From Sphaerisporangium rufum (lineage in GTDB: Bacteria; Actinomycetota; Actinomycetes; Streptosporangiales; Streptosporangiaceae), in contig NZ_BOOU01000054.1 in assembly GCF_016863395.1 (NCBI RefSeq), forward strand, positions 1 to 64,000: DNA of 64,000 nt, written 5' to 3'. Positions 1 to 64,000 of the stretch are shown piece by piece; positions within the stretch are counted from its first letter, which is position 1, and each line of letters opens with the position of its first letter. The notes under the pieces are model-generated. The model had not been told where the DNA came from and did not search any database. It worked only from the letters and a program-made list of their open reading frames with translations. A program made the translations under genes and the position numbers.

Positions 1-243
1 TCCGCGAACTTACCCATCCGAACGGATCACGTCAAATCGCGACGGACGCCCGATCGAGGATCGTACGAGGAGGGTGCAGGAGGCCAGATCCGGAATCCGT
101 ATGGCTCCCGGTCCGGTGACTCTGCGAGCCGCCGGGTGGCGCTGCCTGCGAGACAGAACTCTAGCACCGCTCGGAGGCCGCGATGCACAAGTCGGGTCTC
201 TTTCCCCGGCAACCAGAGGTCAAACCTCGCCACTAGTGGAAAG
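1..243. other. Left-edge region without a recognised gene
   Basis: This stretch lies beyond the 3' end and terminator of valS. Frames open across it are short and arginine-rich and look like shadows. It may be the leader of a gene further left on the minus strand, where folC is often found after valS in actinobacteria, but nothing here proves that. No tRNA or riboswitch fold was recognised. Confidence 0.4.
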
Positions 244-280
244 GGGCAGCCCGCGACCAGACGGTGGTCGCGGGCTGCCC
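244..280 (-). terminator. Intrinsic terminator of valS
   Basis: A perfect 16-base inverted repeat (arms 244-259 and 265-280, five-base loop) begins 12 bases beyond the valS stop codon. On the minus strand it is followed by a short pyrimidine run with three T. This is a clear hairpin terminator. Confidence 0.85.
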
Positions 281-291
281 GAGGATCGACG

Positions 292-2883
292 TCAGGCCGC
301 CGGCAGCGCGGCCAGCTGGCCTTCCAGCCGGGCGATGTCGGCATCGGCCTGCAGCGCGCGGGCCCGCACCTTGGCCACCACTTCATCCGGCGCCTTGGCC
401 ATGAACTGCTCGTTGCCGAGCTTGCCCGCCGCCTGAGCGGCCTCCTTCCGGGCGCCTGCCAGGTCCTTCTCCAGCCGCTTGCGCTCGGCCGCGACATCGA
501 TGGTGCCCGCGGTGTCCAGTTCGATCTCGCCCGCGCCGAGTGCGAGCCGCGCGGTGGCGGTGAAGCCCTCCGACGGTTCGTCCAGGCGCAGCAAGGTGCG
601 AATGGCCGGCTCGTGCGCGGGCAGCGCGGTTCCGGTCAGGCTGAGCCGGGCGGCGACCCGCTGCCCGGGCTTGAGCCCCTGATCGGCCCGGAAACGCCGC
701 ACCTCCGTGATCAGCTCCTGCAGGGCGGCGATCTCTTCCTCGGCCGGCCGGTCCGCGTAGGCCTCGGACGGCGACGGCCAGGCGGCCTTCATGACAGAGT
801 CACCGCCGGTCAGCGCACGCCAGAGCTCCTCGGTGACGAAGGGCACCAGCGGATGCAACAGCCGCAGCAAGGCGTCGAAGACATGCCCCAGCACCAGCCG
901 GGTGCGCTCGGCGACGTCACCACCCGAGGCGATCTGGATCTTGGCCAGCTCGACGTACCAGTCGCAGACCTCGTCCCACGCGAAGTGGTAGAGCTGATCG
1001 GAGATCTTGGCGAACTCGAAGTCGTCGTAGCCGGCGTCGATCGCCCCGGTGACCGCGGTGAGCCGGGAAAGGATCCAGCGGTCGGCCACGGTGAGCTCGG
1101 CCGGGGCGGGCAGCGGCGCCGCGACCGAGGCGCCGTTCATCAGCGCGAACCGGGTGGCGTTCCAGATCTTGTTGCAGAAGTTGCGCGAACCGGCCGCCCA
1201 GTCCTCGCTGATGGCGACGTCCGAACCGGGGCTCGCACCGCGCAGCAGGGTGAACCGGGTGGCGTCCGCGCCGTACCGGGAGATCCAGTCGAGCGGGTCC
1301 ACCGCGTTCCCGGTGGACTTCGACATCTTCTTGCCGTACTGGTCGCGGACGATCCCGTGCAGCGCCACGGTCTGGAACGGCGGCACGCCGTCCATCGCGT
1401 AGAGGCCGAACATCATCATGCGGGCCACCCAGAAGAACAGGATGTCGTATCCGGTGACCAGGACGGTCGTCGGGTAGAAGCGCGCGAGGTCGGCGGTGCG
1501 GTCGGGCCAGCCCAGCGTGGAGAACGGCCACAGGCCCGAGGAGAACCAGGTGTCCAGCACGTCCGGGTCCTGGACGTAGCCGGGCGGCGGCTCCTCGTCC
1601 GGGCCGACGCACACCGTCTCGCCGTCCGGTCCGTACCAGACCGGGATGCGGTGCCCCCACCACAGCTGCCGCGAGATGCACCAGTCGTGCATGTCGTCGA
1701 CCCAGTCGAAGTAGCGCTTGGCGAGCTCGGGCGGGTGGATGCGGGTGCGGCCGTCGCGCACCGCGTCGCCGGCCGCCTTGGCGAGCGGCTGCACGTTGAC
1801 GAACCACTGGAGCGACAGTCTCGGCTCCACGACCGTCTTGCACCGCGAGCAGTGGCCGACGGAGTGCAGATAGGGGCGCCGTTCGGCGACGATGCGCCCC
1901 TCGGCGCGCAACGCGGCCACCACGGCGGGCCGGGCCTCGAAGCGGTCGAGCCCTTCGAACGGCCCGTGCGCGGTGATGACGCCGCGCTCGTCCAAGATCA
2001 CCAGAGACGGGAGGCCGTGTCGGCGGCCGATCTCGAAGTCGTTGATGTCGTGCGCGGGAGTGACCTTCACCGCGCCGGTGCCGAACTCCGGGTCCACGTG
2101 CTCGTCGGCCACGACCGGGATCCGGCGGCCGGTGAGCGGCACCTCGACGGTGGTGCCGACCAGATGGGCGTACCGCTCGTCGGACGGGTGCACGGCCACC
2201 GCCGTGTCGCCCAGCATCGTCTCGGCCCGGGTAGTGGCGACCACGATGGACGCCTCGCCCTCGCCGTAGCGGATCGAGACGAGCTCGCCCTCGTCCTCGG
2301 AGTGGTCGACCTCGATGTCGGACAGCGCGGTCAGGCAGCGGGGGCACCAGTTGATGATGCGCTCGGCCCGATAGATGAGCCCGTCGTCGAACAGCCGCTT
2401 GAAGATGGTCTGAACGGCGCGCGACAGGCCTTCGTCCATGGTGAAGCGCTCGCGCGACCAGTCGACGCCGTCGCCGAGCTTGACCATCTGCCCGAGGATG
2501 CGGCCGCCGGACTCCTCCTTCCAGCGCCACACGCGCTCCACGAACGCCTCACGGCCGAGGTCGTGCCGGGAGAGCCCCTCCTTGGCCAGCTCGCGCTCCA
2601 CGACGTTCTGGGTCGCGATGCCGGCGTGGTCCATGCCGGGCAGCCAGAGCGTCTCCAGGCCCCGCATACGAGCCCGCCTGGTCAGCGCGTCCTGGATGGA
2701 GTGGTCGAGGGCGTGGCCGATGTGCAGCACGCCGGTGACGTTCGGCGGGGGCAGCACGATGGTGTACGGCTCGCGGTCGCTGCCTACATCCGCCGTGAAG
2801 TAGCCCTCCGCGACCCAGCGCTGGTAGCTGTGGGTCTCGACGTCGGCGGGTGCGTACTGGGTGGGCAGCTCTGGCGTTGTCAC
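292..2883 (-). CDS. valS: Valyl-tRNA synthetase
   Basis: Class I aminoacyl-tRNA synthetase that charges tRNA-Val in the cytoplasm, with editing of mischarged threonine. The HIGH signature is at about residues 54-57 ([11 protein letters not shown]) and KMSKS at about 515-519 ([13 protein letters not shown]). The editing domain lies between them, the anticodon-binding domain follows, and the last 60 or so residues form the lysine/glutamate-rich coiled-coil arm typical of ValRS. The product is about 863 residues, normal for the family. The GTG at 2883 is preferred (MTTPELP...); the frame stays open to a GTG at 2910, but a TACAAT element lies inside that extension, so the mRNA may be leaderless. 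The gene stands alone between two terminators. Confidence 0.97.
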
Positions 2884-2891
2884 GGTAACCA

Positions 2892-2897
2892 ATTGTA
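2892..2897 (-). promoter_or_regulatory. Putative -10 element of valS
   Basis: On the minus strand TACAAT ends 8 bases before the GTG at 2883. No Shine-Dalgarno sequence lies between them and no good -35 element is visible. The spacing fits a leaderless transcript starting at or next to the GTG. This is inference from spacing only. Confidence 0.4.
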
Positions 2898-3038
2898 GGG
2901 ATGGTGACACGTGCCCCGCGTCGAATATCGGCCCGCATCACTAACCTGGCATTCGGCCACAGGATCGCGGTAACCCGCATTAAGTACGCATGCCTCGACG
3001 ATCCGGTCACCCAGCGCTACGGCCGCGGGCACGAAAGA

Positions 3039-3081
3039 GCCGCGTGACCCAGGACGGTGGAGCCGTCCATGGTCACGCGGC
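3039..3081 (-). terminator. Intrinsic terminator of clpX
   Basis: A nested inverted repeat has outer arms 3039-3049 and 3071-3081 (11 of 11 paired) and an inner GGACGG/CCGTCC stem. It lies 29 bases beyond the clpX stop and is followed on the minus strand by TCTTTC. Strong hairpin, so termination is likely. Confidence 0.8.
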
Positions 3082-3109
3082 GAGGGCCGGGCGGCGGCGC
3101 GCCGTCGAA

Positions 3110-4390
<1,281 letters not shown>

Positions 4391-4519
4391 CCCAGATACT
4401 CCTTTGCGTGGGACCGCCTGCTCCGCGATCCGAATCTTGCGGACTCGGTCCGAAAAGTCATCCCGCTCAGGTTTCGACGTTACCGTCTTCTGGGCCCTCA
4501 GTGTGCCCCCTAGCGGTGA

Positions 4520-4560
4520 GTCGCACCGGAACGTGCCCAATTGGGCACCGTTCCGGTGCG
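4520..4560 (-). terminator. Hairpin between clpP2 and clpX
   Basis: A long inverted repeat has arms TCGCACCGGAACG and CGTTCCGGTGCGA with one bulged C, capped by the palindrome TGCCCAATTGGGCA. It begins 10 bases after the clpP2 stop codon. No T-tract follows, as is common in actinobacteria. It probably ends or attenuates the clpP1P2 transcript ahead of clpX. Confidence 0.7.
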
Positions 4561-4570
4561 ATCCGCGTCC

Positions 4571-5215
4571 TCAGGAAGCCACGGCTTGGGCGCGCTTCTT
4601 CCGTGAGGGGATGATGTCGTCGATCAGGCCGTAGGCCTTGGCCTCGTCGGCCGTGAGGATCTTGTCACGCTCGATGTCGGCGCGGACCTCCTCCGGCGCC
4701 TTGTTGGAGTGCCTGGCGACGATCTCCTCCATCAGCGCGCGCATCCGCAGGATCTCGCGCGCCTGGATCTCGATGTCACTGCCCTGGCCGCCGCCCTCGG
4801 TGGACGGCTGGTGGATCAGCATCCGGGCGTTCGGCAGCGCGAACCGCTTGCCCGGCGTGCCGCCGGCCAGCAGGATCGCCGCCGCCGACGCGGCCTGGCC
4901 GAGGCACACGGTCTGGATCTCCGGCCGGACGAACTGCATCGTGTCGTAGATCGCCGTCATGGCGGTGAACGAACCGCCCGGCGAGTTGATGTAGATGCTG
5001 ATGTCACGGTCGGGGTCGAGCGACTCGAGCGTCAGCAGCTGGGCCATCACGTCGTTGGCCGACGCGTCGTCGATCTGCACCCCGAGGAAGATGATGCGGT
5101 CCTCGAAGAGCTTGTTGTACGGGTTCATCTCCTTGACGCCGTACGTCGTGCGCTCGACGAACGAGGGGATGATGTAGCGGCCGTTGATGTCTCCCGGCCG
5201 GATCAGATCACTCAC
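4571..5215 (-). CDS. clpP2: ATP-dependent Clp protease proteolytic subunit ClpP2
   Basis: Serine peptidase subunit that in actinobacteria assembles with ClpP1 into a hetero-tetradecamer working with ClpX or ClpC. The catalytic serine is S110 in GQAASAAAI and the histidine H135 in MLIHQPS; the Asp-containing segment near residue 185 is present. The frame is open far upstream, but the GTG at 5215 (VSDLIRPGD) follows AAGGGG and lies 11 bases after the clpP1 stop, giving 214 residues. The long N-terminal extension before [10 protein letters not shown] is typical of actinobacterial ClpP2. Confidence 0.97.
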
Positions 5216-5226
5216 GAGTTGCCCCT

Positions 5227-5871
5227 TCAGGAGACGGCGCCCTCGGAGGGCACCTGCCGCGCGCTGCGCACGACTTGGTCGATGAAGCCGTATTCCATGG
5301 CCTCCTCCGCCGTGAACCAGCGGTCGCGGTCGGAGTCCTTCTCGATCTGCGCGAGCGGCTGTCCGGTGTGGGCGGCGATGCGCTCGGCCAGGGTCTTCTT
5401 CACGTAGAGCATCTGCTCGGCCTGGATCGCGATGTCGGCCGCGGTGCCGCCGATGCCGCCGGAGGGCTGGTGCATCATGATCCGCGCGTGCGGCAGCGCG
5501 TAACGCTTGCCCGCCGCGCCCGCGCAGAGCAGGAACTGCCCCATCGAGGCGGCCAGGCCCATCGCGACGGTGCACACGTCGTTCGGCACGTACTCCATCA
5601 TGTCGTAGATCGCCATGCCGGCCGTGACCGAACCGCCTGGAGAGTTGATGTACAACCAGATGTCCCGATTGGCGTCGTCGGCGGCCAGCAACAGCAGCTC
5701 TGCGCAGATACGGTTGGCGACCTCGTCGTCCACCTGGCTGCCGAGCACGACGATGCGCTCGCGCAGCAGACGGTTGTATAGCTGGTCCTCAAGCCGGTAC
5801 GCGCCGTTCTCACGGCCGCGCGACTCCGGCCCGAAGCTGGCGGGCGGGAAAGAGGTCGGCGGGCTGGTCAC
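5227..5871 (-). CDS. clpP1: ATP-dependent Clp protease proteolytic subunit ClpP1
   Basis: First gene of the clpP1-clpP2 operon. The catalytic serine is S109 (MGLAASMGQ) and the histidine H134 (IMMHQPSGG), with the acidic residue in the KDSDRDRWF stretch. The product is 214 residues from a GTG at 5871 with GGAAGG upstream. The first 25 residues are proline/serine-rich and probably a processed propeptide, as in other ClpP1 proteins. A candidate ClgR operator lies about 90-100 bases upstream (5959-5972), which fits known control of clpP operons by ClgR in streptomycetes. Confidence 0.97.
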
Positions 5872-5958
5872 AGCGTCACCTTCCGATGCGTCGTAATCAA
5901 TGGGCTTGCTTGTGACCTTAACGCGCGCCGCCGACCGGTCATGCCCGGTCCTCCTGCT

Positions 5959-5972
5959 GTTCGCTGACGGCG
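5959..5972. promoter_or_regulatory. Candidate ClgR binding site upstream of clpP1
   Basis: The plus strand reads GTTCGCTGACGGCG, an exact match to GTTCGC-N5-GCG, the ClgR motif I recall for Streptomyces clpP1, lon and clgR promoters. It lies in the 114-base gap between clpP1 and the antiporter gene, about 90 bases from the clpP1 start. The second half continues as CAG rather than AAC, so the dyad is imperfect. Function is inferred. Confidence 0.55.
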
Positions 5973-5985
5973 CAGGTGGGCCGGT

Positions 5986-7578
5986 TCAGTGGGCGCTCGC
6001 CGAACGCCGGTGGGCGTCGAGATCGAGCTCGTGGATCAGGCGCCGCCGGATGTCCGCACTGACCTTGCCCTTGCGATAGAGCTCCTCCAGCCTCTCTCGC
6101 TGGGCCTGAGCGAGACGCCGGCGCAACCCCGCGCCCGCGGTGCCCGGCCGGGTCCCGGCGCTCGACATCGGCTCCTGCGGTGAGGTGCCGGTATCGCCGA
6201 GGAACGCCCGTACCTTGTCCAGTCGCAGTTCGAGCAGCTGGCGGTAAACCTGCGCGGTGTGCTCGTCCACCTCACCGCCGGCGGTGAGGTCGTCCAGCCG
6301 GGCCACGGCCGCCTCCACGATGGCCTCCCGAGCCCGGGCCTCCTCTACCACTGTCCTTCCCGACTCGCCGAGACCGAGACGGCGCAGCAGTGGGCCGAGG
6401 GTGGTGGCCTGGCCGAGCAGGGTGGCCAGCACCACCGCAGCGGCCAAGAAGATCAGTAGCGGTCGGTGCGGCACGGTCATCGGAATGGACAGGGCGATGC
6501 CCAGGGTGATCGCCCCGCGCATGCCGGCCCAGCCCATGACCAGGCGTTGGGCCCGGCCGACATGCTCGAACGACAGGTGGCGGCCGGTCATCCGGGTGAC
6601 CAGGGGGAAGGCGGCCAGCGTCCACAACGGCCGCACGAGCACCACCACACCGATGATCAGCACGGCGGCGCCGGCCAGCGCGGCGGCCGAGTAGTCCGAC
6701 ACCGCGGCCAGCACCTGGCGCAACTCCAGGCCGAGCAGCACGAACAGGCTGGACTCCAGCAGGAACGCCAGGACGTCCCAGAAGGCCGTCCCCGCGAGCC
6801 TGGATTTCGGCTGGAGCAGGCCGTTGGCACGGGTGCCCAGATAGAAGCCGGTGGTGACCGTGGCGAGCACGCCGGACATGCCGAAGTGCTCGGCCGGCAG
6901 ATAGGCCAGGAAGGGCGTGACGAGCGACACCACGATCTGCGCGCCGGTGTCGACGATCCGCCGCCTGATCCGGGCGATCAGCCAGCCGACCAGCAGACCA
7001 TAGAGCACGCCGCCGACCACCACTCGCAGCAGCATCAGCCCGCCCGCGGCCAGGGTGATCTTCTCGCTGAGCGCGGTGATGGCGAGGCCGAACAGGGTCA
7101 GTGCCACCGCGTCGTTGACCAGGCTCTCGCCCTCCAGGATGGTCACCATCCGGCGCGGCGCCCCGACCCGCTGCATGATCGAGGTGGCCGACACCGGGTC
7201 GGTGGGTGCGACGGCCGCGCCGAGGGCCAGGGCCGCAGCCCAGCCGATGGCGGGCACCGAGATCTGAACGGCGCCCGCGACCGCGATCGCGGTCACGCAG
7301 GTCAGTCCGAAGGCCAGCGCCGAGATCGGCACCGCGTCACGCCTGGTCTCCCGAGGCGCGGTGAGAAAGGCGGCGTGGTAGACCAGCAGCGGCAGGTAGA
7401 GGTTGAGGATGACGTCCGGCGGCACCACCGCCTCGGCCATGACGGGAAGGAAGCCGGCGCCGGCGCCGAACAGCACCAGCGGGATGGCGCTGGGGACGCC
7501 GGCCCATCGGGCCGTCGCCTGCCCGGTCAGGATGATCACCGCGATGACCGCCGCGATGATCAGATACTCCGTGATCAT
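5986..7578 (-). CDS. CPA1-family Na+/H+ antiporter
   Basis: Integral membrane cation/proton antiporter, predicted to exchange cytoplasmic Na+ for H+. About twelve hydrophobic segments cover residues 1-400. The ALGAAVAPTDPVSATSIM stretch matches the conserved acidic ion-binding region of CPA1 proteins, and ESLVNDAVALTLF is the second family signature. The C-terminal 130 residues are charged and cytoplasmic. The ATG at 7578 (MITEYLIIAAV) places the first membrane segment at the start and gives 530 residues; the frame extends to 7632 without a better start, and the Shine-Dalgarno is weak. It sits between tig and clpP1, genes that are usually adjacent in actinobacteria. Confidence 0.88.
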   Translation of the reverse strand: MITEYLIIAAVIAVIILTGQATARWAGVPSAIPLVLFGAGAGFLPVMAEAVVPPDVILNLYLPLLVYHAAFLTAPRETRRDAVPISALAFGLTCVTAIAVAGAVQISVPAIGWAAALALGAAVAPTDPVSATSIMQRVGAPRRMVTILEGESLVNDAVALTLFGLAITALSEKITLAAGGLMLLRVVVGGVLYGLLVGWLIARIRRRIVDTGAQIVVSLVTPFLAYLPAEHFGMSGVLATVTTGFYLGTRANGLLQPKSRLAGTAFWDVLAFLLESSLFVLLGLELRQVLAAVSDYSAAALAGAAVLIIGVVVLVRPLWTLAAFPLVTRMTGRHLSFEHVGRAQRLVMGWAGMRGAITLGIALSIPMTVPHRPLLIFLAAAVVLATLLGQATTLGPLLRRLGLGESGRTVVEEARAREAIVEAAVARLDDLTAGGEVDEHTAQVYRQLLELRLDKVRAFLGDTGTSPQEPMSSAGTRPGTAGAGLRRRLAQAQRERLEELYRKGKVSADIRRRLIHELDLDAHRRSASAH

Positions 7579-7665
7579 CGCGCGTTTCGTACCGACATGA
7601 CGAGGACGTGCCCGGAATGCCACCAGAAACACCCCAATTACGGATGGCGGCCGGCCGGGAAACGG

Positions 7666-7703
7666 CCGATGCCCCGCGCGCGCGGCAGGCGGCGGGGCAT
7701 CGG
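7666..7703 (-). terminator. Terminator of tig
   Basis: Arms CCGATGCCCCGC (7666-7677) and its exact complement (7692-7703) form a 12-base stem with a 14-base loop, 32 bases after the tig stop codon. No T-run follows. Confidence 0.6.
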
Positions 7704-7734
7704 GCGGGCGGCGCCGGGCAGGGCGCCGCGTGCG

Positions 7735-9108
7735 TCACTCCGCGGCGGCTGCGGCCTCCGCGGGCCGCTCGGCGTCGTCGTCCTCGTTGAGCTGGGCGTA
7801 GATCGCCTTGAGGTCCACCTCGGTGCCGCTCTCGTCGGTCACCTTGACGGCGTCACCGATCACGGACTTGGCCTTCTCGCGGACGATCTCGACCATGGCC
7901 AGCGTGAGCTGGTCGTTGTCGGCCAGGTGCTGGGCCAGCGTGTTGGGCGCGACGCCCATCTGCGCGGCACGGCGCACCACGAAGCCGGTCAGCTCCTGCT
8001 CGTTGACCCCGAGCTCCTCGCGCTTGACGATCTTGTCGAGCAGGAAGCCGGTCTTGATCGCCTTGCGGGCGTTCTCCTCGAACTCGGCGAACCGCTCCTC
8101 CTCCGTCGTCTGGTAGAGGCGGAAGAACGCCTCGCGGCTGAGGCCGCTCTCGGCGATCTGGTGCTCGAGGTTGTGCTTACGCGCGTCGAGCTCGGCCTTG
8201 ACCGCGCTGTCCGGCAGCGGAATGTCGATCTTGTCGAGCACCGCGGTCAGCGCACGCTCGCGGGCCTCGACGACCTGCTCGACCAGCTTGTTGCGCCGGG
8301 CCTGCTCGCGCAGGCTCGCCCGGAGCTCCTCAAGGGTGTCGAACTCGCTGGCCAGGCCGGCGAACTCGTCGTCGAGCTCGGGCAGGACCTTCTCCTTGAC
8401 GCTCTTGACGGTGATGGTGACGTCGGCCTCCTCGCCGGCGTTCTCACCACCGACGAGCGTCGTGGTGAAGACCTTCTCGTCACCGGCCGCCATGCCGACC
8501 AGCGCGTCGTCCAGACCCTGGAGCACCGAGCCGGCGCCGACCTCGTAGGAGACGTCGGAGGCCTGCTGCTCCTCGATGTTCTTGCCGTCGATGGTGGCCG
8601 CGAGGTCCATGACCACGTAGTCGCCGGCCGCGGCCGGGCGCTCCACGCCGGTCAGGGTGGCGAAACGCTGGCGCAGCGCGTCGATCTGGGTGTCGATGTC
8701 CTCGTCGGACACCTCGGCCGAGGGCACGGTGATCTCCATGCCCTCGTAGTCGGGGATGTCGAAGGCCGGGCGGACGTCCACCTCCGCGGTGAACTCCACC
8801 TCCTTGCCATCATCGATCTTGGTGACCTCGATCTCCGGCTGGCTCACCGGGAAGACGTCGCTCTCGTCCACGGCTTGGCCGTAGAGCTTGGGCAGCGCCT
8901 CGTTGAGCGTCTCCTCCAGGACCACCGCGCGGCCGAAGCGCTGCTCGATGATGCGGGCGGGTACCTTGCCGGGGCGGAATCCGGGCACGCGCACCTGCTG
9001 CGCGACCTTCTTGTACGCCGCCTGCATGCTCGGCTCGAGCTCCTCGAACGGCACCTCGACGGTGAGCTTGACCCGGGTCGGGCTCAACTCCTCGACAGCG
9101 GTCTTCAC
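7735..9108 (-). CDS. tig: Trigger factor, ribosome-associated chaperone
   Basis: Peptidyl-prolyl isomerase and holdase that binds the ribosomal exit tunnel and nascent chains. The N-terminal ribosome-binding domain carries the signature GFRPGKVPARII near residue 45; an FKBP-type domain follows at about 150-245 (GDYVVMDLAATIDG), and a long alpha-helical C-terminal domain runs to about 430. The last 25 residues are acidic and alanine-rich. Length 457 is typical of actinobacteria. The GTG start at 9108 follows AAGGAG with 8-base spacing. The 204-base upstream gap presumably holds its promoter. Confidence 0.97.
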   Translation of the reverse strand: MKTAVEELSPTRVKLTVEVPFEELEPSMQAAYKKVAQQVRVPGFRPGKVPARIIEQRFGRAVVLEETLNEALPKLYGQAVDESDVFPVSQPEIEVTKIDDGKEVEFTAEVDVRPAFDIPDYEGMEITVPSAEVSDEDIDTQIDALRQRFATLTGVERPAAAGDYVVMDLAATIDGKNIEEQQASDVSYEVGAGSVLQGLDDALVGMAAGDEKVFTTTLVGGENAGEEADVTITVKSVKEKVLPELDDEFAGLASEFDTLEELRASLREQARRNKLVEQVVEARERALTAVLDKIDIPLPDSAVKAELDARKHNLEHQIAESGLSREAFFRLYQTTEEERFAEFEENARKAIKTGFLLDKIVKREELGVNEQELTGFVVRRAAQMGVAPNTLAQHLADNDQLTLAMVEIVREKAKSVIGDAVKVTDESGTEVDLKAIYAQLNEDDDAERPAEAAAAAE

Positions 9109-9286
9109 GGGGTGGTCTCCTTGATCAAGCTACTGGTGATCGCGGGCGCGTCATGCCGTACGGCTACCGCGACATGCTCGCGCGCCGCGCCCACATGGGC
9201 GGCCGGTGCACGGGCCAACGGACACGACTGGTGGCGTGCTCAACTGTGGCGGGTGTCCAGCGCCGCATGCCAGTCTAGGGCAGGCG

Positions 9287-9301
9287 GGCACCTTCGGTGC
9301 C
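9287..9301 (-). terminator. Small hairpin after the XRE-DUF5753 gene
   Basis: GGCACC-TTC-GGTGCC lies 12 bases beyond the stop of the regulator gene on the minus strand. The stem is only six base pairs and there is no T-run, so a terminator role is tentative. Confidence 0.35.
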
Positions 9302-9312
9302 ACCGACAGGCG

Positions 9313-10182
9313 TCAGAATCTCTCAGAGATGATCTTCTGCAGGATGTCGACGGTCTCCTCCGGCGTGGTGCTCACCGCGCACAGCCGTTCCATGACCTCG
9401 CTGTAACGGTCCACCTCGTCGCGTTTGTCGAGGTAGAGGGCGCTGGCCAGCTGCTCGACGTAGACCACGTCGGGCAGCTCGCTGTCGTTGAAGCGCAGGA
9501 TGCTGAACGCCCCGCCCTCGGCGCTGTGGCCGCCGAAACTGAACGGCATGACCTGAATGGTGATGCGCGATGACCGCATCAGGTCGATCAGGTGCTCCAG
9601 CTGGCCGCGCATGACGTCGGTGCCGCCGATCGGGCGGCGCAGCGCCGCCTCGTCGATGACGGCCCAGAAGATCGGCCCCCCGGGACGGTCCAGCACCCGC
9701 TGGCGCTCCATCCGCAGGTCGACGCGGCGCGCGATCTCGGCCGAGCCGATGCCGGCCGCGCCCGCGGTGATGACGGCGCGGGCGTACTCCTTGGTCTGCA
9801 GCAGGCCGGGAACGAACTGCACCTCGTAGGTCCGGATGCGCGACGCGGCCTCTTCCAGGCCGACGTAGGCCTGGAACCAGGAGGGCAGCAGGTCGTTGAA
9901 GCGGTGCCACCAGCCAGGCTCGTTGGCCTGCCGTAGCAGGCTCATGACCACCGACCGCGCCTCGGCGTCCTCGACGCCGTAGAAGGTCAGCAGGTCGGCG
10001 ACGTCGCGTTCCTTGAAGCCGACCCGGCCCAGCTCCATTCTGCTGATCTTGGATTCCGAGCCGCGGATCTGGTGACCGGCGTCCTCCCGGGAAATGCCCT
10101 TTTGCTCGCGCAGGCGGCGCAACTGGGAACCCAGGAGGATACGGAGGGCCGTCGGTCCGGATCCGGGCTGGAGCGGATGCAT
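9313..10182 (-). CDS. XRE-family regulator with DUF5753 domain
   Basis: DNA-binding regulator of the large actinobacterial WhiJ-like class. An HTH of the lambda-repressor type lies at about residues 14-70 (LGSQLRRLREQKGISRED, then SESKISRMELGR as recognition helix). The rest, from about residue 95, is a DUF5753 domain containing EEAASRIRTYEVQFVPGLLQ. Length is 289 residues. The ATG at 10182 has AAGGAGG 5 bases before it. It is divergent from a gene for an RsbW-like ATPase, the standard partner in such clusters, which often act in development or antibiotic control. Repeated motifs in the shared promoter may be its operators. Confidence 0.93.
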   Translation of the reverse strand: MHPLQPGSGPTALRILLGSQLRRLREQKGISREDAGHQIRGSESKISRMELGRVGFKERDVADLLTFYGVEDAEARSVVMSLLRQANEPGWWHRFNDLLPSWFQAYVGLEEAASRIRTYEVQFVPGLLQTKEYARAVITAGAAGIGSAEIARRVDLRMERQRVLDRPGGPIFWAVIDEAALRRPIGGTDVMRGQLEHLIDLMRSSRITIQVMPFSFGGHSAEGGAFSILRFNDSELPDVVYVEQLASALYLDKRDEVDRYSEVMERLCAVSTTPEETVDILQKIISERF

Positions 10183-10331
10183 GCGGCCTCCTTATCTTCT
10201 CGGGCCAGCCAACACAGTGTCACCACTTCCGGCCCCCGTGACAAGGTCTGGCACGCGCGTCGCTGCGCCGAATCACCTCTCGCCCCGCACGCACCGTACA
10301 CCTGGCGTTCAGTGCCGCTGCACGACGCAAC

Positions 10332-10395
10332 TGCACGTGCATTTGGGTCTTGCACGGAGGTGCATTTAGACCCATGATGGCCTAGTGCATATTGG
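10332..10395. promoter_or_regulatory. Iterated TGCA motif in the divergent promoter
   Basis: Within the 264-base gap between the XRE regulator and the ATPase gene, TGCATTT occurs at 10338 and 10361 and TGCATAT at 10386, spaced 23 and 25 bases. The first two are each preceded by TGCACG (10332 and 10351) and followed by GGGTC/AGACC-like sequence. This stretch is more AT-rich than its surroundings. The array is a plausible operator for the adjacent regulator; that role is inference. Confidence 0.45.
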
Positions 10396-10446
10396 GCTAA
10401 ACGTGCGGTAGCTCAATAAAGAGACCACAGGCTGCGGAGACTGACA

Positions 10447-10956
10447 ATGACCACGGGAGGTATCAGCAGGATGCTGGAGCCCGTATCCGCGGCCCAATGC
10501 CTGGAGCTGACCCGCCGGATGGGCTTCCGAAGCCTGATGAGATCCGGCAACCGCCATGACGCCACCAGCTGCCCGCTGCGCCCTCAGGCCGACTCGGTCA
10601 AGACGGCACGCGACGTCACCCGGACCACCCTGCGCGGCTGGGGCCTGCCGGAGATCGGCGACGACGCCGCCCTGGTGGTCTCCGAGCTCGTGACCAACGC
10701 CGTGCGCTACACCCGGCACTCGATCGTGCGCGCGGGCGAGCACCCGATCACCCTGACGTTGCTGCGCCTGGCACCGCACGTGCTGCTCGCGGTGTCCGAC
10801 CCCAGCGACGAGGCGCCGGTGGCCAAGGAGCCCGACTTCGTCTCCGAGCACGGCCGCGGCCTCTACATCGTCGACACCTACAGCACCTGCTGGGGCTGGG
10901 ACCCGCTCGACGGCGGCGGCAAGGCCGTGTGGGCCATCTTCGACGCCGGAGCCTGA
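10447..10956 (+). CDS. RsbW-like ATP-binding regulatory protein
   Basis: GHKL-fold ATPase of the anti-sigma-factor/serine kinase type. The N-box is ELVTNAVRYTR at about residues 80-90 and the G1 box is HGRGLYIVDTYS at about 138-149. The ADSVKTARDVTRTTLRGWGL segment before the N-box is typical of the short actinobacterial HATPase_c proteins encoded beside XRE-DUF5753 regulators. The protein is 169 residues. The ATG at 10447 has GGAG 9 bases upstream; a second in-frame ATG at 10471 is possible because the first 45 residues are poorly conserved in type. No sigma factor or anti-anti-sigma gene is nearby. Confidence 0.85.
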   Translation: MTTGGISRMLEPVSAAQCLELTRRMGFRSLMRSGNRHDATSCPLRPQADSVKTARDVTRTTLRGWGLPEIGDDAALVVSELVTNAVRYTRHSIVRAGEHPITLTLLRLAPHVLLAVSDPSDEAPVAKEPDFVSEHGRGLYIVDTYSTCWGWDPLDGGGKAVWAIFDAGA

Positions 10957-10974
10957 GCGCCGGCGGCCGGACCG

Positions 10975-10996
10975 GGCGGCCGGCGGGTCGGCCGCC
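10975..10996. terminator. Weak hairpin between the ATPase gene and tRNA-Pro
   Basis: GGCGGCC and GGCCGCC arms with an eight-base loop lie between two convergent genes, so it could serve both. The stem is short and the region is GC-rich, so this is tentative. Confidence 0.35.
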
Positions 10997-11010
10997 AGAT
11001 TCAGAGCATG

Positions 11011-11084
11011 TCGGGGTGACCGGATTTGAACCGATGATCTCCTGCACCCAAAGCAGGCGCGCTACCAAGCTGCGCTACACCCCG
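11011..11084 (-). tRNA. tRNA-Pro (anticodon TGG)
   Basis: A 74-base cloverleaf on the minus strand. The acceptor stem pairs CGGGGTG with CACCCCG and the discriminator is A. The D-arm contains AGCTTGGTAGCGC, the anticodon loop is CTTTGGGTG with TGG, and the T-arm has GGTTCAAATCC. The 3' CCA is not encoded. Confidence 0.95.
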
Positions 11085-11174
11085 GAACGCCGGGCCGCTC
11101 ACGCACTCGGATTCTCCGGTACGCTAACGTCCTGTCGAACGGGAGAAGTCTAGACCAGACCTCGACCGGCTCGC

Positions 11175-11245
11175 GCGGACGTAGCTCAATGGTAGAGCCC
11201 CAGTCTTCCAAACTGGCTACGCGGGTTCGATTCCCGTCGTCCGCT
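11175..11245 (+). tRNA. tRNA-Gly (anticodon TCC)
   Basis: A 71-base cloverleaf. The acceptor stem pairs GCGGACG with CGTCCGC and the discriminator is T, as usual for glycine tRNAs. The D-arm is AGCTCAATGGTAGAGC, the anticodon loop is CTTCCAA, and the T-arm has GGTTCGATTCC. CCA is not encoded. It is divergent from tRNA-Pro with 90 bases between them. Confidence 0.95.
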
Positions 11246-11255
11246 CCCACTACGA

Positions 11256-11297
11256 AGGCCCAGGTAAGAGCGTCGGCCGCGCTCCTGGGCCTTTTTC
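11256..11297 (+). terminator. Intrinsic terminator of tRNA-Gly
   Basis: AGGCCCAGG (11256-11264) pairs with CCTGGGCCT (11284-11292), followed directly by TTTTTCTC. This is the most classical rho-independent terminator in the window. Confidence 0.85.
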
Positions 11298-11367
11298 TCG
11301 GCCCATCGCCCGTTTCGTCGCATACCCGGCGGGGTTGGGCGGGCGAGGCGGGGGCACGACAGTTCCC

Positions 11368-12723
11368 ATGAGTGCGGGAGTTGAAGAGTTCGACATCGTC
11401 GTCCTGGGCCTCGGACCGGGCGGCGAGGAGGTGGCGGGCCGGCTGGCCGAGGCGGGGCTGGCGGTGGCGGGCGTCGAGGCAGGCCTGGTGGGCGGCGAGT
11501 GCCCGTATTGGGGATGTGTGCCGTCCAAGATGATGATCCGCGCCGCGGATCTTCTGGCCGAGGCCCGGCGGATCCCCGGGATGGCCGGCGAGGCGGCGGT
11601 GACCCCCCGGTGGGAGCCGGTGGCCCGGCGCATCCGCGAGGAGGCGACCGACGACTGGAACGACAAGGTGGCCGCCGACCGGTTCACCGGCAAGGGCGGC
11701 ACCCTGGTTCGCGGACGCGGCCGGCTGACCGGGCCCAAAGAGGTCACCGTGGACGGCGAGCGCGTGCTGCGCGCCCGGCGGGGCGTGGTGGTGGCGACCG
11801 GATCGCAGCCGTCGGCGCCCCCGGTCCCCGGCCTGGCCGGGACGCCGTTCTGGACCAATCATGAGGCGATCGAGGCGGAGCGCGTCCCGGAATCGCTGAT
11901 CATCCTGGGCGGCGGTGCGATCGGCGCCGAGCTGGCCCAGGTCTTCCGGCGGTTCGGCACGGAGGTGACCGTACTGGAGGCCGGCGAGCGGTTGCTGTCG
12001 CGTGAGGAGCCCGAGGCCGGCGACCTGCTGGGGAAGGTGTTCACCGCCGAAGGCATCACCGTGCGCACCGGCACCGCGGCGACGCGGGTGGACCACCACG
12101 GGGCGGCGTTCACCGTGATGACGGAGAACGGCAGCCATCGGGCCGAGCGGTTGCTGGTCGCGACGGGCCGCCGGTCCGACCTGGCGGCGATCGGCGTCGG
12201 GGCGGCCGGGCTGGACGAGTCGGCCCATGCCCTGGACGTGGACGAGCGCATGCGGGCCGCCGACGGCCTGTGGGCGCTGGGCGACGTCACGGGCAAGGGG
12301 GCCTTCACCCACGTGTCCATGTACCAGGCGCGGTTGGTGATCGCCGACGTTCTCGGGGAGCCGGCCGAACCGGCTGCCTACCACGCGTTGCCCCGGGTGA
12401 CGTTCACCGATCCGGAGGTCGGCGCGGTCGGGCTGACCGAACGGCAGGCCACCGACCAGGGCATGACCGTGCGCACCGCCGTCACCGACATCGGGGCGTC
12501 CGCCCGCGGCTGGATCCACCGGGCCGAGGGCTTCGTCAAGCTCGTCGCGGCGGACGGCCGGCTGGTCGGCGCGACCTGCGCCGGGCCGTCCGGGGGCGAG
12601 GTGCTCGGCCTGCTGACTCTGGCCGTGCACGCCCGGATCCCGCTGGCCGAGCTCGGCACGATGATCTACGCCTACCCGACCTTCCATCGGGCCGTGGAGG
12701 CCACGCTGCGCGAACTGGGCTGA
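11368..12723 (+). CDS. FAD-dependent pyridine nucleotide-disulfide oxidoreductase
   Basis: Flavoprotein of the dihydrolipoamide dehydrogenase/mercuric reductase fold. An N-terminal FAD-binding GLGPGG motif is at about residue 14, the redox disulfide is C45-C50 in GGECPYWGCVPSK, the second dinucleotide site is GGGAIGAELAQVF near 190, and the second FAD motif is LWALGDVTGKG near 310. The dimerisation domain ends in YAYPTFHRAVEATL: the usual catalytic His-Pro dipeptide of lipoamide dehydrogenases reads Tyr-Pro, so the substrate is probably not lipoamide. The ATG at 11368 (MSAGVEEFDIVVLG) gives 451 residues; the frame opens earlier but adds only a glycine-rich stretch. No dehydrogenase complex genes are adjacent. 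Confidence 0.9.
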   Translation: MSAGVEEFDIVVLGLGPGGEEVAGRLAEAGLAVAGVEAGLVGGECPYWGCVPSKMMIRAADLLAEARRIPGMAGEAAVTPRWEPVARRIREEATDDWNDKVAADRFTGKGGTLVRGRGRLTGPKEVTVDGERVLRARRGVVVATGSQPSAPPVPGLAGTPFWTNHEAIEAERVPESLIILGGGAIGAELAQVFRRFGTEVTVLEAGERLLSREEPEAGDLLGKVFTAEGITVRTGTAATRVDHHGAAFTVMTENGSHRAERLLVATGRRSDLAAIGVGAAGLDESAHALDVDERMRAADGLWALGDVTGKGAFTHVSMYQARLVIADVLGEPAEPAAYHALPRVTFTDPEVGAVGLTERQATDQGMTVRTAVTDIGASARGWIHRAEGFVKLVAADGRLVGATCAGPSGGEVLGLLTLAVHARIPLAELGTMIYAYPTFHRAVEATLRELG

Positions 12724-12730
12724 GCGGCCG

Positions 12731-12760
12731 GCCCCCGCCGGGGCGACTCCCGGCGGGGGC
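12731..12760. terminator. Bidirectional terminator
   Basis: A perfect 12-base stem (GCCCCCGCCGGG at 12731-12742, complement at 12749-12760) with a six-base loop lies between the 3' ends of two convergent genes, 7 bases from either stop. It can serve both strands. Confidence 0.75.
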
Positions 12761-12767
12761 GGGGCCG

Positions 12768-12845
12768 TCAGCGGGAGACCGGCCGCTTGCCGTGGTTCGC
12801 CTTCTTCTTCTTGCGTGCTCTGTTCTTGCGTGATCGCCGGGCCAT
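12768..12845 (-). CDS. Ribosomal protein bL37 (actinobacterial small basic 50S protein)
   Basis: A 25-residue, extremely basic protein: it begins MARRSRKNRARKKKKANHG and ends KRPVSR. The ANHGKRP core and the length match the bL37 protein found in mycobacterial 50S subunits, which packs into rRNA. The ATG at 12845 has GGGAGG about 7 bases upstream. It is too short for ordinary gene callers and is often missed. It is monocistronic with its own terminator. The assignment rests on recalled similarity of the ANHGKRP motif and I consider it secure. Confidence 0.9.
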   Translation of the reverse strand: MARRSRKNRARKKKKANHGKRPVSR

Positions 12846-13031
12846 GTCGGGCCTCCCTTCCCGGATGGATGTCCTCACTGTGACCCCGCCGCGCCGCCCG
12901 GGCAAGGGCCGTGACGTCACCGTTCACCGCGGTCACGGTAAAGCGTGCCCTGATCCGGAGCGCGCATGTTCCAACACGATCAGATGTGAACTATGTAATA
13001 ATTTGGGGGAACTTGTGAAAGAGGAGTGAGG

Positions 13032-13832
13032 ATGCTGGCCCAGCAACGGCAGCAGGCGATCCTGGAGCGCGTACGCAGGCAGGGAGCGGCCCGGGTGGCC
13101 GACCTGGTGCGCGAGCTCGGAGTGTCGGACATGACCATCCGCCGCGATCTCGAGGTCCTGGCTGAACGCGGGCTGATCGAGAAGGTGCACGGCGGCGCGA
13201 CCGCCACCGGCAAGGGGTCGACCGAGGAGCCGGGCTTCGCGGCCAAGTCGGTGCGCCAGCAGGCCGAAAAGGAGGCGATCGCCCGCTGTGCCGCCGAGCT
13301 GGTACGGCCGGGCAGCTCCGTCGCCCTGTCGGCGGGCACGACGACCTGGGCACTGGCCCGCCATCTGGCCGAGGTTCCGGAGCTCACCGTGATCACCAAC
13401 TGCATGCGCGCCGCCGACGTCCTGCACCGCGCGGGCCGTCCGGACCAGACCGTGGTGCTGACCGGCGGGATCCGTACCCCCTCCGACGCGCTGGTGGGGC
13501 CGGTGGCCGTCGCCGCCGTCCGCTCGCTGCACGTCGACATCCTGATGCTCGGCGTGCACGGCATGCACGTCAAGGCCGGGTTCACCACGCCGAACATCCT
13601 GGAGGCCGAGACCGACCGCGAGCTGATCGACGCCGCCCAGCGGCTGGTCGTGCTGGCCGACCACACCAAGTGGGCCACCGTGGGAATCAGCACGATCGCC
13701 CCGCTCGACCGCGCGGACATGGTGATCAGCGATCCCGGCCTGCCGGAGGACGCCCGGATCGCGCTCGGCGAGCGGGCCTGCGACGTGCTGATCGCCGATC
13801 TGGCCGATCCGGCCGAGGCGGTGGCCCGATGA
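13032..13832 (+). CDS. DeoR/GlpR-family transcriptional regulator
   Basis: Sugar-responsive repressor. An N-terminal winged helix covers residues 1-60 (LAQQRQQAILERVRRQG, then VSDMTIRRDLEVLAERGLIE, the family signature). A DeoRC sensor domain of the phosphosugar-isomerase type follows at about 80-240, with ALSAGTTTWALARHL as ligand loop. Length is 266 residues. Both GTG 13026 and ATG 13032 are possible; the ATG has AGAGGAG at correct spacing and is preferred. Its stop overlaps the galT start (ATGA), so the two are co-transcribed and it probably controls galactose use. The sequence just upstream is unusually AT-rich (TATGTAATAATTTG). Confidence 0.92.
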   Translation: MLAQQRQQAILERVRRQGAARVADLVRELGVSDMTIRRDLEVLAERGLIEKVHGGATATGKGSTEEPGFAAKSVRQQAEKEAIARCAAELVRPGSSVALSAGTTTWALARHLAEVPELTVITNCMRAADVLHRAGRPDQTVVLTGGIRTPSDALVGPVAVAAVRSLHVDILMLGVHGMHVKAGFTTPNILEAETDRELIDAAQRLVVLADHTKWATVGISTIAPLDRADMVISDPGLPEDARIALGERACDVLIADLADPAEAVAR

Positions 13833-14896
13833 GGCGTACCGCGACCCGGCTGGCCGACGACCGCGAACTGATCTATTTCGACCGTGACGGCGCCGCCGGC
13901 CGCGGCGTCCGCGACACCCGCGAGCTCCCGCCGCGCCCGCCCGCCTCCGAGATGCGCCACGATCCGATCCTGGACGAATGGGTGGCGGTGGCCGGCCACC
14001 GGCAGACCCGCACGTTCCTGCCTCCCGCCGACCAGTGCCCGCTGTGCCCGTCGGCGCCCGGCCGGCAGACCGAGATCCCCGCCCCCGGCTACGACGTCGT
14101 CGTCTTCGAGAACCGCTTCCCCTCGTTCAGCACCGAGCCGGTCGAGCTCTCGGCGACCGGCGCGCTCGGCGAGGTGCGGGCCGGTACCGGCCGCTGCGAG
14201 GTCGTCTGCTTCACCGACGACCACGACTCCTCCTTCTCGGCGCTGTCGCCCGAGCAGGTCTCGCTGGTGATGGCGGCCTGGGCGGACCGGACGACCGAGC
14301 TGGCCGCCATCCCCGGCGTCGAGCAGGTGTTCTGCTTCGAGAACCGCGGCGCGGAGATCGGTATCACCCTGCACCACCCGCACGGTCAGATCTACGGCTA
14401 TCCGTATGTGACGCCGCGCACCCGCCGGATGCTGGCTTCGGCCGAACGGCACCGGGAGCGCACCGGCGGCAACCTGTTCGCCGACGTGCTGGCCGCCGAG
14501 CGGCGGGCACGGGTCCGGGTGGTGGCGGCCGACGAACATTGGACGGCCTTCGTGCCGGCCGCGGCCCGATGGCCGTTCGAGGTGCACATCTATCCGAATC
14601 GCCAGGTGCCGGACCTGCCCGCGCTGACCGACGCCGAGCGCGACTCCTTCGGCCCGCTGTACACCGGCGTGCTGCGGCGGCTGGACGCGATGTTCGATGT
14701 CGCCATGCCCTACATCGCCGCCTGGCACCAGGCACCGGTGCGCACCGGACGGGACCTGTCGTACCTGCACCTGGAGCTGTTCAGCGTGCGGCGGGCGCCC
14801 GGCAAGCTCAAGTATCTGGCCGGCTCGGAGTCGGCGATGGGGGCGTTCGTCAACGACGTGCGTCCCGAGGAGGCGGCCCGCATGCTGCGCGGCTGA
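13829..14896 (+). CDS. galT: Galactose-1-phosphate uridylyltransferase
   Basis: Leloir-pathway enzyme that exchanges UMP between UDP-glucose and galactose-1-phosphate. The active site is in the histidine-triad motif HHPHGQIYGYP at about residues 175-185. CPLC near residue 70 supplies zinc ligands, and the C-terminal half has the second HIT-like fold with HLELFSV. Length is 355 residues. The ATG at 13829 overlaps the deoR stop by four bases. In streptomycetes galT is followed by galE and galK; here neither follows, and a riboswitch-led cell-wall gene comes next, so the rest of the pathway must be elsewhere. Confidence 0.96.
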   Translation: MRRTATRLADDRELIYFDRDGAAGRGVRDTRELPPRPPASEMRHDPILDEWVAVAGHRQTRTFLPPADQCPLCPSAPGRQTEIPAPGYDVVVFENRFPSFSTEPVELSATGALGEVRAGTGRCEVVCFTDDHDSSFSALSPEQVSLVMAAWADRTTELAAIPGVEQVFCFENRGAEIGITLHHPHGQIYGYPYVTPRTRRMLASAERHRERTGGNLFADVLAAERRARVRVVAADEHWTAFVPAAARWPFEVHIYPNRQVPDLPALTDAERDSFGPLYTGVLRRLDAMFDVAMPYIAAWHQAPVRTGRDLSYLHLELFSVRRAPGKLKYLAGSESAMGAFVNDVRPEEAARMLRG

Positions 14897-14969
14897 CCTT
14901 GCCGAGCCTTGGCCTTGGTCAAGTCGCGCTAAATAGGGATCTACCATTACCATCCTTCGACACCGGCCG

Positions 14970-15098
14970 TTATGGCCGGCGCCTAATCCCAGGTGCCCCG
15001 CCTGGGAGCCGGGGACCCATTCGGTTCTTGGGGTGAATCCACTCAGGTGGTAGGGCGTCTCCAGCCCGAACCCGTCAGCTAACCCGGCCGGCAGATGG
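14970..15098 (+). promoter_or_regulatory. Cyclic di-AMP riboswitch (ydaO/yuaA type)
   Basis: The segment carries the conserved signature pieces of the ydaO class in order: CGCCTAATCCC, GGGGACCCA, TTGGGGTGAATCC, CAGGTGGTAGGG, and CCCGAACCCGTCAGCTAACC. The closing stem pairs GCCGGC near 14975 with GCCGGC at 15087-15092. It ends directly before the Shine-Dalgarno of a secreted peptidoglycan-hydrolase-like gene. In actinobacteria this class controls rpfA and NlpC/P60 genes and turns expression off when c-di-AMP is high. No separate terminator stem is obvious, so the expression platform is unclear. Confidence 0.93.
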
Positions 15099-15111
15099 AG
15101 AGGAGAGGGCC

Positions 15112-16080
15112 CTGCCCCCCACCAGTCGTCGCTGTGCCACGGTGACGGCCGGCGCCCTGACCGTGGCCGGGCTCGTGCTCGGCCCGGCATCGGCCGGCCA
15201 CGCCGCCCCCAAACCCAGCGAAAAGCAACTCAAGGCACAACTGGCCTCACTCGGCAAGAAGGTCGACAAGCTGATCGCCGAATACAACGCCAAGCGCGTC
15301 GACGTCGCCAAGGCCAAGAAGGCGGAGAAGGCGGCCCGCGAGCGGCTGCGGGCCGCCGACGCCGAGCTCGCCGACGCGGAGGACCAGGTGGGCGACATCG
15401 CCCAGCTCCGTTACCAGGCGGGCGGCCTGGGCGCGATCGGCCAGGTCATGGCCCCCGGCTACGGCGGCGCGGCGATGCTGCAGCAGCTGCAGGCCGAGCA
15501 GTCCGCCCGGCTCACCGGCTACGCCGGAGTGCGCGACGCCCGGCGCACGGCCGCCGACACCGCCGTGCAGTTGACCCGGCGGCTCGGCGATGACGCCGCC
15601 GAGGTGGCCGAGCGGCGCAAGGACGCCGAGAAGCTGATCTCGCAGATCAAGGAGCGGCTGGACAAGCTCGTCCCGGTCGCGCCCGGCAAGCAGGGCAACG
15701 GCAGCTGGGCCCCCGAGCTGCCCACCGGCGGCGAGAACATTACGGCGCGCACCCGGCTGATGCGCGCGCAGATCAAGGCGCGGTTCGGGCTGGCCTTCCC
15801 GGTCGGCTGCTACCGGGCCGAGAACAGCGGGGAGCACCCGCTCGGCCGCGCCTGCGACTTCATGCTCAGCTCCGGCGGCGCGATGCCGTCGGCCGCGCAG
15901 TCCGCCCTCGGCGACCAGATCTCCGCCTGGGCCATCAAGAACGGCGCGAAGCTGGGCGTCAAGTACGTGATCTACAAGCAGCGGATCTACAACCTCGGCT
16001 ACCCCGGCTGGCGCGGGATGAGCGACCGCGGCGGCATCACCGCCAACCATTTCGACCACGTGCACATCTCGATGTACTAG
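15112..16080 (+). CDS. Secreted coiled-coil protein with M15-like peptidase domain
   Basis: Predicted exported cell-wall hydrolase. Reading from a CTG at 15112, 6 bases after AGGAG, gives a full signal peptide: SRRC, then a hydrophobic core (TAGALTVAGLVLGPASAG) and cleavage near GHA-APK. The GTG at 15142 has no Shine-Dalgarno and would drop the positive n-region. Residues of about 35-190 form an alanine/lysine-rich coiled coil as in NlpC/P60 and EnvC-type hydrolases. The C-terminal domain has EHPLGRACDF and HFDHVHISMY, which supply the His, Asp and His zinc ligands of VanY/M15-type D,D-peptidases. The product is about 322 residues. Control by c-di-AMP fits a cell-wall remodelling role. Confidence 0.88.
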   Translation: MPPTSRRCATVTAGALTVAGLVLGPASAGHAAPKPSEKQLKAQLASLGKKVDKLIAEYNAKRVDVAKAKKAEKAARERLRAADAELADAEDQVGDIAQLRYQAGGLGAIGQVMAPGYGGAAMLQQLQAEQSARLTGYAGVRDARRTAADTAVQLTRRLGDDAAEVAERRKDAEKLISQIKERLDKLVPVAPGKQGNGSWAPELPTGGENITARTRLMRAQIKARFGLAFPVGCYRAENSGEHPLGRACDFMLSSGGAMPSAAQSALGDQISAWAIKNGAKLGVKYVIYKQRIYNLGYPGWRGMSDRGGITANHFDHVHISMY

Positions 16081-16478
16081 CCGTCCTCGGCCGTCTCGCC
16101 CGCGCCGGGCCGGGCGAGACGGGCGGCGAGCCTGCGCGGGGCGACGGCCAGGAACGCCTCGGTGACCAGCTCGTCGATCTCGGCCCAGTCGACCGGCACG
16201 TCGAGGTAGACGCCGAGCCAGCCGCGGTGCCCGACATAGGGCGGGCGGAAGAAGCGGGCCGGGTGCGCGGCGACCAGGGCCTCCTGCGCGCCGGGCGGCG
16301 CCGCGCACCAGAATGCCAGCCGATCGTCGTGATGATGGTCGGCGAACATGACGAACAACTTCTTGCCGCCGACGAACCAGCTCGGCTCGCCGTGGCTGGG
16401 CCGCTCGGCGGCCTCGGGCAGCGCCAGGCAGCGTCGCCGGAGTTCGGCCAGCGCCACCGCCGGATCGGGTGTCTCCAC
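16077..16478 (-). CDS. MmcQ/YjbR-family protein
   Basis: Small cytoplasmic alpha/beta protein of 133 residues. The family signature is seen in LRRRCLALPEAAERPSHGEP, then SWFVGGKKLFVMF, HPARFFRPPYVGHRGWLGV near 85-100, and a C-terminal helix with VTEAFLAVAPRRLAARL. The fold resembles a double-wing DNA-binding domain, but the biochemical role of the family is not settled. The start is a GTG at 16478 with little Shine-Dalgarno. Its stop overlaps the stop of the convergent hydrolase gene by 3 bases. It is unlikely to be linked in function to its neighbours. Confidence 0.85.
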   Translation of the reverse strand: METPDPAVALAELRRRCLALPEAAERPSHGEPSWFVGGKKLFVMFADHHHDDRLAFWCAAPPGAQEALVAAHPARFFRPPYVGHRGWLGVYLDVPVDWAEIDELVTEAFLAVAPRRLAARLARPGAGETAEDG

Positions 16479-16517
16479 CGGGCCACCCTAAGCCATCGAG
16501 CAGATGTTCGAGAACGG

Positions 16518-17822
16518 TCAGCCGTTCAGCCGGATCGGGTTGACGATGTCGGCGTAGAGGAGCAGGGTGCCCATCACCAGCAGCACCAGGGCCATCGCGT
16601 AGGTCAGCGGCAGCGCCTTGGCGATGTCCACGTATCCCGGCATCGGATGGCGGCGCACCCGGGCGTAGCCGCGCTTGAGCCCCTCCCACAGGGCGCCGGC
16701 GATCTGCCCGCCGTCCAGCGGCATCAGCGGGATGAGGTTGAACAAGCCGATGGCCAGGTTCACCCCGGCGAGCAGCTGGATCAGTGCGGCGATCTTGTTC
16801 TCGGTGGGCGCGGAGGACGCGGCGATCTCGCCGCCGATCCGGCCCGCGCCGACGATGCTGACCGGGCTGTTGAGGTCGCGCTCGGCCCCGCCGAAGGCCG
16901 CCTGCCACACCCCGACCAGCCGCTCGGGGATGCGGGTCAGCGCCACCGCGGTGCGCTTGGTGAACTCCCACATTTGGACCACGACGACACCGGGCCCCTG
17001 CCGCTCGACGACGACCGTCGGGGACACGCCGAGGAAGCCGACCCGCTCGGTCTTGGTCGGGTCGTCCAGGGACGGGCGGTCCTGCGCGATGAGGTTCGCG
17101 GTCAGCGTCACCGGCCCGCCGGCGCGCTCGACACCGATGGCCACCCGGCCCGCGCCGTGCGCCCGGATCAGCGTCGTCGCCTCCTCCCACGTCGCCACCG
17201 ATCGCCCGCCAACAGAGACGATCTTGTCGCCGGCCTTCAGCCCGGCCGCCACCGCCGGCGTCGCCGGATGCCTGGGATCGCATTTCTGCCCCTTGGCCTG
17301 CTCGGCGACGGTGATGACGCACCGCGACACCGACGCCACGACCGGCTTGGAGACCTGGATGCCGAAGCCCATCAGCACGATGGCGAACAGCAGGAAGGCC
17401 AGCACGAAGTTCATCGCCGGGCCACCGGACATGATGATGAGCTTCTGCCACCAGGGCTTGCGGTAGAAGACGCGGTCCTCGTCGCCGGGGCGGATCTCCT
17501 CCAGCGACACCTGCCGGGCGTTCTCGATCAGGTTCTGCCAGGGGCCGGTGGAGCCGGACCGCAGCCGGTTCGGGGCGTCGCTCGGCCGGGGCGGCAGCAT
17601 GCCGATCATGCGGATGTAGCCGCCCATCGGGATCCACTTGAAGCCGTACTCGGTGTCCCCTCGCCGCCGCGACCACATGGTGGGACCGAAACCCACCATG
17701 TACTGCGTGACCTTGACGCCGAAGTACTTGGCCGGGACCAGGTGGCCGATCTCGTGCAGCGCGATCGACGCCATCGCGCCGACGAAGAAGATCAGGAACC
17801 CCGCCACGACGAGCCAGCTCAT
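16518..17822 (-). CDS. rseP: Site-2 intramembrane zinc metalloprotease (M50, RseP/Rip1 type)
   Basis: Membrane protease that cleaves anti-sigma factors or other membrane substrates within the bilayer. The zinc motif HEIGH is at residues 23-27 in the first membrane segment, a PDZ domain lies at about 190-260 (GLKAGDKIVSVGGRSV), and the third zinc ligand is in NLIPLMPLDGG near 375. A hydrophobic segment ends the protein. Length is 434 residues, as in mycobacterial Rip1. In mycobacteria the gene lies between dxr and ispG; here neither neighbour is present, so the locus is rearranged. The ATG start (MSWLVVAGFLIFF) sits right before the first membrane helix. Confidence 0.95.
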   Translation of the reverse strand: MSWLVVAGFLIFFVGAMASIALHEIGHLVPAKYFGVKVTQYMVGFGPTMWSRRRGDTEYGFKWIPMGGYIRMIGMLPPRPSDAPNRLRSGSTGPWQNLIENARQVSLEEIRPGDEDRVFYRKPWWQKLIIMSGGPAMNFVLAFLLFAIVLMGFGIQVSKPVVASVSRCVITVAEQAKGQKCDPRHPATPAVAAGLKAGDKIVSVGGRSVATWEEATTLIRAHGAGRVAIGVERAGGPVTLTANLIAQDRPSLDDPTKTERVGFLGVSPTVVVERQGPGVVVVQMWEFTKRTAVALTRIPERLVGVWQAAFGGAERDLNSPVSIVGAGRIGGEIAASSAPTENKIAALIQLLAGVNLAIGLFNLIPLMPLDGGQIAGALWEGLKRGYARVRRHPMPGYVDIAKALPLTYAMALVLLVMGTLLLYADIVNPIRLNG

Positions 17823-18070
17823 AGGTGCTACTCCAACCCGTGGTGAAGACGCTGCCGTTTACCTTGCCCGGTCCGAGCGTAACCGAACTCGGCGACGGCT
17901 CCGGCCGGATCGGCCGGGCGGCCAGGGGCGGACGGTCCGGAAAGGTCACTTGCATGAGCACGATGGAACAGAGAAACTGCCTTGACGGTATGCAATCATG
18001 TAGACACCGTGCGATATGAATGGCCTAACCGATATTTGCCGGATCTGGGTGAGTCCAGCAGAGGAGCACA

Positions 18071-18676
18071 TTGTTACGCATCTTGGTCGCCGCGCAGCTC
18101 CCGCTGGTTCGCCGGGGGCTCGTGGCCTCGCTGAACGGTGAGAGCGATCTGCGGGTCGTCGCGGACGTCGCCGCCGGCGAGTACGTCATCCCCGCCGCCG
18201 CCGAGCTCGACCCGGACATCGCGGTGATCGATGTGGACCTGCCGGACGTGGACGGGCTGACCATCGCGGCCCGGTTGCACGAGAAGGTGCCCCGCTGCCG
18301 GGTGCTGCTGCTGTCCGCCCGGCCGAACCCCGGCCAGGTGCGGCGCGCCTTCGCCGCCAAGGCCCTGGGCTTCCTCAGCATCGACGTGGCGCCCGAGCAG
18401 CTCGCCGAGGGCATCCGGCGAGTCGCCGCCGGGCGCAAGGCGGTCGACTCCGACCTGGCCATCGCCGCGCTCGCCTCCGCCGACAACCCGCTGACCCCGC
18501 GCGAGCTGGACGTGCTGCGCATCGCGGCGCAGGGCGCGTCGTCCAAGGAGATCGCCGCCAAGCTCTACCTGTCGGTCGGAACGGTCCGCAACCACCTGTC
18601 GCGCATCATCTGCAAGACGGGGGCGCGCAACCGGGGTGACGCAGTGCGCATCGCCGGCGAGGCCGGCTGGTTGTAG
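18071..18676 (+). CDS. NarL/FixJ-type response regulator with degenerate receiver
   Basis: 201 residues: a receiver domain (1-120) and a LuxR-type HTH (about 135-195, with LTPRELDVLRIAAQGASSKE and then LYLSVGTVRNHLSRI). The phospho-acceptor aspartate D54 is present in AVIDVDLP. However, the acidic pair that normally follows the first strand reads Ala-Gln (RILVAAQLPLVRRG), and the conserved lysine after the fifth strand is replaced (GFLSID). Both are needed for normal phosphorylation, so the protein probably acts without it. TTG start at 18071 with AGAGGAG 4 bases upstream. No kinase gene is adjacent; a SpoIIE phosphatase gene is convergent. Confidence 0.9.
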   Translation: MLRILVAAQLPLVRRGLVASLNGESDLRVVADVAAGEYVIPAAAELDPDIAVIDVDLPDVDGLTIAARLHEKVPRCRVLLLSARPNPGQVRRAFAAKALGFLSIDVAPEQLAEGIRRVAAGRKAVDSDLAIAALASADNPLTPRELDVLRIAAQGASSKEIAAKLYLSVGTVRNHLSRIICKTGARNRGDAVRIAGEAGWL

Positions 18677-18694
18677 TCATCACCGCGCCGGCGG

Positions 18695-19813
18695 TCAGGG
18701 CCGCCAGATGAGGATGAGGGCACAGTCGTCGTTGTGCCCGGCCGACATCGAGTTGACCAGCGGCCGGGCGCCGTCCTTGAACCCGGAGGGAACCAGGCGC
18801 TCGGCCTCGCCGAGCAGGCGGTCCAGCCCGGCGTCGATGTCGCGCCCCGGCTGCTCGATCAGGCCGTCGGTGTAGAGCATCAGCGCGTCGCCCTTGTGCA
18901 GCACCCCGGTGTCGGTCTCGCAGTGCAGGTCGGGCACGATGCCGAGCACCACGCCCTTGGCGGCCGACACCTGCCAGGTTCCGGTGCCGGCGTCGAACTT
19001 CACCACCGGCGGATGGCCGGCGGAGGTGATCTCGTAGGCGCCGGTGTCCAGGTCGAGCCGCAGGTGGACGGCGGTGACGAACCCCTCCCCCTCCGGCTGG
19101 CGGTGCAGGTAGGCGTTGCAGGCCGGCAGGAAGGAGTCGACCGAGCCGAGCAGCCCGCCGAAGGTGCCCGACAGCATGAGCGCGCGGGTGCCGGCGTCCA
19201 CGCCCTTGCCCGAGACATCGACCAGGGCGATCTCCAGGACGGACCCGTGCCGCATCGATACCAGGAAGTCGCCGCCGAACGAGGAGCCGCCCGCCTGCTT
19301 GAGCACCACCTTGGAGCCCCAGTCCTTGGCGGGCAGCGGCGGCAGCTCGCCCTGCCGTTTGAGCCGGTCGCGCAGCTCCAGCAGCATGGCGTCGCCGCGC
19401 AGGCCCTGGACGCCGAGCTTGCCGCGGGTCCGGGCCATGAGGAACGCGAGCACCGTGGTGAAGCCGAGCGTGACCAGCAGGCCGGCCCCGACCGCACGGG
19501 CCCCGAGGACGGCGGCGATGTAGGCCAGGGACACGCCGACCGCGCCGACCAGCACCGCGAGGTTGCGCATGCGCAGTTGCAGGCCGCCGACCAGGGTGAT
19601 CAAAATGAACAGGCTGGGCGAGAACCAGTCGGTGGAGACCCACGCCGCCAGGCCGCCCAGGGCCAGCGTCAGCACGCACAGGGTGATCATCAGGTTCCGG
19701 TCGCGCGCCAGTGGCCCCCTGCGCAGGAATCGCACGATCCGTACCAGGAACGGGACACGCACCAGGATCGCGCGGAGCCGCGGGGGGATCAGCGGCGCCG
19801 GACGGGAACTCAT
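18695..19813 (-). CDS. Membrane-anchored PP2C-type (SpoIIE) serine phosphatase
   Basis: 372 residues. The N-terminus has four predicted membrane segments between about residues 40 and 130 (ITLCVLTLALGGLAAWV, LFILITLVGGLQL, then two more). The cytoplasmic SpoIIE domain from about 170 has SSFGGDFLVS, LVDVSGKGVDAG, TSAGHPPVV, MLYTDGLIEQ and the closing SAGHNDDCALILI, which carry the metal-binding aspartates. Such proteins dephosphorylate anti-anti-sigma factors. No sensory PAS or GAF domain is present, so the membrane part may sense directly. Start at 19813; convergent with the degenerate response regulator, 18 bases apart. Confidence 0.93.
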   Translation of the reverse strand: MSSRPAPLIPPRLRAILVRVPFLVRIVRFLRRGPLARDRNLMITLCVLTLALGGLAAWVSTDWFSPSLFILITLVGGLQLRMRNLAVLVGAVGVSLAYIAAVLGARAVGAGLLVTLGFTTVLAFLMARTRGKLGVQGLRGDAMLLELRDRLKRQGELPPLPAKDWGSKVVLKQAGGSSFGGDFLVSMRHGSVLEIALVDVSGKGVDAGTRALMLSGTFGGLLGSVDSFLPACNAYLHRQPEGEGFVTAVHLRLDLDTGAYEITSAGHPPVVKFDAGTGTWQVSAAKGVVLGIVPDLHCETDTGVLHKGDALMLYTDGLIEQPGRDIDAGLDRLLGEAERLVPSGFKDGARPLVNSMSAGHNDDCALILIWRP

Positions 19814-19931
19814 GATGGGACCGACTCTATCCGTCCACCTGGCGTGCGGCAGCCGACTTGACCAACACCTTGATCATTAAACGGGGATATTAGGTGGCCG
19901 TTCCGGTTTGCCCGGGCCTAACGTTGATCGG

Positions 19932-21185
19932 ATGAACAACCGACCCGGCCCCAGGTCCACTCCGGTCATCCGCCCCTTCACCCCGGCCGAATGGCCCGCC
20001 TGGGTGGAACTGGACCAGGAGGCGTTCGTCGAGGACACCTGGACCGAGCGCACCGACCGGTTCGAGGCTCTGATGGAGTTCGACCGCACGCTGGGCGCCT
20101 TCGACGGGGACCGGATGATCGGCTCCGCGGCGGGATACTCGCTCAGCATGACCGTTCCCGGCGGCCCGCGGCCGGTCTGCGGGGTGACCGCCGTGTCGGT
20201 GGCGCCCGATCACCGGCGGCGCGGCATCCTGACGGCCCTGATGCGCCGCCAGCTGGACGATCTGCGGGAGGGCGGCGAGGCGGTGGCCGTGCTGTACGCC
20301 GCGGAGGCCGGCATCTACCGCCGTTTCGGGTACGGCCGGGCGGCCGACGCGGTGACCTTCGACATTCCCAAGCGGGGCGCCGCGCTGCTGCCGAACGCGC
20401 CGGCCGACCCGTCGCTGCGGCTGCACGTCGTCCGCCCCGCCGCGGTGCGCGACGAGCTGGTGAAGCTGTTCGACGCCGTGCGGCCCGGCCGTCCGGGCCT
20501 GTACGCGCGCACTCCGGCCCGGTGGGATCACGTCCTCGCCGACGAGGAGCCCCGGCGGCAGGGCTACACCACCCTGCGGTGCGTCCTGGCCGAGGACGAC
20601 GCCGGGGTGCGGGGGTATGCGCTGTTCCGGTTCCGCCCGGGGGTCACCGCGCACGATCTGCCCGACGGCGAGCTGTCGCTGCGGGAGCTGTTCGCGATGG
20701 ACCCGGCGGCCTACGCACTGCTGTGGCGGCACCTGCTGGAGCGTGACCTGTGCGCGGTCGTGCGGGCGAGCAGCCGGCCGGTGGACGACCCGATCATCCA
20801 TCTGCTCGCCGACCCTCGGCTGCTGACGCCGGGACTGATGGACGAGCTGTGGGTTCGGCTGGTGGACGTCGGCCGCGCGCTGCCGGACCGGGCCTACTCG
20901 GCGCCGGTGGACGTGGTCATCGAGGTCACCGACCCGTTCTGCCCGTGGAACGAGGGACGCTGGCGGCTGTCGGCGGACGGCTCGGGGGCGGTCTGCGCGC
21001 GTACCGGGGATCCGGCGGATCTGAGGCTGCCGGTCGACGCCCTGGGCGCGGCCTACCTGGGTGGCCGTTCCCTCGGGGAGTACCAGACGGCGGGCCTGCT
21101 GGAGGAGTCACGCCCCGGCGCGGTGCGCGCGCTGTCGGCCGCGCTGTCGTGGCCGGTCCGTCCCTGGGGCGGACTGGTCTTCTGA
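19932..21185 (+). CDS. Eis-like GNAT N-acetyltransferase
   Basis: 417-residue protein of the Eis (enhanced intracellular survival) family, which uses acetyl-CoA to acetylate amines such as lysine or aminoglycosides at several positions. The first GNAT domain has the acetyl-CoA loop SVAPDHRRRGILTALMRRQL near residue 85-105 and YRRFGYGRAADAVTF. A second GNAT-like domain and a C-terminal SCP2-like domain follow; the protein ends RPWGGLVF, whose terminal carboxylate is the catalytic base in this family. The ATG at 19932 is preferred over the TTG at 19908; the Shine-Dalgarno is poor. No resistance phenotype can be inferred from sequence. Confidence 0.93.
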   Translation: MNNRPGPRSTPVIRPFTPAEWPAWVELDQEAFVEDTWTERTDRFEALMEFDRTLGAFDGDRMIGSAAGYSLSMTVPGGPRPVCGVTAVSVAPDHRRRGILTALMRRQLDDLREGGEAVAVLYAAEAGIYRRFGYGRAADAVTFDIPKRGAALLPNAPADPSLRLHVVRPAAVRDELVKLFDAVRPGRPGLYARTPARWDHVLADEEPRRQGYTTLRCVLAEDDAGVRGYALFRFRPGVTAHDLPDGELSLRELFAMDPAAYALLWRHLLERDLCAVVRASSRPVDDPIIHLLADPRLLTPGLMDELWVRLVDVGRALPDRAYSAPVDVVIEVTDPFCPWNEGRWRLSADGSGAVCARTGDPADLRLPVDALGAAYLGGRSLGEYQTAGLLEESRPGAVRALSAALSWPVRPWGGLVF

Positions 21186-21226
21186 CCGGCCCCGCACCCG
21201 GCGCGATCAGGACCTAGCATCGGTAC

Positions 21227-21538
21227 ATGGCCCTGCAGAGCTTGCAGATCACCGCGGTGACCGCGATGCGCGCGCGAGACGTCTCGCGTCCCACCCGTGA
21301 GCAGCAGGAGGCCGCCGACCGGCGGCCGTTGCGCGACGAGACGCCACGCCGGCCCGCGGAGACCGCCCGCGGGCGCGCCGAACCGGGCGGCCGCGCCGAC
21401 GCCGGCGCGAAGAGCGGCGCGGGAAGGGGCGAAGCCGACACCGCCGGCAAGGGCGGGACCGGGCGGCGGGGCGAGGGGCCACGGCCGGTCGAGCCGGCCC
21501 GCCGGGCTGAGCGCCGCCGCGCCGACCCGCGCCGCTGA
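21227..21538 (+). CDS. Small arginine-rich hypothetical protein
   Basis: 103 residues from an ATG at 21227. The first 30 residues (MALQSLQITAVTAMRARDVS) look like ordinary protein. From residue 30 on it is an Arg/Ala/Gly/Glu-rich, low-complexity and probably disordered tail. A TAGCAT element ends 6 bases before the ATG, fitting a leaderless transcript. I recognise no family. It is convergent with rpiB. It could be a small nucleic-acid-associated protein, but that is only a guess from composition, and the frame could also be chance in GC-rich DNA. Confidence 0.5.
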   Translation: MALQSLQITAVTAMRARDVSRPTREQQEAADRRPLRDETPRRPAETARGRAEPGGRADAGAKSGAGRGEADTAGKGGTGRRGEGPRPVEPARRAERRRADPRR

Positions 21539-21584
21539 CCCGCCCGGCGCCCGGCGGGGCGGCTGTCAGTCAGGGCGGCGGCGG

Positions 21585-22061
21585 TCAGGGCGGCGGCGGC
21601 AGAACGCCGTCGGACACGTAGGCGCCGATCTGGTCGATGCGCCGGCGATGGCGGGCGTCCCCGGAGAACGGGGTGCGCAGGAACACCTCGACGAAGCGGG
21701 TCGCCTCCTCGGCGGGGTGCATGCGCGCGCCGAGGCTGATGACGTTGGCGTCGTTGTGCTTGCGGGCCAGCGAGGCGGTCTCCTCGCTCCACGCCAGCGC
21801 GGCACGCACGCCGGGCACCTTGTTGGCGGCGATCTGCTCGCCGTTGCCCGAACCGCCGATCACCACGCCGAAGGACCCCTCGTCGCGGGCGACGCCCTCG
21901 GCGGCGCGCAGCACGAAGACGGGGTAGTCGTCCTCGGCGTCGTAGCCGAACGGGCCGTCGTCGACGACGTCGTGACCGTGGTCCTTCAGCCAGGAGACCA
22001 GGTGGTTCTTCAGTTCGTAGCCGGCGTGGTCGGCGGCGATGTAGACGCGCACGGGCCCCAT
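21585..22061 (-). CDS. rpiB: Ribose-5-phosphate isomerase B
   Basis: Interconverts ribose-5-phosphate and ribulose-5-phosphate in the pentose phosphate pathway. The RpiB/LacAB signature VRVYIAADHAGYELKNHL opens the protein, and GGSGNGEQIAANKVPG near residue 75-90 is the phosphosugar loop in the actinobacterial form, where the enterobacterial catalytic cysteine is replaced. ALAWSEETASLARKHNDANV and SLGARM complete the fold. The ATG at 22061 gives 158 residues; the GTG at 22052 is a close alternative. It is divergent from def. Confidence 0.95.
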   Translation of the reverse strand: MGPVRVYIAADHAGYELKNHLVSWLKDHGHDVVDDGPFGYDAEDDYPVFVLRAAEGVARDEGSFGVVIGGSGNGEQIAANKVPGVRAALAWSEETASLARKHNDANVISLGARMHPAEEATRFVEVFLRTPFSGDARHRRRIDQIGAYVSDGVLPPPP

Positions 22062-22155
22062 TCTCGCAGGCCCGCGCCGCGGGCGGCCACCGGGCCACAC
22101 CGCGCGCCCGAGTGCCTCGCACGACAGGCCCACCACGAGGGGCGTTTCCGCTACA

Positions 22156-22186
22156 GTAAGAGGCTCCATGGCATCTCACCTCTTAC
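22156..22186 (+). repeat. Inverted repeat in the def leader
   Basis: GTAAGAGG (22156-22163) and CCTCTTAC (22179-22186) are perfect complements separated by 15 bases. The distal arm abuts the AGGAG Shine-Dalgarno of def (22187-22191). It could be an operator or an RNA hairpin that affects ribosome access. The role is unproven. Confidence 0.4.
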
Positions 22187-22198
22187 AGGAGCGCCCGC

Positions 22199-22687
22199 AT
22201 GCGTGAGATCCGCGTGATCGGTGACCCGGTCCTGCGCACCCCGGCCGAGCCGGTCACGCAGTTCGACCGCGATCTACGCCGGCTGATCGACGAGATGATG
22301 GCGAGCATGTACGCCGCGGACGGCGTCGGCCTGGCCGCGCCGCAGATCGGCATCTCGCGGCGGATCTTCGTGTACGACGCCGCCGGTCGCAAGGGGCACG
22401 TCGTCAATCCGGAACTGGCCGTCGACGACTCCGAGGAGGTGCTCGACGAGGAGGGTTGCCTGTCCATTCCCGGACGCGAGACCGGGCGCCCGCTGTACGC
22501 CCGCACCCCGCGGGCGGCCGGGGTCACCGTCACGGGTCTCGACCGGCTCGGGCGGCCGGTCCGGGTGCGGGCCCGCGGGCTGCTGGCACGGTGCTTCCAG
22601 CACGAGTACGACCACCTTGAGGGACGGCTGTTCGTCGACCGGCTCGCCAAGGACGCCGCGCGCCGGCTGCTGCTGCAGGCTCCCTGA
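22199..22687 (+). CDS. def: Peptide deformylase
   Basis: Removes the N-formyl group from nascent proteins at the ribosome. All three family motifs are intact: GVGLAAPQIG (43-51), EGCLSIPG with metal ligand C87, and QHEYDHLEG with H135 and H139. Length is 162 residues, a compact type 1 or type 3 actinobacterial form. The ATG at 22199 follows AGGAG with 7-base spacing. No fmt gene is adjacent, so this may be a second, unlinked copy. Confidence 0.97.
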   Translation: MREIRVIGDPVLRTPAEPVTQFDRDLRRLIDEMMASMYAADGVGLAAPQIGISRRIFVYDAAGRKGHVVNPELAVDDSEEVLDEEGCLSIPGRETGRPLYARTPRAAGVTVTGLDRLGRPVRVRARGLLARCFQHEYDHLEGRLFVDRLAKDAARRLLLQAP

Positions 22688-22697
22688 CCCCGCGGGC

Positions 22698-24104
22698 TCA
22701 CAGCTGGAGCGACTTGGTCTCCTGGTACTCCTCCAGGCCGTGTTCGCCGAGCTCCCGGCCCAGGCCGGACTGCTTGTATCCGCCGAACGGGGCCGAGGGG
22801 TTGAAGCGGCCGCCGTTGATCGAGACCTGACCGGTGCGCAGGCGCCGGGCCACCGCCACCGCCTCCTGCTCGCTCGCCGCCCAGACCGCGCCCGACAACC
22901 CGTAGGGAGTGCCGTTGGCGATCTCGACCGCCTCGTCGGTCCAGGTGTAGGGAATGAGCGAGAGCACCGGGCCGAAGATCTCCTCCTGCTCGATCACCAT
23001 CCCGGGCGCCACCCCGGCGAACACGGTGGGCTCCACGTAGTATCCGCGCGGCAGCGGCCGGTCGCCACCGCCGGCGATCAGGCGGGCGCCCTCCTCATGG
23101 CCGCGGTTGATGTAGTGGACGACCCGGTCGCGCTGTGCCGCCGACACCAGCGGCCCGAGGCGGGTGGCCGGGTCGAAGGGGTCGCCGAGGGTGTATCCGG
23201 CCGCGGCGTCCGCCGCCATGGCCACCGCCTCGTCATAGCGGTCGCGGTGCACCAGCATGCGGGTCAGCGCCGAGCAGGTCTGCCCGGAGTGGAAGAACGC
23301 GTCGGCCACCCCGGCATGCACCGCGGCGGCCAGGTCGGCGCCCGGCAGGATGATGTTGGCGGACTTGCCGCCGAGCTCCAGGGTGACCCGCTTGACGCCC
23401 GGGGCGGCCAGCGCCGCCACCCGCCGGCCGGTGACGGTGGAACCGGTGAAGGAGATCATGTCGATGCCGGGGTGGGCGGCCATCGCCTCGCCGACGATCG
23501 CGCCGCGACCGCTGACCATGTTGAGCACCCCGGCGGGCAGCCCGGCCTCGTGCAGGATGTCGATCAGGGCGTAGGCGGCCAGCGGCGCGACCTCGCTCGG
23601 CTTGAGCACCACCGTGCAGCCGGCGGCGAGCGCGGGCGCCACCTTGGCCACCGCCTGGTGCAGCGGGTAGTTCCATGACGTGATGGCGCCCACCACGCCC
23701 ACCGGCTCGCGCAGCACCAGCGAGTTGCCGATCCGGTGTTCGGCGGCGGCGCGCTCGCCCGCCAGGCGGGCGTATTCGGCGAGCACTCCGGCGGGCACCA
23801 GGGTCTGCCCTCTCAGCGCCATGCGTAAGGGTGCCCCCGAATCGGTGGCGATGACGCGGGCGATCTCCTCGGCGCGCCGGCGCAGCAGGCCCGCGGCCAG
23901 CTCCAGGACCTTGCCGCGGTCGGCCGGCGGGGTGGCCGACCAGGCGGGGAAGGCCTCGCGGGCCGCGGCGACGGCCCGGTCGACGTCGTCGGCGGCACCC
24001 GCCGGGACCTGGTCCAGGACCTCTTCGGTCGCCGGGTTCACCACGGCCACGGCCTCGCCGGAGGAGGAGGGGACCCAGGTCCCCTGGATGTACAGCCCGC
24101 GCAT
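22698..24104 (-). CDS. NAD(P)+-dependent aldehyde dehydrogenase
   Basis: 468-residue member of the ALDH superfamily, oxidising an aldehyde to the acid. The cofactor site is [16 protein letters not shown] near residue 215-230, the general base glutamate lies in [13 protein letters not shown] near 245, and the catalytic cysteine is at about 277 in [23 protein letters not shown] and the C-terminal [15 protein letters not shown] are also present. Substrate cannot be told from sequence. The ATG at 24104 follows AAGGGC. It is convergent with def, 10 bases apart. Confidence 0.95.
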
Positions 24105-24311
24105 GTTTCAAGCCCTTCGCGCGGCGTGCCGGGCGGCCGGCCCGCGCCGCGGAGACGGCGCCTCCCCGCGGCGACGCGACCCAAGGATGGCGCGCCGCGC
24201 GGTCACCGTCATCCGGCCGCCTGCCGGCCGACGGCCGAGCAGAGCGATCGGATCGAGTTGACCACGGACGGTCACGCACCGCAACCCGCGCGGCGGGCGG
24301 GGACCCGGACG

Positions 24312-24953
24312 TCAGGTGAAGATGGGGTCGCGGGTGCGGGAGCGCTTCAGCTCAAAAAAGCCGTCGGTGCCGGCGACCAGCAGCACGCCGTCCCAGAGCC
24401 GGCCCGCCTCCTCTCCCTTGGGCGCCGGCGAGACGACCGGCCCGAAGAAGGCGACGCCGCCGACCGAGATGACCGGCGTGCCCACCTCCTGCCCCACCCG
24501 CTCGATGCCGTCCCGGTGGGAGCGGCGCACGCCCGCGTCGTACTCGGCCGAGTCGGCCGCGGCGACCAGGTCGCGGTCCAGCCCGGCCGCCTCCAGCGAC
24601 TCGGCGAGCACCGCGCGGATGGCCGCCGCCTCGTCGAAGTCCGCCTCCTCCGACTTCAGGCGGCCCTGGAGGTGGATGCGCGTGCCGATCTCGGTGTAAA
24701 GGCCGCCGAGGACCTGGTCACCGTACTTCTCCGCGGCGGCCTGCACGACCCGGACGGGCAACATCGCGTGCGCCAGCACCCGGCGGTAGTCCTCGGGGAT
24801 GTCCTTGTCCTCATTGAGCACCGCCAGGCTCATGATGTGCCAGCGCGGCTCGACCGGCCGCACCTGCTGGACCTGCAGCAGCCATCGCGAGGTCATCCAC
24901 GCCCATGGGCAGAAGGGGTCGAACCAGAAGTCCACCGGGGTCCTGTCGCTCAT
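24312..24953 (-). CDS. DsbA-family oxidoreductase (mycothiol-dependent nitroreductase type)
   Basis: 213 residues, closely resembling mycobacterial Rv2466c, a thioredoxin-fold enzyme that uses mycothiol. The N-terminus has VDFWFDPFCPWAWMTSRWLL. Rv2466c has a CPWC active site; here the second cysteine is alanine, leaving one redox cysteine, a variant I recall from other actinobacteria. EVGTPVISVGGVAFFGPV supplies the cis-proline loop and the end FFELKRSRT is family-typical. The helical insert lies between about residues 60 and 150. The ATG at 24953 has GGAGAG upstream. It is divergent from pepN. Confidence 0.9.
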   Translation of the reverse strand: MSDRTPVDFWFDPFCPWAWMTSRWLLQVQQVRPVEPRWHIMSLAVLNEDKDIPEDYRRVLAHAMLPVRVVQAAAEKYGDQVLGGLYTEIGTRIHLQGRLKSEEADFDEAAAIRAVLAESLEAAGLDRDLVAAADSAEYDAGVRRSHRDGIERVGQEVGTPVISVGGVAFFGPVVSPAPKGEEAGRLWDGVLLVAGTDGFFELKRSRTRDPIFT

Positions 24954-25202
24954 CGCCGGCTCTCCATCTCGGGTACAGAGGGTCGCCAGCCACAACCGGC
25001 TCGCCAGGCACATGTATTCCTTTGCGGCTTTTGTCGTGAATGTCAGTCAGGCGGAACGGCGGCATGCTTCGCCCTCGGCGCAACGGTGTCCCGACCTGCG
25101 CGACGGCCCCTTCCGGTGCGGCGCCGCGCCCCCCGACGTGGCAGGATTCATCCATCCCTCTCGCGAAGAGGCCGGGGGGAAGAGTAATGATGAGGAGCGG
25201 AT

Positions 25203-27770
25203 GTGGCAGGCAATCTGACGCGTGACGAGGCCCGGGGGCGGGCCCGGCTGCTGAAGGTCGAGGCCTACTCGGTCGAGCTCGACCTCACCGAGGGGGACGA
25301 GCGGTTCGAGAGCCTCACCACGATCCGCTTCTCCTGCGCCGAGCCGGGGGCGAGCACGTTCGTGGACCTGGCGGGCGCCCGCGTCCGCTCGGCGACCCTC
25401 AACGGCACGGCGCTCGACGTGGCGTCCTACGACGCCGAGAAGGGCCGCCTGCCGCTGCCCGGCCTGGCGGCCGCCAACGAGCTGCGCGTGGACGCCGACT
25501 GCAGCTACATGCGCACCGGCGAGGGCCTCACCCGGTTCGTCGACCCGGTCGACCAGAAGGTCTACCTGCACTCGCAGTTCGAGACGGCGGACGCGCACCG
25601 CATGTACGCGTGCTTCGACCAGCCCGACCTCAAGGCCGCCTTCGAGCTCACCGTGCTGGCCCCGGCCGACTGGGAGGTCATCTCCAACGCGGCGCCGGGC
25701 ACGGTGACCGAACTGGAGGAGCACCGCGGGCGCCACGGCACCCTGCAGAGCGCCAGGCGCTGGCACTTCCCGCCCACCCCGGTGATGTCCACCTACATCA
25801 CCGCGCTGGTCGCCGGCCCCTACCACACGGTGCGCGACGAGCACGACGGCATCCCGCTCGGGGTGTTCTGCCGCGCCTCGCTGGCCGAGCACCTCGACGC
25901 GCACAACATCTTCGAGATCACCAAGCAGGGCTTCGACTTCTTCCACCGGGTCTTCGGGCTGCGCTACCCGTTCGGCAAGTACGACCAGATCTTCGTGCCC
26001 GAGTTCAACGCCGGCGCCATGGAGAACGCCGGCGCGGTCACCTTCCTGGAGGACTACGTCTTCCGCTCGCGGGTCACCGACGCCATCGTCGAGCGCCGCG
26101 CCGAGACGATCCTGCACGAGATGGCCCACATGTGGTTCGGCGACCTGGTCACCATGCGCTGGTGGGACGACCTGTGGCTGAACGAGTCGTTCGCCACCTA
26201 CATGTCGGTGCTCTGCCAGGCCGAGGCCACCCGCTGGGGCCAGGGCGCGTGGACCACCTTCGCCAACGTCGAGAAGTCCTGGGCCTACCGGCAGGACCAG
26301 CTCCCCTCCACCCACCCCATCGCGGCCGACATCCCGGACATGCAGGCGGTGGAGGTCAACTTCGACGGCATCACCTACGCCAAGGGCGCCTCGGTGCTCA
26401 AGCAGCTGGTGGCCTATGTCGGCCTGGACAACTTCCTGGCCGGCGTGCGCGACTACTTCAACGAGCACGCCTGGGGCAACACCGAGCTGAAGGACCTGCT
26501 GTCGGCCCTGGAGCGCACCTCGGGGCGTGACCTGTCCTCCTGGTCCAAGGAGTGGCTGGAGACCGCCTGGGTCAACACACTGCGCCCGTCGTTCACCCTG
26601 GACGACCAGGGCCGGCTGGCCGACTTCGACGTGCTGCAGGAGGCGCCCGCCGACCATCCGACGCTGCGCTCGCACCGGGTGGCGATCGGCCTCTACTCCC
26701 GCCAGGGTGACGCGCTGGTCCGGGTCAAGCGGGTGGAGCTCGACGTGGTCGGCCCCCGCACGCCGGTCGCCGGGCTGAACGGCGAGCCGCGGCCCGACCT
26801 GATCCTGATCAACGACGACGACCTGACCTACGCCAAGATCCGGCTGGACGAGCACTCGCTGCGCACCCTGGTGAACGGCGGCATCGCGGCCTTCACCGAG
26901 TCGCTGCCGCGGGCGCTGTGCTGGGCGGCCGCCTGGGACATGACCCGGGACGCCGAGATGGCCACCCGCGACTACGTCAAGCTGGTGATCTCCGGCGTGC
27001 ACTCGATCGCCGACATCACCGTGCTGCAGACCGTGTTGCGCCAGGGCCGGCTGGCCCTGCAGCAGTACGCCGACCCCGCCTGGCGGGAGGAGGGCATGGC
27101 GGAGCTCACCGCGGCACTGCGCCGGCTGGTCGTCTCGGCCGAGCCCGGCTCCGACCACCAGCTCGCCTACCTCAACGCCTTCGCGGCCGGCGCCACCGCC
27201 GACGACGACCTGGCGTTCCTGCGGGGCGTGCTGGACGGCACCTCGGTGCCGGAGGGCCTCACCGTGGACGCCGACCTGCGGTGGACGCTGATCCACGCGC
27301 TCGCCTCCGGCGGTGTCGTGCCGGCCGGCGAGATCGCCGAGGAACTGCGCCGCGACCCGACGGCGACCGGCGAGCAGTCGGCCGCCATGTGCCGGGCCGC
27401 CATCCCGACCGCCGCCGCCAAGGAGGAGGCCTGGGCCTCCATCATCGGCGGCGAGCTCAGCGGGGCCAACCTGCGCGCCACCATCGTCGGGTTCATGGAT
27501 CCGCACCACACCGACCTGCTCCGGCCGTACGGTGAGCGGTTCTTCGCCGAGGTCGGCCGCATCTACAAGACCTGGCCGTCCGACAGCGCCCAGCGGTTCG
27601 CGATGGGCTGCTACCCGGCGCTGCTGATCGACCCCACCACGGTGGCGCGGACGCAGGACTACATCTCCGCCTCCGAGCCGTCGGCCGCGCTGCGCCGGCT
27701 GCTGCTGGAGGGCGCGGACGGCATCGGCCGGGCGCTGCGCGCCCGCGCCAAGGACGCCTCGGCCGCCTGA
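25203..27770 (+). CDS. pepN: Aminopeptidase N (M1 family)
   Basis: Zinc metallopeptidase that removes N-terminal residues from peptides. The exopeptidase motif GAMENAG is near residue 275, the zinc site HEMAH is at 305-309 and the third ligand is E328 in WLNESFA. A long ERAP1-like helical C-terminal domain follows. Length 855 matches streptomycete PepN. The GTG at 25203 follows GAGGAG with 5-base spacing. It is transcribed divergently from the DsbA-like gene across 249 bases. Role: cytoplasmic peptide turnover, probably downstream of Clp and other proteases. Confidence 0.97.
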   Translation: MAGNLTRDEARGRARLLKVEAYSVELDLTEGDERFESLTTIRFSCAEPGASTFVDLAGARVRSATLNGTALDVASYDAEKGRLPLPGLAAANELRVDADCSYMRTGEGLTRFVDPVDQKVYLHSQFETADAHRMYACFDQPDLKAAFELTVLAPADWEVISNAAPGTVTELEEHRGRHGTLQSARRWHFPPTPVMSTYITALVAGPYHTVRDEHDGIPLGVFCRASLAEHLDAHNIFEITKQGFDFFHRVFGLRYPFGKYDQIFVPEFNAGAMENAGAVTFLEDYVFRSRVTDAIVERRAETILHEMAHMWFGDLVTMRWWDDLWLNESFATYMSVLCQAEATRWGQGAWTTFANVEKSWAYRQDQLPSTHPIAADIPDMQAVEVNFDGITYAKGASVLKQLVAYVGLDNFLAGVRDYFNEHAWGNTELKDLLSALERTSGRDLSSWSKEWLETAWVNTLRPSFTLDDQGRLADFDVLQEAPADHPTLRSHRVAIGLYSRQGDALVRVKRVELDVVGPRTPVAGLNGEPRPDLILINDDDLTYAKIRLDEHSLRTLVNGGIAAFTESLPRALCWAAAWDMTRDAEMATRDYVKLVISGVHSIADITVLQTVLRQGRLALQQYADPAWREEGMAELTAALRRLVVSAEPGSDHQLAYLNAFAAGATADDDLAFLRGVLDGTSVPEGLTVDADLRWTLIHALASGGVVPAGEIAEELRRDPTATGEQSAAMCRAAIPTAAAKEEAWASIIGGELSGANLRATIVGFMDPHHTDLLRPYGERFFAEVGRIYKTWPSDSAQRFAMGCYPALLIDPTTVARTQDYISASEPSAALRRLLLEGADGIGRALRARAKDASAA

Positions 27771-28112
27771 GCCGGCTCGACCCGGGCCCCGCCCGCACGC
27801 CCCCCGGGGCGGGCCGGCCGGGCCCCGCCCGCCGGGGGCGCCCTCCCTCAAGTCCCGGGCCGCCCGGTGTCCAAGTCCGGTTGGACGCCGGGCGGGCCGG
27901 CGGGGCACCCGGGCGGCGGCCGGTTCCCGCAGGGGATGGGCCGGGCGCGCCCGCCGGCGGGGTGGCGACCGGCCGGGCCCGGCCGCAGGCGCGCGGCAAG
28001 CCGATTGCAAGCGCGCCGCGGTGTGCTGGAAACGCGCACCTCGCCGGCCGTTCCCGAAACCCCGGCCGCGGGTCTATCGTGCGCGCTGTCACCGCACGTC
28101 CCGGAGGCCCTC
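27771..28112. other. 342-base GC-rich gap between pepN and lemA
   Basis: The first 90 bases are G/C runs of low complexity. A strong hairpin follows at 27860-27895. The remaining 215 bases hold no recognisable gene; the lemA frame stays open upstream to 27867 but that part is proline/arginine-rich and lacks a ribosome site. It presumably contains the lemA operon promoter. Confidence 0.5.
27860..27895 (+). terminator. Probable terminator of pepN
   Basis: CCGCCCGGTGTCCAA (27860-27874) pairs with TTGGACGCCGGGCGG (27881-27895), 15 pairs including one G-T, with a six-base loop. It lies 90 bases after the pepN stop. There is no T-run. Confidence 0.6.
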
Positions 28113-28664
28113 GTGCTCGTCCTCGCCGTGACCGGCGTCCTCGCCCTCCTGCTCCTGCTCCCGCTGGTCGCGCTCTACAACGGCCTGGTCCGCAGGCGCG
28201 GCGCCGTCGACAACGCCTGGGCCCAGATCGACGTCCAGCTCCGGCGCCGCCACGACCTGATCCCCAACCTCGTCCAGACGGTCAAGGGATACGCCGCGCA
28301 CGAGCGGGGCACGCTGGTCGCCGTGACGGCCGCCCGCCAGCAGGCGATCTCGGCCCAGGGGCCGCAGGATCAGGCCGCCGCGGAGAACATGCTGTCCGGC
28401 GCGCTGAAGAGCCTGTTCGCCGTGGCCGAGGCCTATCCGGAGCTGCGGGCCGACCGCAACTTCGCCGCCCTGCAGGATGAGCTGGCGACCAGCGAGAACC
28501 GCATCGCCTACGCCCGGCAGTACTACAACGACGCCGTGCTGGCCTACAACAACGGCATCCAGACCGTGCCGGCGAACGTCGTCGCGGGCATGACCGGCTT
28601 CGGGTCCCGTGCCTACTTCGAGGCACCGGGCGAGGAGCGCGGCCCGGTCCAGGTCGAGTTCTAG
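28113..28664 (+). CDS. lemA: LemA-family membrane protein
   Basis: 183 residues. One N-terminal membrane segment (VLVLAVTGVLALLLLLPLV) is followed by a long cytoplasmic or periplasmic helical domain with the family signature NAWAQIDVQLRRRHDLIPNL, then AYPELRADRNF and ENRIAYARQYYNDAVLAYN. LemA function is not established; it is often paired with DUF2207 or TPM-domain proteins, as here. The GTG at 28113 has GGAGG 5 bases upstream and puts the membrane helix at the start, so the longer open frame is rejected. Confidence 0.93.
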   Translation: MLVLAVTGVLALLLLLPLVALYNGLVRRRGAVDNAWAQIDVQLRRRHDLIPNLVQTVKGYAAHERGTLVAVTAARQQAISAQGPQDQAAAENMLSGALKSLFAVAEAYPELRADRNFAALQDELATSENRIAYARQYYNDAVLAYNNGIQTVPANVVAGMTGFGSRAYFEAPGEERGPVQVEF

Positions 28665-28675
28665 CCCTCGGCCCG

Positions 28676-30562
28676 ATGCTCTACGTCGTGATCGCCGCGG
28701 GCGCGACCGGCCTGTGGCTCCTGCTGCTCACCGCGATGGCCTTGGCCACCCGCAGCCCTCGGGTGAGCGCCGGGCCGCCCACCGCGGAACTGCGGCCGGA
28801 GTCGCCCGCGCTGGTGGACCTGATCACCGGCGGCTGGCGGCTGTGCGAGGAGGCGACGTCCGCCACCCTGCTCGACCTGGCCGCGCGCGGCGTGGTGCAG
28901 ATCGAGGAGGTCGGGCCGGAGCTGTCGCTGGTCCGGCTGCCCGGCGGGCACCGCGAACGGCCGCCGCTCACCGCCTACGAGAAGCTGGTGCTCGACCATG
29001 TCACCTCGCTGGCCACCGGCGGGGTGGTGGCCACCGGCGCGCTTGCCGAGGGGTCGCGCCACCTCGGCCGCTGGTGGAGCAGCTTCCGCCGCAAGGTGAT
29101 CGCCGAAGCGCGGGCGGCCGGCCTGTCGCGGTCCCGGTGGAGCAGATGGCAGGCGATCTTCCTCACCGCGGCCGCCGCGGTGCCCGGCATCGCCATCGGC
29201 GTCGCGGTCGCCGCCACGGCCGACGACGGGGACAAGGGCGGCGGCTTCGGCGCGGCCGTCATCGGCATGGCGATGCTGACCGCGCTGATGGATCGGTTCA
29301 ACGGCGAGCGCGGCACGGCCGAGGGCGCCCGGGTGGCCGGCCACTGGCTGGGCGTGCGGGCCCATCTGGCCGCGACCGGGCGGTTCCCCGAGCAGCCGGC
29401 CGCGGCGGTCACCATCTGGGGACGCCACCTGGCGTACGCGGCGGCGCTCGGACTGGCCCGGCGCGCGGTCGCGGGCCTGCCGGTCAGCGTGCCGGCCGAT
29501 GACGGGCGCGCCTGGTCCGACCACGGCGGTATGTGGCACGTGGTGAACGTGCGCTATCCGCGGCGCGTCCTGTGGGGCCGGCCGCCGTGGCCGGTCCTGC
29601 TCGCCGGCCCGCTCGCCGGGCTGGCGATCGGCTTCTGGCTCTGGGTGATCGGCCTGGTCGCCGGTGCCCTGCTGGACTGGCCGCGCGGGCCGCTGACGCT
29701 GCTCGCGCAGCTCGGCGGCGTCCTGGCCGCCGCCGTGCCGATCGGCTTCGCGCTGGCCGACCTGGCCACCACGACGGAGCTGGTGGGGCGGATCGTCCGG
29801 TTGCGCGCGGTCCAGGTGGGTTCTTCCGGCGACGGCCCGCCGAAGTACGTCTACTGGGTGGCCCTGGACGACGGCCGTAACCGCGACGTCAAGGCGCTCG
29901 GCATCGCCGAGGCGGACTGGCGGCCGCTGGCCGAGGGCGACGTGGTCCGGTTGCGCGTCGGCCGCCGGCTCGGCTGGGTCCAGGCGGTCGAGACGCTGGA
30001 GCGGTCGCGCCACCGCGGATCGGCCTCCTACGACGACACCGGCGAGCACACCCTGGACGCCCCGGAGAACCTGGGCGAGGTGCCGCTCATCGCCCGCCGG
30101 GGCGCACCGCCCGCCCGGCCGCCGGATGACACCGGCGACACCGGCGACGACACCGGCGGGCCGGTCACCCGGGCCGACGTGCGTCGCGTGCTCGGGGTGC
30201 GGGTCGGCCCGCCGGAGGCGTACCCGGACGTGCTTCCCATCCCCGGGGCGTCGGCCGTGCGTTCCTACCGCTACCGCTCGGCGGGCGGGACTCCGGTGAC
30301 GGTGGACGTGCACGTGTCGTCCGGCCCGCGCGGCGCCTTCCTGATGATGCTCGGCCACCTGATCACCCGGGTGACCGGCCGGCAGGTGCCCGGCATCGGC
30401 GGCGGCGCGATGCTCTACCCGGGAGTGGTCGCGGCCCGGACCGGGTCCCAGACCTTCGCGATCCGGGTGCACTCCCCCGCCGGGCCGCCGCGACCGGACG
30501 ACCTGGTCGAACTGGCCCGGCTGGCGGCCGCCCGGCTGGATGGGAGATCACCAGTGGCGTGA
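28676..30562 (+). CDS. DUF2207-type membrane protein with extra C-terminal domain
   Basis: 628 residues, starting 11 bases after lemA and probably translated by coupling because no Shine-Dalgarno is seen. Membrane segment 1 covers residues 3-22. Residues 30-130 (AELRPESPALVDLITGGWRL, then ATLLDLAARGVVQIEE) match the winged cytoplasmic segment of DUF2207 proteins. Two hydrophobic segments follow near 160-205, GTAEGARVAGHWLGVRAHL is family-typical, and two more segments lie near 305-365. The C-terminal 260 residues form a soluble domain with a DDTGDTGDDTGG linker. The large extracellular N-terminal beta domain usual in DUF2207 proteins is absent. Function is unknown, but it works with LemA by linkage. 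Confidence 0.75.
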   Translation: MLYVVIAAGATGLWLLLLTAMALATRSPRVSAGPPTAELRPESPALVDLITGGWRLCEEATSATLLDLAARGVVQIEEVGPELSLVRLPGGHRERPPLTAYEKLVLDHVTSLATGGVVATGALAEGSRHLGRWWSSFRRKVIAEARAAGLSRSRWSRWQAIFLTAAAAVPGIAIGVAVAATADDGDKGGGFGAAVIGMAMLTALMDRFNGERGTAEGARVAGHWLGVRAHLAATGRFPEQPAAAVTIWGRHLAYAAALGLARRAVAGLPVSVPADDGRAWSDHGGMWHVVNVRYPRRVLWGRPPWPVLLAGPLAGLAIGFWLWVIGLVAGALLDWPRGPLTLLAQLGGVLAAAVPIGFALADLATTTELVGRIVRLRAVQVGSSGDGPPKYVYWVALDDGRNRDVKALGIAEADWRPLAEGDVVRLRVGRRLGWVQAVETLERSRHRGSASYDDTGEHTLDAPENLGEVPLIARRGAPPARPPDDTGDTGDDTGGPVTRADVRRVLGVRVGPPEAYPDVLPIPGASAVRSYRYRSAGGTPVTVDVHVSSGPRGAFLMMLGHLITRVTGRQVPGIGGGAMLYPGVVAARTGSQTFAIRVHSPAGPPRPDDLVELARLAAARLDGRSPVA

Positions 30563-30574
30563 GAGGCTGTTCGG

Positions 30575-31582
30575 GTGGATTCGCCCCTCGATCTGCTCAC
30601 CGAACTGGCCCGCCGGTACGCGTTCTCCGACCTCGGCGCGCTGGCGTCGAAGATCGTCCCGGCGGCGCCGGTGATCCCCGCGGTGTGCGAGTTCGGCCAG
30701 CGGCTGCTCACCCTGGACGCCGAGGACTTCGCGACCGAGGTCGACGTCGCGGCGGTGCCCGCCGCGCTGCGGCGCCGCGCCCGCGACTGCCACATGCCGC
30801 AGACCCCGCGCGAGCAGCCACGCGGTGCCCTGGCCTCGTTGCGCCCGGCCTACGGCCTGCTGCTGGAGGTCATCCGCATCCGCTGGGAGCGCCGCGAGCT
30901 GAGCCCGATGATCGCGGCGGTGCACATCGCCGGCGAGTACCTGCCGCTGCTGGCCTTCGAGCCGGTGCTCGGGCACGCCGGCGACCCGGCCCGCTGGCCG
31001 GACGGGCTGCGCGGCGAGGGCAGCAGGTTCGGGGCGATCGGGGACCGCGAGTGCGACCACACCAAGCCGGAGAAGTCGGCGGCCGAGCGCACGCTGCGGG
31101 TGGCCCTGGAACCCCCCCAGGGGTGGCGGGCCTACTTCGACCGCCAGCACAGCCAGCTGTCGGGGGCGATGGCCAAGTGCGTGGCCCGCTGCCGCCGGCC
31201 GTGCACCGCGATGGCCTGGGTGCCCGAGCCGGACCGCGAGAGCCTGGCCTCGCGGGCCAGGGTGGCGCTGGCGTTCGCCGACACCGCGCTGGTGCGGCTA
31301 CGGCACGCGGCCCCGGTGGGCCACGGGTTCGGCGTGCCCTCGCCGGAGGAGGTGCTGGACGCCTGGGCCCGCAGCCGGGCGCAGCTGGACAAGTTCGAGG
31401 CGGGCCGGCCGGCCGGCCGGGACGACGGGTTCCCGCTGCCCGGGCTGCCGAGCCTGTTCTCCGCGGTGGCCGGCACGCCGATCGCGCCGGCCACGCTGCT
31501 GGCCGACGTGAGCGCCCACCTCGTCGGCCTGCTGGCCGCGGCCGGTGCCCTACGGCCGGCGGCGCCGGCGTACCGCGGCTGA
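30575..31582 (+). CDS. Conserved-looking protein of unknown function, Cys/His-containing
   Basis: 335 residues from a GTG at 30575 with GAGAGG upstream, 12 bases after the DUF2207 gene, so it is the third gene of the operon. I recognise no family. It is predicted mostly alpha-helical, soluble and without a signal peptide. Cysteines and histidines cluster: C38, C72-H73, C160-H162 in GDRECDHTKPEK, and C202, C206, C210 in KCVARCRRPC. The last three at spacing four could bind a metal or an iron-sulfur cluster, or lie on one helix face. Codon bias matches its neighbours. Function is unknown; linkage points to the LemA membrane module. Confidence 0.8.
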   Translation: MDSPLDLLTELARRYAFSDLGALASKIVPAAPVIPAVCEFGQRLLTLDAEDFATEVDVAAVPAALRRRARDCHMPQTPREQPRGALASLRPAYGLLLEVIRIRWERRELSPMIAAVHIAGEYLPLLAFEPVLGHAGDPARWPDGLRGEGSRFGAIGDRECDHTKPEKSAAERTLRVALEPPQGWRAYFDRQHSQLSGAMAKCVARCRRPCTAMAWVPEPDRESLASRARVALAFADTALVRLRHAAPVGHGFGVPSPEEVLDAWARSRAQLDKFEAGRPAGRDDGFPLPGLPSLFSAVAGTPIAPATLLADVSAHLVGLLAAAGALRPAAPAYRG

Positions 31583-31598
31583 CCTCGGCCGGGCGCCC

Positions 31599-33026
31599 TC
31601 ACCACATGGCCGGGCGGCGCGTCCCCCAGAACCCGCCGACGGCCGCCTCCACCTGCGCCGACAGCGAGATCAGCGTCGCCTCGGCACCGTACCGGCCGGC
31701 GAGCATGACCCCGATGGGCAGCCCGTCGGCGGTCCAGTGCAGCGGGAGATTGACCGCGGGCTGGCCGCTGACGTTGTAGGTCGCCGGATACGGGGCGAAC
31801 CGCTTCATCCGCTGGAAGGTCTCCTCCGGGTCCCCGCCTTCCTCGAACCAGCCCACCGGGACGGGCGGCGTGGTCACCGTCGGGCTAAGGATCGCGTCGT
31901 AGTCGTTCATCACCAGGAAGCCGAACCGGGTCGCGGTCTGCAGCGCGGCCTGCGCCTGCAGGAAGACGGGGGCCGGGGTGGCGAAGCCGCGCTCGCGCAG
32001 CCACCGGGTGAACGGCCGCAGCAGGTGCGCGGCGGACGGGTCGACCGGGTGCATGCAGGAGAAGCAGAACCACAGCTTCTCGAACTCGGCGACGATGGAG
32101 TCGTTGAACGGCGGCGGCATGTCGACCACCTCGTGGCCGAGCGACTCCAGCAGCGCCGAGGCCTTCTCGTAGCCGGCCAGCACCTCCGGGTGCACCTCGG
32201 CACCGGGCACCACCGGGACGGCGTTGCGGCCGATGCGCAGCCGCCCCGGCTCCCGCCCGGCCGCCTCCTGGAAACCCACGGGGGTCGGCGGCGCGACGTA
32301 GAGGTCGCCGGGCTGGTTGTGCGCCATGATCTCCAGCAGCGCGGCGGCGTCGGCGACGGTGCGCGCGATGGGCCCGTTGGTGGACAGCCCGGCCAGGTCG
32401 GGGACGACCGGGGCGGCCGAGATGCGCCCGCGGGTGGGCTTGATGCCGAACAACCCGCACACCGCGGCGGGGATGCGGATGGACCCGGCGCCGTCGCTGG
32501 CCTGCGCGGCCGGTGCCAGACCGGCGGCGACCGCCGCCGCGGCACCCCCGCTGGAGCCGCCCGCCGAGCGCGACGGGTCCCACGGGGTGCGCGCCGGCGG
32601 CGACACCGACGTCTCGGTGTAACAGGGGAGGCCGAACTCCGGGGTGGCGGTCTTGCCGATCATGATCGTGCCGGCGTCGCGCAGCCGTTCCACCACGCTG
32701 TCGTCGACCGGTGCCACGAAGCCTTCGTAGGTGGCCGAGCCGAACAGCACGGGCACGTCCTTGACCAGGTTGAGATCCTTGATGGGGACGGGGACGCCGA
32801 GCAGCGGCGGCAGCTCCCGCGGGTCGGACGCGGTCATGACCAGCGCCTCGGCCCGGCGGGCCTGCTCCAGGGCGCGGTCGGCGGTCAGCGTGACGAACGC
32901 GCCGACCTCGGCGTCCAGGCGCTCGGCCCGTTCCAGGTAGTGCTTGGTGATCTCGACAGGTGAGAGCTCGCGGGCGCGCACGGCGGCGGCCTGCTCCAGG
33001 GCTGTAAGATCATGTATGTGCGCCAC
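31599..33026 (-). CDS. Amidase of the amidase-signature family
   Basis: 475 residues with the complete Ser-cisSer-Lys triad: K83 in GVPVPIKDL, S158 in AGGSSGGAA and nucleophile S182 in SDGAGSIRIP. The closest remembered types are 6-aminohexanoate-cyclic-dimer hydrolases and related general amidases rather than GatA, since no gatB or gatC is near and NAHNQPGDLY-like segments differ. The substrate is an unknown amide. The GTG at 33026 is the start (product MAHIHDLTALEQ). It is convergent with the lemA operon, 16 bases apart. Confidence 0.93.
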   Translation of the reverse strand: MAHIHDLTALEQAAAVRARELSPVEITKHYLERAERLDAEVGAFVTLTADRALEQARRAEALVMTASDPRELPPLLGVPVPIKDLNLVKDVPVLFGSATYEGFVAPVDDSVVERLRDAGTIMIGKTATPEFGLPCYTETSVSPPARTPWDPSRSAGGSSGGAAAAVAAGLAPAAQASDGAGSIRIPAAVCGLFGIKPTRGRISAAPVVPDLAGLSTNGPIARTVADAAALLEIMAHNQPGDLYVAPPTPVGFQEAAGREPGRLRIGRNAVPVVPGAEVHPEVLAGYEKASALLESLGHEVVDMPPPFNDSIVAEFEKLWFCFSCMHPVDPSAAHLLRPFTRWLRERGFATPAPVFLQAQAALQTATRFGFLVMNDYDAILSPTVTTPPVPVGWFEEGGDPEETFQRMKRFAPYPATYNVSGQPAVNLPLHWTADGLPIGVMLAGRYGAEATLISLSAQVEAAVGGFWGTRRPAMW

Positions 33027-33171
33027 GATTCCGCACAGTAAGGCTTACCGGCATGAGTTATCTAGAGAGAAAAGGGTTAGATACCCGGCTTTTCACCGGG
33101 CGATGCGACAGCGGACGGCCACAAAAATGTGAACTAGCCAACACTAGGCATGCTCTTGGGCGTCAACTACC

Positions 33172-33999
33172 GTGAGTTACGTGGATTCCGGCCTAGACCC
33201 TGACGACGGTCACAATACGTCACCCCTCTGGGTGGATGACCGCCCCTCGGCGCCGAGCTCTCGGCCCGCCGCCCCCGAGGCGAGGTACGCAGCCGTGGGA
33301 CGCGTGTCCCTGCTCGGCCTGCTCCGGCAGCCGAAGTACCGGCATCTGCGGATGCGCGCGCTGATCGCGCTCGGCGCCGGCCTGGTGGTGGGCCTGGCCC
33401 TGTGGAGCTGGCGGCTGGGGGTGGCCGCGGCCATCCTGGCCGCGATCGCCGACACGGTGTACCGCGCCCAGACCGCATCCTCGGTGGCGCCCTGGCGGCG
33501 CGCCTCGGCGGCCGAGCGGCGGACCGAGGCCCAGCTCAAGAAGCTGGAGCGCAACGGCTACCTCACGCTGCACGCGCGGGCGATCCCTGACAGCGACGCG
33601 CAGATCGACCACCTCATCGTCGGCCCGACCGGCGTGTACGCCGTCGACTCCGAGAAGTGGGACAAGCGGCTGCCGGTGCGGGTGCAGTCCCATCGCAAGC
33701 TCTTCCATGGCCCCTTCAACCAGAAGCCGCGCCTGGACGAGGCTCGCTGGGAGGCCTCCCGGGCGAGCGAGCTGATCACCGAGGCGCTGGGGCGCGAGGT
33801 CACCGTGGTGCCGTCGCTGGCCATCTACGGCCCGGCGATCCCCTGGAAGATCCTCAACATCCGCGAGGTGGACGTCTTCGACGGCAGCCGGGTCCGCAAG
33901 TGGATCACCAACCGGGAGCGCTCGCTGACCGAGGAGGAGATCCAGGACATCTACGCGGCTGCGGCGGAGGTCCTGCTGCCGCGTTACCCGGAAGGCTGA
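33172..33999 (+). CDS. NERD-domain membrane protein
   Basis: 275 residues. After a 60-residue polar N-terminus come two close hydrophobic segments (about 63-95: MRALIALGAGLVVGLALWSW and the next). The NERD (nuclease-related) domain spans about 120-230, with RRTEAQLKKLERNGYLTLHA and the core AQIDHLIVGPTGVYAVDSEK that supplies the Asp and Glu-x-Lys pattern of the nuclease fold. Substrate is unknown; NERD proteins may act on nucleic acid or only keep the fold. GTG start at 33172 with no clear Shine-Dalgarno, perhaps leaderless; later in-frame starts are possible. Confidence 0.85.
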   Translation: MSYVDSGLDPDDGHNTSPLWVDDRPSAPSSRPAAPEARYAAVGRVSLLGLLRQPKYRHLRMRALIALGAGLVVGLALWSWRLGVAAAILAAIADTVYRAQTASSVAPWRRASAAERRTEAQLKKLERNGYLTLHARAIPDSDAQIDHLIVGPTGVYAVDSEKWDKRLPVRVQSHRKLFHGPFNQKPRLDEARWEASRASELITEALGREVTVVPSLAIYGPAIPWKILNIREVDVFDGSRVRKWITNRERSLTEEEIQDIYAAAAEVLLPRYPEG

Positions 34000-34008
34000 C
34001 CATCGATC

Positions 34009-34062
34009 GGTCCTTCGGGGTCTCCCGTTCCCTTCCACTGCCCCCGGGAGCCTCGAAGGACC
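34009..34062 (+). terminator. Terminator after the NERD gene
   Basis: GGTCCTTCG (34009-34017) pairs with CGAAGGACC (34054-34062) and the inner CTCCC with GGGAG, making a long, interrupted stem 10 bases after the stop codon. There is no T-run. Confidence 0.55.
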
Positions 34063-34211
34063 CCGCTCTGGCGGGCGGGCCCCCGCCCATGGTCCCCGCG
34101 GGCGGGTGCCCGGCGGCCGTCCATCTGGTGAGCGGCATGTCTCACCCGCCGGGCGATGGCCGTACCATTTGAAGACTGACGACCGACCAGTCATCGGATG
34201 GGAGAACGGTC

Positions 34212-36050
34212 ATGCCGGCCCTCAGATCTCGCACGGTCACTCACGGCAGGAACATGGTGGGGGCGCGTGCCCTGCTGCGCGCGACCGGCGTGGCCGGCGG
34301 TGACTTCGGCAAGCCGATCATCGCGGTGGCCAACAGCTTCACCCAGTTCGTCCCGGGCCACGTGCACCTGCGCGAGGTCGCCGAGGTGGTGGCGGACGGC
34401 ATCCGCGAGGCGGGGGCGATCCCGCGCGAGTTCAACACCATCGCGGTGGACGACGGAATCGCGATGGGCCACGGCGGCATGCTCTACTCGCTGCCATCGC
34501 GGGAGCTGATCGCCGACGCGGTCGAGTACATGGTCAACGCGCACTGCGCCGACGCCCTGGTCTGCGTCTCCAACTGTGACAAGATCACCCCGGGTATGCT
34601 GCTCGCCGCGCTGCGGCTGAACATCCCGACGGTGTTCGTCTCCGGCGGTCCCATGGAGGCGGGCAAGACGCCCGGCCGCAAGCTCGACCTGATCGACCCG
34701 ATGATCGCCGCCGCGGACGAGAGCGTTTCGGACGCCGAGCTGCTGGAGCTGGAGGAGAACGCCTGCCCGACCTGCGGGTCGTGCAGCGGCATGTTCACCG
34801 CCAACTCGATGAACTGCCTCACCGAGGCGATCGGCCTCGCGCTGCCCGGCAACGGCACCACCCTGGCCACCCACCGGGCCCGCAAGGCGCTGTTCACCGA
34901 GGCGGGCACCCGGGTGGTCGACATCACCCGGCGCTACTACGAGGACGACGACGCCTCGGTGCTGCCGCGCAACATCGCCACCCGGGACGCCTTCGAGAAC
35001 GCCATGGCGCTGGACGTGGCGATGGGCGGTTCGACCAACACCATCCTGCACCTGCTGGCGGCGGCCCGGGAGGCCGGTGTCGACTTCGGGCTCAAGGAGA
35101 TCAACGAGGTGTCCCTGCGGGTGCCCTGCCTGTGCAAGGTGGCGCCGGCGACGTCGAAGTACCACGTCGAGGACGTGCACCGGGCCGGCGGCATCCCGGC
35201 CATCCTCGGCGAGCTGGACCGGGCCGGGCTGCTCCACCGTGACACCCACAGCATCCACGCCGCGTCGCTGACCGAGTACCTGCGCGCGTGGGACCCGGTC
35301 TCCCCCGAGGTGACGCCGGAGGCGCTGGAGCTGTGGCACGCGGCCCCCGGCAACGTCCGCACCGTGCGGGCCTACTCGCAGGAGGCGCGCTGGGAGTCGC
35401 TGGACCTGGACCGCGCGCAGGGCTGCATCCGCGATCTGGAGCACGCCTACACCCGGGACGGCGGCCTGGCCGTGCTGTACGGCAACATCGCGCCCGAGGG
35501 GTGCATCGTCAAGACGGCGGGCGTGGACGAGTCGATCTGGCGGTTCAGCGGGCCGGCCGTGGTGTTCGAGTCGCAGGAGGAGGCCTCCGAGGGCATTCTC
35601 GGCGGCCGGGTCGCCGCGGGTGACGTGGTGGTCATCCGCTACGAGGGCCCTAAGGGCGGGCCCGGCATGCAGGAGATGCTCTACCCGACCAGCTTCCTGA
35701 AGGGCCGCGGGCTCGGCAAGGCCTGTGCGCTGATCACCGACGGGCGGTTCTCCGGCGGCACCTCCGGCCTGTCGATCGGGCACGCCTCGCCCGAGGCGGC
35801 GGCCGGCGGCCTGATCGCCCTGGTGGAGCCGGGCGATCAGATCGAGATCGACATCCCGGCCCGCAGCATCGAGCTGAAGGTCCCCGAGGCCGAGCTGGGC
35901 GCCCGCCGGGAGCGGCTGCTGGCCGACCTCGGCGGCTACCGGCCGCGCGAGCGCCGGCGCCCGGTCAGCGCGGCGCTGCAGGCGTACGCGGCGCTCACCA
36001 CATCGGCCTCCACCGGCGCCTCCCGCGACCTGTCCCAGCTGTCTCGCTGA
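34212..36050 (+). CDS. ilvD: Dihydroxy-acid dehydratase
   Basis: Fourth step of branched-chain amino-acid synthesis: dehydrates 2,3-dihydroxy-isovalerate and 3-methylvalerate. The cluster-binding cysteines are in [14 protein letters not shown] and in [20 protein letters not shown], giving the iron-sulfur site. [30 protein letters not shown] and the C-terminal [20 protein letters not shown] are intact. Length is 612 residues, the E. coli-like long form. ATG at 34212 with GGGAG 8 bases upstream. No other ilv gene is nearby, so it is an isolated biosynthetic gene ended by a strong terminator. Confidence 0.98.
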
Positions 36051-36052
36051 TC

Positions 36053-36092
36053 CTCACCATCCGGCCGGGCCGCCGCCCGGCCGGATGGTGAG
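36053..36092 (+). terminator. Strong terminator of ilvD
   Basis: A perfect 18-base stem (36053-36070 with 36075-36092) and four-base loop starts 2 bases after the ilvD stop. There is no T-run, but this is the strongest perfect stem in the window. Confidence 0.85.
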
Positions 36093-36190
36093 CCGGATCT
36101 CACTTGGCGGGCCGGAAACCTTACCAGACGGTCCGCGGTTTCCGGATCTGGTGTTCGAAAATTGTCGGTGCCGGAGACTATCGTGGACGT

Positions 36191-36667
36191 ATGGCCAACG
36201 TCACCACGCCCCCACTGACGACCGCCGAAATCGCCGCTCTCGCCCTGTCCCTCGCCCTGCTCGGCGAGGGACCGCAGGCGCTGGCAGCCCGGCACGGGCT
36301 GCGCAGCGTGTTCGACCACCTGGAGTTGGACGACGACGTCATCGCCGCCACGCTCGACACCCTGACCCGGCCGCTGCCGCCGGAGATCGCGCGGCGGGCC
36401 CGCACGATCGCCGGCGCGGTGACCGGCCGCCAGGTGGTGCGGCTGCACTACCGCGACGCGGCCGGCCGGGTCAGCTCGCGGGACGTCGAACCGGTCACCT
36501 GCCTGGTGCACCGCGACCACTGGTACCTGGTCGGCTGGTGCCGCGCCAAGGCCGGCATCCGGGCGTTCCGCTTCGACCGCATCGTCGCGGCCGAGCCCAC
36601 CCTGGTGCCCGCCCGGCCGCACCGGCCGGACCGCTACCTGCCGTTCCAGCGCCGCCGGGCGGCCTGA
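36191..36667 (+). CDS. WYL-domain protein lacking a helix-turn-helix
   Basis: 158 residues. The C-terminal half is a WYL ligand-binding domain: RQVVRLHYRDAAGRVSSRDV, then VTCLVHRDHWYLVGWCRAK and FRFDRIVAAEPT. WYL proteins such as PafB, PafC and YafY carry an N-terminal winged helix; here the protein begins in the linker (TTAEIAALALSLALLGEGPQ) and no HTH can be read upstream in frame. It may partner another regulator or sense a ligand without binding DNA. ATG at 36191 with TATCGT six bases upstream and no Shine-Dalgarno, so it may be leaderless. Confidence 0.85.
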   Translation: MANVTTPPLTTAEIAALALSLALLGEGPQALAARHGLRSVFDHLELDDDVIAATLDTLTRPLPPEIARRARTIAGAVTGRQVVRLHYRDAAGRVSSRDVEPVTCLVHRDHWYLVGWCRAKAGIRAFRFDRIVAAEPTLVPARPHRPDRYLPFQRRRAA

Positions 36668-36695
36668 CCCGCGCGGCCGACCATCCGGCGACGGC

Positions 36696-36908
36696 TCAGC
36701 CGCAGCAGCCGCCGCCACAGCAACCGCCGCCGCCCCCGCCCGTGGCGCGGGGCGCGGCGGCGCCGCCGGTGACGGCGACCGTGGAGAGCAGTTTCACGGT
36801 GTCCTCGTGGCCTTCGGGGCAGCGGGCGATGTCGCCGGCGGCGGACATGGGCCGGGAGATCTCGAAGGTCTGCCCGCAGGCACGGCATCGATAGTCGTAA
36901 CGCGGCAT
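36696..36908 (-). CDS. FmdB-type zinc-ribbon protein
   Basis: 70 residues. It begins MPRYDYRCRACGQTFEISRP, the FmdB/CxxC regulatory signature, and a second ligand pair comes from ARCPEGHED. Residues 56-70 are a glycine run ending GGCCGGGCCG, with four cysteines in two CC pairs. Role of the family is unclear; it was named for a regulator of formamidase genes. The ATG at 36908 lies 50 bases after the HNH gene stop on the same strand, so the two may be co-transcribed. Confidence 0.9.
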   Translation of the reverse strand: MPRYDYRCRACGQTFEISRPMSAAGDIARCPEGHEDTVKLLSTVAVTGGAAAPRATGGGGGGCCGGGCCG

Positions 36909-36958
36909 GACAGCAGGGTACGCCGTGCCGCGGGCGCGCGGGAGCGCCCCGGCACCGC

Positions 36959-37468
36959 TCAGGCCGCCTGCAGCGCCAGGTACGGCGCCCACTGCGGATC
37001 ACCGTCGGACTGGGCGCCGATCAGCCGCCAGTGCACCCCGCGGGGCACCACGGGGGCCACCCGCAGCGTCCAGCCGATCTCCTCCAGCAGCCGGTCGGCC
37101 TTGCGGTGGTTGCACGGCATGCACGAGGCGACGCAGTTCTCCCAGGTGTGCAGCCCGCCGCGGGAGCGGGGCAGCACGTGGTCGATCGTCTCCGCGCGCT
37201 GGCCGCAGTACGCGCACCGGTAGTCGTCCCGGCGCATGAGCGCGGCCCGGGTGAGCGGGATCCGGGAGCGGTACGGGATGCGGATGTAGCGCCGCAGCCG
37301 GATGACCGACGGCACCTCCATCGTGCACGAGGCGGAACGCAGGACCGCGCCCCGGCCGTCGCGGTGCACGACGTCGGCCTTCTCCCTGATCACGAGCACC
37401 ACGGCCCGGTGCAGGTTGAGTGTGGTGAGTGGTTCGAAAGTGGCGTTCAGCAGCAGAACCTGGCGCAT
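36959..37468 (-). CDS. HNH endonuclease
   Basis: 169 residues. The family N-terminus MRQVLLLNATFEPLTTLNLH is followed by a beta-rich region and then the HNH motif: YRCAYCGQRAETIDHVLPRS, GGLHTWENCVASCMPCNHRK, with four cysteines for zinc and the catalytic histidine in IDHV. This is the common stand-alone chromosomal HNH protein of actinobacteria, not linked to an intein or phage here. The ATG at 37468 follows GGAGAGG with 7-base spacing; the longer open frame upstream is discarded. Its biological role is not known. Confidence 0.93.
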   Translation of the reverse strand: MRQVLLLNATFEPLTTLNLHRAVVLVIREKADVVHRDGRGAVLRSASCTMEVPSVIRLRRYIRIPYRSRIPLTRAALMRRDDYRCAYCGQRAETIDHVLPRSRGGLHTWENCVASCMPCNHRKADRLLEEIGWTLRVAPVVPRGVHWRLIGAQSDGDPQWAPYLALQAA

Positions 37469-37833
37469 CAGCGGACCTCTCCCGCCGCGCAGGACGCCTT
37501 CAGGGATGCGCCTTGGCGCATCCCGGCTTGCGGCCCGTCGTCTTGGGCCTCGGATGCTTCCGTCACATCGACCTCCGCGGGCCGGCCCAGCGGATGGGTT
37601 CCGCGGCACCGCCCTCCAGCAAGTGTGGCCTCTCGGACGACGCTCCCGCCACCCCAATTAACGGTCGTGTCGTCCAGGCCCTGCCCTCCGAGTTATGTCC
37701 GGTTGACCCCACTAAGCAAACCTATTGTCGGCAAATCCCCATGGTGCGGTGATCCGCGGTGACCGCCCCTTGACCAGGGGTGGCCCGGTTGGTGACCATG
37801 CCGCCGGTCGGCCCGGTGCCATAGGCTCCTCAC
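37469..37833. other. 365-base divergent gap between HNH and peptidase genes
   Basis: No gene is seen. It holds a perfect palindrome at 37503-37524 about 35 bases upstream of the HNH start, and the promoter of the prolyl oligopeptidase on the right. ATAGGC just before the peptidase ATG may be its -10 element. Confidence 0.5.
37503..37524. repeat. Perfect palindrome upstream of the HNH gene
   Basis: GGGATGCGCC-TT-GGCGCATCCC, ten-base arms with a two-base centre. It lies in the 5' leader of the HNH gene. It could be an operator for a dimeric regulator or a leader hairpin. Nothing links it to a known regulator. Confidence 0.5.
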
Positions 37834-39906
37834 ATGAGCCCATTGCCCTATCCGAAGGCCCTCCGCGACGACGTGGTCGACGACTACCACGGCACGCCCG
37901 TGCCCGACCCGTATCGCCGGCTGGAGGACGCCGACGACCCGGCCACCAAGGAATGGCTGGCGGCACAGGGTGAGCTCTTCGCCAAGGCGATGGCCGCCGC
38001 CCCCCGGCGGGACGCGTTCCGCGACCGGGTCGCCGAGCTGGTGCGCTCGGGCACCGTCGGCGCGCCGGTCTGGCGTGGCGAGCGCTGCTTCTTCATGCGC
38101 CGCACCCCTGAGCAGGAACACGCCGTGCTCTACACCCGGGACGCCGGCGGGCTGGAACACGTCCTGCTCGACCCGATGGCGATGGACCCCTCCGGATTGA
38201 CCACGATCGACTCCTGGCAGCCCGACAAGGAGGGGCGCCGGCTGGCCTACCAGATTTCCGTGGGCGGCGACGAGGAGTCCCGGCTGCATGTGATCGACGT
38301 CGGCACCGGGGAGCGGCTGGACGGGCCGATCGACCGCTGCCGGTACTCCCCCATCGCCTGGCTGCCCGGCGGCGAGGCGTTCTACTACGTGCGCCGGCTG
38401 CCGCCCGGCGAAGTACCGGCCGGCGAGGAGCAGTTCCACCGCCGCGTCTACCTGCACCGGGTCGGCGCGCCGGTCGGCGACGACGTCATGGTCTTCGGCA
38501 CCGGCCTGGAGAAGACCAACTACTACGGCGTCTCGGTGTCCCGGGACGGCCGGTGGCTGTCGATCTCCGCATCCCGCGGCACCGCGCCGCGCAACGACCT
38601 GTGGCTGGCCGACCTGTCCGCCTCGCCGCCGGAGTCACCGCACCTGACCGGCGTGCAGCAGGACGTGGACGCGCAGACCATGCTGCTGTTCGGCCGCGAC
38701 GGGCGGATGTACGTCTTCACCGACCGCGAGGCGCCGCGCGGCCGGGTGTGCGTCACCGACCCGGACCGGCCGGAGTACGAGCACTGGCGGGACCTGATCC
38801 CCGAAGACCCCGAGGCGGTGCTGGCCGACTTCGCGATCCTCGACGACCTGGACCGCCCGGTGATGCTCGTGGGCTGGACCCGGCACGCCGTCAGCGAGAT
38901 CTCGGTACACGACCTGGCCGGCGGCGAGAAGATCGGCGAGGTGCCCACTCCCGGGCTCGGCACCATCGGCGGCATCACCGAGCGGCCCGAGGGCGGCCAC
39001 GAGGCGTGGTTCGGCTACACCGACCACACCACGCCCACCCGCGTGCTGCGCTACGACGCCCGCACCGGCCAGACCACGCTGTGGGCCGCCAGCCCCGGGG
39101 CGGTCGAGGTGCCGGAGGTGACCACCGAGCACATGGTCTACCGCTCGGCCGACGGCACCGAGGTGCACATGATCGTGGTGTCCCCGCCCGGGACCGGACC
39201 GCGGCCCACCATCCTTTACGGCTACGGCGGCTTCGGCGTTTCGCTGACGCCGGGTTTCTCGGCCAACATCCTGACCTGGGTCGAGGCGGGCGGCGCCTAC
39301 GCGGTCGCCCAGCTGCGCGGCGGCGGCGAGCAGGGGGAGAGCTGGCATCGGGCCGGCATGCTCGGTGACAAGCAGAACGTCTTCGACGACCTGCACGCCG
39401 CGGCCGAGCATCTGATCGCCACCGGCGTCACCACCGCCGATCAGCTGGCGATCTCCGGCGGATCCAACGGCGGCCTGCTGGTCGGCGCCGCGCTCACCCA
39501 GCGCCCCGAGCTGTACGCGGCGGTGGCGTGCTCGGCCCCGCTGCTGGACATGGTGCGCTACGAGCGGTTCGGGCTCGGCGCCACCTGGAACGTCGAGTAC
39601 GGCTCGGCGGCGGTGCCCGAGGAGTTCGCCTGGCTGTGGGGCTACTCGCCGTACCACCACGTGCGGGAGGGCGTCCGCTACCCGGCGACCCTGTTCATGG
39701 TCTTCGGCTCCGACACGCGGGTGCACCCGCTGCACGCCTGGAAGATGTGCGCCGCGCTCCAGCACGCGCAGGCGGACGACGACCGGCCGGTGCTGCTGCG
39801 CAACGAGAGCGAGGTCGGGCACGGCGCCCGGGCGGTCAGCCGCTCGGTGGAGCTGATGGCCGACCAGCTGGCCTTCCTCGCCCGGCACACCGGGCTGACC
39901 GCCTGA
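37834..39906 (+). CDS. Prolyl oligopeptidase family serine peptidase (S9A)
   Basis: 690 residues with no signal peptide, so cytoplasmic. The N-terminal 400 residues form the beta-propeller that filters substrates; it opens with the family stretch [20 protein letters not shown]. The C-terminal alpha/beta-hydrolase domain carries S544 in SGGSNGG, D627 in GSDTRVHP and H663 in VGHGARAV. It cleaves short peptides after proline. The ATG at 37834 has no Shine-Dalgarno and may be leaderless. It is convergent with purU. Confidence 0.96.
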
Positions 39907-39912
39907 CGTCCG

Positions 39913-39939
39913 TAGGCGCCGGCCGCCGGCCGGCGCCTA
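39913..39939. terminator. Bidirectional terminator between peptidase and purU
   Basis: TAGGCGCCGGCC and GGCCGGCGCCTA flank a three-base loop. The right arm includes the purU stop codon, so the hairpin serves the plus-strand gene best and overlaps the end of the minus-strand gene. Confidence 0.7.
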
Positions 39940-40785
39940 GCGGGGGAAGACGATGGTCTTGTGGCCGTCGAGCAGCACCCGCTGCTCGGCGTGCCAGCGC
40001 ACCGCCCGGGAGAGCGCCAGGCACTCCAGGTCGCGGCCCATGGCGGCCAGGTCCTCCGGGGAGTGGGTGTGGTTCACCCGGGCGACCTCCTGCTCGATGA
40101 TCGGCCCCTCGTCCAGGTCGGCGGTGACGTAGTGCGCGGTGGCGCCGATGAGCTTCACACCGCGCGAGTACGCCTGGTGGTAGGGCTTGGCGCCCTTGAA
40201 CGACGGCAGGAACGAGTGGTGGATGTTGATCACCTTGCCGGCCAGCTTGCCGCACAGGTCCTCCGACAGCACCTGCATGTAGCGGGCCAGCACCACCATC
40301 TCGGCCCGGTAGTGCGCCACCAGGGTGAGGACCTCCGCCTCCTGGCGCTGCCTGGTCTCGGCGGTCACCGGCAGATGGTGGTAGTCGATGCCGTAGGACT
40401 GGGTGAGCGGCCGCAGGTCGGGATGGTTGGACACCACCGCGACGATCTCGATGTCCAGCAGGCCGGAGCGCACCCGGTACAGCAGGTCGTTCAGGCAGTG
40501 GCCGAGCTTGCTGACCATCACCAGCACCCGGGGGCGTACACCGAGGTCGTGCAGCTGGAACTCCATGGACAGCTCCGGGACCAGCGCGGTGCAGGCCGAA
40601 CGCAGCTCGTCCTCCGGCAGGCCGGAGGTGAACTGCACGCGCATGAAGAACCGGCCGGCCACCGGGTCGCCGAACTGCTGGCTCTCGGTGATGTTGCACT
40701 TCCTGGTGGCCAGCATGCCGGAGACCGCCGCGACCACGCCCGGCCGGTCAGGACAGGACAGGGTCAGCACGTATTCGGAGCTCAA
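39937..40785 (-). CDS. purU: Formyltetrahydrofolate deformylase
   Basis: Hydrolyses 10-formyl-THF to formate and THF, balancing one-carbon pools. The N-terminal ACT domain (about 1-85) starts EYVLTLSCPDRPGVVAAVSG. The formyltransferase-like domain has VSNHPDLRPL, the catalytic NIHHSFLPSFKGAKPYHQA and the aspartate in DLDEGPIIEQEV. Length is 282 residues. The start is a TTG at 40785 (product MSSEYVLTLSC) following GGGATGAGAG; the frame is open to 40926 but that extension is not family-like. No glycine or folate riboswitch could be confirmed in the leader. Confidence 0.95.
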   Translation of the reverse strand: MSSEYVLTLSCPDRPGVVAAVSGMLATRKCNITESQQFGDPVAGRFFMRVQFTSGLPEDELRSACTALVPELSMEFQLHDLGVRPRVLVMVSKLGHCLNDLLYRVRSGLLDIEIVAVVSNHPDLRPLTQSYGIDYHHLPVTAETRQRQEAEVLTLVAHYRAEMVVLARYMQVLSEDLCGKLAGKVINIHHSFLPSFKGAKPYHQAYSRGVKLIGATAHYVTADLDEGPIIEQEVARVNHTHSPEDLAAMGRDLECLALSRAVRWHAEQRVLLDGHKTIVFPR

Positions 40786-40971
40786 CCGACTCTCATCCCT
40801 TCGCTCGCGCCTCAGGCAGATTACCCCTCCAGGGGTTTTCGGGAACGCCTCTTCCACGGGTTGGACACCTTCGGCGCGCCGGGTCCCGGCCCGGCGGCCG
40901 GATTCGGGGAAGACCTGATCGGGCATCGGCGCTTACGGCCGGTTGACCTTGGCCTCCGTAGCCTCTATCAC

Positions 40972-41133
40972 GTGAAATGGGTGGACAGCAGGGGATTCAC
41001 GCTCGAGGCGCTCATCCTCGGCGACCGGCCCTGGCTACGGGTACGCCGGGGCCGCGAGTACGTCGCCTACTACGCGAGCGTGGCGGAACTGTCGGCGGAT
41101 CTGGACCTGGCCGACCTGGTGGCCGCCGACTGA
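40972..41133 (+). CDS. Small protein of unknown function (53 residues)
   Basis: Begins at a GTG at 40972 (product MKWVDSRGFTLEALILGDRP), continues WLRVRRGREYVAYYASVAEL and ends with an acidic ADLDLADLVAAD. It lies divergent from purU. The alternating hydrophobic and charged pattern suggests a short beta sheet followed by a helix. I have an impression of similar short proteins beside other actinobacterial genes but cannot name a family. No obvious Shine-Dalgarno. Confidence 0.6.
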   Translation: MKWVDSRGFTLEALILGDRPWLRVRRGREYVAYYASVAELSADLDLADLVAAD

Positions 41134-41210
41134 AGACGCCCAGGGCATCGGACAGCACGCGAAAAGGAAAGTACAGTGGCGCCCGGACGAGCCGAGAGGA
41201 GTGCACACGG

Positions 41211-41672
41211 GTGCTTGCGTGGGACCGGCTGTCACCGGAGGAGAAGCGCGCCGCGGTCGCCCTGGCCGCGATGCTCCCAGGCTATGTCAACGCCGTCTTC
41301 GTGGCCGAGCATCTGGCCGAGGCGATGGCCTGGCAGCGTGGCGAGCTCACCGACGATGAACTGGGTGAGCGCACCGGCTGGACGTTCAACGCCACCCCCG
41401 AGCAGTACGCCGACATGGCCGTCCGCTCGGCCCGGCGGGCGGGTGTCGATCCGGTGACCTGGCTGGACGCGATGAAAGCGGCGTATCCGGAGCAGCGCGC
41501 GATCGCCGCCGAGCTGGAACGGCAGCGCCTCCGGCAGGTCGCCGACCGGCCCGGCGAGTTCTGGCGGATCGTGGCGGCCAACAACTGGCCGGACGCCCTG
41601 TCCCCCGCCGAGCCCCCGGACGACGGACCCGGCGAGCCGGGCGAGGGCCGCGACCGGCCGGAGGACGGGTAG
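41211..41672 (+). CDS. Hypothetical protein, helical, acidic tail
   Basis: 153 residues from a GTG at 41211 with GAGAGGA nine bases upstream. It begins LAWDRLSPEEKRAAVALAAM and has EHLAEAMAWQRGELTDDELG and YADMAVRSARRAGVDPVTWL. Predicted all-helical and soluble; the last 30 residues are Pro/Asp/Gly-rich. No catalytic motif, cysteine cluster or membrane segment is visible. It is 77 bases downstream of the 53-residue gene and may share its transcript. It ends 4 bases from the convergent TPR gene. Confidence 0.75.
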   Translation: MLAWDRLSPEEKRAAVALAAMLPGYVNAVFVAEHLAEAMAWQRGELTDDELGERTGWTFNATPEQYADMAVRSARRAGVDPVTWLDAMKAAYPEQRAIAAELERQRLRQVADRPGEFWRIVAANNWPDALSPAEPPDDGPGEPGEGRDRPEDG

Positions 41673-41676
41673 CCGG

Positions 41677-43698
41677 TCACCGCCGGGCGTCCAGCTCCCG
41701 GCGGATGTCGGGGTCGTCAGGGTCGAGGTCGCGGGCCCGGCGGAGATCGGCCAGGGCCTCGGCCGGCCGGCCGAGGTCGCGCAGCGCGACCGCCCGGTTG
41801 TAGTAGAGCGCGGCGTCCTGGTCCACTGCGATCGCCCGGGTCAGGTCGGCGACGGCCCCGTCCAGGTCACCGGTCTCGTACCGCAGGGCCGCCCGGCCGG
41901 CCCAGGCCGGCACCAGCGCGGGCGCCGCGGTCAGGGCGTCGTCGAAGGCCGCCCGCGCCGCGGCGAACCGTCCGGCGGCGGTCTCGAGCTGGCCGAGCAC
42001 GCAGCACAGGTACGCGTTGCCGGGGTCCAGGGCCAGCCCGGCCAGCACGTCGGCCCGCGCCTGCTCGGGCCGGCCGAGTTCGGCCAGCAGTCCGGCCCGG
42101 TTTATGTACGCGTCCAGGTACTCGGGATCGAGCTCCAGCACCCGGTCCAGGTCGGCGCGGGCCGCCTCGCGGTCGCCGGTCGCCAGCAGCAACTGGGCCC
42201 GGTTGTAGTGTGCCTCGGGCAGCGGCGGGCTCAGCCGGATGGCGGTGTCGTAGTCGGCCAGCGCGTCCTGGATCCGGCCGAGTTGGAGCAGCAGGTTGCC
42301 GCGGTCCAGGTGCTGATCGGGGTAGACCGGGTCCATCGCGACCGCCGCGTCCATCTCGGCGAGCGCCTCGCCGGGATGCCCCAGCATCCCGAGCAGTTGG
42401 GCGCGGTTGGCGCGCAGGATCATCCGGTGCACCAGGTGGCGGCCGGGCGGCAGGTCGGTCTCGGCCAGCTTGATCGCCGATTCGACCAGGGTGAGCGCCT
42501 GGTCCAGGTGCCCCTCCCGCATCTCGATGAGCGCCTTGCCGTTCAGGTCGAACCCGAGCTTGAAGGCGCGTACCGCCGGATCGGGCAGCAAGGTGGAGAT
42601 GGCGATGGCCTCGTTGATCCACCCCTGGGCCCGGCCGAGGTCGCGGCGCGCCCGGTCCGGGTCGCGGGCGTCCAGCATGGCGGTGGCGTAGGCGGACGCC
42701 GAGTGCACCTCCGGGTCCAGGCTGGTACGGCGGGCGTCGTCCAGCACCTCGCGGGCCTGCCGGCGGTGGCCGAGTCCGGCCAGGGCGGTCGCGGTCCCCT
42801 GGCTGAGGTTCCACCATCGCCGGCCGCCGGGGGTGGCGAGCCGCAGCCCGCGCCGGCCGAGGTCGGCGGCGGCGTCCAGGAATCCTTCCTGCATGCAGTG
42901 GTCGAGCGCGGCCCACAGCGCCGCCACCCCGGCCCCGGCCGGGTCGCCGCCGTGCTCGCGATGGTAGGGGATGGCGCCGAGCGTCCAGGCGGGGTCACCG
43001 GTCGCGGCCAGCTCGTCGGCGCGCCGGTCGTGCAGCCGTGCCCGCTCGGCCGGTGGCAGTTCCCGGTATCGGGCGAGAGCTCGGGGATCGTCCAGCGTGC
43101 CGTCGGCGGCGACGAACAGCGCGCCGAGGTTTTCCGGTTCCGCCACAAAAGCGGATTCGGCCGCTATCAATTGGCCGCGGAATTCGTCCCATGGCTCCTT
43201 GCCGGAGCACACGACAATTGTCAGATCCGCCGGCGAGAAACGCCGGATAAGGGTGGCCAGAAGTTCCCGGTCCGTCTCGTCCGCCTGATCGACGTTCTCC
43301 ACCACGACGGCGCGCGGTGCGGTCCCGCAGTCACGGACGAACTCGGCGATCCCGTTGGCGATCCGCAGGGTACGGCGCGGCGCCGGCACCAGGATCCGCT
43401 CCTCGTCGGGGAGCCGGGTGTAGAGGGGCTCGCGCCGGGGCGGCACCTGGTCCCGAAGGCCGGGTGCCGCCGCGCGGATCTCGATGTCGTGCTCGGCCAC
43501 CACGCCGGGCGCATGCTCCAGGGTGGCCGGTACCAGGGCCTGGAGCAGGGCACCGCCGAAGGTGTACGGTCCGCGTAGCCGGCGGTGCGCGTCGAAGACG
43601 GGTGCGGACCGGCGGCCCGGGTCGAGCGAGGCGAGCACGCCGCGACGATCCCGGGCGCATCCGCCGTACACCCAGAGGTGCCGGGGTTCGATGATCAG
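41677..43698 (-). CDS. TPR-repeat protein with ATPase-like N-terminus
   Basis: About 673 residues. The C-terminal 330 residues are at least seven tetratricopeptide repeats (for example AHYNRAQLLLATGDREAARA, then YLDAYINRAGLLAELGRPEQ). The N-terminal 200 residues resemble a STAND/AAA ATPase: AVVVENVDQADETD looks like Walker B, and an HTH-like middle follows, but the P-loop position reads RRLRGPYTFGG with no GxxxxGK, so ATP binding is doubtful. The start is uncertain: the CTG at 43698 overlaps the stop of the upstream peptide gene (CTGA), and the GTG at 43671 is the next candidate. Role is probably protein-protein interaction or regulation together with the peptide. Confidence 0.75.
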   Translation of the reverse strand: MIIEPRHLWVYGGCARDRRGVLASLDPGRRSAPVFDAHRRLRGPYTFGGALLQALVPATLEHAPGVVAEHDIEIRAAAPGLRDQVPPRREPLYTRLPDEERILVPAPRRTLRIANGIAEFVRDCGTAPRAVVVENVDQADETDRELLATLIRRFSPADLTIVVCSGKEPWDEFRGQLIAAESAFVAEPENLGALFVAADGTLDDPRALARYRELPPAERARLHDRRADELAATGDPAWTLGAIPYHREHGGDPAGAGVAALWAALDHCMQEGFLDAAADLGRRGLRLATPGGRRWWNLSQGTATALAGLGHRRQAREVLDDARRTSLDPEVHSASAYATAMLDARDPDRARRDLGRAQGWINEAIAISTLLPDPAVRAFKLGFDLNGKALIEMREGHLDQALTLVESAIKLAETDLPPGRHLVHRMILRANRAQLLGMLGHPGEALAEMDAAVAMDPVYPDQHLDRGNLLLQLGRIQDALADYDTAIRLSPPLPEAHYNRAQLLLATGDREAARADLDRVLELDPEYLDAYINRAGLLAELGRPEQARADVLAGLALDPGNAYLCCVLGQLETAAGRFAAARAAFDDALTAAPALVPAWAGRAALRYETGDLDGAVADLTRAIAVDQDAALYYNRAVALRDLGRPAEALADLRRARDLDPDDPDIRRELDARR

Positions 43699-43769
43699 CC
43701 CTTGTGGATCGCGCTGGCCGAACCGGACAGGCGTGCGACGCCGGGTTTGCGGACGGTGATCTTCTTCAT
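43695..43769 (-). CDS. 24-residue basic peptide gene upstream of the TPR gene
   Basis: Starts at an ATG at 43769 with a perfect AGGAGG ten bases upstream and a plausible promoter at 43808-43837. The product starts MKKITVRKPGVARLSGSA and ends SAIHKG. A basic leader-like N-terminus is followed by a Ser/Gly/Ala-rich end. Its TGA stop overlaps the likely start of the TPR gene, so translation is coupled. This layout recalls precursor peptides of ribosomally made modified peptides or a translational leader, but no maturation enzyme lies next to it. The peptide family is not recognised. Confidence 0.6.
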   Translation of the reverse strand: MKKITVRKPGVARLSGSASAIHKG

Positions 43770-43807
43770 TGGCGGGTGGCCTCCTCAGATCTTGAAGTAC
43801 ACCGACC

Positions 43808-43837
43808 CTATTATTCGGACAAATCCATAATGCGCAA
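43808..43837 (-). promoter_or_regulatory. Putative promoter of the peptide-TPR operon
   Basis: On the minus strand TTGCGC and TAATAG are 18 bases apart in a locally AT-rich patch, about 40 bases upstream of the peptide ATG. The patch separates this operon from the GNAT gene before it. Inferred from sequence only. Confidence 0.45.
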
Positions 43838-43873
43838 GCATTCACCGTGGCCTTTCTGGCCAGATAACCCCCA

Positions 43874-44371
43874 CTAAATAGTCAGGTGCCGGGAAGACGC
43901 CGGAGCCAGTACCTTCTCGCCGTAAACGACGACGAGCCCGCCACGGTCCTCCCGGCGCACCTCGCGCCAGCCGGCCCGGCGGTAGAGCTCCAGCGCCGCG
44001 CCCTGGCCCAAGGTGGTGTCCCCGCGCAGCGTCCGGTAGCCGAGCCGGCCCGCGGACTCCTCCAGCGCCTCCAGCACCAGCCGGCCGAACCCGCGCCGCT
44101 GGAAGTCCGGATGGACCCGCAGCCGGCACAGCTCGGCCGTCTCGTCGTCCACCCGCCGCAGCCCGCCCATCGCCACCACGCCGGAGCCGGCCACCTCACC
44201 GACCAGGAACTCCCCCCGGTCGGCCAGGTACAGCCGGTTGATGTGCGGGATGTCGTCCTCGTAGTAGACGCCGTCGCCGGCGATGATGCCGACCTGGGCC
44301 AGGCACGTGCGGTGCAGCTCCCAGACCACCTGCTGGTCGGACCAGCGATACCGCCTGAGCCGGAGGGTCAT
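43874..44371 (-). CDS. GNAT-family N-acetyltransferase
   Basis: 165 residues. The GNAT fold is shown by MTLRLRRYRWSDQQVVWELH at the start, GDGVYYEDDIPHINRLYL, and the acetyl-CoA loop LRVHPDFQRRGFGRLVLEAL at about 95-115, then LYRRAGWREVRREDRGG. The ATG at 44371 overlaps the stop of the XRE gene (ATGA) and has GGAGG within that gene, so both are one operon. Substrate unknown. Confidence 0.9.
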   Translation of the reverse strand: MTLRLRRYRWSDQQVVWELHRTCLAQVGIIAGDGVYYEDDIPHINRLYLADRGEFLVGEVAGSGVVAMGGLRRVDDETAELCRLRVHPDFQRRGFGRLVLEALEESAGRLGYRTLRGDTTLGQGAALELYRRAGWREVRREDRGGLVVVYGEKVLAPASSRHLTI

Positions 44372-45927
44372 GCCTCCGCCGTCGGCGTGACGATCCGAAC
44401 CGGAGCCGGCGAGACCAGCTTCTGGATGAACTCGGCGAGACCCGGCAGGTCTCCGCACCTGAGCTGGATGGTGTTGGCCAGGTCCAGCGCGCGGCGCAGG
44501 ATGATGTCGCTGCGGAAGTCGTCGCCGACCAGGTCGATGGCGTGCCGGGCCTGCTTCAGCGCCTCCTCGCCGTCGCCCTCCAGCAGCCGGCACTGCGCGC
44601 GGTCCAGCCGGATGAGGGTCTGGTCCAGCAGGTCGCCGTCGTACTTCTCCAGCGCCTGCTCCAAGATCAGGTCTGCTTCCAGGGTCTGGCCGAGCCGGGC
44701 CAGGGTGTCCCCCTGGTGGAAGTAGAGCTGGCGCTCGGTGTAGCCGAACACCGTGTCCTCCTGCTGCGCCGGGCTCATCTGCGCGAACGCCGCCCTGGCC
44801 CGGGCCAGGGCCCGCTTGGCCTGGTCCACGACGTCCTTCTTCCCGCCCGCGTTGGCCAGCATGGAAAGGGCCCGCGCCTCGACCACCGGCGCCATGGCCT
44901 TGGCCGCGCACGGGGTCTGCCCGGCCAGGTCGCGGCTCTTCTTGGCGAGGTTGAGCGCCTCGCGCGGGTCGCCGAGGAACAGCGGGACCAGCGCCTCGCG
45001 GGCGGTGACCCAGGCGCGCAGCGCCCGGTCGCCGGTCTCGTCGGCGGCGGTCCGCGAGGTGCGGAAGAACGACCGGGCGAGCCGCTGGTCGCCCAGGTCG
45101 ATCATGATGATGCCGGCCAGCCCGGCCAGCCGCGCGGCCAGCGCGCACAGGCGCTCCTGCAAGTCGATCGGCTGGTGCTGCTCCATCGCCTGGCGCACGG
45201 TGCTGAACTCCAGCAGCACGTCGCACAGTTGGCGCAACGGGGGGGTGTTCATGTACTGCCGGCCGAACGAGGCCGCCGCCTCCTCCCAGTGGTCCAGCAT
45301 GGCCGGCGAGACGGTGGTGGAGACCAGTGTCTGGTCCATGCGCCGGCGGATGCTCTCCGCGGCGTTCAGCACCGGCGGGTCCAGCTTCATCGCGGTTCCG
45401 TCGATCATCGCCAGCAGCGTCCTGCGTAACACGTTCTCTTCCTCCTCACCTCCGCCCACGGCGTCGTCGGGCTGCTGCACCCAGAGCTCGCGTGAGTCGG
45501 AGGACGCGTCGGGCTTGCCCTCGTGGAGGTCGCCCCGCACGACGCCCGGCATGCGGTGGCCATGGCCACAGATGCACGGGCCCTCGTAGCCGAGGGCGAC
45601 CGGCTCGACCCGGTAGACGGAGCACAGGTAATGGAGGTACTCAGGCCCAGGACGCTTCAGCCCGCTCTCGTAGGCGCTCAGCAACGTCTCGCCGATGCCG
45701 GGCACCGGCTTGCCGTCCCGCTCGAACAGCGCCCTGACCTGCTCGACGACATCCGCGAGAGCGATGCCGTGCGCCAGGCGATGAGATTTAATGCGAGTTG
45801 TCCCAAAATGCGGACCACACTCGTCGAAAATCTCTTCGGCGATTCTGGCCGCTGTATGACCAATCGCCAGGCCGCGCGCCCGGGTACGCCGGGCTAACTC
45901 CGTTTCCTTATGCTGTCTGCCGGACAT
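44368..45927 (-). CDS. XRE-type regulator with large TPR-like sensor
   Basis: 519 residues. An HTH region lies at about 44-110 (TTRIKSHRLAHGIALADVVE and YESGLKRPGPEYLHYLCSVY). A short CICGHGH cluster at 118-124 could bind a metal. The remaining 380 residues are helical repeats of TPR type (EALNLAKKSRDLAGQ, AEADLILEQALEKYDG). This build resembles large actinobacterial XRE regulators that sense peptides or small signals. The ATG at 45927 follows AAAGGGG. Its stop overlaps the GNAT start. Divergent from an 89-residue protein gene across 330 bases. Confidence 0.85.
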   Translation of the reverse strand: MSGRQHKETELARRTRARGLAIGHTAARIAEEIFDECGPHFGTTRIKSHRLAHGIALADVVEQVRALFERDGKPVPGIGETLLSAYESGLKRPGPEYLHYLCSVYRVEPVALGYEGPCICGHGHRMPGVVRGDLHEGKPDASSDSRELWVQQPDDAVGGGEEEENVLRRTLLAMIDGTAMKLDPPVLNAAESIRRRMDQTLVSTTVSPAMLDHWEEAAASFGRQYMNTPPLRQLCDVLLEFSTVRQAMEQHQPIDLQERLCALAARLAGLAGIIMIDLGDQRLARSFFRTSRTAADETGDRALRAWVTAREALVPLFLGDPREALNLAKKSRDLAGQTPCAAKAMAPVVEARALSMLANAGGKKDVVDQAKRALARARAAFAQMSPAQQEDTVFGYTERQLYFHQGDTLARLGQTLEADLILEQALEKYDGDLLDQTLIRLDRAQCRLLEGDGEEALKQARHAIDLVGDDFRSDIILRRALDLANTIQLRCGDLPGLAEFIQKLVSPAPVRIVTPTAEA

Positions 45928-46257
45928 ACCGGCCCCTTTCTGCGGTCGCCGCGCATGCGGCCGCATCGACCCGACCGGTCCCACCTGCGCCGACGCAACT
46001 TCGTGTCCGGGACCCGCTGCGCCTGACGAGAATGATGGACCAGATGTCAGAAGGTGTGAAACTTAACGACAAGCCGCTGGCATAGGATCGTCCCCCGCCG
46101 GGGACGTTATTTCAACCCGCTTGAAAGAATGCCTATCCCGGAGCACTCGTGGCCTTCGTTGACCAGGTCGGCGGCGGTGAGTCAGATTTGGCGCACCGGC
46201 ACCGATCGACCGCCATCCCCCCGGCCGCCGGATCGGACGACAGGAGGAAGACGCGAA
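45928..46257. other. 330-base divergent promoter region
   Basis: Between the XRE-TPR regulator and the 89-residue protein gene. No gene is seen. The middle (46020-46120) is more AT-rich, with AAACTTAACG and TTATTTCAACC, and probably holds back-to-back promoters. No clear repeat of operator type was found. Confidence 0.4.
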
Positions 46258-46527
46258 GTGGACGACGGCTCCCAGCATCTGGAACGACTGGCCGACGAGC
46301 TCGACGCTCGGGGGCTTCTGGCCCGAGTGGTCCACACCCAGTCCGGACGGGCGTTCGTCCGGGTCATCAACCCGAACGCCACCAGCCTCGCCGAGAACGT
46401 CACGTGCCGGCCGCAGGCCCCCGCCGCCTACTACTGGTGGTCTTGGGGCGAGCGCATGCATCAGGCCGACGATCCGGCGGGCGCGGCGACGAAGGTCGCC
46501 CGAGTGCTGGCCGCGGTGAACGAGTGA
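46258..46527 (+). CDS. Small hypothetical protein divergent from XRE regulator
   Basis: 89 residues from a GTG at 46258 with AGGAGG 6 bases upstream. A helix (QHLERLADELDARGLLARVV) is followed by a beta-strand stretch (SGRAFVRVINPNATSLAENV) and AYYWWSWGERMHQ, then a short helix. I have seen similar short proteins divergent from XRE regulators in streptomycetes, but the function is unknown. The aromatic YYWWSWG patch looks like a binding surface. It may be a target or partner of the adjacent regulator. Confidence 0.75.
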   Translation: MDDGSQHLERLADELDARGLLARVVHTQSGRAFVRVINPNATSLAENVTCRPQAPAAYYWWSWGERMHQADDPAGAATKVARVLAAVNE

Positions 46528-47014
46528 CACCGCGCGGACCCGGTGCAGCGCAGTCACCGTGTCCGCGCGTTCACCGCGGCTCTTCGGGGTCGGCGGGGTG
46601 CCCGGTGCGGAGCGCCCGGCGCCGTGGTGACACGGCGCCCGGGCGCTGGGCATCCCGCCGGCTCCGCAAGCCGGCCGGCGCGGGCTCTCACCCGCCCGCG
46701 CGGCCCGGCCACATGAACGGCCGCCGGCCCGGAACCTCCTTCCGGGCCGGCGGCTGATCGGGGAGACCCGATCGGAATCGGTGCGGGACTCGCTTCCGGG
46801 TGCGTGTCCCGCGCCGTGCCGTCCGTCACCGGGGTGACCAGGCCCGCCCTTCGCGGCCCCGGGCCCGGACACTCCCGTCTTCCCCGGCGAAAAGTGACGG
46901 CGGCCGGGCCGGCCGGCGAATCCGCTTGAGGTCAAGTGCCGTTACATCACGGTCAAGCACCGATAATGGTCTTCGCCGGCCGACCCGTTCCGACCCGAAG
47001 GGGATCTTCAACCC
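46528..47014. other. 487-base gap upstream of mscS
   Basis: No gene is supported; frames are short and Arg/Pro-rich. It holds a strong hairpin at 46720-46754, a weaker one (GCGGGAC...GTCCCGC) near 46781-46812, and close to mscS a direct repeat GGTCAAG near 46932 and 46953 followed by GATAATG, which may be the mscS promoter region. Confidence 0.5.
46720..46754. terminator. Strong hairpin, likely terminator
   Basis: A perfect 14-base stem (46720-46733 with 46741-46754) and seven-base loop, about 190 bases after the 89-residue gene. No T-run follows. Confidence 0.6.
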
Positions 47015-48031
47015 GTGTTCCTGCCCGTCCTCGACCCAACGCCCACGCCGACCCCCGGGCTCAGCCCGCTGACCGAACTCTCGCAGGGCGCGATCGACGG
47101 CGCGCTGGGCATGTGCAACAGCGGCGGCAACGACGACGTCGTCTGCGCGGTGCTGCTGAACTGGCTGCCCGTCACCTGGGCGTCGCCGCTGGCCTGGCTG
47201 ATCAGCCTGGTGCTGATCGCGGCGGTCGCCCTGTTCGTCCGGGCGCTGCTGCGCCGGCTCATCGGCCGGGTGATCCGCCGGGCCGCCGACGGCGTCATGC
47301 CGGACCGGCTGCGGATGCGGGCGACCGCCGCCGCCGCGATGGACGGCGGCACCGCGGCGGTGCTCACCGAGCGGCGCCGGCAGCGTGCCGAGACGCTCGG
47401 CTCGGTGCTGAGCAGCCTGGTCTCGGTCGTCGTCCTCGGCACCGCGTCGCTCATGATCCTCGGCCGGTTCGGCATCAACCTGGCACCGGTGCTGACCAGC
47501 GTCGGCATCATCGGCGTCGCGGTCGGCTTCGGCGCCCAGGAGCTGGTCAAGGACTTCATCGCGGGCATGTTCATGCTGATGGAGGACCAGTACGGCGTCG
47601 GCGACCTGATCGACACCGGCGCCGCCGTCGGCACCGTCGAGGCGGTCACCCTGCGCATCACCCGGCTGCGCGACGCCGACGGCCGGGTGTGGTACGTCCG
47701 CAACGGCACCATCACCCGGATCGGCAACGACTCGCAGGGGTGGGCGCGGGCGCTTGTCGACGTGCCGGTGCCCTACGAGGCCGACACCAATGCCGTGCGC
47801 GACCTGCTCAAGGAGGTGGCCGACGAGCTCTGGCTGGACCAGAACCTGCGGGACGTCGCCATCGTGGAGGAGCCTCAGGTGTACGGTCTGGAGCAGATCT
47901 CCGACAAGGCGGTCATCTTCCGGATCACCGCCAAGACCGTGCCGACCCACCAGGCCGAGGTCGCCCGCGAGCTCCGCTACCGGGTGAAGAGGGCACTGGA
48001 CCGCGCGGGCGTCGCGCTCGCCGGGGTCTGA
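47015..48031 (+). CDS. Small-conductance mechanosensitive channel (MscS family)
   Basis: 338 residues. A membrane helix covers about 55-75 ([20 protein letters not shown]), another about 125-145, and the pore-lining third helix holds [20 protein letters not shown] with the Gly/Ala pattern and following [19 protein letters not shown] of the MscS family. The cytoplasmic beta and alpha/beta domains follow. It opens under hypo-osmotic shock to release solutes. GTG start at 47015 with AAGGGG 12 bases upstream. Followed 14 bases later by the haemoglobin gene, so probably co-transcribed. Confidence 0.93.
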
Positions 48032-48045
48032 GTAGGCTGGAGCCC

Positions 48046-48435
48046 GTGTCCGCTACTCCCGCAGAACCCGAGTCCTTCTACGACGCCGTCGGCGGCATGG
48101 AGGCCTTCGACCGCCTGGTGCACCGGTTCTACCAGGGCGTCGCCGATGACCCCGTGCTCCGCCCGCTCTACCCCGAGGAAGACCTGACCGCCGCCGAGGG
48201 CCGGCTGCGCATGTTCCTGGTCCAGTACTGGGGCGGGCCGAAGACCTACAGCGAGCAGCGCGGCCATCCCCGGCTGCGCATGCGGCACGTGCCGTTCGTG
48301 ATCGGCGAGGCCGAGCGGGACGCCTGGCTGCGCCACATGCGCGACGCGGTCGACTCGCTGGCCCTGCCCGCCGAGCAGGAGACCAGGCTGTGGAACTACC
48401 TGGTCTACGCCGCGCACAGCCTCGTCAACGCATAA
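48046..48435 (+). CDS. glbO: Group II truncated haemoglobin
   Basis: 129 residues. The trHbO signature is present: [53 protein letters not shown], the proximal histidine at about 81 in RMRHVPF and tryptophan G8 in DAWLRHM. Such proteins bind oxygen or hydrogen peroxide and may handle NO or oxidative stress. GTG start at 48046 with GGAG three bases upstream. It lies between mscS and the GH13 gene with short gaps, so the three may be one operon. Confidence 0.96.
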
Positions 48436-48465
48436 CCCGGCGGATCGGCGGGCAGCCAAGGACAT

Positions 48466-50007
48466 GTGAAAGATTCCCCTTGGTGGCGTGACGCCGTCAT
48501 TTACGAGATCTATGTACGCAGCTTCGCCGACGCCTCCGGAGACGGCGTCGGCGACCTCCAGGGGATCCGTGCACGCCTGCCCTACCTGGCGGAGCTCGGC
48601 GTGGACGCGGTCTGGCTGACCCCCTTCCAACCGTCTCCCATGGCCGACGGCGGCTACGACGTGGCCGACTACCGCGGCGTCGATCCGCTGTTCGGCACGC
48701 TGGCCGACTTCGACGCCCTGGTGACCGACGCGCACGCCCACGGGCTGCGGGTGATGGTCGACGTGGTGCCCAACCACAGCTCCTCGGCGCACCCCTGGTT
48801 CCAGGCCGCGCTGGCCGCCCCGCCGGGCAGCCCCGAACGCGACCGGTACATCTTCCGGGACGGCGACGCGCCGCCGAACAACTGGACGTCGGTGTTCAGC
48901 GGCCCGGCGTGGACCCAGGCGCCGGACGGCCAGTGGTACCTCCACCTGTTCGCGCCCGAGCAGCCGGACTTCAACTGGCGCAACCCCGCGGTGCAGGAGG
49001 AATTCCTGGACATCCTGCGGTTCTGGCTGGACCGCGGGGTGGACGGCTTCCGCATCGACGTGGCGATGGGCCTGTACAAGGACGCCGACCTGCCGGACGT
49101 GCCGCCCGCCGACTCGGGGTTCCAGTCCCGCTCCCCCATCTGGAGCCAGCCGGAGGTGCACGAGGTCTACCGCGAGTGGCGCAAGGTGCTCGACTCCTAC
49201 CCCGGCGACAGGGCCGCGGTGGGCGAGGTATGGACCGACAGCGCCGAGGACCTCGCCTTGTACGTCCGCCCGGACGAGCTGCACCAGAGCTTCAACTTCG
49301 CCTGGCTGGAGGCACCCTGGTCGGCCACCGCGTTCCGCAAGATCATCGATGATACGCTCGCCGCGGTGACCGCGCCCACCTGGGTGCTGTCCAACCACGA
49401 CGTGGTGCGGCACGTCACCCGGTATGGGGAGGGGGCGCCCGACCCGCGCACCGGGCTGGCCCGCGGCCGGGCCGCGCTGCTCGCCATGCTGGCGCTGCCC
49501 GGCTCGGCCTACCTGTACCAGGGCGAGGAACTGGGCCTGCCGGAGGTGACCGACATCCCGGCGGAGGCGCGACAGGACCCGATCTTCGCCCGCTCTGGCG
49601 GCGAGTTGCCCGGCCGGGACGGCTGCCGGGTGCCGATCCCCTGGTCCGGCACCGGTGAGCCGTACGGGTTCGCCCCGGAGGGCACCCGCCCGTGGCTGCC
49701 GCAGCCGGCGGCGTGGGCGGAGCTGAGCGCCGAGCGCCAGGCCGGCGACCCGGACTCCACGCTGGCCTTCTACCGGCGGGTGCTGGCGCTGCGCCGGTCG
49801 CTGCGCGCCACGCTGCCCGACGCGGTGTCCTGGCAGCAGGCGCCCGGCGACGCGCTGCTGTTCGTCCGGGGCGAGCTGACCTGCATGATCAATTGTGGAG
49901 TGGAGGCGGTACCGCTGCCCGCGCACGGCGGCGTGCTGATCTCCAGCGGCCCGCCGGACGAGAGCGTGCTCGCGCCGGACACCGGCGTCTGGCTGCGCAC
50001 CGCGTGA
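48466..50007 (+). CDS. GH13 alpha-glucosidase/oligo-1,6-glucosidase
   Basis: 513 residues, intracellular (no signal peptide). The GH13 regions are all present: region I DVVPNHSS (about 99-106), nucleophile D198 in GFRIDVAMG, acid E254 in AVGEVWT and the third carboxylate in LSNHDVVRH near 320. QPDFNWRNP is typical of the oligo-1,6-glucosidase/trehalose-acting subfamilies. It hydrolyses alpha-glucosides such as maltose, isomaltose or sucrose. GTG at 48466 with AAGGAC two bases upstream. No sugar transporter is adjacent. Confidence 0.94.
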   Translation: MKDSPWWRDAVIYEIYVRSFADASGDGVGDLQGIRARLPYLAELGVDAVWLTPFQPSPMADGGYDVADYRGVDPLFGTLADFDALVTDAHAHGLRVMVDVVPNHSSSAHPWFQAALAAPPGSPERDRYIFRDGDAPPNNWTSVFSGPAWTQAPDGQWYLHLFAPEQPDFNWRNPAVQEEFLDILRFWLDRGVDGFRIDVAMGLYKDADLPDVPPADSGFQSRSPIWSQPEVHEVYREWRKVLDSYPGDRAAVGEVWTDSAEDLALYVRPDELHQSFNFAWLEAPWSATAFRKIIDDTLAAVTAPTWVLSNHDVVRHVTRYGEGAPDPRTGLARGRAALLAMLALPGSAYLYQGEELGLPEVTDIPAEARQDPIFARSGGELPGRDGCRVPIPWSGTGEPYGFAPEGTRPWLPQPAAWAELSAERQAGDPDSTLAFYRRVLALRRSLRATLPDAVSWQQAPGDALLFVRGELTCMINCGVEAVPLPAHGGVLISSGPPDESVLAPDTGVWLRTA

Positions 50008-50013
50008 CGCGCG

Positions 50014-50047
50014 CGACCCCGGCCGCCGGAACGGGCGACCGGGGTCG
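50014..50047. terminator. Hairpin between GH13 and ettA
   Basis: CGACCCCGG (50014-50022) pairs with CCGGGGTCG (50039-50047), nine bases, in the 135-base gap between two convergent genes. No T-run. Confidence 0.5.
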
Positions 50048-50142
50048 AGGCGGCGGGCCCGGCGCCGGGCCGTACCGGGGACCGGTCGCCGCGCCGATCG
50101 GCGCTCACCACCGGCCGGGCGGGGGCGCCGATCGGCGGCGGG

Positions 50143-51807
<1,665 letters not shown>

Positions 51808-51816
51808 GTCCTAAGA

Positions 51817-53124
51817 CTAGGGGATCCCGCAGTCCGGCTCGTCCTCTCGCACCCGGCGGGACGCCGCGGGGGCGGCCGGAAGGCAGACCCGGTCGCGGCC
51901 GAGCTCTTTCGCCCGGTAGAGCGCCAGGTCGGCGGCGGCCAGCAACTCGATCAGATCGTCGCCGTGCAGGCTCATGATGGCGACGCCGGCGGAGATGGTC
52001 ACCGTGATCATCGCGTCGTCGACCGGGATGGCCATCCGGCCCACCCTCGACCGCAGCCGCTCGGCGACCCGGCGGGCCTCGGCGACGTCGGCCCGCGGCA
52101 GCAGCACCACGAACTCCTCCCCGCCGAACCTGCCCACCACGTCGTAGTCGCGCAGCTGGCTGCGCAGCGCGGTGGCGACGCCCGCGAGCACCTGGTCGCC
52201 GACCAGGTGGCCGTAGCTGTCGTTCACCCGCTTGAAGTGGTCGATGTCCACGATGAGCAGCGCGAGGGTCTCCCCGGTGCGGCGGGCGCGGACGATCTCG
52301 GTGTCCGCCTCCCGCTGCCAGGCGGTCGCGTTCAGCAGGCCGGTCTTGGCGTCGGTGCGGGCGGCCGCCTTGAGCTGGGCGTGCAGCAGGCTGCGCTGCA
52401 GCAGCACCACCGGGGGAAGGGTGAGCGCCAGCAGCAGCAGGCTGAGCCCGCAGGCGATGGCCACCAGGACCCCGAGGCACAGCTCCACCACGTCCAGCAG
52501 GACGCGCTCGCGGTCCCACAGCACGTCACGCCACGGGGTCTCCGGATCGGCCATGTGCGCCGCGATGGCGATCAGCGCGGTGTTGAGCACCGTGAACAGC
52601 ACGGCGCATCCGACGGCGAGCGCGATCGCCGTGCCCGAGCCGAACGAATAGCCGCCCGGATCGCCCACTCCGGCGTGGAAGACCGTGGAGGCCACCGCCG
52701 CGGACAGGCCGATCGCCGCGGCGCTGAACACCCGCCGGTACAGCACGGTCGCCCGGACCCGGATCTGCAGCAGGAACTGCAGCGGCAGCGGCGCCAGCAG
52801 GGCGTAGACCGGTGGCAGCAATAAAGCGACCGGCAGCCACCAGGCGGAGAGCAGGTCCCGGGAGACGCCCGCCGGCATGCCCAGCCGCCGGGTCGCCTCG
52901 ATGCACACCGCGCCGCAGGCGGTCAGCGCGATGAAGGTGATCAGGTCGGACCAGCGGAACCCGGTCGAGGTGGCGAGGAAACCCGCCGCCCCGGCGGCGA
53001 ACCCGACCGTGCCACACAGGTAGAGCGCCAAGGGGGTGGGCAGGGCCAGCAGTGGCCAGCGGTCGGCCAGCGAGAGCACGCCGCCGCGGGGCTCCACCGC
53101 GATTTCACCGGGCGCTGTCATCAC
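51817..53124 (-). CDS. Membrane diguanylate cyclase (GGDEF)
   Basis: 435 residues. Six or so hydrophobic segments span about 25-250, forming a membrane sensor of unknown type. The GGDEF domain covers about 270-420: TDAKTGLLNATAWQ, LALLIVDIDHFKRVNDSYGH, the active site GRFGGEEFVVLLPR and ISAGVAIM. An allosteric I-site (RDYD) lies five residues before GGEEF, so product inhibition is expected. There is no EAL domain. It makes cyclic di-GMP, which in streptomycetes controls development through BldD. Start at 53124 with GGGGG upstream. Confidence 0.95.
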   Translation of the reverse strand: MMTAPGEIAVEPRGGVLSLADRWPLLALPTPLALYLCGTVGFAAGAAGFLATSTGFRWSDLITFIALTACGAVCIEATRRLGMPAGVSRDLLSAWWLPVALLLPPVYALLAPLPLQFLLQIRVRATVLYRRVFSAAAIGLSAAVASTVFHAGVGDPGGYSFGSGTAIALAVGCAVLFTVLNTALIAIAAHMADPETPWRDVLWDRERVLLDVVELCLGVLVAIACGLSLLLLALTLPPVVLLQRSLLHAQLKAAARTDAKTGLLNATAWQREADTEIVRARRTGETLALLIVDIDHFKRVNDSYGHLVGDQVLAGVATALRSQLRDYDVVGRFGGEEFVVLLPRADVAEARRVAERLRSRVGRMAIPVDDAMITVTISAGVAIMSLHGDDLIELLAAADLALYRAKELGRDRVCLPAAPAASRRVREDEPDCGIP

Positions 53125-53588
53125 ATCCCCCTACGCTCACATCCATCGGGACAGGTGCGCTGGCATCGACTCTACGCTCACGATGTGTAATACAATAGTC
53201 GCAGACTGTGTGACTCGCGAGAGGAATCACCACCTCGAAGTTCCTCCCGCCCGCCCCCGGCGGCAGATGCGCACTCGTCCGGCCCGGTATCGACCACCTC
53301 GCGACCGCGTCATCGGGTGATCGGCGGACCCGCGGTCGCCGGGCCATGCCTAGGGCAATGATGCAGGCCGGCGGGCTGGAACCGGCGGCGCCTCGCCCGA
53401 GCGGGCCCGCCGGCGGCCGGCGCGACGAGCGGATCGCCCCGGCGAAACCAGGGCGACCAGGGCGACCCGGGCGTCCCGTGCGCAGGCCGATCCGGAACGC
53501 AGGCCGATCCGGGACAGAGCGAGCCAGGACGCAGGGCGAGCCGGACGCGGAGCGAGCCAGGACCCAGAAGACCCGGGCCTGGACGACT
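53125..53588. other. Promoter and degenerate repeats between cyclase and ssb
   Basis: The right side of the diguanylate cyclase promoter has a ten-base direct repeat CTACGCTCAC at 53131-53140 and 53172-53181 and a BldD-like half site near 53202-53215. From about 53480 to 53588 degenerate 15-17-base repeats of the form CGATCCGG/GAGCCAGGACGCAGG occur. Open frames here are low-complexity and not accepted as genes. Confidence 0.5.
53131..53181 (-). promoter_or_regulatory. Direct repeat in the cyclase promoter
   Basis: Two exact copies of CTACGCTCAC begin 41 bases apart, about four helical turns, just upstream of the cyclase gene. Binding of a dimer or looping regulator is possible. The protein that would bind is unknown. 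Confidence 0.4.
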
Positions 53589-53732
53589 CAGCGTCCAGAC
53601 AACTAAGCGTTCAGACAACCCAGCGCTTCGGCGACCCAGCGCTTCGGCGACCCAGCGCTTGGGCGGCCCAGCGCTTGGGCGGCCCAGCGCTTGGGCGGCC
53701 CGGGCATGGTGCAGCCCGGGCATGGTGCAGCC
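53589..53732. repeat. 16-base tandem repeat array, nine units
   Basis: Nine units of exactly 16 bases lie head to tail. Units 3-4 are CAGCGCTTCGGCGACC, units 5-7 CAGCGCTTGGGCGGCC, units 8-9 CGGGCATGGTGCAGCC, and units 1-2 are diverged. A ragged continuation of similar period extends left to about 53480. The period is not a multiple of three. It lies 32 bases past the 3' end of ssb. Such arrays arise by slippage; no protein is encoded. Confidence 0.85.
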
Positions 53733-53764
53733 CGGGCCGCGAACCGCTTGGGCGTCTGGCGGGC

Positions 53765-54379
53765 TCAGGCGGCGAGCGACGTGGACGGTGGACCGGCCTC
53801 CGCCCGCGCCCGGCCCGGTAGCTCTGCGGCCCGGCCCGGCAGCGCGTCAGGTGACGTCGCGTGCGCGTCATCGCCGGGCGGCACATCGAGCGCCTCGTCG
53901 GGTGCGGCCGCCGGCTCGGCCGCTCCGGACACCGGTGACCAGGAACGACCGGCCGGCGAGCCGCCCTCCGGGCCGTCGTCGAACCGGACGGCCGACCCGG
54001 GCACCGGCGGATGCGCGCCCCGATGCGCCTTCTGGAACCCGGTCACCCCGCGTCTCAGGTCGTGCCCCACCGACGCCGCCTCCACCTCGGCGGCCAGTCG
54101 CCGCTGCCCGTCGCGCTCGTAGGAGCGGATGCGCAGCCGGCCATGCACCACCACCGGATGCCCGAGCCGGACCGACCGGGCGACGTTCTCCGCCAGCGAG
54201 CGGTAGCAGCGGACGGTGTAGAACGTGGTCTCGCCGTCCTGCCAGGACTGCGTGGCGCGGTCGAACACGCGCCGGGTCGAGGCGACCCGCAGGGACGTGG
54301 CCGACGATCCGTCCGCGAAGGAATGGCGCCGCGGATCGGCGGCGACATTGCCGAGCACCGTGATGTAGATGTCGTTCAT
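53765..54379 (-). CDS. ssb: Single-stranded DNA-binding protein paralogue
   Basis: 204 residues. The OB fold covers 1-110: MNDIYITVLGNVAADPRRHS, FYTVRCYRSLAENVARSVRL, GHPVVVHGRLRIRSYERDGQ. The C-terminal half is Pro/Gly/Ala/Glu-rich and disordered, and it ends GPPSTSLAA; the acidic DDDIPF-type tail that recruits replication proteins is missing. It therefore resembles the second SSB (SsbB) of streptomycetes, linked to sporulation or natural competence, rather than the essential SSB. The ATG follows GGGAGAAG. No rpsF or rplI is adjacent, again unlike the main ssb. Confidence 0.9.
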   Translation of the reverse strand: MNDIYITVLGNVAADPRRHSFADGSSATSLRVASTRRVFDRATQSWQDGETTFYTVRCYRSLAENVARSVRLGHPVVVHGRLRIRSYERDGQRRLAAEVEAASVGHDLRRGVTGFQKAHRGAHPPVPGSAVRFDDGPEGGSPAGRSWSPVSGAAEPAAAPDEALDVPPGDDAHATSPDALPGRAAELPGRARAEAGPPSTSLAA

Positions 54380-54492
54380 CGTCTTCTCCCGTGACCGGCC
54401 GGCGGGCGGTCACCGCCGGCACGGGGAAGAGCCTGCCGTCCACCACCGCGCCCAGCTGACACAGAACGCGATTCTGTGGATAACGTGTCCGC

Positions 54493-56133
54493 TCAGCGAC
54501 GCGCCGCGAGCAGGGCGGCGAAGAAGTCGTTGTAGCGGCGCAGCTCCGCCTCGACCGGCACGATGACCATGTCCTTGGCCACCGCGGCGATCCGGCGGCG
54601 CATCTCCCGTTCCAGCCGGTCACGTTCGGCGCCCGCGCCGAGCACCACGAAGTTGCGGCTGGCCACCGCCGACAGCGCCCCCAGCCCCAGCACGCTGACC
54701 ATGATCAGGCCCAGCCAGGGCAGCGCGGACACGTCACCGAGCAGCTCGGCCGGCGCCTGGCCGGCCCCGAAGACCCCGAAGGCCAGGATCGCCCCGGCCC
54801 AGGCGACCCCCGCGGCGAACAGACCGACCAGCAGGTACTGCCAGATCTTCAGCAGCCGCCACCAGCCCGGCACCCGGTCCAGGCGCGGCGCGGTCTCGGC
54901 CAGCTCGTCCGACAGGCGAGCGGGCAGCGTCCCCAGCCCGGACCGGGCGGCGTCCCGCACGCCCTGCGCCCAGGCGTCCGGCATACCGGCCGACAGCCCG
55001 TCGGCCATCGCCTGCACCGCGTTCTCCACCTCGGCCGGCTGGGCCTTGACCGAGGCCGCCGTCACGGCCCTGATCTCCTCGCGCAGATCGCCCAGGCGCA
55101 GGCTGCTCAGCGGATCGGACCGCAGCCGCGCCGCCCAGCGGGCCCACGGCCAGCCGACCCAGTCGACCGAGCGGGCGCCGTAGACGTTCTCCATCGCCTC
55201 CCCGACGGCGGGCACGCCGACCGCGTCGCACAGCGCGTCGGTCAGCCCCTCCTGCCGGGCCAGGTCGACGGTCGGCTGGACGGCCATGGCGTCGGGTGCC
55301 GGCATCCTGGTGAGCAGCCTGGCCATCACCCGGTCCAGGTCGGCCGAAAGGCGCTGCAGGGCGGCCCGCCGGGTGGCCACCGAATCGGCCAGCACGCTCT
55401 TGAGGCTGTTGACGCCGCGGCCGGTGACCGCGGAGGTGGGCACGATGCGCGGCTGCTGCACCCCCTCGCGCTTGAGGAGGTCGGAGAGGTCGACGACGCA
55501 CTCGGCCAGTTCCTCCGGGGCGAGCTTGTCGGCCTGGTTGAGCGCGAATACGGTGACGCTCTCGTGCCCGGCCAGCTCCGCGACGTAGGTGCGGTGCGTC
55601 GCGGCGTCGGCGTACTTCTGCGGGTCCAGCACCCACACGATCACGTCGGCCACCTGGATCAGCCGGTCCGCCTCGTGATCGGTGAGCGCGCGGATCGAGT
55701 CGTGATCGGGCAGGTCCAGCAGGATCAGCCCGTGCAACTGGCTCTCGCCGCGGTCCAGCGCGCTGGCCCGGGCGAACCGGTGGCGCCACTGCACCTGCAG
55801 CCAGTCCAGCAGCGGGCCGGCACCGTCCAGGCCCCACACGCAGGCGTGCGTGCGCGCGGTGGTCGGCCGGCGCACGCCCGTCGGGGACAGCTCCAGCCCG
55901 GAGATCCGGTTGAACAGCGACGACTTGCCGCTGCCGGTGCCGCCGGCCAGGGCCACCACGGTGTGCTCGCCGGACAGCTTCAGGCGGTCGCCGGCGCGGA
56001 TCAGCAGCCGGCCGCCCTCCGCGAGCGGCTCGGGGTCCACCCGCCCCCGGCCGAGCTCGACGACCCGGGCCAGGGCGGAAAGCCGGGCCCCGAGGTCCCC
56101 GCGGGTGTCGGCGCGCAGCCCGCTGACGCTCAT
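54493..56133 (-). CDS. YfjP-type membrane GTPase (dynamin-like partner)
   Basis: 546 residues. A GTPase domain opens the protein: P-loop AGGTGSGKSSL at 63-73, G3 as LLDLPDHDS, G4 as FALNQADK. It is followed by a helical middle and two membrane segments near 430-490 (LLVGLFAAGVAWAGAILAF and LGLIMVSVLGLGALSAV), and a charged tail. The family occurs with large dynamin-like proteins in actinobacteria, for instance the DynA/DynB pair linked to sporulation septation. The ATG at 56133 overlaps the stop of the upstream gene (ATGA), so both are one unit. Confidence 0.85.
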   Translation of the reverse strand: MSVSGLRADTRGDLGARLSALARVVELGRGRVDPEPLAEGGRLLIRAGDRLKLSGEHTVVALAGGTGSGKSSLFNRISGLELSPTGVRRPTTARTHACVWGLDGAGPLLDWLQVQWRHRFARASALDRGESQLHGLILLDLPDHDSIRALTDHEADRLIQVADVIVWVLDPQKYADAATHRTYVAELAGHESVTVFALNQADKLAPEELAECVVDLSDLLKREGVQQPRIVPTSAVTGRGVNSLKSVLADSVATRRAALQRLSADLDRVMARLLTRMPAPDAMAVQPTVDLARQEGLTDALCDAVGVPAVGEAMENVYGARSVDWVGWPWARWAARLRSDPLSSLRLGDLREEIRAVTAASVKAQPAEVENAVQAMADGLSAGMPDAWAQGVRDAARSGLGTLPARLSDELAETAPRLDRVPGWWRLLKIWQYLLVGLFAAGVAWAGAILAFGVFGAGQAPAELLGDVSALPWLGLIMVSVLGLGALSAVASRNFVVLGAGAERDRLEREMRRRIAAVAKDMVIVPVEAELRRYNDFFAALLAARR

Positions 56134-59100
56134 CGGGCGACCTCGAGGTGGTATCCGGCCTGGTAGAGGCGCTTGGCCGCGGCTTCGTCGGGAATGCCGG
56201 CCTCGTCGAGCACATGGACGTATCTCATGGTCTCCTCGTCGAAGAGCACACTGACGCGTGCCCGCAGGTCGCTGCGGGCCCGGGCTCCGATGCTGCGCAG
56301 CGCCTCGGCGCCGAGCACGCCGCGCAGCAGGCGCTCGGGCAGGGTCGCGGTGCCGGAGGAGGCGGCCACGTCGGAGTTCTCGTACCCGAGCATGCCGACG
56401 ATGAGCACCAGCGAGAGCGCCTCCTCGTCGAAGGCGACCAGCCTGGCCACGGCGCGCTTGGCGACGCCCCCGGAATTCACCAGGGTGACCAGGTGCTCCT
56501 GCCAGGCGCCGACCGTGCGGTCGACCCGGCGGGCGAACTCCTCCGACGAGCTGCCGAGCCCCGGGACGGCGGCGAGCCGGCCGCCCACGCCCTCGCGCTG
56601 CCGCCACCGGGCGACCGCCTCCTCGGCGGCCCGCTGCCCGGCCGAGACGATCATGGCTTCGATGCCCGAGCGCAGCGCCGTGCGCAGGGCCCGCAGCCGG
56701 GCCGGGGCCTGCTGCGCGCCCTTGCCTCCGGCGCGGCCGGGCCGCCGCAGGTGCAGCGTCTTCATCATGTCGCCCGACCCGGCGAAGTCCTGCCACCGGG
56801 CGAGCACCTCGCCGCGCAGCAGCGAGCCGTCGTTCAGCGCCGCGTCGATGCCGGCCATCGCCGCCATGTAGGCCGCGTCCACGTCGGTGCGCAGCTCGGC
56901 GCGCACCGCGACCTGGGCCTCCAGGTGCCGGGCCAGCGCGGGCACCCGGACGCGGAAGCTGTTGAGCACGCCGTCCAGGGTGGCCTGCACCGCCTGCTCG
57001 CGCCGCTGGTCGTCGACCGACAGCTCCGTCAGCCACAGGCGCAGCTCGGTCACCTTGTCCTCGGCGAGCCGCCCGTCGGTGACTGCGGACTCGTCGATGA
57101 CGAACCGGTCCACCTCCCCCAGGCCGTACTCGTGCAGCATCCGGGCGAAGTGCGCGTCGATGATCTCGCGGGACCTGGCCGGCACGCGCGACAGCACGAT
57201 GGCCAGGCGGGCACCGCGCTCCTTGGCACGCCGTAAGAGGGCCCACGCCGGCGCGTCGGCGTAGCGGGCGGCCGTGGTGACGAACACCCACAGGTCGGCG
57301 GCGTCGAGCATCCGCCGGGCGATGTCGTGGTGGGCCTCCACCACCGAGTCGATGTCCGGCGTGTCCAGCAGCGCCACCCCGGGAGGGAGCCGCTCGCTGG
57401 GCGCCAGGACGAGACCGTCCAGCCCGGCGTCCGGCACCGGGCGGTCCAGCCGGATCATGCCGCCGAGCACGTTGTCCCGGACGTACCACTCCAGGTCGTC
57501 GGGGTGGCAGGTGAGCACGGGAGTACCGGTGGTGGGCCGGCGCACCCCGGTCGCGCTGACCTTGGCGTTGGCGAGCGTGTTCACCAGGGTCGACTTGCCG
57601 GCGCCGGTGGACCCGGCGAAGACCACCAGGGCCGGCGCGGTGCTCATGTGCACGCGCGGGACGACGTAGTCGGCCAGCTGGGCGAGGATCTCCCGCTGCG
57701 CCTTGCGGGCCTCCTCGACGCCGGGCACGTCCAGTCCGAGCCGCAGGCCGGTCACCGCGTCCTTAAGGCCGGCGAGCGCGTTGGTGAGCGCCCGGGAGAC
57801 CGGTTTGGGCAGCGGCACCTCGCGTACCCGCCGGAAGGCGTCGAAGACCTCGTCCCCGGCTTCCTCGCCCTGCTCGTCCTCGCCGCCTTCCTCGTCGCGG
57901 CCCTCCTGTCCGGTTCCGCCGGCCTCGTCTCCGGCATCGCCCGGGGCGGCCTGGCCGCCCTCCTCCTCGGTAGCTGCGGGCTCGCCGGCCTCCTCGCCGC
58001 CTTCCGCCTCGGCAGCCGCAGGCTCACCGGCGTTCCGCGAGACGGGCTCGCCCGCCTCCTGCACGGTCGCGGCCGCCCCGGCACCGGCGTCCCGCGCGAC
58101 GGCCTCTCCGCCATCCGCCTCGGCAGCCGCAGGCTCACCGGCGTCTCGCGAGACGGGCTCGCCGGCCTCCTGCACGGTTCCGGCGGCACCGTCCCCGCCC
58201 CCGGCACCGACCCGCGCCTGATCGTCTTGGTCTCGGGCACCCGTACCGGCTCCGGCGGTGTTCGCACCGGTGTCTCCGGCCGTGTCTCCGGAGGTCTCTC
58301 CGGCGGGGGCGCGAGAGACCTGAGCGCCTTCGGTCCCGTAGTCTCGGGTGGCGGCCTCTCCGGCGCCGGCGACCTCGCCGCCGTCATCGTGCCCCGCGGC
58401 CCCGACGTCCCCCGCAGCCCCGGCGTCGCCGGCGACTCCTGCGGTTCTGGCGGGCTGGTGTCCGGTATCGGGGTCTTCGTGGCTCTCCGCGGCGCCGGAA
58501 TCCGCCGTGGCGGAACCGATGCCGGCGGGCTCGGCGGCCGCGATGTCCGCCTCGCCTCCAGGCCAGGCCTTCTCCGCGTCCCCGGCGTCCGGCGTCTCGG
58601 ACCCGGTGCGGGTCGCGTCGAAGGACACCGCGGGCCGCGCCCAGACCTCGCCCGAGGCGCCGTCCGCCGCGCGATCCGCGGGGTCGTGCGCGGCATCGTC
58701 GACGGGACCGCCGGCGGCACCGTCGACGATGCCGTCCGCGGAAGCCGCCTCGGCGGGCTCCTCGGCGGCATCCTCGGCCACGTCCTTGGCGGGCTCTTCG
58801 GCGGTCTCCCCGGCAGCGTTCTCGACCGCGTCCACGGCGGCATTCTCGGCGGCGTCCGCGGCCAGTTCCTCGGCGGGCTTCCCGGGCCGGTCCGCGGCGG
58901 ACTCTCCGGCGGGTTCCGTGGACGGCTCGGGCGCGGCCGCCGGGCCGCCGGAGCCGGTACCGCCGGGCGCGACGGGGGGCTCCCAGAACGAGCGGAACGC
59001 CGGTTCGGCCGGGCCCGCCTCGGCGGCGGCGTCCAGCCGGCCGCCGGTATCCGGGGCGGTCTCCCCGCGCGGATCCGGCCCGGCGGCCGGCCCGCCGGCG

Positions 59101-59252
59101 AACGGGCGCGGGCCGTCGTCCGGGCGGATCGCCGGGAAGGCCATCGTCTGTTCCCCGGGACTCTCCGGGACGTGCCCGCCCTCGATCACCGCGTCACCCG
59201 ACTGCTCGGTGTGCCCATCGGCGCGCTCCGTCTTCCCGGCAGCCGGGTTCAC
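56130..59252 (-). CDS. Large dynamin-like GTPase with acidic disordered N-terminus
   Basis: 1040 residues. Residues 1-460 are Ala/Gly/Glu/Asp-rich, acidic and low-complexity, with a repeat of about 40 residues ([20 protein letters not shown], then [20 protein letters not shown]). The GTPase core begins near 463; P-loop [16 protein letters not shown] is at about 535-545 and G3 is LLDTPDIDS; the G4 motif is not clear (VLSRVPARS). A long helical region of dynamin type follows, with no obvious membrane span. GTG at 59252 overlaps the cysG stop (GTGA). With the next gene it resembles paired actinobacterial dynamins that remodel membrane at septa, which is inference. Confidence 0.85.
58020..58190 (-). 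repeat. Intragenic direct repeat in the dynamin-like gene
   Basis: Two near-identical stretches of about 70-80 bases, each coding EAGEPVSR(D/N)AGEPAAAEA, lie in the acidic N-terminal part with a related third, shorter copy ([10 protein letters not shown]). They point to slippage or unequal exchange expanding the disordered region. Confidence 0.65.
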
Positions 59253-60484
59253 GGGACCCGCTCCGTTCGCACCATCTCGATCTCCTGGCCGACCCTGACG
59301 ACGTCACCGACGACCACGATCGCCGGGGGCCGCGTCCCAGCGGCGCTCACGCGCTCCGCCACCGTGGCAAGGTCGGCGTACAGAACTCGCTGGGTCGGAA
59401 GGGTACCGTCCTGTACCACTATTACGGGGGTTTCCGGCGAACGTCCGTCTCGTTGCAGTCTGTCGGCGATTGCGGCGATTCGTTCGACGGCCATCAGCAG
59501 CACCAGCGTGCCCTGCGCGCGTGCCAGTGCCGTCCAGTCGACGGTCGAGCGCGGATCGTCCGGCGCCACGTGCACCGAGATGACGTGGAACTCCTGGCTC
59601 ACCCCGCGATGGGTGACCGGCACGCCGGCGGCACCGGGCACCGCGACCGCGCTGGTCACCCCCGGGACCACGGTGACCGGCACCCCGGCCCGCGCGCACG
59701 CCAGCATCTCCTCGCCGCCCCGCCCGAAGACGAACGGGTCGCCGCCCTTCAGCCGCACGACGAACTTGCCGCGCCGCGCGTGCTCGACCAGCAGCTCGTT
59801 GATGCGCTCCTGCGCCAGATAACGGCCGTAGGGGATCTTGGCGGCGTCGATCAGCTCCACGTCGGGGGCCAGCTCGTCCAGCAGGGCGCGCGGCGCGAGC
59901 CGGTCGGCGATGACCACGTCCGCCTGGGCCAGCAGCTGCCGGCCGCGCACGGTGATCAGACCGGGATCGCCCGGCCCGCCGCCCACCAGGGCGACCCCGA
60001 CCGGCCGGCTGCGCTCGCGGCGCGCGGCGAGCGTGCCGTCGCGCAGCGCATCCACCACGGCGTCGCGCACCCCGGCGGCCCGGCGCGGGTCACCGCCGGC
60101 GGTGACCGCGACGCTGATCTCGTCCACCCGGCCGGAGGCGGGCGTCCAGGCGGCGGAGGCGTCCCGGTCGTCGGCGCGCACGCACCAGACGCGCTTGGCC
60201 TCGGCCTCGGCCGCGACCGCCGCGTTGACCTGCCGGTCGTCGGTGCAGACCTGCACCAGCCAGGCACCGTCGCAGTCGCCGAGCAGGTATCCACGGCGCT
60301 CCCAGGTCACCTGGCCGGCCCCGATGAGATCGTCCAGCGCGGGCGTGACCGAGGGGGACACCAGAACGACCGACGCACCGGCGGCGAGCAGTGCGGGGAC
60401 CCTGCGCTGGGCCACGCGCCCGCCGCCGACGACGAGTACGCGCCTGCCGTCGAGGCGGAGGCCGAGCAGGTAGGGCGACGACAT
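59249..60484 (-). CDS. cysG: Sirohaem synthase-type fusion: uroporphyrinogen-III methyltransferase with precorrin-2 dehydrogenase
   Basis: 411 residues. The N-terminal domain (1-155) is the NAD-dependent precorrin-2 dehydrogenase/ferrochelatase module, with [20 protein letters not shown]. The C-terminal domain (about 165-405) is the SAM-dependent uroporphyrinogen methyltransferase with [31 protein letters not shown] and [13 protein letters not shown]. It forms precorrin-2 and sirohydrochlorin, the branch to sirohaem and cobalamin. The ATG at 60484 follows AAGGGA. It is the first gene of a unit with the two GTPases, an unusual combination. cobT and cbiX lie upstream on the same strand. Confidence 0.95.
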
Positions 60485-60765
60485 GGGACGGTTTTCCCTT
60501 TCCCGGGACGAAGCGAAACCCGTTGTCCGTGCAGCAAACCTACAGCGCCTCCGCGATGCCGGACACCGGATCCCGGCCGCGGTGACCCGGCCGGGCCGGC
60601 ACCGGCGGCCGGCGCGGCGGGCTTGCCGCTTCGCGCGCACAGACGTGCCACATCGGGTCCAATCAGGCTTAGCAGCAGAACGTCACAATTTACTCTGACC
60701 CGGCTGCGGTGGCGGCCACCCGGGCACCGGCACAGGTCACGGTTCCGCACCGCCCCGGCCGGCCC

Positions 60766-61932
60766 CTACCCCGGCGGGACGGCGCCCGCCGCGGAGTCCG
60801 CACCGGTGACGCCGGCCGCGCCCTCGCCGATCACGCCGCCCGCGTGCTCGGTGCCGGCCGCGTTCTTGTCGGTGACGCCGGCCGAGTCGAACGTGGCGAC
60901 CTCGCGCAGCACCCTGGCCGCCGCACCGACCAGAGGATAGGCCAGCAGGGCACCGGTGCCCTCGCCGAGCCGCAGGTCAAGCTCCACCAGCGGGCGCAGG
61001 CCCAGGTGACGCAGCGCGACGGCGTGCCCGGGCTCGGCCGACCGGTGCCCGGCGACGCAGTAGCCGACGCAGTCGGGCGCCAGCGCCGCGGCGGCCAGTG
61101 CCGCCGCGCCGGCTATCACCCCGTCCAGGATGACCGGGACCCGGGACGCCGCCGCGGCGAGCACGAACCCGGCGATCGCCGCGTGCTCCAGGCCGCCGAC
61201 GGCGGCCAGCACCCGGACCGGGTCGACCGGCCCCGGCGCCCCGCCGGTCAGGCCGTTCACCTCCAGGGCACGCCGGACGACGCCCACCTTGCGGGCCAGG
61301 CCCGCGGCGTCCACCCCGGTGCCCGCGCCGGTGGCGCGCTCGGGGTCGCTGCCGGTGAACGCGCAGATCAGGGCGGCCGACGCGGTGGTGTTGGCGATGC
61401 CCATGTCTCCGGTGAGCAGGCAGCCCGCACCCCGCGCCACCAGGTCCAGACCGACGGTGATACCCGCTTCGACCGCCGCGACGGCCTGGTCGGCGGTCAT
61501 GGCCGGCCCGCGGGACAGGTCGGCGGTGCCGCGGGCGATCTTCCGGGAGACCAGCCCGGGAGCGGCCGGCAGGTCGGCGGCGACCCCGACGTCCACCACG
61601 GTCACCGTCGCGCCCACCTGCGCGGCGAAGGCGTTGGCCACCGCGCCGCCGGCCAGGAAGTTGGCGACCATCTGGGCGGTGACCTCCTGCGGCCACGGCG
61701 TGACGCCCTGGGCGTGCACGCCGTGGTCGGCGGCGAAGATGGCCAGCGCGGCGGGCCCGGGCATCGGGGGCGGGCAGGCGGCGGCGGCGCCGGCCAGCCG
61801 GACCCCGATGTCCTCCAGGACGCCGAGCGAGCCGGGCGGCTTGGTCAGCCGGTCCTGGCGTTCCCGGGCGAGCGCCATGGCGGCGGCGTCCGCCGGCCGG
61901 ATGCCCGCCAGCGTGCCGTCCAGCAGCCCCAT
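60766..61932 (-). CDS. cobT: Nicotinate-nucleotide-dimethylbenzimidazole phosphoribosyltransferase
   Basis: 388 residues; activates the lower ligand base for cobalamin assembly. Family segments are RLTKPPGSLGVLEDIGVRLA, IFAADHGVHAQGVTPWPQEV, GDMGIANTTASAALI and LDGVIAGAAALAAAALAPD, with the catalytic glutamate near LRLGEGTGALLA. The last 45 residues are a disordered extension. The ATG at 61932 lies four bases beyond the cbiX stop, so translation is coupled. The wider open frame upstream is a shadow in cbiX. Confidence 0.95.
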   Translation of the reverse strand: MGLLDGTLAGIRPADAAAMALARERQDRLTKPPGSLGVLEDIGVRLAGAAAACPPPMPGPAALAIFAADHGVHAQGVTPWPQEVTAQMVANFLAGGAVANAFAAQVGATVTVVDVGVAADLPAAPGLVSRKIARGTADLSRGPAMTADQAVAAVEAGITVGLDLVARGAGCLLTGDMGIANTTASAALICAFTGSDPERATGAGTGVDAAGLARKVGVVRRALEVNGLTGGAPGPVDPVRVLAAVGGLEHAAIAGFVLAAAASRVPVILDGVIAGAAALAAAALAPDCVGYCVAGHRSAEPGHAVALRHLGLRPLVELDLRLGEGTGALLAYPLVGAAARVLREVATFDSAGVTDKNAAGTEHAGGVIGEGAAGVTGADSAAGAVPPG

Positions 61933-61936
61933 CCGG

Positions 61937-62953
61937 TCACACCAGCCCGTCGGCCAGCGCGGTGCCGCCCGGGTACAGGCGGCGCACCGAGCCCCCGCCA
62001 CCGAGCGACAGCCTCCGCTCCGGCCGTGCGCTCTCCGCCTCGTCCAGCGGCCAATCGGCCATGCCGTCGAGGCCGTCGAGGTCGTCGAGGCCATCGGCCA
62101 GTTCCAGCGTCTCATCCTCGGGAAGGCGCTCGGCGGTGACCGGCTCGGCGTCGCGCAGCGTCTTCTCGTACCGCTCGATGACCAGGTCGGCCAGGCCCTC
62201 GCAGTCGCCCACCACGTCGGCGCAGCGCACGTCCAGCTCGGTGTGCCCGGCGGCGTAGGCGAGCGCCTCGGCCCAGATGCGTTCCAGCACCCCGCCGGCG
62301 AACAGCAGGTAGGGCAGCACGACGACCCGGCGGGCGCCGAGGCGGCGGCAGCGTTCGATGCCCTGGGCCACGCTCGGCGGCGCACCGGCGACGTAGGCGG
62401 TCTCGACGGTGAGGAGTCCCGGGGCGTGCGTCTCCCAGAAGACCCGGGACACCCGGTGCACCTCGGCGTTGGCCGCCGGATCGGCCGAGCCGTGCCCGAC
62501 CAGCACCACGGCGGTCTCGGCGGGGCCCACCGGCTCGCGCGGCGGGTCGGCGGGATCGCCGGCCGCCGGCACCGCGGCCAGCCGCGGCATCTCGGCCAGG
62601 GCGTCGGCCAGGCGCTCGGCCATCAGGGCGAGCACCCGGGGCGCGGCGGCCAGGTCGCCGCCGTCCACGCAGGTCAGCGCCGGGTGGGCGCGTTCCTCGC
62701 CCGCCAGGGAGGCGACGACGTCCTCACCGTCGCACAGGGTGAGGGCCACCGCCACCAGGCGGTGGTGTCCGCGCGCGACCAGGGAGCCGACCGAGGCCGC
62801 GACCGTGGGCCGGCCCCGGGCGACGAACCCGCCGGACACGTCGGCCACCACCTGGTCCAGCCGGCAGCGCAGCCGGTGGACGAACCGGCCGAACTCGGCG
62901 GTGCCGGTGTCGTCGTGGGCGCCGTGCCCGATGAGCAGGAGCGGCGGCTTCAT
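61937..62953 (-). CDS. cbiX: Two-domain CbiX-type sirohydrochlorin chelatase
   Basis: 338 residues with two tandem CbiX modules: active histidines in LLIGHGAHDD near residue 10 and VVLVGHGSADPAANAEVHRV near 153, and a second metal ligand pair in VVVLPYLLFAGG. It inserts Co2+ (or Fe2+) into sirohydrochlorin. The C-terminal 60 residues are acidic and include LDDLDGLDGMADWPLDEAES. The ATG at 62953 follows GGAGAT. Together with cobT and cysG it marks a corrinoid cluster. No B12 riboswitch motif was found upstream. Confidence 0.92.
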   Translation of the reverse strand: MKPPLLLIGHGAHDDTGTAEFGRFVHRLRCRLDQVVADVSGGFVARGRPTVAASVGSLVARGHHRLVAVALTLCDGEDVVASLAGEERAHPALTCVDGGDLAAAPRVLALMAERLADALAEMPRLAAVPAAGDPADPPREPVGPAETAVVLVGHGSADPAANAEVHRVSRVFWETHAPGLLTVETAYVAGAPPSVAQGIERCRRLGARRVVVLPYLLFAGGVLERIWAEALAYAAGHTELDVRCADVVGDCEGLADLVIERYEKTLRDAEPVTAERLPEDETLELADGLDDLDGLDGMADWPLDEAESARPERRLSLGGGGSVRRLYPGGTALADGLV

Positions 62954-62986
62954 ATGGATCTCCGATACGTTGACCTGCGGATATGA

Positions 62987-63019
62987 TGGCCGGGTGGCGA
63001 GGATATCCGGACCCGGCCA
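62987..63019 (-). terminator. Hairpin between the tandem GNAT and cbiX
   Basis: TGGCCGGGT (62987-62995) pairs with ACCCGGCCA (63011-63019), nine base pairs, 60 bases after the stop of the partial gene. GGATAT and ATATCC flank it as a second, overlapping pair. It may terminate the upstream gene or regulate cbiX. Confidence 0.5.
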
Positions 63020-63079
63020 CCGGTAAACATTTCCTTGGCCAGGCCTTGACCTGAGGGCGGGCGGCCCGCGCGGGTCACC

Positions 63080-64000
63080 TCAGCCCGCCTCGTCCTTGAG
63101 CATGCTGAACAGCACCGCGTCGGAGAACCCGCCGGGGACGGGCAGCGCGCGGCGCAGCACCCCCTCCTCGGTGAAGCCCGCCCGGCGGGCGACCCCCTGG
63201 CTGGCCGTGTTGCCCACCGCCGCCAGCAGGGTGACCCGGTGGAAGCCGCGCATCATGAGGAACGTGGTGACCGCCCGGGTCGCCTCGGTGGCGAAGCCGC
63301 GCCGGCGGGCCCAGGCGGCCATCCAATAGCCGAGCTCGACGTCGCCGCGCTCCCAGTCGGCCCGCTGCACGCCGATCGAGCCGGCCAGCCGGCCGTCCTC
63401 CTTGGCCTCGATGGCGAACTGCAGCCCGCTGACCGGGTCGACGTGGGCGTATCTGGTGCACCAGTCGTAGGAGCGCTGCCGGTCGTACCCCTCGGCCCAG
63501 GGCATCCAGCGGTGGATCTCCGCGTCCCCCTCGACGGCGGCCAGCGCGTCGTCGGTGTCGGCGGCGTCGAACGGACGCAGCAGCAGGCGCTCGCTCTCCA
63601 GGCGGACCCCGGTGCCGAATCCGCGGGCGTGCACGGTGGGCGGGCCCGCGTCCAGGTCGGCGGCCAGCAGCCCGAAGATGACCAGGTCGTGCGGGCCGTC
63701 GTGCTCGAAGCCGCCGCCGCGCAGCACCCCTTCCCGGGTGAAGCCGGCCTTCTCCGCCACCCGCAGCGACGCGGTGTTGTCCAGGTTGGCGCGCAGTTCG
63801 ATCCGCCGCAGGCCGCCTTCGGTGAGCGCCCATTCGGCGAGCCCGGTGACCGCCTCGGGCGCGAGGCCGCGGCCACGGTGCGCGGGGTGGACGCCGTAGC
63901 CGACCTCGCTGGTGCCCGCCCCCCACACGGTGCGGAACAGGCTGAGGGCGCCGACGATCGTGCCGCCCTCCTCCATCGCCAGGTTGACGCCCTGGCCGGA
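63080..64000 (-). CDS. Tandem GNAT acetyltransferase, partial
   Basis: At least 306 residues; the frame is open through the right edge, so the N-terminus is missing. Two GNAT domains follow one another: the first has YGVHPAHRGRGLAPEAVTGL and ANLDNTASLRVAEKAGFTRE, the second LESERLLLRPFDAADTDDAL, GYWMAAWARRRGFATEATRA and NTASQGVARRAGFTEEGVLR. Both acetyl-CoA loops appear intact. It resembles RimJ/RimL-type N-terminal acetyltransferases. Substrate unknown. Confidence 0.88.
   Translation of the reverse strand, partial: SGQGVNLAMEEGGTIVGALSLFRTVWGAGTSEVGYGVHPAHRGRGLAPEAVTGLAEWALTEGGLRRIELRANLDNTASLRVAEKAGFTREGVLRGGGFEHDGPHDLVIFGLLAADLDAGPPTVHARGFGTGVRLESERLLLRPFDAADTDDALAAVEGDAEIHRWMPWAEGYDRQRSYDWCTRYAHVDPVSGLQFAIEAKEDGRLAGSIGVQRADWERGDVELGYWMAAWARRRGFATEATRAVTTFLMMRGFHRVTLLAAVGNTASQGVARRAGFTEEGVLRRALPVPGGFSDAVLFSMLKDEAG

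Follow-up and report, generated by a model that had tools for sequence, protein, structure and literature searches.

In a 64,000-nucleotide stretch of the Sphaerisporangium rufum genome (contig NZ_BOOU01000054.1, positions 1 to 64,000; here called the window), a gene for a 24-residue peptide lies upstream of a gene for a tetratricopeptide repeat (TPR) protein, and comparison with homologous loci indicates that the two are a conserved pair that co-occurs through many soil actinomycetes. The interpretation that we favor, with moderate confidence, is that the pair is a two-part module, lacking a maturation protease, in which a RiPP-like leader peptide would be bound by its cognate TPR protein. 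Both partners, the short leader-like peptide and its binder, would be made from a two-gene operon.

The peptide gene lies on the minus strand (positions 43695..43769) and encodes MKKITVRKPGVARLSGSASAIHKG followed by a TGA stop codon. The product ends in IHKG, with glycine as its final residue, and neither Pfam nor NCBIfam contained a model matching it. A ribosome-binding site, AGGAGG (43780..43785, minus strand), is located 10 bases 5' of the peptide ATG, which bears out the well-spaced start reported in a preliminary description of this DNA. That description also placed a promoter about 40 bases upstream. A −10-like box, AATAAT (43810..43815, minus strand), ends 40 bases before the ATG and is separated by 16 bases from a −35-like box, TTGCGC (43832..43837, minus strand). 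Both boxes are kept within Sphaerisporangium, where ATAAT is present in 10 of 11 upstream sequences (the exception is genome G009) and TTGCG in all 11. However, a scan with a generic sigma-70 consensus found no promoter site upstream of the peptide gene, and the boxes are looser in the rest of the peptide family outside Sphaerisporangium.

The pattern of substitutions indicates that the peptide is under purifying selection at the amino-acid level. The ratio pN/pS was 0.20 within 11 Sphaerisporangium and 0.30 across 20 homologous genes; the two shifted frames of those 20 genes gave 1.48 and 1.45. Differences per pair among the same 20 genes numbered 9.0 at third codon positions versus 3.9 and 3.1 at the other positions. 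The preliminary description had named random third positions, or absence of the frame upstream of homologous TPR genes, as signs of a chance frame; instead, the frame is conserved there and third positions are the most variable. Together with this upstream conservation, the pN/pS values and the co-occurrence of peptide and TPR protein described below rule out a chance frame. The 24-codon minus-strand frame is a real gene, as had been proposed, and selection and co-occurrence place it far beyond chance.

Across genomes, the peptide and the TPR protein were found together. Of 60 relatives, 22 had a match to the peptide (E ≤ 0.1), 23 had one to the TPR protein (E ≤ 1e-30), and 21 had both. The one peptide-only genome, G046, had a weak match (E 0.04) and no TPR match, and we treated it as a chance match; G023 and G035 had matched the TPR protein alone, but reading of their loci (L086 and L075) revealed the peptide. 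When 394 genomes of the class were searched, 19 had a peptide match below 1e-6, and exactly these 19 also had a TPR match at 1e-60. The class search returned 62 peptide-matching genomes, 43 of which had weak matches only (E 0.002 to 0.05) and no TPR match and were counted as chance matches. At the level of individual loci, we analyzed the best 80 of 358 candidate stretches that passed a TPR alignment scan, from genera including Sphaerisporangium, Microbispora, Planobispora, Nonomuraea, Streptosporangium, Streptomyces, Kitasatospora, Lentzea, Amycolatopsis, and Nocardia. A family peptide lies upstream of the TPR gene in 78 of these 80 loci, and the remaining two (L203 and L204) are cut by contig ends. 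The class and third-gene counts given below therefore cover 79 loci, namely, the window and those 78, with L203 and L204 dropped. Two TPR homologues (L074 and L087) had no recognizable peptide. Four peptides (L063, L073, L123, and L130) had no adjacent TPR gene by gene calls, and all four of their genomes carry a TPR homologue elsewhere; L134, where the peptide is at a contig end, was left out of this orphan count. A Streptomyces plasmid locus with a divergent peptide frame (L232) was excluded from every count. In Nonomuraea soli, two peptide-TPR pairs stand in tandem (L221, 5849-9450).

The peptides fall into three groups that share a leader. Class A1 peptides, to which the window peptide belongs, end in IHKG (n = 28 rows); class A2 peptides end in K/R-H-x-x (n = 23); and class B peptides have the same leader but a variable end, with a total length of 25 to 40 residues (n = 28). 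Residue 22 is His in all 51 class A peptides and Tyr in 23 of the 28 class B peptides, and a Cys after residue 18 is present in 28/28 class B peptides versus 1/51 in class A. The loci are split in the same way: a third gene intervenes between the peptide gene and the TPR gene in all 28 class B loci and in none of the 51 class A loci, the window included. These classes track the TPR tree (81 rows, quick method, midpoint root) exactly. Only two changes are needed, which is the minimum, with each class on one side of a branch, and none of 200 shuffles was as low. A separate locus, L090, carries a peptide with a Trp/Cys-rich end, MRKMTVRRKSAVRLLSGARRLWIEWCW (upstream of 10740, minus strand), before a TPR homologue; gene calls place no protease gene next to this homologue.

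The close junction of the two genes could suggest a translational leader or coupling device in which the short frame merely sets the rate of TPR translation, an option raised in the preliminary description. The TPR gene, taken from the codon aligned with the GTG start of its homologues to its stop, spans 41677..43698 on the minus strand and encodes 673 amino acids. The peptide TGA overlaps this start-aligned codon, reading GTGA in 25 of the 27 other class A1 loci and CTGA in the window. By aligned position, the reported overlap with the best TPR start therefore holds, although the window has CTG there, a rare start codon, and the next ordinary start is the GTG at 43671. The conserved overlap and the short frame's own ribosome-binding site are what a coupling device would have. 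On the other hand, selection acts at the protein level, with third codon positions varying most; the protease gene intervenes in all 28 class B loci; the 4-base overlap with the TPR frame is absent in 15 of 23 class A2 loci; and the four orphan peptides are retained with no TPR gene beside them. A purely translational role is thus disfavored, and we consider it extremely improbable. In one locus (L151, 5914-8193), peptide and TPR protein share a frame split by a single TGA, and the usual start is absent just after it; a sequencing indel, an odd start, and read-through are candidate readings of this layout.

The TPR protein itself has two distinguishable regions. The C-terminal TPR array (41713..42405, minus strand) is recognized by Pfam, the A2 profile matches solved TPR proteins, and a superhelix is formed in the structure model of homologue L175. 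The N-terminal region had been described as a degenerate ATPase domain with a Walker-B-like stretch and no P-loop. The absence of a P-loop was upheld, since the pattern [AG]xxxxGK[ST] occurs in 0 of 81 TPR homologues (first 220 amino acids of the matched part). The domain assignment corresponds to a subthreshold match: the Walker-B-like part of this NTPase-like region (43225..43383, minus strand; residues 155 to 207 of the 722-amino-acid open reading frame) matches AAA_16 with an E value of 0.0028 and 18.6 bits, against a cutoff of 32.6. A degenerate ATPase domain is therefore plausible. A role in a defense system was also considered and rejected: the only PADLOC model matched by the TPR protein was one for PrimPol, through the TPR region, and the class B protease gave no match.

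Structure prediction provides a hint that the peptide docks on its partner. We modeled L175 as a read-through product of 764 residues consisting of the peptide, the natural stop and spacer, and the TPR protein. Mean pLDDT was 88.5, and 615 of the 764 residues scored at least 90. Structural matches of the model lay mainly over residues 325 to 764, with at least one-fifth of the rows confined there; the N-terminal part of the protein yielded none. TPR domains whose structures were solved with peptides, e.g., those of LGN and KLC1, are similar to the superhelix. Peptide residues 1 to 10 are placed with an average pLDDT of 92, and residues 15 to 77 fall below 50, as a disordered linker. Since an extended stretch usually gains such high pLDDT when packed against something, the prediction hints at docking of roughly the first 14 peptide residues on the TPR protein. 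The same placement, along with the near-constant class A sequence, would fit a small structural subunit, with the peptide as a permanent part of the TPR fold and no role as a signal or product. Such a subunit would leave unexplained the variable Cys-containing tails of class B peptides and the RRE-protease predicted at class B loci, as well as the conserved C-terminal half of the peptide, which the model does not place, and we judge it very unlikely.

In class B, the sister branch of class A, the third protein is predicted to be a RiPP recognition element (RRE) fused to a site-2 (M50-like) membrane protease. The RRE fold is seen only in the predicted structure; by sequence profile, no PqqD/RRE match was found in Pfam to an E value of 10 for 9 members, and an RRE was absent among the 4 solved-structure profile matches to an E value of 10. 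A SARP-type regulator gene is present in 12 of 28 class B loci (clusters c19 and c36, one member of each with Pfam BTAD; L195, which holds both, was counted once), and a flavin-reductase gene lies directly 3' of the TPR gene in 6 of 28 (cluster c30, one member of which matches Flavin_Reduct). In L060, from Sphaerisporangium, neighboring genes encode a BTAD/NB-ARC regulator and an NADH:flavin oxidoreductase. The genome that contains the window also has a class B locus (L056, 4283-11708), with the peptide MKKITIRKVGPVRLTAAACSIYKNVN and the order SARP-like regulator, peptide, RRE-protease, TPR gene, and flavin oxidoreductase-like gene, the regulator and oxidoreductase being assigned by clustering with L060. 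In "Candidatus Stackebrandtia excrementipullorum" (L182, 3419-4748), at least five class B peptide genes in a row, with differing Gly/Cys tails, precede one protease gene and one TPR gene. None of eight class B peptides matched NCBIfam, and a public plasmid record labels the proteins of a class B-like locus hypothetical and TPR.

The class B architecture has a precedent. In daptides, MpaP is described as an RRE fused to an intramembrane site-2 protease, and the precursors have an ELExMEAP motif and a C-terminal Thr (PMC10036551). Genes for an oxidative decarboxylase, an aminotransferase, and a methyltransferase also belong to the daptide system. Daptide and class B loci share the same predicted protein architecture near a short peptide in Actinomycetota. 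The two differ in that the TPR protein is the constant partner in the present family. The window locus has no such protease, and an RRE-site-2 protease gene is found in none of the 51 class A loci. The ELExMEAP motif and C-terminal Thr are absent from all 79 peptides, including that of the window; three class A2 peptides outside the 79 (L071, L122, and L140) have the Thr but not the motif. More distant RRE-protease relatives (L225 to L231) occur in genomes both with and without the peptide-TPR system, and several of them lie next to large genes resembling regulators or, in L229 and L231, to another short frame (about 360 amino acids). The motif patterns searched revealed no daptide-like short frames beside these seven relatives. 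According to a second study, the M50 proteases TglG, TmoG, and EpeP of pearlin and epipeptide systems are membrane proteases that mature ribosomal peptides (PMC10885120), which is like the role proposed for the class B protease; such a protease is absent from class A, including the window. The main text of that paper nowhere uses the words TPR or tetratricopeptide.

How class A came to stand without the protease may be read from its distribution. The RRE-protease was not detected at E ≤ 1e-10 in six genomes with a class A peptide and a TPR homologue. Because class B is spread over actinobacterial orders and the 51 class A loci are restricted to genera of Streptosporangiales, the distribution suggests that class A lost the protease rather than that class B gained it.

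An alternative is that the class A peptide is itself a RiPP precursor, modified in its ...SASAIHKG end (perhaps at His22 or at Ser/Thr) by enzymes encoded elsewhere and set free by a general peptidase; the TPR protein would then carry the leader. Its leader is homologous to class B peptides encoded beside an RRE-protease and often near SARP-type regulators or flavin enzymes, and its end is rich in Ser, Gly, and Ala. However, that end hardly varies, as a core under diversification would; among neighbor clusters, with functions scanned for a minority, no modifying enzyme recurs beside class A pairs beyond chromosomal synteny; and the RRE-protease is missing from the six genomes mentioned above. 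We regard a modified class A product as unlikely.

The pair also invites comparison with RRNPP signaling, in which the peptide would be exported, reimported, and read by the TPR protein. The likeness to RRNPP pairs consists of two adjacent genes for a short peptide and a TPR protein. RRNPP receptors carry an N-terminal HTH or a Rap-type output domain. Among the Pfam matches listed for the TPR protein (25 of 30 families, up to an E value of 0.13), there was no HTH or other DNA-binding domain, and by inspection the window peptide has no signal sequence or hydrophobic segment. RRNPP systems are known from Firmicutes; the present family is actinobacterial and has an additional N-terminal degenerate NTPase-like region. 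An MFS secretion-type gene lies directly 3' of the TPR gene in a minority of class A loci (2 of 51, L164 and L179) and also in L071, L075, L119, L122, and L140 (by similarity in L075 and L140). The MFS genes of L164 (8068-9339), L119 (3896-4702), and L122 (3386-4636) match the Pfam family "transmembrane secretion effector." These genes hint at export in the few class A loci that have them, and the predicted site-2 protease of class B could free a tail. In the window, no MFS gene follows the TPR gene, and the next downstream gene is on the opposite strand. Class A peptide ends also show little diversity, and we find a secreted signal quite unlikely.

FxSxx-COOH systems of actinomycetes likewise pair a short peptide with a TPR protein. 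The window peptide lacks the FxSxx C terminus and has IHKG instead, and no FxSxx-COOH system was among the 21 NCBIfam models listed for the TPR protein. The peptide-TPR system partly resembles both RRNPP signaling and daptide maturation and has the full defining features of neither. Literature searches by topic terms and with six peptide fragments, whose scope left out most subscription papers, found no description of it, and the peptide has no model in Pfam or NCBIfam, in agreement with the earlier remark that neither gene matches a nameable system. The selection, the co-occurrence, the matching phylogeny, and the predicted protease of the sister branch support the earlier suggestion of a precursor or signaling peptide encoded with its receptor or carrier.

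Returning to the leader-binder module, we propose the following. In class B, the RRE-protease would grip the conserved leader (about residues 1 to 22) and cut the variable Cys-containing tail at the membrane, with the tail as product; the TPR protein would carry the leader or serve as a scaffold. In class A, the peptide itself would most likely be the working part, its N-terminal half bound by the TPR protein; as a ligand, it would switch or complete its partner, probably within the cell. We infer this ligand role because class A peptides have no tail and no protease and are near-constant to their IHKG end. More tentatively, the family may represent an undescribed class of actinobacterial ribosomal peptides defined by a TPR leader-binding protein, of which the protease-less, tail-less branch uses the leader as an intracellular ligand.

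A peptide gene missing from the curated libraries tested is kept under selection alongside the gene for its partner, a protein of about 670 residues. The class B loci of Streptomyces, Kitasatospora, Lentzea, and Amycolatopsis are candidates for an uncharacterized class of ribosomal peptides. For the study of leader recognition, the family supplies a peptide of defined sequence, a candidate for its binder, and branches that can be compared with and without a protease, and it opens to direct test the question of whether a leader can become a signal. If the more tentative of these interpretations is correct, the vertically kept class A branch would be a case of a RiPP leader turned regulator.
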